From an uncultured Clostridia bacterium (GTDB lineage: Bacteria; Bacillota; Clostridia; TANB77; CAG-508), in contig CANQEX010000008.1 in assembly GCA_947596225.1 (NCBI GenBank), forward strand, positions 1 to 36,115: DNA of 36,115 nt, in the 5' to 3' direction. The notes beneath the pieces are model-generated. The model saw only the letters and a list, made by a program, of their open reading frames with translations. It had not been told where the DNA came from and did not search any database. Shown here in pieces: positions 1-36,115 of this stretch (position 1 is the first letter of the stretch; every line of letters begins with the position of its first letter). Both the position numbers and the translations under genes were made by a program.

Positions 1-776
1 GGATTAATAATTGAAGTAAATCCTAAAATTAAAACTATATTAAAAATATTTGATCCTATAACATTTCCTATTGCCATATCCATATCATTTTTTAATACTG
101 CAATAACTGAGGTTATAAGCTCTGGTAAACTTGTGCTTATAGCAACAATAGTTAATGAAATAATTTTTTCACTAATTCCTAAAATACTTGCAATATTTGA
201 AGCATTATCGACAACAAAATCTCCACCAAATTTTAACATTATAATTCCTAGAATTATCTTTATAATAGAATTTATAATAGATACATTTTTTATTTCATCT
301 ATATTTTGATTAGTTGAATTTCTTTTAGCCATATAAATATTGTATATAATAAATAATACAAAAAAAATCATTAAAATTATGCCTTCAAATTGTGTTATTA
401 TTTTTTGCTGACCATTATTTGCCAATATATATAATAATGCTGTTAAAAATATTACTAGAGGTATTTCTAATCTAATAGTTTCATCTTTGAATTTTAATGG
501 TTTTATAGCAGCACATACACCTAAAATAAAAAACAAATTAGAAATATTACTTCCTATAACATTTCCTATTGCCATATCAGAAAGATTTTTTAATGCAGAA
601 GTTAAACTAACCATCAATTCTGGAAGCGAAGTTCCTATTGAAACAATTGTAAGACCAATTATAATTTCAGGTATATTAAATTTTTTAGCAACTTGACTAG
701 AGCCATCAACTAAAAAATCAGCTCCTTTTATCAATAAAAAAAATCCTACAATTATAAATACAATATTATAAAACAT
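1..776 (-). CDS. CaCA-family calcium/sodium antiporter (YrbG-like), 3' end truncated by window edge
   Basis: Manual reverse-strand translation from ATG at 776: MFYNIVFIIVGFFLLIKGADFLVDGSSQVAKKFNIPEIIIGLTIVSIGTSLPELMVSLTSALKNLSDMAIGNVIGSNISNL. A second copy of the motif (SLPELITS...DMAIGNVIGSNIFNIVLIL) lies near positions 30-150, the two alpha-repeats of CaCA exchangers. Missing from the ORF track because it has no stop in the window. Confidence 0.93.
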   Translation of the reverse strand, partial: MFYNIVFIIVGFFLLIKGADFLVDGSSQVAKKFNIPEIIIGLTIVSIGTSLPELMVSLTSALKNLSDMAIGNVIGSNISNLFFILGVCAAIKPLKFKDETIRLEIPLVIFLTALLYILANNGQQKIITQFEGIILMIFFVLFIIYNIYMAKRNSTNQNIDEIKNVSIINSIIKIILGIIMLKFGGDFVVDNASNIASILGISEKIISLTIVAISTSLPELITSVIAVLKNDMDMAIGNVIGSNIFNIVLILGFTSIIN

Positions 777-900
777 AGTAAGTCCTCCTTTCATATTTAT
801 ATGGAATATATTATAAAATATTCAATATTGAATTTATGAAAATTGATTTTTCTATTAAACCGTTATATAATTAAAAAAATTTAAAGTTTGGAGAATTAAA

Positions 901-1776
901 ATGAATTATTATTATATTATTAGGCCATTAATTGGTGCAGGTATTGGATATGTTACTAACTGGATTGCTGTAAAAATGATGTTTAGGCCACTAAAACCTA
1001 TTAAAATAGGAAATTTCACTCTTCCTTTTACTCCTGGAATTATTCCAAAAAATAAATCAAGACTTGCAGAATCAATTGGAATAACTGTTAGTAAAGATTT
1101 ATTATCACAAGAAGATTTAGAAAAAGCACTACTTTCTAATGATATAAAAATTAAAATACAAGAAGCTTATATTAATTTTATTGAAAAAAATGATACACAA
1201 ATTGATGAACAAATAAAATTATTAATAGGAGAAGAAAATTTTAATAAAATATCAAGAAATGTTAAACAAAAAATCACAAATAGTATTTATAATGCTGTTT
1301 TAGAAGCTAATTTAGGAAATATAGTAGCAGAGCAAATTGAAATTGCTTCAAAAGAAAAACTAAAAGGTTCGATTTTGGGAATTTTGGGTGGTAATTCTAT
1401 TGTTTCCTCACTTACTTTAAGTATTTCTAATAAATTGAATGAATATATTAAAGATAATGGACAAGCTGTTATAGAAGAAATGGTTAATAAAGAATTAAAT
1501 AAATATATGTCAAAATCAATTTCAGAAACTTTTGGTGCAAATATTGAAATGTCTTCTATGATTATGAAATTATATGAAAATATAATTTTAGAGAAAATGC
1601 CAAAATTTTTAAATACTATTAATATATCAAAAATTGTAGAAGATAAAATAAATTCAATGGATGTATTAGAACTTGAAAAACTAATTCTTACTATTATGAA
1701 AAAAGAATTAAATGCACTAGTAAATTTAGGTGCAATAATAGGATTTGTTTTAGGTCTACTTAATTTACTTTTTTAA
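901..1776 (+). CDS. DUF445 family membrane protein
   Basis: ORF; N-terminus IRPLIGAGIGYVTNWIAVKMMFRPLKPIKIGNFTLPFTPGIIPKNKSRLAESIG is typical of DUF445; GGAG-like RBS upstream. Confidence 0.88.
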   Translation: MNYYYIIRPLIGAGIGYVTNWIAVKMMFRPLKPIKIGNFTLPFTPGIIPKNKSRLAESIGITVSKDLLSQEDLEKALLSNDIKIKIQEAYINFIEKNDTQIDEQIKLLIGEENFNKISRNVKQKITNSIYNAVLEANLGNIVAEQIEIASKEKLKGSILGILGGNSIVSSLTLSISNKLNEYIKDNGQAVIEEMVNKELNKYMSKSISETFGANIEMSSMIMKLYENIILEKMPKFLNTINISKIVEDKINSMDVLELEKLILTIMKKELNALVNLGAIIGFVLGLLNLLF

Positions 1777-1780
1777 ATTA

Positions 1781-1803
1781 AAAGAAGTCCATTGGACTTC
1801 TTT
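1781..1803. terminator. Bidirectional intrinsic terminator between convergent genes
   Basis: AAAGAAGTCC-ATT-GGACTTCTTT perfect inverted repeat. Confidence 0.8.
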
Positions 1804-1809
1804 CAATTT

Positions 1810-2373
1810 TTATTCTTTTTCTAACATATTCCAAAGCATTCCTTCTTTTAGCGAATTACTATCTCCACCTAAAATATCAACTAATTTATATGCAAATAAT
1901 AGTGTTGTCGCTGGTCCTCGACTTGTAATTAAATTTCCATCAACAACAACTAATTCATCTACATAATTTGCATTTTCTAAAAGATTTTCAAAATTTTCTC
2001 CTGGATATGAAGTTATATATCTATCTTTTTCAATTCCTGCATTTGGTAAAACCATTGCTGGAGAAGCACATATTGCAGCAATATATTTATTTTCCATTTT
2101 ATTAAATTTTTTAATTACTTCTAATACTGTTTCATTTTTAGATAAATATTCTGCTCCTGGCAAACCACCAGGACAAACTACCATATCATAATTTTCTATA
2201 TCTTGATTTAATATTTTATCTGATTTAACAATTATGTTATGAGCACCTTTTACTTCTTCATTAGAAATACTAACCATATCACAATTTATTCCAGCTCTTC
2301 TTAATACATCAACTACAGTTAAAGCTTCTATTTCTTCAAAGCCCTCTGCTAGTAACACTGCTACTTTTTTCAT
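1810..2373 (-). CDS. DJ-1/PfpI family protein
   Basis: MKKVAVLLAEGFEEIEALTVVDVLRRAG...VCPGGLPGAEYL...AAICASPAMVL: DJ-1 fold with nucleophile-elbow Cys. Confidence 0.93.
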   Translation of the reverse strand: MKKVAVLLAEGFEEIEALTVVDVLRRAGINCDMVSISNEEVKGAHNIIVKSDKILNQDIENYDMVVCPGGLPGAEYLSKNETVLEVIKKFNKMENKYIAAICASPAMVLPNAGIEKDRYITSYPGENFENLLENANYVDELVVVDGNLITSRGPATTLLFAYKLVDILGGDSNSLKEGMLWNMLEKE

Positions 2374-2546
2374 AAAAACCTCCTTTTTATAATTTTTATT
2401 TATTATATCATTTATACAAAATTTTTAAACATATAATTACATTATTCTACAAATTTTATTGTTTTTTTACAAAAAATATTATATAGTCTAAATATAAAAT
2501 ATTTTAGAAAGGAGATATGATACTATATGTATCATAAAAAAATAAT

Positions 2547-3020
2547 ATGTTAAAAGAATTTAAAGAGTTTGCTACAAAAGGTAATATTATGGATTTAGCT
2601 GTTGGTGTTGTAATTGGTGGTGCTTTCCAATCAATAATTAATTCACTTGTATCAGATATTATAATGCCAGTAGTTTCAGTTATTACAGGAAAAGTTGATT
2701 TTTCAGATATGATGTTTACAGTTGGAAATGCTTCTATTAAATATGGAAATTTTATTACAGCAGTTGTTAATTTCTTAATTATAGCTTTTTCTATTTTCCT
2801 TGTTATTACATATCTTAATAAGTTTAACAAAAAAATGGAAGCTATAAGTTTAGGTCAAGTTGAAAAAATAAATAAAAAATTAGGAAAAGAAAAAAAAGAA
2901 GAACCTGCACCAGAGCCTACTGTTAAAATTTGTCCTTATTGCTTTACAGAAATAAACTATAAAGCAACTAGATGTCCTCATTGTACATCTGAACTAAAAA
3001 AAATTGAATCTAAAAATTAA
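2547..3020 (+). CDS. mscL: Large-conductance mechanosensitive channel MscL with C-terminal zinc ribbon
   Basis: MLKEFKEFATKGNIMDLAVGVVIGGAFQSIINSLVSDIIMPVVS is classic MscL; C-terminus VKICPYCFTEINYKATRCPHCTSELKK has two CxxC pairs. Confidence 0.95.
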   Translation: MLKEFKEFATKGNIMDLAVGVVIGGAFQSIINSLVSDIIMPVVSVITGKVDFSDMMFTVGNASIKYGNFITAVVNFLIIAFSIFLVITYLNKFNKKMEAISLGQVEKINKKLGKEKKEEPAPEPTVKICPYCFTEINYKATRCPHCTSELKKIESKN

Positions 3021-3046
3021 AAAATTTGCAGTTTTCTGCAAATTTT
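3021..3046. terminator. Bidirectional intrinsic terminator (mscL / V-ATPase operon)
   Basis: AAAATTTGCAG-TTTT-CTGCAAATTTT with T-tract on both sides. Confidence 0.85.
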
Positions 3047-3047
3047 T

Positions 3048-3662
3048 TTAATTTATTTTCTTTTTTACAACTTTAAGTCTTGCAAATTCTTCTCTTTCTC
3101 TTTCAGCAAGTTTATCTGTTATACTAATTAAGTTTCTTTCATTTTCTGGTATAATAATATTTTGAAGTGCATTTGATCTTTTTCTAACTTTTTCAATATT
3201 TTTCTTTAATCTAAGAATTGTATTTTCTAATATTGCAAGTTCTATTAATTTTTCTTGAATTTCATTAAATTTAAAAATAGCTTCATCAACTGTATTAGTA
3301 GTATTATAAAATCCATAATTTCTTTTTACTATTTCTTGATTATGAACAGCTGATGGAATTTCAGTTCCCATTAAAGTAACATTTTTTATATCTATATAAT
3401 TATCAATCTTTACCCCATTTGCAATATTATATAAATTATCAATACCTATATCAATATTTGCATTTCTAATTAAACTTTTTCCAATTTCCATCATATCAAA
3501 AACTTCTTTTCTTAAGTTTTTTTCTTTATCTAAATATTTTTCAAGCTCTTTAGTTAAAATTATTTTTTTTCGTTCAAGTAATTCTTGCCCTTGTTTTGTA
3601 ATTCTTAAGGAGCTTTGTAATTTCATTAAATTACTTTTAGTTGGTAAATAATTATTACTCAC
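3048..3662 (-). CDS. V/A-type ATP synthase subunit D
   Basis: LPTKSNLMKLQSSLRITKQGQELLERKKIILTKEL motif; last gene of V-ATPase operon. Confidence 0.95.
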   Translation of the reverse strand: MSNNYLPTKSNLMKLQSSLRITKQGQELLERKKIILTKELEKYLDKEKNLRKEVFDMMEIGKSLIRNANIDIGIDNLYNIANGVKIDNYIDIKNVTLMGTEIPSAVHNQEIVKRNYGFYNTTNTVDEAIFKFNEIQEKLIELAILENTILRLKKNIEKVRKRSNALQNIIIPENERNLISITDKLAEREREEFARLKVVKKKIN

Positions 3663-3675
3663 TTTTTCCCCTTCT

Positions 3676-5034
3676 TTATTCCATTTTATCTAATTCTTCT
3701 TTTGGTAATATACTCAAAATTTCTAAAGCTAAATCAAGTGTTTGAATAATTGTTCTATTTTCAAATCTACCTTGATTTATAAAACGCTTTTCAAAAGCAT
3801 CACCAAATTCTAAATATTTTTTATCTGTTTCTGATAAATCAGCCTCTCCTAAAACTTTTGCTAAAGCTCTTACATCTTGAACTTTTGAATAAGATGAGAA
3901 AAGCTGGTCAGATATTTTTCTATGATCTTTTCTTGTATATTCTTCACCTATTCCATCTTTCATAAGTCTTGATAGTGAATCTAAAATATTTATTGGTGGT
4001 GTTATTCCTTTTTGGTATAACTCCCTACCTAAAACTATTTGTCCTTCTGTTATATAACCTGTTAAATCTGGTATAGGATGAGATATATCATCATTAGGCA
4101 TTGTAAGTATTGGTATTTGCGTTATTGAACCTTTTTTATCTTTTAACATTCCAGCTCTTTCATATATTGATGCAAGTTCACTATACAAATATCCGGGATA
4201 ACCTTTTCTACTAGGAATTTCCCCTTTTAATGTTGACACTTCTCTTAATGCTTCAGCATATGAAGTCATATCTGTTAAAATAACTAATACTTGCATATCT
4301 AATTCAAAGGCTAAATACTCTGCACATGTAAGAGCTACTTTTGGTGTTAAAATTCTTTCTATTGAGGGATCATTAGATAAATTTTGAAATGTTACAACTT
4401 TTGATAAAACACCATTTTCTTGAAAGCTTTTCTTAAAAAATTCAGCTGTTTCATATTCTGCTCCCATAAGTCCAAAAACAATTGCAAAATTAGTATCATC
4501 TTTTATATTAGCTTGTCTTATAATTTGTTCTGCTAAATCATTATGATTTATACCACTTCCAGAAAAAATTGGTAATTTTTGTCCTCTAATTAAAGTCATC
4601 AAACCATCAATAGCAGAAATTCCAGTTTCTATATAATTTCTAGGATATTTTCTAGAAATAGGATTCATTGCCAAACCATTTATATCTTTTTCTACATAAT
4701 CCTTAATTTCACCCAATCCATCTATTGGTTTTCCAATACCATTAAAAACTCTACCCAATACTTGATTAGATAGTTTAATTTGTAAAGGTTTTCCATTTAA
4801 TTCTGTTTTTACTCCATCAATGTTTATTCCATCTGTTCCTTCATAAACCTGTATTACTGTAACATCTTCATTTAATATAATTACATTTCCTATTCTTCTT
4901 TCACCAGATTTTAAAATAAGTTCGACTTGTTCATTATATGAAATACCATTAGGAGTTTTTAAATATACAAGTGGACCATTTATATGTTCTAAACCTAAAT
5001 ATTGTGTTTTCAACTTACTCTCCTTTCTGATCAT
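3676..5034 (-). CDS. V/A-type ATP synthase subunit B (likely start TTG at 5013)
   Basis: [24 protein letters not shown]...[30 protein letters not shown] lies 6 nt before the in-frame TTG at 5013 ([14 protein letters not shown]), so the TAATG-overlapping ATG at 5034 is less likely. Confidence 0.96.
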
Positions 5035-6812
5035 TAGGTATGTTCTTTATATTCTTCTGAAATATTTTTTAATTCTTCTACAACCTTTTTATCAAATTCA
5101 TCAAACTCATTTAGATTATCATTTTTAACATTAAATTTTAATTTTATATAATCTTCAAAAATACCTGTTTCTTTTATTCTAGAAATAGGAATTCCTTTTT
5201 CAATAAGTTTTAAAGATAATTCATATATTTTTAAACTAGAATTCATCATTTTATATTGTTTTTCTATTGGTACAAAAGTATCATTTTCATTCATTGCACT
5301 TTGTTGTAAGAAACCTAAACGAATAATTCTACAAACCTCTAATACTAATTTCTTACTATCTGAAAGAACATCTTGTCCAACAACTTTTGCAATTTCTTGA
5401 AGTTCATTTTCTTCCTGCAATAATTTTACTATTTTTAATCGGCTTTCTGCAAAATCTTCATTTATATGATTTTTATACCAATCTTCCAATCTATCTATAT
5501 ACTCACTATAACTAATTCTCCAATTAACTGCAGGATAATGCCTTGAATAAGCTAAATCTCTATCTAACCCCCAAAATACATGAACATATCTTTTTGTGTT
5601 TTGAGTTACCGGTTCAGAAAAATCTGAACCTTGTGGAGATACTGCTCCTATAATACTAACAGAACCTATTTTATCATTAAAACTTTTTGTCATTCCTGCT
5701 CTACCATATAAACCAGATAATCTTGATGGTAAATATGAAGGATAGCCTTCTTCTGCTGGCATTTCTTCCAAACGACCTGAAATTTCTCTTAATGCTTCAG
5801 CCCATCTTGAAGTAGAATCAGCCATTATTGCAACATTATATCCCATATCTCTATAATACTCAGCTATTGTAATTCCTGTATAAATAGAAGTTTCTCTGGC
5901 AGCAACTGGCATATTTGAAGTATTAGCAATTAAAATTGTTCTTTCCATTAATGGTCTTTGAGTTTTAGGATCTATTAGTTTTGGAAAATCCTCCAAAACT
6001 TCTGTCATTTCATTTCCTCTTTCACCACAGCCTATATAAACAATAATATCTGCATCAGACCATTTTGCAATTTGATGTTGAAGCATTGTTTTTCCTGTAC
6101 CAAAACCTCCAGGTATCATAGCTGTTCCACCTTTTGCAATTGGAAACATTGTATCTATAACTCTTTGACCTGTAATTAAAGGAACATTTGCTGTTAATCT
6201 TTCTTTATATGGTCTTGGAGTTCTTACTGGCCATTTTTGAACCATTGTTATTTCATATTCTTTATTTCCTGATTTTACTTTAGCTATAGTTTCATTTGCT
6301 GAATAATCCCCTTCATCTGCTATATAAATTATCTCGCCTTCTATTTTATAAGGATTCATTATTCTATTAGTTATACTTTCTGTTTCTTTTACTTCACCAA
6401 TTATTGAATTTAAACTAACTTTATTTGTTAAATTAACATATGGTATAAAATGCCATTTTTTCTGTGAATCTATTAAATCAATGTTTGAACCTCTGGCTAG
6501 AAAATTTCCTGATATTTCTTCTAATTTAGCAAGAGGTCTTTCAATACCATCAAATACATTTCCTATTAAGCCTGGACCTAATGTAATTGATAAAGGAGCA
6601 TCTGTTCCAGAAACTTTTTCTCCTATTTTTAAACCACTAGTTTCCTCATAAACTTGTATTGTAGCAATATCTTTATTTAATTTTATAACTTCTCCTATTA
6701 AATTTTCTTGTCCAACATAAACCATATCATGCATTGCAAAATCACCTTCGCCTTTTGCTTCTACAACAGGTCCATTAATAGAATTTATAATTTTTTCCTG
6801 CAAGTTTTCCAC
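5034..6812 (-). CDS. V/A-type ATP synthase subunit A (GTG or TTG start)
   Basis: Walker [32 protein letters not shown]; homologous to catalytic A subunits. Confidence 0.97.
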
Positions 6813-6836
6813 CTCTCTGTTTCATTTGGTTTTGCA

Positions 6837-6869
6837 AAATCCACATTTTAATGTTAGTTTGTGGATTTT
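6837..6869 (-). promoter_or_regulatory. Intra-operon hairpin between V-ATPase E and A genes
   Basis: AAAATCCACA ... TGTGGATTTT 10-bp inverted repeat in the 55-nt E-A gap, overlapping the E stop codon. Confidence 0.6.
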
Positions 6870-7440
6870 ATAAACTTATATTTTTTATACATTCAGTAAT
6901 ATTTGTTTTTATTGTATTATCTATTGAGATCTTTTCATCTTCATTTATAACTATACAACAACCAATATTATCATTACTCATTTTTCTAACAATACAATTA
7001 AATTTATTTTCTATTTCTTGATTAAATTTACTATAATCATTCTCTGTTAAATAAATAATACTCTTACTTTTAAATTTACTTAACAAATTTTCTAAATTTG
7101 AAAATAAATATGTTCTATATTCATCACTTTGAATAAAATCTTGAAATTTACTAGTAATCTTTTTTGTTAAATTTTCTATTAATGATGATTTAAAATTATT
7201 AATTTTTACTTTTTCGCCCATCTCAAAATCAAATATATTTCTATTATATTCTCTTATTATTTTGCTTAGTTCATATTCATATTTTTTTGATAGTTCTTGC
7301 TTATAATTTTCTATTTTTTCTGAAATTATTTGTTCAGAATTTATATTATTTTCTTCTTTCAACTCTTTTAATTCTTTTCTTGCAAGTTCATAACAACTTT
7401 TCTCAATTTTATCTATTTTTTTATCAATATTATCAGCCAT
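6868..7440 (-). CDS. V/A-type ATP synthase subunit E
   Basis: Coiled-coil N-terminal half, position in operon, size 190 aa. Confidence 0.8.
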   Translation of the reverse strand: MADNIDKKIDKIEKSCYELARKELKELKEENNINSEQIISEKIENYKQELSKKYEYELSKIIREYNRNIFDFEMGEKVKINNFKSSLIENLTKKITSKFQDFIQSDEYRTYLFSNLENLLSKFKSKSIIYLTENDYSKFNQEIENKFNCIVRKMSNDNIGCCIVINEDEKISIDNTIKTNITECIKNISL

Positions 7441-7457
7441 AATAAACCTCTTTATAT

Positions 7458-7700
7458 TTAAGAATTAGGAATTGTTACAATTAAAGGTAAATCCTGATTA
7501 TCTGAAATTTCATTAAGTTCCTTTTCTGCAATTTTATATACCTCTTCTGTAACATTTATAATACCAATATTACTATCTTTTGAAAGCTCTACTATTTTAT
7601 TTTTTATTTTATCACTATCTTTAATAAAAAAACTTTCAACACCAGCTAATCTTAAACCTACTGCTATGTCTAAGCTTTTACTGATACATACCATTCTCAT
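7458..7700 (-). CDS. V/A-type ATP synthase subunit F
   Basis: 80 aa; DIAVGLRLAGVESFFI...IGIINVTEEVYK...LPLIVTIPNS typical of subunit F. Confidence 0.88.
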   Translation of the reverse strand: MRMVCISKSLDIAVGLRLAGVESFFIKDSDKIKNKIVELSKDSNIGIINVTEEVYKIAEKELNEISDNQDLPLIVTIPNS

Positions 7701-7710
7701 AAATTTTCTC

Positions 7711-8142
7711 CTATATTTTGTTTAATATCATTATAGCAATAATTAAACCATATATTGCAATACCTTCTGCTAAACCAGCAAATATAATTGTTTTTCCTAA
7801 TAAACTTGGATTTTCACTAATTGCTCCTACTGCACTTGATGCAACAACTGCAACAGCAATACCAGATCCAATACATGCTAGTCCTGTAGCTATAGCTGCA
7901 GCAATCATTCCAATTCCATTTGCAGTATTATCTTTTTTATCTTCATTTTGTGAATTTTCAATGTTTGTTTGCATTTGACTAACTGCTCCTTGAACAGCTG
8001 TATCAACTTTTTGATCTACCATTGTTTGAACCATCTGCTCTGTTACAGCATTACTAGAATTTTTTGAAGTAGCAATACAAGTTGTAGATAAAATTCCTAA
8101 AACTACTAACATAATTAAACTTAAAACTATTCCTTTTTTCAT
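7711..8142 (-). CDS. V/A-type ATP synthase subunit K (c-ring) with N-terminal extension
   Basis: C-terminal c-subunit hairpin IGMIAAAIATGLACIGSGIAVAVVASSAVGAISENPSLLGKTIIFAGLAEGIAIYGLIIAIMIL; preceded by ~70 aa including a signal-peptide-like helix. Confidence 0.93.
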   Translation of the reverse strand: MKKGIVLSLIMLVVLGILSTTCIATSKNSSNAVTEQMVQTMVDQKVDTAVQGAVSQMQTNIENSQNEDKKDNTANGIGMIAAAIATGLACIGSGIAVAVVASSAVGAISENPSLLGKTIIFAGLAEGIAIYGLIIAIMILNKI

Positions 8143-8160
8143 TTCTTTTGTCTCCTTATT

Positions 8161-10047
8161 TTAAATTTTTTCTTTTAATGGCTTATATTCTTTTCCATCA
8201 CCAGTATAAAATCTACTAAATAATTCATAGTATTCCAATCTTAAAACTTGAATTCCAACAATAAGCCCTTCTAAAACAATTACTATAATATTTCCAATTA
8301 TTGAAACAATTATATTTCCTGTACCATTCATCATATTTGATAAAATGTATATTGCCATACATAAGCCTACATGGTTTATTGCAAAAGCAGAAATTCTTAC
8401 AAAAGATATTGTATTACTTGCAAAAGATAATAATATTTCAACTACTTCAAAAATCTTTTCAATAAATGAACTTTTTTCTTCCGAATTTTCTTTAAATAAA
8501 ACTTTTGCAAAAAAGTCTTTAAACATTATAGCTATTAATGGTACTACTATAAATATACTTAGAATACCCATTGAAACAAACATTTTTCCTTTTATTAAGA
8601 AGTATACACCACTTCCTAAAACAACAATATAAAAAATTAAACCAGCTAGTCCATTTGTTTCAAAAAATATTTTCTTTTTATCATTATTTTTTATTCCATT
8701 TCTTATATTTAAAAACATTGCAAGTATTATTAATATAACACCTATAGCAATTCCATAAATAAGCATTGTTTGTATATTTTCCATAGGTTTAATAAATATT
8801 GAAGGAATTATATCTTCTTTTCCAAAAACACTTCCATATAAAACTCCAAAAACCATTGAGGCAATTCCACCTACTTCAAAAACAGGTCCTAATGAAATTT
8901 TTTTTCTAGCCATTAATATTCCTATTAAAAATATAACTAACCCATGTCCAACATCCCCAAACATAAAACCAAATAACAAAAATGCAGTTATTGCTACAAA
9001 AGTTGTTGGATCTATTTCTGTATAATTTGGCAATCCATACATTTCTACTAAAGTTTCAAATGGTCTTACAAATTTATTATTTTTTAATTTTGTTGGTGGA
9101 ACACTTGCAACTTCATCATGATTTTTAACAACATATTTTATATCTTTTTCTTTAGATAACTTTGGTAATACTTTAGCTAATTCTTTAGCCGGAATCCAAC
9201 CAATTATATAAAATAAACCATTTTCATCATATGCCATAAACTTTTTTACATTATTTATTTTTATATATAAATTAATATCTTCATATAAACTTAATAATTC
9301 TTCTGTATCTCTATCTATTATTCTTGACAGCTCATTTTCTTTATTTTCAATATCAAACGATATTTCTTGAATTTTTTTCTCACAATCTTCCCAAATCTGT
9401 TTTGGATTACCACTAATTTCTTCTGGCAACCAAAATCTTTCAAATTTAAAAACATTTAAATAACTATCTGCTTTTGCGCTAATATCTTTATTTATAAAAC
9501 AGAATATCCATTTGTATTTATCATCTTCACCTATTTTAATTATAAGTGCATTTAAATCTTTAAAACTATTCTCTAATTTTCCAAAGTTTTCTTTTGAAAT
9601 TTTTCCATATCTAAATTTCATAAAATTTAAGTTATATAAATTATTTAAATCAATATCAAGATGTTTAATATATTGTAATAATTGAGATTTTTTCTTGTAA
9701 TCTTCTAAAAGTTTTTTTCTCTCATTTATATATTCTTCAAATTCTTCTAAATTTTCTCTTATTTCTATTAATTCATTTCCTATTAATTCTAATGATTTTT
9801 TTAAGTTTTCACTTTCTGCATTTGGATTATATTTAATTTTATATTTATCAAAAATTGTCTTACATTCTTTTAATAACTCTTTTGCAGTTGAGTCATATTT
9901 AAAATTAGTTAACTTCCAACCCTTTTCAAAAACCTTTACAGCATTTTCAGTTTGCATTCCACTATCTAATAAGTAATCTGAAATAAATTGATCTATATTT
10001 TCTTCCCTTCCAGTTATACTTAAAAGTTTCATTTTTTCAACTGCCAC
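8161..10047 (-). CDS. V/A-type ATP synthase subunit I (a-subunit)
   Basis: FVRPFETLVEMYGLPNYTEIDPTTFVAITAFLLFGFMFGDVGHGL signature of subunit I. Confidence 0.97.
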   Translation of the reverse strand: MAVEKMKLLSITGREENIDQFISDYLLDSGMQTENAVKVFEKGWKLTNFKYDSTAKELLKECKTIFDKYKIKYNPNAESENLKKSLELIGNELIEIRENLEEFEEYINERKKLLEDYKKKSQLLQYIKHLDIDLNNLYNLNFMKFRYGKISKENFGKLENSFKDLNALIIKIGEDDKYKWIFCFINKDISAKADSYLNVFKFERFWLPEEISGNPKQIWEDCEKKIQEISFDIENKENELSRIIDRDTEELLSLYEDINLYIKINNVKKFMAYDENGLFYIIGWIPAKELAKVLPKLSKEKDIKYVVKNHDEVASVPPTKLKNNKFVRPFETLVEMYGLPNYTEIDPTTFVAITAFLLFGFMFGDVGHGLVIFLIGILMARKKISLGPVFEVGGIASMVFGVLYGSVFGKEDIIPSIFIKPMENIQTMLIYGIAIGVILIILAMFLNIRNGIKNNDKKKIFFETNGLAGLIFYIVVLGSGVYFLIKGKMFVSMGILSIFIVVPLIAIMFKDFFAKVLFKENSEEKSSFIEKIFEVVEILLSFASNTISFVRISAFAINHVGLCMAIYILSNMMNGTGNIIVSIIGNIIVIVLEGLIVGIQVLRLEYYELFSRFYTGDGKEYKPLKEKI

Positions 10048-10060
10048 TTTCTTTCGCCTC

Positions 10061-11065
10061 CTATATAATTAACCTCTTCTGTATTTCTTGTTTATCTACT
10101 TTATATCTTATTCCTTCTATAATATTTATAATATTTTTTATTTCTATATCTATTAAATTAATATTGCAAAAAACTGTACAAATATTAAAAAGTTTTGTTC
10201 TAAATAGTTTCATATATAAATCATATAAAAATTTATCTCTATCATGTTCAAGTGTTTCTTTACTTTTAAAAACTTTTCTATAAATAGTTTCATCTAATAT
10301 ATTTTTCATTTCTTCAAAATCACTTGAGTTTATTAATTTTTGCAACTTATCTTTGTTCAGCTTATAATTTATTGGTATAATAATTTGATTTATTTCTTCA
10401 CTAGAATAATAAAAATATTGTTTTGCTCTATAAATCCAAGTGATATTTAATAAATCTATTTCTGTTCCAATCATATTCTGAAATTCTTTATTAACATTTT
10501 TAGATAATTTATAAATATTTTCAAAATAAAACTTGTCTAATTTTACTTCTATTTCGTCTAATGGAACACTGTCAATTATATCTTCATATTCTTTAAAGAT
10601 TTTATAATATTCTTCACTTTTTATTAGTTCTAAAAATTCTTTTTCTTCATTTGTATGATTTATTCCATCAATAGATTTAAATATTTTATTAGTCCAATTA
10701 TCTATATTCTTTAAATTGTTTTGTACATCTTCATTTGTAGTAAGATTTCTAAAAACATTTTTTACACAATTTATTTCATACTTAGCAATAAATTCCATAA
10801 GAATTCTTTTTTCATTCTTATTCAAATACTTTAATAATTTTAAAATATCAATAATAAATAAATTGTTTAATTCTTGTTCTAACTCTTTTCTATGAAGATT
10901 TTCATTTATATTTTCTAAACTTGGAAATTTACTTTTTAAAATAAAAATAGCATCTTTTAAATTTGTTTGTCTTAATAATTCTTCAAGCTCATTTTTGCTA
11001 AAATTATTTGCATACATTCCTTTCATTTTAGCATTAATAGCAGGATATTTTAGTATATTTACCAT
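10061..11065 (-). CDS. V/A-type ATP synthase subunit C (AC39-like)
   Basis: AINAKMKGMYANNFSKNELEELLRQTNLKDAIFIL; operon context; ends in TAG. Confidence 0.88.
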   Translation of the reverse strand: MVNILKYPAINAKMKGMYANNFSKNELEELLRQTNLKDAIFILKSKFPSLENINENLHRKELEQELNNLFIIDILKLLKYLNKNEKRILMEFIAKYEINCVKNVFRNLTTNEDVQNNLKNIDNWTNKIFKSIDGINHTNEEKEFLELIKSEEYYKIFKEYEDIIDSVPLDEIEVKLDKFYFENIYKLSKNVNKEFQNMIGTEIDLLNITWIYRAKQYFYYSSEEINQIIIPINYKLNKDKLQKLINSSDFEEMKNILDETIYRKVFKSKETLEHDRDKFLYDLYMKLFRTKLFNICTVFCNINLIDIEIKNIINIIEGIRYKVDKQEIQKRLII

Positions 11066-11074
11066 TTTCTCCTC

Positions 11075-11386
11075 CTACTGATTTTTTATTTTATCTATTA
11101 TTTTATTAATAATATCTGCTTCTAACTCAGAATATTTTTTTCCTATATTATCAATTTCTTGTTTTGTATTTTCCTCTTCTTCAATCTTTTTTTGCTCAAG
11201 CATATTATTATATTTTTCTTTTTGCTTATTTATTTCATCTTTATATTGTAAGTCTAATACTGCTTTTTTAGTATTAAATTCAGAATCTATAAATTCTTCA
11301 AAATTATCTTTTTTCTCTTTTTCTTCTTTTATAATTGACTTAGCATTATTATCTATTTCAATTATTTTATTAATTATTTCTTCCAT
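11075..11386 (-). CDS. V/A-type ATP synthase peripheral-stalk subunit G/H-like coiled coil
   Basis: 103 aa charged coiled coil immediately upstream of subunit C in the ATPase operon. Confidence 0.65.
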   Translation of the reverse strand: MEEIINKIIEIDNNAKSIIKEEKEKKDNFEEFIDSEFNTKKAVLDLQYKDEINKQKEKYNNMLEQKKIEEEENTKQEIDNIGKKYSELEADIINKIIDKIKNQ

Positions 11387-11399
11387 TGCTGTCCTCCAT

Positions 11400-12101
11400 T
11401 TATTGATTATTAATTATTTTGTCAGCCTCTTCTTGAGATAAATACTTATACTTTACCATTTTTTTCAATACTTGCATTTGTCTTTGTTTTGCAAGTTCTG
11501 GGTTTTTAGTAGGTGAATATACTGATGGTGCATTGGGAATTCCAGCTAACAATGTACACTCATATAAATCCATATCTCCAACTTCTTTATCAAAATATCC
11601 CTTTGTAGCATCATATATACAATAATACCCATCTCCAAAATACATGGTATTTGTATATAATTCAAAAATTTCTTCTTTAGTACATTCTTTTTCATATTCA
11701 AATGCCATAAATATTTCTGCTATCTTTCTAGTTATTTCTTTTTTTTGCGTAAAATATGTATTTTTTGCAAGTTGTTGAGTTATAGTACTTCCTCCTTCTA
11801 CTAAACTCATAGTTTGAATATCTTTAAAAATAGCTCTTGTAATGGAAATTACATCAATTCCATTATGTTCAAAAAATCTTCTATCTTCTACGGCTACAAC
11901 TGCATTAATATAATTTTGTGGTAGTTTATTATACTCTGTATAATTTTCTTTATCATTTTTTATTTGTTCTATTTTTTCTTTTATACTAGTTTCTGTTATT
12001 GCTTCTTTATATAAAGAATAACCTTTATATGTAAAAATTCCACCAATAACAAGTATAATTAAAGCAATAACTATAAGTACTTTTATTATAAATTTTTTCA
12101 T
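11400..12101 (-). CDS. Monofunctional biosynthetic peptidoglycan transglycosylase (GT51)
   Basis: N-terminal TM; AVVAVEDRRFFEHNGID...EGGSTITQQLAKNTYFTQKKEITRKIAEIFMAFEYE GT51 motifs; no transpeptidase domain. Confidence 0.95.
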   Translation of the reverse strand: MKKFIIKVLIVIALIILVIGGIFTYKGYSLYKEAITETSIKEKIEQIKNDKENYTEYNKLPQNYINAVVAVEDRRFFEHNGIDVISITRAIFKDIQTMSLVEGGSTITQQLAKNTYFTQKKEITRKIAEIFMAFEYEKECTKEEIFELYTNTMYFGDGYYCIYDATKGYFDKEVGDMDLYECTLLAGIPNAPSVYSPTKNPELAKQRQMQVLKKMVKYKYLSQEEADKIINNQ

Positions 12102-12196
12102 ATTTTTTCCTTTTTTTTTTTACTAATATTATTCTATCACTAATGTTTTTTTTTTCAATAAAATTAATAATTTTTTTATATTATAAATTTTTACAT

Positions 12197-12229
12197 AAAA
12201 AAGGAGCTTTTTTAAAAGCCCCTTTGAAA
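12197..12229 (-). terminator. Intrinsic terminator downstream of acyl-CoA synthetase
   Basis: Minus strand AAAGGGGCTTTT-TAA-AAAAGCTCCTTTTTT hairpin (one mismatch) with T-tract. Confidence 0.8.
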
Positions 12230-12234
12230 ATATT

Positions 12235-13947
12235 TTACGCATACTGCATTTTTTTCATTTCTTCATGTCTCTTTATTTTTGCTGTTGTTGTTTTTATAAA
12301 TTCATCTTTAGTTGCAATCAGATTTTTAATATACTTATAAGTAGGTAATGTTTTATTTATTTCTTTAATCTTTTCCCAAATTATATTTGTAATTACTTTT
12401 TCATCAGCATCCGGATAATTTTCTTTAAAATATTCTTCGTTATATTGAACTTTAACTGATACAACTAAATCATCCTCTTTTGGCATACCAAATACCATTG
12501 ATTCTTTTACAAGTGGTAATCTATTAACTAACATCTCTAATTCTTCTGGATAAATATTTTTTCCATTTTTTAATACTATTACATTTTTCTTTCTACCTGT
12601 AATAAATATATAACCTTCTCTATCTATATAAGCTAAATCTCCTGTTAAAAGCCAACCATCTTCTGTAAACACTTCTTTAGTAGCTTCCTCGTCTTCATAA
12701 TATCCAAGCATCATATTTGGTCCTTTAAAAGCCAATTCTCCAATTCCAAATTCATTTTTATCTATTATTTTAACTTCTATATCCTTTAATGGAAATCCTA
12801 TTGAACCTTTTTTTCCATATTTTGGATTTTCTGCAGCAACAACTGGTGCTCCTTCTGTTAAACCATATCCTTGTATTATTTTTATTCCTAATTCATTAAA
12901 ATCGCTCCATACATTTTTATCAATTCCAGCAGCTCCACTTATTATAACTCTTAATTTTCCTCCTAATTGATCTATTATTGATTTAAAAACTTTTCTTTTT
13001 AAGAATGGTACTACATTTGTAAGCTTTTTAGCTATATTTACCATTTTAGTTTTTCCTTGCTTTTCAATTTCTTTAACTATTTTTTTATACATTGATTCTA
13101 TTAATGCTGGAACACCTATAAATACAGATACTCCATATTCTTTTAAATTTTGTGCTATATATCTTAAACCATCTGGAAATGCAGACGCTGTACCATTACT
13201 TAAAACAAATAAAATTCCTGTAGAACCAAATGTATGATGAAATGGTAAAAATGCTAAATTAACATCTGTAGGTCTAATATCTTCTACCCTACGCATTGCA
13301 CATATATTTGAAGCTATATTTTTTTGTGAAAGCATTACAATTTTTGAAGTAGAACTAGTTCCTGAAGTAAAACATAAAATACTCATTTTTTCAGAATCTA
13401 TTTTTGCATTATCAAATTCTAAATTTCCACTTTCACGTATTTGTTTTCCTTTTTCTTTAATTTTATAAAAAGAATCATAACTACTGTTTTCATCCATACA
13501 TATATATTTACTTATTTTTACTTTTCCATTTTCTTTTATATTAGATATTGTATCAGCAATTGCATTATCAAATATAATTACATCTGGCTTACTTCTAATA
13601 ATACTATTTTCTATTTCTATTTCTGTTAAGCCTTTATCAAGTGGAACTGCAATCATATTTCCTAACAATGTAGCTATATAACTTACAACCCATTCATATC
13701 TATTTTTAGAAATAATTGCTATTCTTTTATTCTGCAAACCTAAATCATAAAGTCCAGCTCCAAAATTATTAACATCATCAAAAAGTTGTTTAAAACTTAT
13801 ATTTGTATAATTTATTTCATTATTAATTTTATTTTTTATTATAAAAGCTGTATTATCAGAATATTTTTTTACTGTATCATACATAATTTCTTTTATATTG
13901 TTAAAATCTGGATAATCAAATAAGTAGTCTTTACTTTTATTTTTCAT
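12235..13947 (-). CDS. AMP-binding long-chain acyl-CoA synthetase
   Basis: SILCFTSGTSSTSKIVMLSQKN (P-loop), IIQGYGLTEGAPVV, GWLLTGDLAYIDREGYIFITGRKKNVIVLKNGKNIYPEELE. Confidence 0.93.
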   Translation of the reverse strand: MKNKSKDYLFDYPDFNNIKEIMYDTVKKYSDNTAFIIKNKINNEINYTNISFKQLFDDVNNFGAGLYDLGLQNKRIAIISKNRYEWVVSYIATLLGNMIAVPLDKGLTEIEIENSIIRSKPDVIIFDNAIADTISNIKENGKVKISKYICMDENSSYDSFYKIKEKGKQIRESGNLEFDNAKIDSEKMSILCFTSGTSSTSKIVMLSQKNIASNICAMRRVEDIRPTDVNLAFLPFHHTFGSTGILFVLSNGTASAFPDGLRYIAQNLKEYGVSVFIGVPALIESMYKKIVKEIEKQGKTKMVNIAKKLTNVVPFLKRKVFKSIIDQLGGKLRVIISGAAGIDKNVWSDFNELGIKIIQGYGLTEGAPVVAAENPKYGKKGSIGFPLKDIEVKIIDKNEFGIGELAFKGPNMMLGYYEDEEATKEVFTEDGWLLTGDLAYIDREGYIFITGRKKNVIVLKNGKNIYPEELEMLVNRLPLVKESMVFGMPKEDDLVVSVKVQYNEEYFKENYPDADEKVITNIIWEKIKEINKTLPTYKYIKNLIATKDEFIKTTTAKIKRHEEMKKMQYA

Positions 13948-14069
13948 TTTTATTACCTCTTTATCTAATATTTAAAACTATTATATATTATATTTGAATT
14001 TAAGTCAATTATTTTTGAATATTACCATAAATTGGCAATTACTCTACATAGAATTTTTTATTAATAAAA

Positions 14070-14104
14070 AAACTTATTTAATATATAACATATTAAATAA
14101 GTTT
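14070..14104 (-). terminator. Intrinsic terminator downstream of DUF1836 gene
   Basis: AAACTTATTTAATAT-ATAAC-ATATTAAATAAGTTT, 15-bp perfect arms, followed on minus strand by T7. Confidence 0.8.
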
Positions 14105-14108
14105 CAAT

Positions 14109-14648
14109 CTATTTTTTTACTTTTTTATTTAAGTCAGCAATTTGCGATGCAATATATTTACTACCATTCGAACCAATTGCCATAAATAAAGCTGTATCAC
14201 TAAATAATTCATCATCATTTGAATTTCTTAAGCTATATTTTTTTCCAATTGCAATAATAGTATTATATACTGAATCATATAAATCACTAAAAAAGTTTAA
14301 TGTTTCTTCTATAGAAGTTCTTTTTACTCTAATTTCAATTAAATCCTTAATATCTGAAATTGGTAATGCTTGTTTTAAACTGCAAATTATTATTAAATAT
14401 GCTATATGCTCTCTAGAATATTTTTTCTTTACTGGTGCTGGCATAATTCCTAATTTAACATAATTATTAATCATTGAATTTGTTATAATTTTTGTATCTT
14501 CATCAGTTTTATGAAAATATAAATATTTTTCCATTAAAGCAATAACTTGATCCATATATAAATCTATTTCAGGTAGTTCTTCCCAATATGGTAATTTATG
14601 TTTTACTATTTTAAAATAATCCTCAAATTTTGGTTCTTTTTTTTCCAC
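14109..14648 (-). CDS. DUF1836 domain-containing protein
   Basis: LPEIDLYMDQVIALMEKYL...ITNSMINNYVKLGIMPAPVKKKYSREHIAYLIIICSLKQALPISDIKDLI. Confidence 0.88.
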   Translation of the reverse strand: MEKKEPKFEDYFKIVKHKLPYWEELPEIDLYMDQVIALMEKYLYFHKTDEDTKIITNSMINNYVKLGIMPAPVKKKYSREHIAYLIIICSLKQALPISDIKDLIEIRVKRTSIEETLNFFSDLYDSVYNTIIAIGKKYSLRNSNDDELFSDTALFMAIGSNGSKYIASQIADLNKKVKK

Positions 14649-14718
14649 AATATAACCTTCTTTACTTTTAATATGTTATATAATACCATATTTTATATTA
14701 TATTTCAAGTTAAGGATT

Positions 14719-15204
14719 TTAAATATCTTCTTCATTTATGTGTTTTTTTAATTCATCTCTTGCTCTTTTAAGTCTTGTTCTTACATTTGCTTCACTGATA
14801 TGAAGAGTTTTAGCAATTTCAGAAGTTTTTAAATGATTTATATAATATAATTCAATTACTACTTTATATTTATCTTTTAGAGTTCGTGTTACATAATATA
14901 AGTTATCGCCTTCTTCCTCATAAACTATTAAATTCAAATCCTCATTTAATGGAATATTTTTTATTTTTCTTGAAGATTTAAGTTCATTACAACAAATATT
15001 AATAGTTACTCTAATTATTCAGCTTTTTTCATGAACTTCATCTTGAAAAACTTTTCCTAATTTTAATTCATTTATATATTTAATAAAAACATCTTGAACA
15101 ATATCTTCTGCATCATATTTATTTCTTAAATATCTCAATGCAATTTTATATATCATATTTCCATATTTACTAATAACATAATTCGAATTCAATTTATCTT
15201 CCAT
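14719..15204 (-). pseudogene. ECF-type sigma-70 factor interrupted by a single in-frame TGA (15019-15021)
   Basis: The two track ORFs (15019..15204 and 14719..14937) are in the same frame. Continuous translation: ...AEDIVQDVFIKYINELKLGKVFQDEVHEKS[TGA]IIRVTINICCNELKSSRKIKNIPLNEDLNLIVYEEEGDNLYYVTRTLKDKYKVVIELYYINHLKTSEIAKTLHISEANVRTRLKRARDELKKHINEEDI. Sigma region 2 and region 4 are both intact. Confidence 0.9.
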
Positions 15205-15347
15205 ATTTTTCTACAACTTATAATAAGTATTGCTCCTTCTTTATATTTTATTTATCTATTGACCTTATTATATTATTACAAAAAAAATTAAATAAATTTT
15301 GTATTCAAATTAACACAAATATAATACATTTTTTGACAAAAAACTAC

Positions 15348-15394
15348 AAATAGCTCAAATTTAAATCATATTAAAATCTAAATTTGAGCTATTT
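15348..15394 (-). terminator. Intrinsic terminator downstream of COG2426 gene
   Basis: AAATAGCTCAAATTTA / TAAATTTGAGCTATTT 16-bp perfect arms, T-rich tail on minus strand. Confidence 0.75.
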
Positions 15395-15403
15395 CCCGCT
15401 ATA

Positions 15404-15925
15404 TTAGTGAATTATATTTGCTAAAAAGCCAAATGATACAAGCATCATAATAATACTTGCTAAAAATATTCCAACAAGAACTGCTAAAAATGTTTTCTTT
15501 CTATCCATCTCTAAAACAGATGCAATTAAACTTCCTGTCCATGCACCTGTACCTGGTAATGGAATACCTACAAATAATACTACTCCTAAATATCCGAATT
15601 TTTCAATTTGACCTTTATGTTTTTCTACTTTTTCATCTAACCATTTAGCTATTTTATTAAAAAAAGTTATTTTACTTTTTCTCATTAAATTTAGTATTTT
15701 AGTAATTAACAATAAAATAAATGGTACTGGCAAAACATTTCCTATAATACTTATTATATAACTTGAAACTGGATTTAAACCAATTAAAGCTGCTGCAATT
15801 AACCCTCCTCTTAATTCAAGTATTGGCATTAAAGATATAACAAAAACTAATATTTCTTTTCCATAAGCAATAGAAGTTATACCACCAAAAGCTCCAACAA
15901 TTAATCCTACTAACTTTTCACTCAT
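15404..15925 (-). CDS. COG2426 / putative small multidrug export protein
   Basis: VFVISLMPILELRGGLIAAALIGLNPVSSYIISIIGNVLPVPFILLLI...VFVGIPLPGTGAWTGSLIAS. Confidence 0.92.
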   Translation of the reverse strand: MSEKLVGLIVGAFGGITSIAYGKEILVFVISLMPILELRGGLIAAALIGLNPVSSYIISIIGNVLPVPFILLLITKILNLMRKSKITFFNKIAKWLDEKVEKHKGQIEKFGYLGVVLFVGIPLPGTGAWTGSLIASVLEMDRKKTFLAVLVGIFLASIIMMLVSFGFLANIIH

Positions 15926-15945
15926 CTTAGTTAAATACTCCCTTC

Positions 15946-16359
15946 TTATATATCTAATTTTAATATTTTCTCAGCTGTAATCTCTCCTACATATTCTTCA
16001 GGGAATACAACCTCATCTATATTTAATTTTTGTAAAATATCTTTATGCAATTTATTACCAGCTTTTGCTATTATATATTTTACACCAGATTCTTGTAATA
16101 TCATACATGATAATATACTTGCTGAAATATTTTCTCCAAAACAAACTACTCCTACATCAAAATCTTTTATAGGTAAATGTTTCCAAGATTCTTCAGAAGT
16201 TACATCTATACAAACAGCTTTTGTTACATATTGATCTACTTTTTCTACAACATGAATATCACTATCAACTGCTAATACTTCTACTCCTTCATTAGATAAT
16301 TTTTTGGCAATACTCATTCCATATTTTCCAAGTCCAACTATTACACATTGTTTTTTCAT
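15946..16359 (-). CDS. ktrA: Potassium uptake regulator KtrA-like, RCK_N domain only
   Basis: MKKQCVIVGLGKYGMSIAKKLSNEGVEVLAVDSD Rossmann; ends after RCK_N (137 aa, genuine TAA followed by RBS of next gene). Confidence 0.88.
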   Translation of the reverse strand: MKKQCVIVGLGKYGMSIAKKLSNEGVEVLAVDSDIHVVEKVDQYVTKAVCIDVTSEESWKHLPIKDFDVGVVCFGENISASILSCMILQESGVKYIIAKAGNKLHKDILQKLNIDEVVFPEEYVGEITAEKILKLDI

Positions 16360-16377
16360 TATTCTATTCTCCTATTC

Positions 16378-17661
16378 TTATAAAATTACAATTTCTTCAG
16401 GATATTGTATAAACTTACTCTTTTCATTATTCCTTGTAAAAGCTAATATCATTGATAATGGTCCTACTCTACCAATAAACATAAGTGCCATTAAAATTAT
16501 ATCTCCTGCAACAGGTTGATTTTGAAGAATTGTTAATCCTGTAGTGGTTATAGCAGAAACACTATCAAACACTATATCTAACAAATTTTCATCAGAATAA
16601 TATGAAAATACCATTGTTGAAATAAATAATATAATTAAAAATAGCATGAAAATTGTAAATGCTTTTCTTACTAAACTATTAGGTATTTTTCTCCAAAACA
16701 TTATTGTTTCATCATTTCCTTTTAATGTTGATACCATAGTTGATAATATTATTGCAATGGAAACGATTCTAACTCCTCCCGCTGTAGATGCTGGTGAACC
16801 ACCTATTATCATAAGTACAATTAAAATTACTTTACTTATAGTAGAAAACTCTTGTAAATTAGCTATTGAAAATCCTGTTGATCTACTTGTAGCTGACATA
16901 AATAAACAATTTAATAATGATATATTTGGTTCTAGGAATTTTAATAAAAATACTGGAACTATTATAACAAATATTGAATAAGTTAATATTATTTTAGATT
17001 GCAATTTCAACTTTTTAAAATTTTTAAATTTATTTATATACAAATCTTGTAAAGCAAAAATTCCAATACTTCCTAATATCATTAATATTATTAAAATAAC
17101 TTGTAAATATATATCATTTTTATATTGCAACAAACTATTTCCACTAGTTAAATCAAATCCTGTATTAGAAAAAGCAGAAATTGTATAAAAAATACTATAC
17201 CATATTCCTTTTAATACTCCTAAATCAGGTATAAATTTAACACATAAAAATATTACTCCTATAATTTGTACCTTCATAATTAAATTAATAATAAAAACAC
17301 TATATTCCTTTATTGCACTATAACTATCGCCACTAATATTATCATTTATCATAATAATATCTGACATTTTCATTTTTTTACCCATTATAGTCCATACATA
17401 TGCTATAAATATTACAAATCCTAGTGCACCTATCTCCATAGAAATAGCTAAAACTAATTGACCTAAAAAATTAAATTGATTATATATATTAACTTTTAGC
17501 AAGCCTGTACATGTAACACCCGATATAGCAGTGTATAATGCATCTTTAAAGGATATTGCTTTATTATTTGTAATAGGCAAATATAATAATATTGCTGATA
17601 TTAAAATAATAAAAGCAAAACCAAATAAAGGAACTAAATAACTCTTTTTTTTGCTTATCAT
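16378..17661 (-). CDS. ktrB: Potassium channel subunit KtrB/TrkH family
   Basis: YTAISGVTCTGL...ISAFSNTGFDL...ATSRSTGFS...GGSPASTAGGVR...SAITTTGL pore-loop repeats. Confidence 0.96.
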   Translation of the reverse strand: MISKKKSYLVPLFGFAFIILISAILLYLPITNNKAISFKDALYTAISGVTCTGLLKVNIYNQFNFLGQLVLAISMEIGALGFVIFIAYVWTIMGKKMKMSDIIMINDNISGDSYSAIKEYSVFIINLIMKVQIIGVIFLCVKFIPDLGVLKGIWYSIFYTISAFSNTGFDLTSGNSLLQYKNDIYLQVILIILMILGSIGIFALQDLYINKFKNFKKLKLQSKIILTYSIFVIIVPVFLLKFLEPNISLLNCLFMSATSRSTGFSIANLQEFSTISKVILIVLMIIGGSPASTAGGVRIVSIAIILSTMVSTLKGNDETIMFWRKIPNSLVRKAFTIFMLFLIILFISTMVFSYYSDENLLDIVFDSVSAITTTGLTILQNQPVAGDIILMALMFIGRVGPLSMILAFTRNNEKSKFIQYPEEIVIL

Positions 17662-17732
17662 TTATTTATTCACTTTCCTTTTCTTCATGTATTATATACA
17701 TATTTTATATAAATTGTAAATAATTTATATAA

Positions 17733-17765
17733 AAAAATCTCTTAGCTATAAGCTAAGAGATTTTT
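17733..17765 (-). terminator. Intrinsic terminator downstream of REC-GGDEF gene
   Basis: AAAAATCTCTTAGCT-ATA-AGCTAAGAGATTTTT, perfect 15-bp arms. Confidence 0.88.
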
Positions 17766-17772
17766 ATAATTT

Positions 17773-18702
17773 TTAAAATCTTCTTTTATTTACTATATAT
17801 GTACTTCCTAGAACTGATTTGGCTTGATGTTTTATCTGACTTGCTATTTCACCAATTTCCAAAGTTGTTTTATATATTCTAGAATCAACTTCTAATACAG
17901 CAATAGATATTGTTGTTAAAGGAAATTGTTCTATTATACCTCTTCTATTTGCAACTTCTACATATCCTCTTTCTATATCTACTTCATTATAGAAATCAAC
18001 CACGTATTTATCAAATTCTGCTATTATATTTTTACATACCTTATCATAATCAGTTTGTCCTGTAATTACAACAAAATCATCTCCACCAATATGTCCTATA
18101 AAATTATCACTATTCTCAATTTGATGTATATGTTTTGAAATTGTTCTTGCTGTAAATTTTATTATTTCATCACCATTAGCAAATCCATAAACATCATTGT
18201 ATGCTTTAAAATTGTCTAAATCAAAATATAATATTGCAAATTTTTCTTTATTTAATAATCTTTTTTTCATTTCTGTTTGAATTTGAACATTACCTGGTAA
18301 ACCTGTTAAAGGACTAATTCTTCTATTCTTTGCAAGTAATCCTACAACATTTTTTATTGTGTAATAGAAATATTCATCATCTATTGGCTTTTTTATATAG
18401 TATTCTACATCTGTTCTTAATACATCAACAGTATGTTTTTTTTCTCTATTTGAACTTACCACAATTATTGGTGTAATACTATTATCTTCGTTATATCTTA
18501 TACTTTTGCAAAATTCAACTATATTTATATCTGTATTATCTTCATCAATTATTATTAGAGAAGGTATATTTCTTAGAGCGACTTCAAGTTCAGAGGTTTT
18601 TATAGCTTTAAATTTATAATCATCTACTTCTCTTTTAAAAATTTCAGATAGTTTCAAATTTAATTCATTTTTATTGTCTATTATATATATATCGTGAACC
18701 AT
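17773..18702 (-). CDS. Response-regulator receiver + GGDEF diguanylate cyclase (GGDDF active-site motif)
   Basis: SLIIIDEDN (phosphoacceptor region) ... IKKPID; FAILYFDLDNFKAYNDVYGFANGDEIIKFTA ... GHIGGDDFVVI. Confidence 0.93.
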   Translation of the reverse strand: MVHDIYIIDNKNELNLKLSEIFKREVDDYKFKAIKTSELEVALRNIPSLIIIDEDNTDINIVEFCKSIRYNEDNSITPIIVVSSNREKKHTVDVLRTDVEYYIKKPIDDEYFYYTIKNVVGLLAKNRRISPLTGLPGNVQIQTEMKKRLLNKEKFAILYFDLDNFKAYNDVYGFANGDEIIKFTARTISKHIHQIENSDNFIGHIGGDDFVVITGQTDYDKVCKNIIAEFDKYVVDFYNEVDIERGYVEVANRRGIIEQFPLTTISIAVLEVDSRIYKTTLEIGEIASQIKHQAKSVLGSTYIVNKRRF

Positions 18703-18718
18703 ATATTTCCCCTCTATT

Positions 18719-19930
18719 TTAACGTGTAATTTTCTCTTCTACTTCTTTTTTAGCATCATTTAAATCAGTTACTACTATTTTTATTGTATTTTCACCTTCT
18801 TCTAGTGGAATTTCATCGATTGAAGTTTCTTTCATATTTTCTTCTAGCAAAGTTACAATATAGTCCATACCATTTACATTTAATTTTAATTCTTTTATTC
18901 CAGCTTCTGTTTTTATTTTTGCAACAGCTACTTCTGGTTTGTCTGCTGATTTTTCTATTGAAACATCTATCTGTGCTTCATCTTGTTTAATTTCTTCTTC
19001 AGCTTCTGTTTTTGTATTATCTACACTAACTGCTTTTACTTTTATTGTATTAGTTCCTTCAACAAGATAATCTTCTGTTACTTGTATTGTAACTTCTTTA
19101 GAATCATCAGGATTTATATTATCTACAACATAATCTTTACCATTTATTGTTAAAGTAATTTCTTTTATTCCATTTTCATGTTTACAAACAACTTCTGCTG
19201 ATTTTTTATCTGCTGCAATAGTTATTAATACCTCAGGTTTTGTAACACCTGTAAAAGAAGCTTCTTCGTGTGTTGTATTACTATTTTTATCAACTGCTAT
19301 AACATATAAATCATTTTGACCTTTTAAAACATCTATTTCAAATTCTATTTTTCCTTTATTATCAGATACATCAACTCTTTCTTCTTCACCATCATTCCAT
19401 CTATAAGTAACATAGTCTATTGCTGTTTCATCTTCTGCAGATATTTTTATTTTTGCTTCAGTAGTAGGTGTTACTGTAATTACAGGAGCAACTTTGTCTT
19501 CTCCATTTTGTGATGTTATTTCTTTTTCAAAAGTTGTTTCATATCCATCTACATCAATTACTTTTACAAGTAAATTATGTGTTCCTACAAGAAGTGTTAC
19601 ATCTGCTTCCATAGATGATTCGCCATTTCCTTTTATACTACTTTCTCTTCCTGAATCCCAACTATATGCTATTTTTTCAATAGCTTTATCGTGACTTACT
19701 TTTATTTTTGCTGTAGTTTCTTCTTGTTCAAGAGTTATTTTTGCTTCAGTATGGTTTTGAGATGCATTAGCATTATTCTTATTATTTTTATACATACCAT
19801 ATGCTCCACCTATAAGTAAACATATAGCAAAAATTGCAAGTATTATAGAAAAAACAGTAACTACTTTACTTGATTTTGCTTTTCCATTTCCAGAATTTTT
19901 ATTTGGATTATAATCTAATATTTGATTCAT
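18719..19930 (-). CDS. Membrane-anchored protein with four Ig-like beta-sandwich repeats
   Basis: N-terminal TM VVTVFSIILAIFAICLLIGGAYGMY; repeated pattern IKVSHDKAIEKIAYSWDSG / IKISAEDETAIDYVTYRWNDG / AEVVCKHENGIKEITLTINGKDYVV / AVAKIKTEAGIKELKLNVNGMDYIV. Confidence 0.85.
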   Translation of the reverse strand: MNQILDYNPNKNSGNGKAKSSKVVTVFSIILAIFAICLLIGGAYGMYKNNKNNANASQNHTEAKITLEQEETTAKIKVSHDKAIEKIAYSWDSGRESSIKGNGESSMEADVTLLVGTHNLLVKVIDVDGYETTFEKEITSQNGEDKVAPVITVTPTTEAKIKISAEDETAIDYVTYRWNDGEEERVDVSDNKGKIEFEIDVLKGQNDLYVIAVDKNSNTTHEEASFTGVTKPEVLITIAADKKSAEVVCKHENGIKEITLTINGKDYVVDNINPDDSKEVTIQVTEDYLVEGTNTIKVKAVSVDNTKTEAEEEIKQDEAQIDVSIEKSADKPEVAVAKIKTEAGIKELKLNVNGMDYIVTLLEENMKETSIDEIPLEEGENTIKIVVTDLNDAKKEVEEKITR

Positions 19931-20034
19931 TTGTGCATCTCCTCAATAATCTTTTTTATTTCAAGTTAAATTATATCATATTGATTTTTTGTTGTAAACA
20001 CAAAAAATTACCTTTTTATACAAATTTTATATAT

Positions 20035-20069
20035 AAAAAAATAGACTTTGCAACCAAAGCCTATTTTTT
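20035..20069 (-). terminator. Intrinsic terminator downstream of thioester adhesin
   Basis: AAAAAATAGaCTTTG-CAAC-CAAAGcCTATTTTTT hairpin. Confidence 0.85.
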
Positions 20070-20076
20070 ATATTAC

Positions 20077-23000
20077 TTATAATACATATTTCTTAATTAA
20101 AATAATTCCTGTAGCCATTATTACAAGTACTGTAGTTGTTAAAGTTATATATGTTGGTACTGTACCTGTTGATATTGTTACTACTACTGGAGCATTATCT
20201 ATATCATCTTCATCAAGAACTCTGTTATTTGGAGTCGAATCAATGTCTGGTGTATCACTATCATTTCTATCATCACTAATTTCTGCTACATTTATTTTTG
20301 TACCAAAGTTGTTTTCTCCATTAATCCATTTTAATACTATTTGAACAGATGCTGATTGACCTGGCTCTAATCTAGTATTAGATAATGCATTTGTTGTAAC
20401 TACATTAGAAGAAACTTGTGTCCATTGTTTATTTTCTTCAGGTAAAAATTCTAATCCTTCTGGGATATAATCAGTAATTTCATCTGCATATCCAGCAATT
20501 TCACCTTCATTTGTAATAGTTATATTATAAACAAATTTTATAATAGTTGAATCTATTCTTTTTCTATGAACTTCAACTTTTTGTAATCCATCTGTACTAG
20601 AAACAGATATTTCTCTAGTTGCTCCATTTTCTGTTACTATTATTTTAACTAAATCTTTTTGTAAATTTAAATCAAAGTATTTAACATATACATTTTCATC
20701 ATCTATATCATCTTCATTTTCTTTATCATTTCCTGGAGTTGAATCAACATCTTCAACTGGGTTTCCATTTTCATCTTCATCATCTGTTATTTCTGCTATA
20801 TTTTTTATAATTCTTTCTTGATTATCAACTTCACTTTCAACAACTTTAAAAGCTATTTGAAGATCTCTATAGTCTGGATTTGCATTTTCAGGATCATTAC
20901 TTATTTCTGCATTTGCATCAAACGCTTTAAGTAAATTATCTTCATTTCTTGCTTCAGATTTTTCTTTTGATAAATAATCTGTTTTTACTTTTACAGCTTG
21001 TTTTAAATCTGTTGTTTCATTTCCATTACTATCATATAATTTCCAATCATATTTTTTATTTATTTCATTATCTAATAAAAATTCTAATCCTTTTGGTAAA
21101 TTATCTGATACTTCTTTAGCATATCCTGAAATATTACCTTCATTATAAACTCTTATTGTATATGTTATTATATTTCCATTTTCAACTTTTAAAGGATCCT
21201 TTGCACCAGCTTTTGCAGAAAATTGAATATTTCCTTCAGAATCAACTACAACTGATGGTTCTCTATCAGTAATATCTTGATCTTCAACTTTTGAAATAAA
21301 TTTTTTCAAACTTAAATCAAATTCTTTTGGTTCAGTAGTTAAATCTTCATAATCATCATCATCTTGATCTTGATTATCTCCTGGATATTTATCTGGGTCT
21401 ACTGAGTCTGGCTCAGAATCTATATCTGTTATATCTTTTTTATTTTCATCAGAATCTTTTGTTACTTCTGCAATATTTCTAAAATTACTATTAGTAATAG
21501 TATCTGCTAATACTATACATGTTATTTGAATATCTTTATAATCTAATTCTTCTCCTGTTTTCTTGTCAAAGCCTTTAAGTAAATTCTTGTTGTCTACTTC
21601 TGATGACTTTAATTTTGTTGAAGTAATCTTTGTTGGTCCTACTACTACATCTACTTCATCTAAATTTTTTATACCATTAAAATCATCTACTGATAAGTTA
21701 TTTTTTCCACCCTCTATTGTACTTAGTTTTACAGTTTCTGCATCTTCTGATATTAACCAGTAATTATCCAAATTTGTAGTATAATCTACTAAAAATCCTA
21801 AACCTTGTGGTATGTAATCAGCTACTTCCTCAGCATATCCATCTAGTTCACCTTCGTTATAAACTCTTATTGTATATGTTACTATATCACCTTTTTCTAC
21901 AACAACTGGTGTTTTTCTAGTTGTATATGTTGCATCTGTTCCTCCATTCTTTAAGTTTGTTACATCTACTTTTGGTTCTCTGCTAGGATTTGGAGCTGTT
22001 TTATTTACTCTTGTTATAAATTTCTTTAAACTTAAATCAAATGGCTTTCCTTTAACTTCTACTTTTTCAAAGTCATCATCATCTTCTCTACCTTTATAGT
22101 AATAATCTTCATCTGATAAGTCTTTTGAATTATTAGTATTATCTCCCTTATAATCTGATGCGTCATAATCATTTTCAACATAATCATTATTTCCTGGAAT
22201 AGAATCTCTATCATCTACTCCATCTTCTTTTATTTCAGCTACATTAGTTAATACAGAAGATACTAAAGCATCATCTGCTATTTTACATTCTATTTGTACA
22301 TAATCACTATGTAATGTTTCATCATTTTCTTTATCAAATTTTTGTATTAGATGATCTGATAAATAGTTACTTAAATAAACATTTCTTTTTTCACCTTCTG
22401 TAACTAACTGCCATCCATATGTTCTATTTATTTCACTTTCTTCATCATATTCTAAACCTTTTGGTAAGGCATCAACAATTACTGTTCCTTCTGCATCTAC
22501 ATCAGATTCATTATATACTCTTATTTCATATACTACTTTATCTCCTATTGATACCTTTACTGGATCTTTAGCATGTTTATATTCTGCAGTTTCACTTGTT
22601 CCTTCTTTTAATCCTGTAACATCAACTACTGGTTGTCTGTTTACAGTTTCATTATTAACTTTTACTATATATTTTCTTAAAGCTAAATCTGCTTCAGGTC
22701 TATCTTCTACTGGATATCCTTTATCTACTTTATGAGGTGTTTTTTCTCTAGTTAGTAATGTTACTGGTTGATATACGTCACCTTCTTCACCACCTGTTTT
22801 AATCCAAAGTGATGCTTCTGTTTCATAACTTGCATATGAAATTTCTAAAGTTACATTTGTTATAGTTTTATTTGATTCAGGTAGGTATATATAATATTGT
22901 TGATCAAAAATTTCATCTATATTTTTATTTGTAAAATCTTCTTCACCTTCAATATATATTTTATAATCTTGTTTAGATATTTCACTATTGTTTTGATCTA

Positions 23001-23931
23001 ATAATTTTATAGAATACTCTGTAGGAGTAGCTGTTCCTTTATTAACTTTAAATGGACCTACTACATAATATCCTTCTCTTTCAATAGGATTTCCTTGTAC
23101 TGTTTCTCCCATTGTTGGATAAGTAACATTATTATTAACTCCCGCTTTGGCTGAATTTACTAAATATTTAAATAAGTAATCTGCCATTTGTTGTCTTTCT
23201 TCATACCCTAAATCATTATAAGATTGATCTTGATTTGGTTTTTCTAAAGTTGTTAGTCTTACTGCTGGTAATTGTTCTACATTATATTTACTTGTATCAT
23301 TATTTGTAAAATACCAAATTGCATATTGTTGAACAACATCTATATCATCATCTGTTAAAAATGCTTTTACAGTTTCTAAATCTCCATCATAACCAGCAAA
23401 GGCTTTTGTTAAATAATCATCTTTTTGTTCTGGTGATTGTTTACTTAAATACATATTATCAACTAACCACATTAAAGCTCTATAGTTTGAAGTCCATTTG
23501 CTTTCATCTTGCGAATATTCAGCACTTAAATGTAATGCTTTTACATTTGCATTTGTAGGATCTTTTAAATCAGCAACTTTTGAGTATTGTAAACTATCTT
23601 GCCCTACATTAGTTACACCAGGAAATTGTTTTTCAGCATTTAAACAATAAAACATATTTGAATATTCATAATCATCTTTTACAATTATTTTGTAAACTTT
23701 TGTTTCTCCTACTGTATAACCATGTGGCTTGGTATCATAAAATTGTTCTTGATCTTCAGTCAATGTTCCACTAGACTCTTCTCCACCTTGGTGCATACGT
23801 TGAATTTGTAATTCTGCTGTAGTATCATCTTGAGTTAATGCCACAGCAAGCACTGTTGATGTGTAAGGCATTATTAATACTAATATACACATCAATATAA
23901 GAATAATTTTTGAAACTTTTTTTCCAATCAT
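20077..23931 (-). CDS. Thioester-domain (TED/TQXA-like) surface adhesin with repeated isopeptide-type stalk domains
   Basis: Signal peptide; FYCLNAEKQFPG (candidate thioester Cys) and VVQQYAIWYFTN (candidate thioester Gln, TQxAIWxFT-like); repeats beginning FDLSLKKFI and ending NIAEI; C-terminal TISTG + hydrophobic helix + KKYVL. Confidence 0.87.
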   Translation of the reverse strand: MIGKKVSKIILILMCILVLIMPYTSTVLAVALTQDDTTAELQIQRMHQGGEESSGTLTEDQEQFYDTKPHGYTVGETKVYKIIVKDDYEYSNMFYCLNAEKQFPGVTNVGQDSLQYSKVADLKDPTNANVKALHLSAEYSQDESKWTSNYRALMWLVDNMYLSKQSPEQKDDYLTKAFAGYDGDLETVKAFLTDDDIDVVQQYAIWYFTNNDTSKYNVEQLPAVRLTTLEKPNQDQSYNDLGYEERQQMADYLFKYLVNSAKAGVNNNVTYPTMGETVQGNPIEREGYYVVGPFKVNKGTATPTEYSIKLLDQNNSEISKQDYKIYIEGEEDFTNKNIDEIFDQQYYIYLPESNKTITNVTLEISYASYETEASLWIKTGGEEGDVYQPVTLLTREKTPHKVDKGYPVEDRPEADLALRKYIVKVNNETVNRQPVVDVTGLKEGTSETAEYKHAKDPVKVSIGDKVVYEIRVYNESDVDAEGTVIVDALPKGLEYDEESEINRTYGWQLVTEGEKRNVYLSNYLSDHLIQKFDKENDETLHSDYVQIECKIADDALVSSVLTNVAEIKEDGVDDRDSIPGNNDYVENDYDASDYKGDNTNNSKDLSDEDYYYKGREDDDDFEKVEVKGKPFDLSLKKFITRVNKTAPNPSREPKVDVTNLKNGGTDATYTTRKTPVVVEKGDIVTYTIRVYNEGELDGYAEEVADYIPQGLGFLVDYTTNLDNYWLISEDAETVKLSTIEGGKNNLSVDDFNGIKNLDEVDVVVGPTKITSTKLKSSEVDNKNLLKGFDKKTGEELDYKDIQITCIVLADTITNSNFRNIAEVTKDSDENKKDITDIDSEPDSVDPDKYPGDNQDQDDDDYEDLTTEPKEFDLSLKKFISKVEDQDITDREPSVVVDSEGNIQFSAKAGAKDPLKVENGNIITYTIRVYNEGNISGYAKEVSDNLPKGLEFLLDNEINKKYDWKLYDSNGNETTDLKQAVKVKTDYLSKEKSEARNEDNLLKAFDANAEISNDPENANPDYRDLQIAFKVVESEVDNQERIIKNIAEITDDEDENGNPVEDVDSTPGNDKENEDDIDDENVYVKYFDLNLQKDLVKIIVTENGATREISVSSTDGLQKVEVHRKRIDSTIIKFVYNITITNEGEIAGYADEITDYIPEGLEFLPEENKQWTQVSSNVVTTNALSNTRLEPGQSASVQIVLKWINGENNFGTKINVAEISDDRNDSDTPDIDSTPNNRVLDEDDIDNAPVVVTISTGTVPTYITLTTTVLVIMATGIILIKKYVL

Positions 23932-24246
23932 AAAATTCTACCTTCCTTAATATTTTTAAATATTTTTACATAGATACAATATTATATAATATATTTTAAC
24001 TCTAATATTTTTTATGTCAATAATATTTAATATTGTAATATTCACATTTCCCTAGAGTAATCAATTATACATAGTTCATATCAATTATATTACATTTTTA
24101 TCACAAAATCAATAGATTTATGTAAATTTTATTGCTTTTTATTAGTATTTTAAGCTTTTTATAAAAATTATTATCCTTTTTATTAGAATATATATTTTTA
24201 TCTTACATACACTTTTAAAAGAAATATTATGGAAGGAATATATATA

Positions 24247-25455
24247 ATGAAAAGAATAATTATATTTTTTTGTTTAACTATATTATTTACAAATATTACT
24301 TATGCTGATGATTTATTAGATTTTGAAGAAATAAATGAATATAATTTTCAAGAAACTTCATCTAATTCTAGTAATGAGCCTGTAACAAATTCTAAAAATA
24401 TTGTTGTTATTGATAGAAAAACTTTAAATATTCTTTATGAAAAAAATGCTTATAATAAAGTTCCAATGGCATCAACTACAAAAATTATGACATGTATTAT
24501 TGCTTTAGAAAATTCTAAAACAAATGAAATTGTCACTGTATCATCAAAAGCTGCTTCTGTAACTGGTTCTACCCTTGGCTTAATAACAGATATGAAAATT
24601 TCTATGGGAGATTTACTTTATGGTTTAATGTTACGTTCTGGAAACGATTGTGCAGTTGCTATAGCAGAACATATTAGTGGCTCTATTGAAAATTTTTCTA
24701 TATTAATGAACAAAAAAGCAAAAGAATTAGGTTTAACTAATACTAATTTTGTAACACCTCATGGATTAGATGATTCAAATCATTATACAACTGCATATGA
24801 ATTGGCATTATTAACAAACTATGCTCTAAAAAATGATACATTTAGACAAATAGTTGGAACAAAAGCTACTAATATTTTATTCAATGGATACACTAGAACA
24901 ATTTCAAACACTAATGAATTATTAGGAAATTTAAATGGTGTTTATGGAGTAAAAACAGGTTTTACTTTTGAAGCTGGACGTTGTCTAGTTTCTGCTTGTA
25001 AAAGAAATGATTTAGATATAATTGTTGTAGTTTTAGGAGCAGATACTAAAAAATATAGAACTCAAGATAGTTCAAATTTAATTAATTATGTTTTCAATAC
25101 ATATAAATATGTAGATATTTCATCAACTATAAATAAAGCTTTTTCGGATTATATTTCCTATTTTGAAAATAATTATTATTTAGAAAAAACTACTACTTCT
25201 CCTATTTTAAAACTTGAAAATTTAGATAATTATTTATTTCCACTTTCAAATGATATTAATTTAAAAACTAAAATATATATTAATAATAAATTTAATTATA
25301 ATATGAAAGAAGGCTCAAAAGTTGGAACTTTATACTTATATAATAAAGATAATTTATTATGTAGTAACAATATTATTATTGAAAATAAATTGATAAGAAA
25401 TGATTGGAAATATTATTTTATAAAAATACTTAAAGATTTTAATTATATATTATAA
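24247..25455 (+). CDS. D-alanyl-D-alanine carboxypeptidase (S11, DacF-like); start moved from 24229 to ATG 24247
   Basis: Signal peptide MKRIIIFFCLTILFTNITYADD; PMASTTKIMT (SxxK), RSGNDCA (SxN), GVKTGFTFEAGRC (KTG); GGAAGGA RBS before 24247. Confidence 0.95.
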   Translation: MKRIIIFFCLTILFTNITYADDLLDFEEINEYNFQETSSNSSNEPVTNSKNIVVIDRKTLNILYEKNAYNKVPMASTTKIMTCIIALENSKTNEIVTVSSKAASVTGSTLGLITDMKISMGDLLYGLMLRSGNDCAVAIAEHISGSIENFSILMNKKAKELGLTNTNFVTPHGLDDSNHYTTAYELALLTNYALKNDTFRQIVGTKATNILFNGYTRTISNTNELLGNLNGVYGVKTGFTFEAGRCLVSACKRNDLDIIVVVLGADTKKYRTQDSSNLINYVFNTYKYVDISSTINKAFSDYISYFENNYYLEKTTTSPILKLENLDNYLFPLSNDINLKTKIYINNKFNYNMKEGSKVGTLYLYNKDNLLCSNNIIIENKLIRNDWKYYFIKILKDFNYIL

Positions 25456-25474
25456 AGACAAAATAAAAAAAGTG

Positions 25475-25508
25475 TGCTATAATGAATTTTGAAAAATTTT
25501 CATTATAG
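25475..25508 (+). promoter_or_regulatory. Extended -10 promoter overlapped by a 10-bp inverted repeat
   Basis: TGCTATAAT extended -10 inside CTATAATGAA (25477-25486) ... TTCATTATAG (25499-25508). Confidence 0.55.
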
Positions 25509-25518
25509 GAGGTCTTCC

Positions 25519-27327
25519 TTGAATATAGTAATTAATTTAATAAAAATGGTAGGTGGATTAGTTTTACTGATATATGGAATGGGTATATTAAGTACAAATC
25601 TAAAAAAACTTGCTGGTGAAAAATTAAAATACATACTAAAAAAAGCTACAAATAACGTTTTTAAAGGAATTATAACTGGAATTATAATTACAGTTGCAGT
25701 ACAAAGTTCTGCTATTGTAACTGTAATGGTTGTTGGATTTGTTAATGCAGAAATATTAAAATTAAGAAATGCAATACCAATAATTATGGGAGCCAATATA
25801 GGTACAACAATAACCGCACAAATACTAAGACTTGCTAGTTTAGAAGGAAATGGTATATTTACTTTATTAAGTCCTACAGTATTAGCTTCAATATTTTTAA
25901 TAATAGGTTTTATTTTATTAGAAATTAAGAAAAAACAAAAATTAAAAGATATTGGAGAATTATTAATAGGAATTGGTTTGCTTTTCACTGGTCTAACAAC
26001 TATGGTAAGTATGGCAAGTGGTTTTAGCGATATTCCAATATTTACTCAAATATTAAGTAAATTATCAAATCCATTACTTGGTATTTTAGCTGGAGCTATT
26101 ATTACAGCAATAGTTCAAAGTTCTGCTGCAACTGTTGGAATTTTACAAGCAATATCTCAATCAGGTATTATTACATATGCAAGTACTATACCAGTAATAC
26201 TTGGTCAAAATATTGGTACTTGTTTTACTTCAATATTATCTAGTATCGGTGCATCAAAAAATGCAAAAAGAGTTGCTGCTGTACATTTATTCTTTAATCT
26301 TATTGGATCTATAATATTTATGATAGTAATTTATACATACCAATCTCTTGTAGGTTTTAGTTTTTGGAATAATTCAATTGATATGGGTGGAATAGCAAAT
26401 TTCCATTTAATTTTTAATGTTGTATGTACTATTTTACTTTTGCCTTGTACAAAACTACTTGAAAAACTTGCAACTTTAGCAGTAAGAGATACTAAAATCG
26501 ATGAAAGTGATGAAGATTCTAGTGAATATCTATCAATATTAAATTCATTAGATGAAAGAATAATAAACATCCCTAGTGTAGCAATTTCTAATATTTTAGA
26601 AGTTATATCAAAAATGGCTGAATTAACTCAAAAAAATTTCAAAAAATCTATAAAATTATTAAATAACTTTGATACAAAAAAATTAGAACATATGAAAGAA
26701 AGAGAAGATATTATTGACAAAATGGATATTGCTATTGCAAACTTTTTAGTAAAAATAGGTAATCTCGAACTTACAGAACAAGAAAATAAATCAGTTACAA
26801 CTTTATTAAAAATTGAATCAGAATTTGAAAAAATAGGTGACTATACTTATGCATTATCAAAATTGATTGAAGATATGAATAATAAAAATATTAAATTTTC
26901 AGAAACCGCAAACAATGAATTATATTTAATTTATTCTATTGTAGAAGATATTTTAAATAATACCTCAAATGTTTTAGAAAAAGATCCTTCAAATATTATA
27001 ATTGATGTACAAGCTCTAAAAGAAATATCTGAAATGTATAGAGAAAAATTTAAAAAACAACATATTGAAAGATTAAAAAATGGAAAATGTTCTGTTGATA
27101 CAGGAATATCTTTCATTGAAATACTTTCAGCTTATGAAAAAATTGTAGATCACTGCTTAAATATTTCAATAGAATTTTCTAATTATAAATCTAACCAACA
27201 GTATATTACAAAACATGAATATCTTAATAATTTATATTTAGAACATGGTGAAGATTTAAAATCAAAACTTAATACTTTCTCACATAAATATGAAGCATTA
27301 GTTGATGATAATAAAGTTAAAATATAA
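25519..27327 (+). CDS. Na/Pi cotransporter family protein with C-terminal PhoU-like domain (TTG start)
   Basis: AVQSSAIVTVMVVGFVNA...GANIGTTITAQ ... AIVQSSAATVGILQAIS...GQNIGTCFTS duplicated QSSA motifs; helical PhoU-like C-terminus; AGGAGG 6 nt before TTG 25519. Confidence 0.95.
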   Translation: MNIVINLIKMVGGLVLLIYGMGILSTNLKKLAGEKLKYILKKATNNVFKGIITGIIITVAVQSSAIVTVMVVGFVNAEILKLRNAIPIIMGANIGTTITAQILRLASLEGNGIFTLLSPTVLASIFLIIGFILLEIKKKQKLKDIGELLIGIGLLFTGLTTMVSMASGFSDIPIFTQILSKLSNPLLGILAGAIITAIVQSSAATVGILQAISQSGIITYASTIPVILGQNIGTCFTSILSSIGASKNAKRVAAVHLFFNLIGSIIFMIVIYTYQSLVGFSFWNNSIDMGGIANFHLIFNVVCTILLLPCTKLLEKLATLAVRDTKIDESDEDSSEYLSILNSLDERIINIPSVAISNILEVISKMAELTQKNFKKSIKLLNNFDTKKLEHMKEREDIIDKMDIAIANFLVKIGNLELTEQENKSVTTLLKIESEFEKIGDYTYALSKLIEDMNNKNIKFSETANNELYLIYSIVEDILNNTSNVLEKDPSNIIIDVQALKEISEMYREKFKKQHIERLKNGKCSVDTGISFIEILSAYEKIVDHCLNISIEFSNYKSNQQYITKHEYLNNLYLEHGEDLKSKLNTFSHKYEALVDDNKVKI

Positions 27328-27353
27328 TGTTTAAAGTCAAAAAAACTGGATAT

Positions 27354-27386
27354 AATCTCCTTAGCTTATTTCTAAGGAGGTTTTTT
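27354..27386 (+). promoter_or_regulatory. Terminator-like hairpin with SD sequence in right arm
   Basis: AATCTCCTTAG-CTTATTT-CTAAGGAGGTT followed by TTTT; AAGGAGG is the SD of ATG 27387. Confidence 0.7.
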
Positions 27387-28133
27387 ATGAAAAATTTTAT
27401 ATTTAAAAATAAACTTGTAATAATACTTAGTTTCATAATTCTTGTATTAATTGTGAGTCTTTTTGCAACATGTTTTGGTATGGAAGAATACACTCCAACC
27501 GAATATTCTTTAGGAATTGTTAATACAGATTATTTAAATATGCGTACTGGAGCTGGAATTAATTTTAATTCTATAACACTTTTAAACAAAAACGAGTATG
27601 TAAGAATTTTTGGAAAAATAAATGAATGGTATATTGTTCAAAATGAAAAAAATCAAATAGGTGCTGTTAACACCAAATATATAACTCCTGCTCAAGAAGA
27701 AAAAACTGCTACAACAAATACAGAAATTATTGAAGATACAAATACAAATTTAACTACTAATGAATTAGAACTTTTATCATTAATTAATAATGAAAGAGGT
27801 AAAAATAATTTACCTAATTTAGAAGTAGACGAAAAATTACAAAATGTAGCTAGATTAAAAGCAACAGACTTAGCTGAAAACAGCTACTTTTCTCATATTT
27901 CACCAACCTATGGAACACCTTTTGATATGTTAAAAACAAACCAAATTTCTTATAAAACAGCTAGTGAAAACATAGCTGGAAATTCTAGTATAAAAGGAGC
28001 GTTTGAAAGTTGGATGAATTCAGATTCACATAAAAAGAATATTTTAAGCACTAATTATAATTATACCGGAATTGCTGTTGTAGATAGTATTGCTTATGGT
28101 AAAATAATTGTGCAATTTTTTATAGGAAAATAA
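27387..28133 (+). CDS. SH3b + CAP/SCP-domain secreted protein
   Basis: TM/signal helix; VNTDYLNMRTGAGINFNSITLLNKNEYV (SH3b); LLSLINNERGKNNLPNLEVDEKLQNVARLKATDLAENSYFSHISPTYGTPFDML...ASENIAG...FESWMNSDSHKKNILSTNYNYTGIAVV (CAP). Confidence 0.95.
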   Translation: MKNFIFKNKLVIILSFIILVLIVSLFATCFGMEEYTPTEYSLGIVNTDYLNMRTGAGINFNSITLLNKNEYVRIFGKINEWYIVQNEKNQIGAVNTKYITPAQEEKTATTNTEIIEDTNTNLTTNELELLSLINNERGKNNLPNLEVDEKLQNVARLKATDLAENSYFSHISPTYGTPFDMLKTNQISYKTASENIAGNSSIKGAFESWMNSDSHKKNILSTNYNYTGIAVVDSIAYGKIIVQFFIGK

Positions 28134-28194
28134 AAAATGGAACAATTTTCTTTTCGAACTTTTAAAAGTTCGAAAAGAAAATAGCCCCATTTTT
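28133..28194. terminator. Bidirectional terminator with perfect 38-bp palindrome core
   Basis: ATTTTCTTTTCGAACTTTTAAAAGTTCGAAAAGAAAAT (28145-28182), flanked by AAAAATGG (28133-28140) and CCATTTTT (28187-28194). Confidence 0.85.
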
Positions 28195-28204
28195 ATCTAT
28201 TAAT

Positions 28205-28372
28205 TTAAAATTTTCTTTTTCTTGCAGCCTCTGATTTTTTCTTTCTTTTTACACTAGGTTTCTCATAATGTTCTCTTTTTCTTACTTCTTGTAATACCCC
28301 GTTTCTAGCACATTGTCTTTTAAATCTTTTAAGTGCTTCTTCTAAATTGCCGTTTACTTTAACCTCTGACAT
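28205..28372 (-). CDS. rpsU: 30S ribosomal protein bS21 (absent from ORF track; 55 aa)
   Basis: Manual translation [55 protein letters not shown]; strong GGAGGGG RBS. Confidence 0.97.
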
Positions 28373-28464
28373 TATTTTTTCCCCTCCTTCCGAAGCTCAA
28401 AAAACATCTTGTGGGATTGATTTTTTTATGTAATTAATCCTCTTGACTCGCTTAACTGTTTATT

Positions 28465-28494
28465 ATTATACATTAAGACTAAGTTATTTGTCAA
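28465..28494 (-). promoter_or_regulatory. Sigma-A-like promoter for rpsU
   Basis: TTGACA-18 nt-TATAAT on minus strand. Confidence 0.7.
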
Positions 28495-28497
28495 TAC

Positions 28498-29445
28498 TTA
28501 ATTTACTTCAAATAATTCACCTACTGATATTTCTTTATGAATTCTTTTTATTGCTTCTGCAAAAAGTTCTGAAATAGAAACAACACTTATTTTATCTATA
28601 TTTTTCTCTTTTGTAAGTGGAATTGTATTAGTCATAACTAATTCCTTTATTTCAGAATTTTTTATTCTTTCTATAGCAGGACCAGATAATACTCCATGTG
28701 TACAACCTACATATATATCTTTTGCGCCAAATTTTTTAATAACATTTACTGTTTCCATTATTGAACCTGCTGTATCAACTTCATCATCAAAAATAAGAGC
28801 ATTTTTTCCTTTTATTTCACCTATTACACTACTTGAAATAGCTCTATCATCATTTCCTTCTCTTCTTTTATCTACTAAAGCTATTGGACATTTAAAGTGT
28901 TCTGCATATTTATATGCTTTTTTAGAACTTCCAGCATCTGTAGCAACAACAACTTTATTATCAATTCCTTTTAAATCAAAATATTTTTCTAATATTGATT
29001 CTGCTGTTAAAACATCACAGTTTATATTAAAATATGCTTGTATTGATTTATTATGCAAATCACATGTAAGAATTCTATTTGCACCTGCAGCTTCTAAGAG
29101 TTGAGCAAATAATTTTGCTGTAACAGGTATTCTTGGTTGATCTTTTTTATCAGATCTTGAATACATATAATATGGTATTACTACAGTTATTCTCTTAGCT
29201 GATGCTCTTTTAACTGCATCTATTGTAATTAGTAATTCCATTATTCTTTCATTCACTGGTGGTTGTGTAGATTGAATTAAAAAAACATCTTTATCTCTAA
29301 CAGTTTCCAAAATCTGTACAAAATTGTTATCATTTTTAAATTTCGTTCTATTAATTTTTCCCTTTTGAATTTTTAAGTAACTACATATTTCATCAGTAAA
29401 CTTCTCAGAAGTTTCACTACATGCAAATATTTTTAAATTATCCAT
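28498..29445 (-). CDS. prs: Ribose-phosphate pyrophosphokinase
   Basis: FACSETSEKFTDEICSYLKI...VIPYYMYSRSDKKDQPRIPVTAKLFAQLLEAAGANRILTCDLHNKSIQAYF...ALIFDDEVDTAGSI. Confidence 0.97.
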   Translation of the reverse strand: MDNLKIFACSETSEKFTDEICSYLKIQKGKINRTKFKNDNNFVQILETVRDKDVFLIQSTQPPVNERIMELLITIDAVKRASAKRITVVIPYYMYSRSDKKDQPRIPVTAKLFAQLLEAAGANRILTCDLHNKSIQAYFNINCDVLTAESILEKYFDLKGIDNKVVVATDAGSSKKAYKYAEHFKCPIALVDKRREGNDDRAISSSVIGEIKGKNALIFDDEVDTAGSIMETVNVIKKFGAKDIYVGCTHGVLSGPAIERIKNSEIKELVMTNTIPLTKEKNIDKISVVSISELFAEAIKRIHKEISVGELFEVN

Positions 29446-29462
29446 TTTTTTACCTCTTTCTT

Positions 29463-30191
29463 TTATACATTACTTTTTTCCTTATTAATTCCTTCTGCTG
29501 CAATTTTTTCTTCTACTTCTCTTATTTCAAAACTTTGTTTAATAGGAACTACTTCATCATCTACTGAAACTGCTATATTAGTATTTTCTTCATTTACTTC
29601 ATTTGAATCTTTATCATCAAATTCCTTAAAGAACATAACTTTTGGTTTCTTTTCATATCTATATTCATCACCAAATTTTAACTGAACTACTTCTCCACAT
29701 TTTAATGAAGCTTGAACATCTATTTTTTTCTGATTTGTAGAACCTCTAAATTTTAAATTAACCATTGTTTTTTCTTCAACAAATTCACCATCAACCATTA
29801 TATCAATATTTTTTAGGAAATTTCTTGTATATGAATATTTTTTAAACATATCACCTAAAACATCTTTTTCAAAATCATAACCTGTATAGCACCATATCGT
29901 TTTATTTGGATATTTTTCTTTAACTTTTTGAACAAGTTTTACTAAACTTTGTTGATTAACAGGTTCTAGTGGTTCTCCTCCTAAAATAGATAATCCAGCT
30001 ATATAATCATGATTCATCAAATCAATTATATAATCTATTGTTGAGTCCTCAAATTTTTTTCCATAATTAAAATCCCATGCTTCTTTATTATGGCATCCTT
30101 TACAGTGGAAATGACATCCACTAACATATATTGAAACTCTAACTCCAGTTCCATCTTGTATATCTATTGTTTTTATATCTGCATAATTCAT
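29463..30191 (-). CDS. nrdG: Anaerobic ribonucleotide reductase activase NrdG (with C-terminal extension)
   Basis: YVSGCHFHCKGCHNKEAWDF (CX3CX2C radical SAM), LSILGGEPLEP, TIWCYTGYDFE. Confidence 0.96.
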   Translation of the reverse strand: MNYADIKTIDIQDGTGVRVSIYVSGCHFHCKGCHNKEAWDFNYGKKFEDSTIDYIIDLMNHDYIAGLSILGGEPLEPVNQQSLVKLVQKVKEKYPNKTIWCYTGYDFEKDVLGDMFKKYSYTRNFLKNIDIMVDGEFVEEKTMVNLKFRGSTNQKKIDVQASLKCGEVVQLKFGDEYRYEKKPKVMFFKEFDDKDSNEVNEENTNIAVSVDDEVVPIKQSFEIREVEEKIAAEGINKEKSNV

Positions 30192-30220
30192 AATTTAAAC
30201 CTCTTAATTTAGATAAATTA

Positions 30221-30264
30221 AGCCGTTTGAATTATAATTAAAAATTTAATAATATCAAACGGCT
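30221..30264 (-). promoter_or_regulatory. Hairpin in nrdD-nrdG intergenic region
   Basis: AGCCGTTTGA ... TCAAACGGCT with further AT-rich inner pairing; no T-run follows. Confidence 0.6.
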
Positions 30265-30283
30265 CCTTTGTATATTTTTAAAA

Positions 30284-32425
30284 TTAAATGTGAAGTACTC
30301 TTGCTTTTATTTCTTTAGTTTTTCCTACATTCCAGAAGTTTTCTCCTAAGTAACCACATGTTCTTCTTGTAACATTCATTTTGTTGTGGTCTTTATTACC
30401 ACATTGTGGACATTCCCATTCATTTTGTTCATTAATTATTATCTCTCCATCATATCCACAAACATGACAATAATCTGATTTTGTATTAAATTCTGCATAT
30501 TGAATATTATCATAAATAAATTTAACAATTTCTTCTAATGCTTCTAAGTTATTTTTCATGTTTGGTATTTCTACATATGATATTGCACCACCTGAAGATA
30601 TTGGTTGATATTTAGCTTCGAATTTTAGTTTATCAAAAGCATTAATTTTTTCTCTAACATCAACATGATATGAATTTGTATAATATCCTTTATCTGTAAT
30701 ATCTTCAATATCTCCAAATCTTTCTTTATCTACTCTTGCAAATCTATAGCAAAGTGATTCTGCTGGTGTTCCATATAATGCAAATCCAAGTCCTGTTTCT
30801 TTTTTCCATGTATCAACTTTATCTCTCATATATTTCATAACTCTTACTGAAAATTCTTCTCCAACAGGATCTGTATGACTTACACCTTTCATTAATTTTG
30901 TGACTTCATATAATCCTATATATCCTAAAGATATTGTTGAAAAACATGAATTTAATAATGAATCAATTTTTTCACCTTTATCAAGTCTTGCTAAAGCTCC
31001 ATATTGCCAATGTATAGGAGAAGCATCAGATAAAGTTCCAAGTAAAGCATTGTGTCTACACATTAAAGCATCTTTGCAAAGTTCTAGTCTTTCATCAAAT
31101 AATTTCCAGAATTTATCTTCATCTCCATTTGCTATAATTCCTATTTGAGGAAGATTTATACTAACAACACCTTGATTAAATCTTGATTCAAAAACATATT
31201 CACCTTTTTCATTTTTCCATGGAGATAAGAAACTTCTGCATCCCATTGGACTAAATACATTTCCTTCATAATTCTCTCTCATTATTTTAGCTGATATATA
31301 ATCAGGATATAATCTCTTTGAAGAACATTCAACAGCAAGTTTTGTTAAATAATCATACTTTCCACCTTTTAAACAGTTATTTTCATCTAATACATATATT
31401 AATTTTGGAAATGCTGGTGTTATATATACACCTTTTTCATTTTTAATACCTTGTAATCTTTGTTTTAATATTTCTTCTATTATTAAAGCAATTTCATCTA
31501 TATATTCATTGCTTTCGTCTAAATACATGAATATTGTAACAAATGGGCTCTGTCCGTTTGTAGTCATTAATGTATTTATTTGATATTGTATTGTTTGAAC
31601 TCCTGAAGCAAGTTCTTCTTGTCTTCTCTCTATTGCATCTTCTTTAGCTCGTTTATCTGCTTCTTCTTTTGAATATCCTTTTTCAACATATCCTAAAAAT
31701 CTTTTCTTATATACTTTATCATATGTTTTTCTTAAATATTTTCCTAAATGACGAATATCTACAGATTGTCCACCATATTGACTACTAGCTACAGCTGCTA
31801 TTATTTGAGTCATAACTGTACATGCTACTTGAAAACTTTTTGGGCTTTCAATCATTTTTCCATTCATAACAGTTCCATTATCAAGCATATCTTTTATATT
31901 TACTAAACAACAATTGTGCATTGGTTGTACAAAATAGTCTTTATCATGGAAATGTAATACACCATCATTATGTGCTTTTACTATTCTCTCTGGAAGCATT
32001 ATTCTATCAGCTAAATCTTTTGAACATTCACCAGCTATTAAATCTCTTTGTGTAGAAACTAATACTGCATTTTTATTACTGTTTTCTTCCATTGTTTCTT
32101 TATTAGCATTTCTAACTAATGTTAATATACTTTCATCAGTAGAATTAGCTTGACGAATTAAAGCATGTTTTTCTCTATATAAAATATATTTTTTAGCTAA
32201 TGTGAATTTACCAAATTCCATCAGTTTACGTTCTATAATATCTTGAATTTCTTCTACTGTCATTGAAGATTTATTTAAACTTTCTATATATTTTGTAATA
32301 AATTCTATTGATGATCTTGAAACTTTATCTTTACCACCAACTTCTCTGTTTGCTTTACTAATAGCAATAACAATTTTATCACTATTATACTCTACTTTTC
32401 TTCCATCTCTTTTAATTACTTTCAT
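30284..32425 (-). CDS. nrdD: Anaerobic ribonucleoside-triphosphate reductase NrdD (start refined to ATG 32425)
   Basis: ATP-cone MKVIKRDGRKVEYNSDKIVIAI; CHVCGY...CPQCG Zn site; RRTCGYLGENFWNVGKTKEIKARVLHI glycyl radical end; GGAGGG RBS before 32425. Confidence 0.98.
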   Translation of the reverse strand: MKVIKRDGRKVEYNSDKIVIAISKANREVGGKDKVSRSSIEFITKYIESLNKSSMTVEEIQDIIERKLMEFGKFTLAKKYILYREKHALIRQANSTDESILTLVRNANKETMEENSNKNAVLVSTQRDLIAGECSKDLADRIMLPERIVKAHNDGVLHFHDKDYFVQPMHNCCLVNIKDMLDNGTVMNGKMIESPKSFQVACTVMTQIIAAVASSQYGGQSVDIRHLGKYLRKTYDKVYKKRFLGYVEKGYSKEEADKRAKEDAIERRQEELASGVQTIQYQINTLMTTNGQSPFVTIFMYLDESNEYIDEIALIIEEILKQRLQGIKNEKGVYITPAFPKLIYVLDENNCLKGGKYDYLTKLAVECSSKRLYPDYISAKIMRENYEGNVFSPMGCRSFLSPWKNEKGEYVFESRFNQGVVSINLPQIGIIANGDEDKFWKLFDERLELCKDALMCRHNALLGTLSDASPIHWQYGALARLDKGEKIDSLLNSCFSTISLGYIGLYEVTKLMKGVSHTDPVGEEFSVRVMKYMRDKVDTWKKETGLGFALYGTPAESLCYRFARVDKERFGDIEDITDKGYYTNSYHVDVREKINAFDKLKFEAKYQPISSGGAISYVEIPNMKNNLEALEEIVKFIYDNIQYAEFNTKSDYCHVCGYDGEIIINEQNEWECPQCGNKDHNKMNVTRRTCGYLGENFWNVGKTKEIKARVLHI

Positions 32426-32497
32426 TTTTTTGACCCTCCATTTATAGAACATATATTATTTTTATATTTTTTCTTTGGTGACTCATTTCTTGAAATC

Positions 32498-32525
32498 ATT
32501 TTAACATTTTAAAAAGTAATGTCAA
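32498..32525 (-). promoter_or_regulatory. Sigma-A-like promoter for nrdDG
   Basis: TTGACA-16 nt-TAAAAT on minus strand. Confidence 0.6.
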
Positions 32526-32784
32526 ATCAATACTTTTTATGTTTCCAAAATCTTACAACTATTACTATTCAACGGTTTGACTTTAGTTACTTTTTGCATT
32601 ATTTTTTATATTAAATTTATGTTAAAATCTAAATAGCTTTTCGTTCTAGGATTTTAAGTTTTTATATTTCAAAAATATTACATTTTTTGGAAGTTTTTTT
32701 AATTTTATCCAATTTCTACCTTATTTTAATAGGCTTTATATAAGAAAACGATAATAATTCCTATTTTTATTTTAACAAAAAAAT

Positions 32785-32811
32785 ACCAGATAAAAATAAT
32801 TTTTATCTGGT
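32785..32811 (-). terminator. Intrinsic terminator downstream of sortase
   Basis: ACCAGATAAAAA-TAA-TTTTTATCTGGT then TATTTTTTT on minus strand. Confidence 0.88.
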
Positions 32812-32833
32812 GCTTTTATGTATTTTTAATAAT

Positions 32834-33580
32834 TTATATATCTTCTCTAGCTTTTACTATAACTCTTTGTTTACTATCATCTGTACATGTTATTAAAGTT
32901 ATTTCTCTTAACCCATTTGTTCTTTGAGAAGTGCAATTTACATCCTCTGGTTCTACTATGTATTTATCATAAATTTTGTATCTAACTGTTTCTTTTTTAT
33001 TATATATATCTGTTATTTCTATGATTTCACCTATCTCTACATCTGGAACATGACTGAAAAATTTATTACTTCTATAATTATGCCCTACTATACAAAAGTT
33101 TCCTACATCATTTGGTTCTGGTCCCCAAAACTTTGTTGGTGATATTTTTAATAATTCATCAGTAGTTTCATTTAAAATAGGATATGTACAATCTATTGAA
33201 GGTATATTAATTGTTGCTGTTGCATAATACCTTGTTCCATTTTCTGTTTCTCGCCATTCAATATTATCATTTGTTTCTTCATCAACAGGTTCTGTATATA
33301 TAACTTCAAAAGGATCTTCTGTATTTAATATTACAACTATTGAATTATTAGAAAATTTAATTGTTGTATCATCTACTAAATTATCTTCAAAATTTAAATT
33401 TGATAATATTTCTTGAGATATAGCTTCATTTTTGTTTTTATCATACTCTGCATATATGTAATAAGAAAATAAAATGCATACTAAAAAAATGGAAATTAAG
33501 AAATCAATTTTGTACATTCTTTTTTTCCTTTTTAGCTCTGGTGTTATATATAATTTTTCAGATACTAAAATTTGATTCAT
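32834..33580 (-). CDS. Sortase (class not assigned; start refined to ATG 33580)
   Basis: N-terminal TM; ATINIPSIDCTYPIL, FCIVGHNYRSNKFFSHV (catalytic His), TLITCTDDSKQRVIVKAR (TLxTC Cys and Arg). Confidence 0.93.
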   Translation of the reverse strand: MNQILVSEKLYITPELKRKKRMYKIDFLISIFLVCILFSYYIYAEYDKNKNEAISQEILSNLNFEDNLVDDTTIKFSNNSIVVILNTEDPFEVIYTEPVDEETNDNIEWRETENGTRYYATATINIPSIDCTYPILNETTDELLKISPTKFWGPEPNDVGNFCIVGHNYRSNKFFSHVPDVEIGEIIEITDIYNKKETVRYKIYDKYIVEPEDVNCTSQRTNGLREITLITCTDDSKQRVIVKAREDI

Positions 33581-33746
33581 TTTCTTACCTTTCAAAAATA
33601 TTTATTTTACAAAACATCATTAATATTATAACACCTGATCAACATGTAATCAAGTTTTTTTAGTAATTTGTTTATTAATTTTTGATTACATTATCAATAA
33701 TATCAAAAATTAAAATATTATATTAAAAATAATTATGTTTTAATAA

Positions 33747-33780
33747 AATAAAATAGACCGGTAACTCCGATCTATTTTAT
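33747..33780 (-). terminator. Intrinsic terminator downstream of coiled-coil gene
   Basis: ATAAAATAGA-CCGGTAACTCCGA-TCTATTTTAT with inner CGG/CCG pairing. Confidence 0.75.
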
Positions 33781-33781
33781 T

Positions 33782-35539
33782 TTACCATATATTATTTTCT
33801 GATTTTTTCTTTCTATTATTTGTTATCTTTTTTATTTTATTTAGTATATTGTTTGAATTTTCTTCTTGAGTTACCTCAAGATCTTCAATTTCATTTTTTC
33901 CTTTTTTTTGTCTTTTAACTCCTTTAATTTGTCTAAACAAATTTTCTTCCTCTTTTTCTACTTCATAAGGCATATCTTCTTCAAACAAATCATCTTCTTC
34001 ATCTTCTATATCATCATTAATTTCTTCTATATTATTAGTTTGTGTTTCTTCAACTTCATTTTCTTCATCTACAAAATTCTCTACAGAATTATTTTTCTCT
34101 AATTCTTCTGTATATTGTTTTATTTTTAAATTAGTTTCTGCAACATCAATATTTTTATATTTTTCTCCAAATATATCAAATTGATTTTCTTCAGATTCTA
34201 CTGATTCATTATTTTCATTTGAAAGTGATGATTGCTCATCATCATCATCATCTTCTTCTTCCTCACTTAACTCAAATGGTGTTTTAGAAGAAGTTTTCTT
34301 TTCAATAATTTCAACATTATTTTCTTCTTTATTTGAATCAACCGTTTCTTGAAAAATTTCATCTTCATCTTCTTCTTTTGGCAAATCAAATTCTACTATA
34401 TCTTTACCAAATACCTCTGAAATATTTTTATAGAAAATAGTATATATTTCTTTAATACCATTAATTCGCCAATAATTCAAATTAATTAGTGAAATTCCAT
34501 TAGCATTTTTTTGCTTTTGATCTTTTTGTTGTATATCTAATAAATAAGATTTATTATATAAGTCTTTATAATTTTTCTTAGTAGCTTTACCAAGAGTTTC
34601 TTTTTCTAATAAATCAAATAAATTTGTTATTTGTAAAACATCTTCGCTAAAATTATTACAAGCTTCTTCCATTAATTTTTCGTGCATTTTTTTACCATGA
34701 ATTATTGTCATTCTTTCATAATCTAAAAATTGAATAATATATTCTTTAACTGCTAATAAAAAATCTACTTTTGCTTTTTCATTTCTAAGACTCTTTTTAT
34801 GAGCTGATATTTTAGCAACTCCTGCTTCTATTTCTTCAAGCAATCTTCTCATTTTTTCAAAAATAAATAGATATGATGCTGTTTCTTTTTTTACAATATC
34901 AACTGCAAAAAATGTTGATTTTTCAATTGCATTTTGATTAAATGGAATTTTTTCATCTTTTCCATTTCTTTCTAGTTGTATAATTATTGATTCAGTATCA
35001 TCAAATTTGCTAAATTGTTTAGCAACTTCTATTGCTTCTTCTTTTATTCCTTTAAAATTTGATTTAGCAACTTCTAGTGTTTCTTCATAGGCATTTTCAG
35101 ATATTTTTCTACATCTCTTACTTTTTGAAAGTTCAAATTTTTTTTCATTATATTCTTTTAAAGCTTGAATTAAATTTTCTTTTGTTTCCTTCATAGCTTC
35201 ATTATTTTTTTCAACTTCATTTTCAATTTTTTCAATACATTTTCTAGTTTCATCTACTTTTGCATCAATATTATTAAATAATAAATTTCTATTATATTCA
35301 AGTTTGGCACTTTTCTTATATAATTTATCTTGTGAGGCTTGTATTACTTTTATTTTTTTTAAACTTTCATTATACTCTTTCTTTGCATTAAGCTCTTTTT
35401 TATAATTTATTTGATATTTTTCTAACTTATCTACCAAATCACAATAATTTTTAAAATTTTTTCTTATATTACAATCTTTTTTATATTGTAATAAATTTTC
35501 AAAATATCTTTCTAAAACTATAGCACTTCTCTCATACAT
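33782..35539 (-). CDS. Large coiled-coil protein with acidic low-complexity C-terminal region, unknown function
   Basis: 585-aa ORF; long Lys/Glu-rich helical N-terminal part, then EEEEDDDDDEQSS / EEINDDIEDEEDDLFEEDM acidic stretches and a basic tail. Confidence 0.75.
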   Translation of the reverse strand: MYERSAIVLERYFENLLQYKKDCNIRKNFKNYCDLVDKLEKYQINYKKELNAKKEYNESLKKIKVIQASQDKLYKKSAKLEYNRNLLFNNIDAKVDETRKCIEKIENEVEKNNEAMKETKENLIQALKEYNEKKFELSKSKRCRKISENAYEETLEVAKSNFKGIKEEAIEVAKQFSKFDDTESIIIQLERNGKDEKIPFNQNAIEKSTFFAVDIVKKETASYLFIFEKMRRLLEEIEAGVAKISAHKKSLRNEKAKVDFLLAVKEYIIQFLDYERMTIIHGKKMHEKLMEEACNNFSEDVLQITNLFDLLEKETLGKATKKNYKDLYNKSYLLDIQQKDQKQKNANGISLINLNYWRINGIKEIYTIFYKNISEVFGKDIVEFDLPKEEDEDEIFQETVDSNKEENNVEIIEKKTSSKTPFELSEEEEDDDDDEQSSLSNENNESVESEENQFDIFGEKYKNIDVAETNLKIKQYTEELEKNNSVENFVDEENEVEETQTNNIEEINDDIEDEEDDLFEEDMPYEVEKEEENLFRQIKGVKRQKKGKNEIEDLEVTQEENSNNILNKIKKITNNRKKKSENNIW

Positions 35540-35712
35540 TATTATAGCCCCCTAAAGTTACTAATTTTTTCTTTATTATATATAAGTTTAATAAAAATGT
35601 CTATATTATTTTTAAATAATTTTGCACAATTTTTTTTCATAATTACAAAACTCTTTATTTTTTAGGAAATTTATGGTATAATTATATATATTTTTTAGAA
35701 AGGAGGAGGGCT

Positions 35713-35895
35713 ATGTGGTTTGTAATATGGGCTGCAAAAGTAGTCTTACTATTTGCAGTTGTAATTCCAGCCATCTTATGGATATTCAATATCTTTGTAT
35801 ATGCTCCATTTAGATGGCTGTTCAGCAAAATCTGGAAATACAAAGTTCCTATTGCTATAGTAATATTACTTTTGGCGTGGCTACGGATCATATAG
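35713..35895 (+). CDS. Small Trp-rich hydrophobic membrane protein
   Basis: MWFVIWAAKVVLLFAVVIPAILWIFNIFVYAPFRWLFSKIWKYKVPIAIVILLLAWLRII; AAAGGAGGA RBS; own terminator downstream. Confidence 0.72.
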   Translation: MWFVIWAAKVVLLFAVVIPAILWIFNIFVYAPFRWLFSKIWKYKVPIAIVILLLAWLRII

Positions 35896-35926
35896 CCACT
35901 CCCTAAGAGCAACATTTGTTTAGAAA

Positions 35927-35972
35927 TGTGTCACCATATATAAGAGTAACAACTCTAATGTGGTGACACATC
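35927..35972 (+). terminator. Intrinsic terminator downstream of small membrane protein
   Basis: ATGTGTCACCA...AGAGT-AACA-ACTCT...TGGTGACACAT then CTTTTTC. Confidence 0.85.
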
Positions 35973-36045
35973 TTTTTCTTTACAAATATATGTAAATAGT
36001 TATATAATTTCTCCATAGTAATCTTTTAAGAATGGAGGGATAACT

Positions 36046-36115
36046 ATGTTACTTAATAAATTAATTTCAAAAGTCGAAGTAATAAATAAAGTTGGTGATC
36101 TAAATTTAGATATAA
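36046..36115 (+). CDS. Probable N-terminus of a Mur ligase (MurE-like), truncated by window edge
   Basis: MLLNKLISKVEVINKVGDLNLDI with GGAGGG RBS; resembles MurE N-termini but only 23 residues are visible. Confidence 0.55.
   Translation, partial: MLLNKLISKVEVINKVGDLNLDI

Follow-up and report, generated by a model that had tools for sequence, protein, structure and literature searches.

A conserved in-frame UGA in a relocated ECF sigma factor gene is probably read as tryptophan

The window analysed here, a stretch of 36,115 nucleotides belonging to a 76%-complete genome (G000), harbors on its minus strand an ECF sigma factor gene whose frame is interrupted by a single TGA (Table 1), raising the question of whether the gene is defunct, divided into two, or translated through its internal stop codon. 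As originally predicted from the sequence, the frame 15204..14719 is open except for the TGA at 15021-15019, around which it reads DEVHEKS*IIRVTINICCNELKS, and this TGA occupies a column in which the other aligned homologues of the genus carry Trp (TGG), being the sole lesion of the gene, with no frameshift or other decay. The same prediction held sigma region 2 to be intact upstream of the stop, which is not the case, since residue 62 interrupts the Pfam Sigma70_r2 domain (residues 11 to 79) and lies within the third predicted helix (residues 56 to 76) of the region 2 domain in an AlphaFold model of moderate confidence (mean pLDDT 72). Termination at the TGA leaves a product without the last part of region 2 and without region 4 altogether. 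When the TGA is read as Trp, the resulting protein matches both Sigma70_r2 (E=6.5e-11, 42.3 bits, cut-off 24) and Sigma70_r4_2 (E=1e-12, 47.9 bits, cut-off 25.7), regions 2 and 4 thereby being present together as is expected of an ECF (group 4) sigma factor, and it scores above the cut-off for the NCBIfam sigma70-ECF superfamily model TIGR02937.

Table 1. Features of the sigma factor locus and their positions in the window
Feature	Position	Strand	Remark
ECF sigma factor gene, 161 codons plus TAA stop, single in-frame TGA	14719..15204	(-)	Frame otherwise open
In-frame TGA at conserved Trp, residue 62	15019..15021	(-)	Same codon is TGA in G027:C8 and G035:C43
Sigma region 2 (Pfam Sigma70_r2, residues 11-79), cut by the TGA	14968..15174	(-)	
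Sigma region 4 helix-turn-helix (Pfam Sigma70_r4_2, residues 107-152)	14749..14886	(-)	
Fourteen codons HEKS[TGA]IIRVTINIC	14992..15033	(-)	Identical amino acids in three orthologues, with only synonymous third-position changes
Upstream syntenic neighbour, Sm_multidrug_ex family membrane protein	15404..15925	(-)	Pfam match and synteny
Downstream syntenic neighbour, DUF1836 protein, no known anti-sigma family	14109..14648	(-)	Pfam match and synteny
Conserved upstream block TGTGTTAATTTGAATACAAA, about 100 nt 5' of the start, in all three orthologues	15298..15317	(-)	Candidate promoter (putative function)
Terminator-like stem-loop with T run, between upstream gene and sigma gene	15348..15394	(-)	

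A search of 53 genomes of the genus recovered two further sigma homologues interrupted by a single TGA at the same codon, in G027 and G035 (two other species; 58-59% amino acid identity), and a homologue in G048 whose TGA lies near the N terminus at a different codon. On either side of the three codon 62 TGA copies lie an Sm_multidrug_ex gene and a DUF1836 gene shared by the three species (84-91% identical), inside longer conserved runs, and, judged by this synteny on both sides, the copies are orthologous; a protein tree is compatible with one origin of the TGA copies, but because its support is poor (31/67), the assignment of orthology is based on synteny. All remaining aligned homologues of the genus, including second copies in G027 and G035, have TGG in the codon 62 column. 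The comparison of relatives suggested with the original prediction thus returned TGA in orthologues and TGG in paralogues, and did not expose a private mutation. Because two further species have TGA at the identical codon, its occurrence is more than chance, and the in-frame TGA is real; nor is it the very recent nonsense mutation that was offered as one of two options, since the three species that carry it show a neighbour-gene dS of about 0.56-0.86. No further TGA copy at codon 62 was found by a profile search of 390 family genomes, an order-wide pattern search of 388 genomes (a set without G027 and G035) returned TGA at this codon only in G000, and named relatives in the genome collection yielded only distant homologues of the sigma factor.

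The gene carrying the TGA arose by duplication and relocation of an ECF sigma gene. Several other species of the genus have the Sm_multidrug_ex and DUF1836 genes near one another and yielded no sigma gene in the interval, so that insertion of the copy probably dates from the ancestry of G000, G027, and G035. The TGG copy resides at a conserved locus and is followed there by an overlapping putative anti-sigma gene, whose product in G027 and G036 weakly resembles DUF4179, a domain often present in anti-sigma factors. In G035 this home locus (L197:3867-8810), near rpsB, comprises the sigma gene, the overlapping putative anti-sigma gene, a divergent gene whose G035 product has a Spo0A_C DNA-binding domain, and a gene for a GHKL histidine kinase, and matching loci occur across the genus (G027, G036, G013, G030, G032, G008, and G023); the home locus was not found via rpsB in the 76%-complete G000 assembly.

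An ancestral nonsense mutation could have killed such a duplicate, its intactness then being only apparent. A decaying pseudogene of this kind would be consistent with the lack of a partner gene beside the duplicate, with the faster evolution of the sigma gene relative to its neighbours, and with the occurrence of other private in-frame stops in the sampled genomes, but it agrees poorly with the sequence on the far side of the TGA. There, orthologue pairs give a dN/dS of 0.27-0.39 at a dS of 0.8-0.9, against 0.29 for the intact TGG pair, and the three lineages have neither a frameshift nor a second stop, their in-frame length differences all being multiples of three, so that no further lesions are accumulating downstream. 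In neutral simulations at the observed divergence the downstream half remained free of stops in only 0.1-0.2% of runs, and the observed downstream amino acid identity exceeded that of every simulation. The G027 and G035 orthologues are about as conserved (75% identical upstream of the TGA and 62% downstream) as the intact TGG pair (61% and 62%). These patterns indicate that purifying selection acts 3' of the TGA, and we consider a pseudogene unlikely. Retention of the TGA is by itself no evidence of selection on the stop, because 70% of the comparable K/E/Q third positions of neighbouring genes have likewise kept A throughout the three species.

Selection on the downstream part would also be expected if the TGA closed an N-terminal protein and region 4 were made as a separate protein from a downstream start. 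Two-subunit sigma factors are known, as in SigO/RsoA of B. subtilis, where sigma regions are likewise separated by a stop; beyond this precedent, no result obtained here favours such an arrangement. In contrast to SigO/RsoA, the stop lies inside region 2, within a predicted helix rather than between domains, and there is no conserved second start: the first in-frame ATG/GTG/TTG codons, 28, 30, and 13 codons 3' of the TGA in the three orthologues, are non-homologous and have no clear Shine-Dalgarno sequence. The codons ahead of these starts are moreover under amino acid constraint. A split sigma factor is accordingly given very little weight; initiation at the ATA directly 3' of the TGA would be possible. 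Because the constrained codons precede any ATG/GTG/TTG, and because those starts are non-homologous, the constraint immediately 3' of the TGA is best explained by ribosomes passing it.

If ribosomes do pass the TGA, UGA might be reassigned or ambiguous (stop and Trp) throughout the genome, or a tRNA-Trp(UCA) might lie in unassembled sequence. A 25% GC genome with low use of TGA stops and a tRNA-Trp with a 4-bp anticodon stem would suit such ambiguity, as would the missing portion of the G000 genome (about 24%). Sampled stretches of three incomplete MAGs (G000, G027, and G035; 76-87% complete), including 436 kb of G000, nevertheless point the other way. At conserved Trp codons, defined by alignment to W in another genome, 472 TGG (246+110+116) were counted versus 3 TGA, all three at sigma codon 62, and a readthrough scan of the sampled ORFs likewise found TGA aligned with W at this codon only. 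TGA terminates 17/369 ORFs (4.6%) in G000, 7/111 in G027, and 8/133 in G035, or about 5% of ORFs; these are genuine stops, and extensions beyond them are mostly short. Of the two checks put forward with the original prediction, one showed RF2 to be present in G000 and the other found no tRNA with a UCA anticodon among the typed tRNAs of the three genomes, in which a few edge-truncated tRNAs were left untyped. A UGA=Trp code (NCBI table 4) was rejected on the codon counts, the presence of RF2, and the ORFs ending in TGA; outside the sigma gene, UGA appears to be an ordinary stop, and genome-wide ambiguity is regarded as highly improbable. UGA is also the codon for selenocysteine, but this or another special insertion is effectively refuted by the absence of selA from eight genomes of the genus, the lack of a conserved hairpin after the UGA, and the presence of Trp, not Cys, in homologues. 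Assembly or sequencing error, conceivable insofar as the compared genomes appear to be many-contig MAGs, is effectively refuted by the recurrence of the base in three species whose genomes were assembled separately and whose flanking sequences have diverged.

The readthrough scan also turned up a few private in-frame stops, covering TAA, TAG, and TGA, each in a single genome; because such stops exist, one in a single genome is unremarkable, and it is the sharing among three species that counts. One of them, a TAG at position 3839 (minus strand) of L067 in G000, stands where the G027 homologue (86% identical over 518 residues) has Trp and, being seen in G000 only, is taken as a private nonsense mutation or assembly error. 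Private in-frame TAA codons in L071 (1674) and L078 (13153) of G000, in genes with long homologues in G006, mark possible pseudogenes or assembly errors. The RF2 gene of G000 (L009; G000:C33) has an uninterrupted frame and lacks the frameshift signal, with its in-frame TGA, by which many bacterial prfB genes regulate themselves.

The sole tRNA-Trp found in G000 has a CCA anticodon, with U27-C43 unpaired atop the anticodon stem (leaving a 4-bp stem) and A24 pairing with U11; U27-C43 recurs in every one of the 31 copies read within the genus and in 26 read from further genera of the same family. A 4-bp-stem tRNA-Trp(CCA) is reported to raise UGA readthrough about 2.5-fold when overexpressed in E. 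coli, G24A likewise to favour UGA readthrough, and bacteria that have only a 4-bp-stem tRNA-Trp(CCA) to tend toward fewer UGA stops (Fakih et al., PMC13092985). The present lineage resembles that system in having only the CCA species, an unpinned top pair of the anticodon stem, and rare UGA stops; it differs in that U27-C43 was not among the variants assayed there and in that its own code is standard. It falls outside the strict "Blastocrithidia-like" set (a 4-bp stem without A9C or G24A) because position 24 is A. By analogy with the assayed tRNAs, this tRNA-Trp appears permissive for the reading of UGA but singles out no gene: because the 4-bp stem is family-wide, it cannot explain why only the sigma gene has the UGA. 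When windows around the codon were folded for three copies with TGA and three with TGG, no stimulatory RNA structure specific to the former emerged. Wild-type B. subtilis reads catA86-TGA at 6% (cited in PMC7918605) and is, similarly, a Bacillota host with RF2 in which UGA is read as Trp at a few percent, although its readthrough was measured on mutant reporter genes, whereas the UGA described here is natural and conserved.

Gene-specific readthrough of the UGA as Trp is, in our judgment, the likeliest reading of the locus and probably the correct one; it corresponds to the second option of the original prediction, that UGA read as Trp could throttle the sigma factor, which the comparisons favour as the better of the two. 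We propose that a working, relocated ECF sigma duplicate would be transcribed into an mRNA whose coding region has UGA at the position of a conserved Trp codon, at which most ribosomes would terminate via RF2, releasing a 61-residue fragment incapable of sigma function, while a minority would decode it as Trp with the usual tRNA-Trp(CCA) and go on to the regular stop codon, producing full-length sigma factor. The amount of this product would be low and possibly regulated, the UGA acting as a brake, either constant or varying with conditions, on a sigma factor deprived of its neighbouring anti-sigma gene. That readthrough occurs, that Trp is the inserted residue, and that the brake is useful are points which we infer from sequence comparison.

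Bacterial in-frame stops conserved under purifying selection, for which readthrough was proposed to lower expression, have been described by Belinky et al. 2021 (PMC7918605), and the sigma TGA belongs with them: orthologues of different species (G000, G027, and G035) share the stop position, and dN/dS after it is below 1. The TGA cases of that study average a dS of 0.004 and a dN/dS of 0.66, compared with about 0.8-0.9 and about 0.3 here, and the sigma TGA is much older on account of this difference in dS; unlike those cases, moreover, the stop is found in a sigma factor of which there is an intact paralogue as well. The carrier here is a sigma factor and the divergence exceeds the averages of PMC7918605; no sigma factor with an in-frame UGA was found in a search of the open-access literature. 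Many bacterial in-frame stops are annotated as pseudogenes. The gene described here encodes a regulator in which the internal UGA has persisted while species diverged and selection has held both before and after it; TGG was the codon at all other conserved Trp positions checked, and the tRNA-Trp of the lineage shows features associated with the decoding of UGA. The locus may thus provide a clean and testable natural case of bacterial UGA readthrough for gene control.

No cognate anti-sigma gene adjoins the TGA copy, the next gene being that for the DUF1836 protein; an adjacent anti-sigma gene is usual, not universal, in ECF (group 4), and its absence is not decisive for membership. It is an attractive possibility, if rather doubtful, that a translational UGA brake replaced an anti-sigma protein brake once the gene had been duplicated away from its anti-sigma gene. 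Were this so, the level of full-length sigma factor would track termination efficiency, Trp-tRNA charging, or stress, and the exchange of brakes would have taken place in a lineage with a tRNA-Trp of the kind associated with UGA decoding. As the terminator-like stem-loop separates it from the upstream gene, the sigma gene is probably transcribed on its own. Matches to the conserved upstream block, sought in order to outline a regulon, were too few to define one. An orphan-looking TGG copy in G022 (L200:5545-6030), situated at a different place, is preceded by a block, TGTAAGTATTTGAATACAACTTT, which resembles that of the TGA copies. Elsewhere in the window, positions 20077-23931 encode a putative surface protein of 1284 residues with thioester (TED) and DUF11 domains, the counterpart of which in G027 is read as two separate ORFs.
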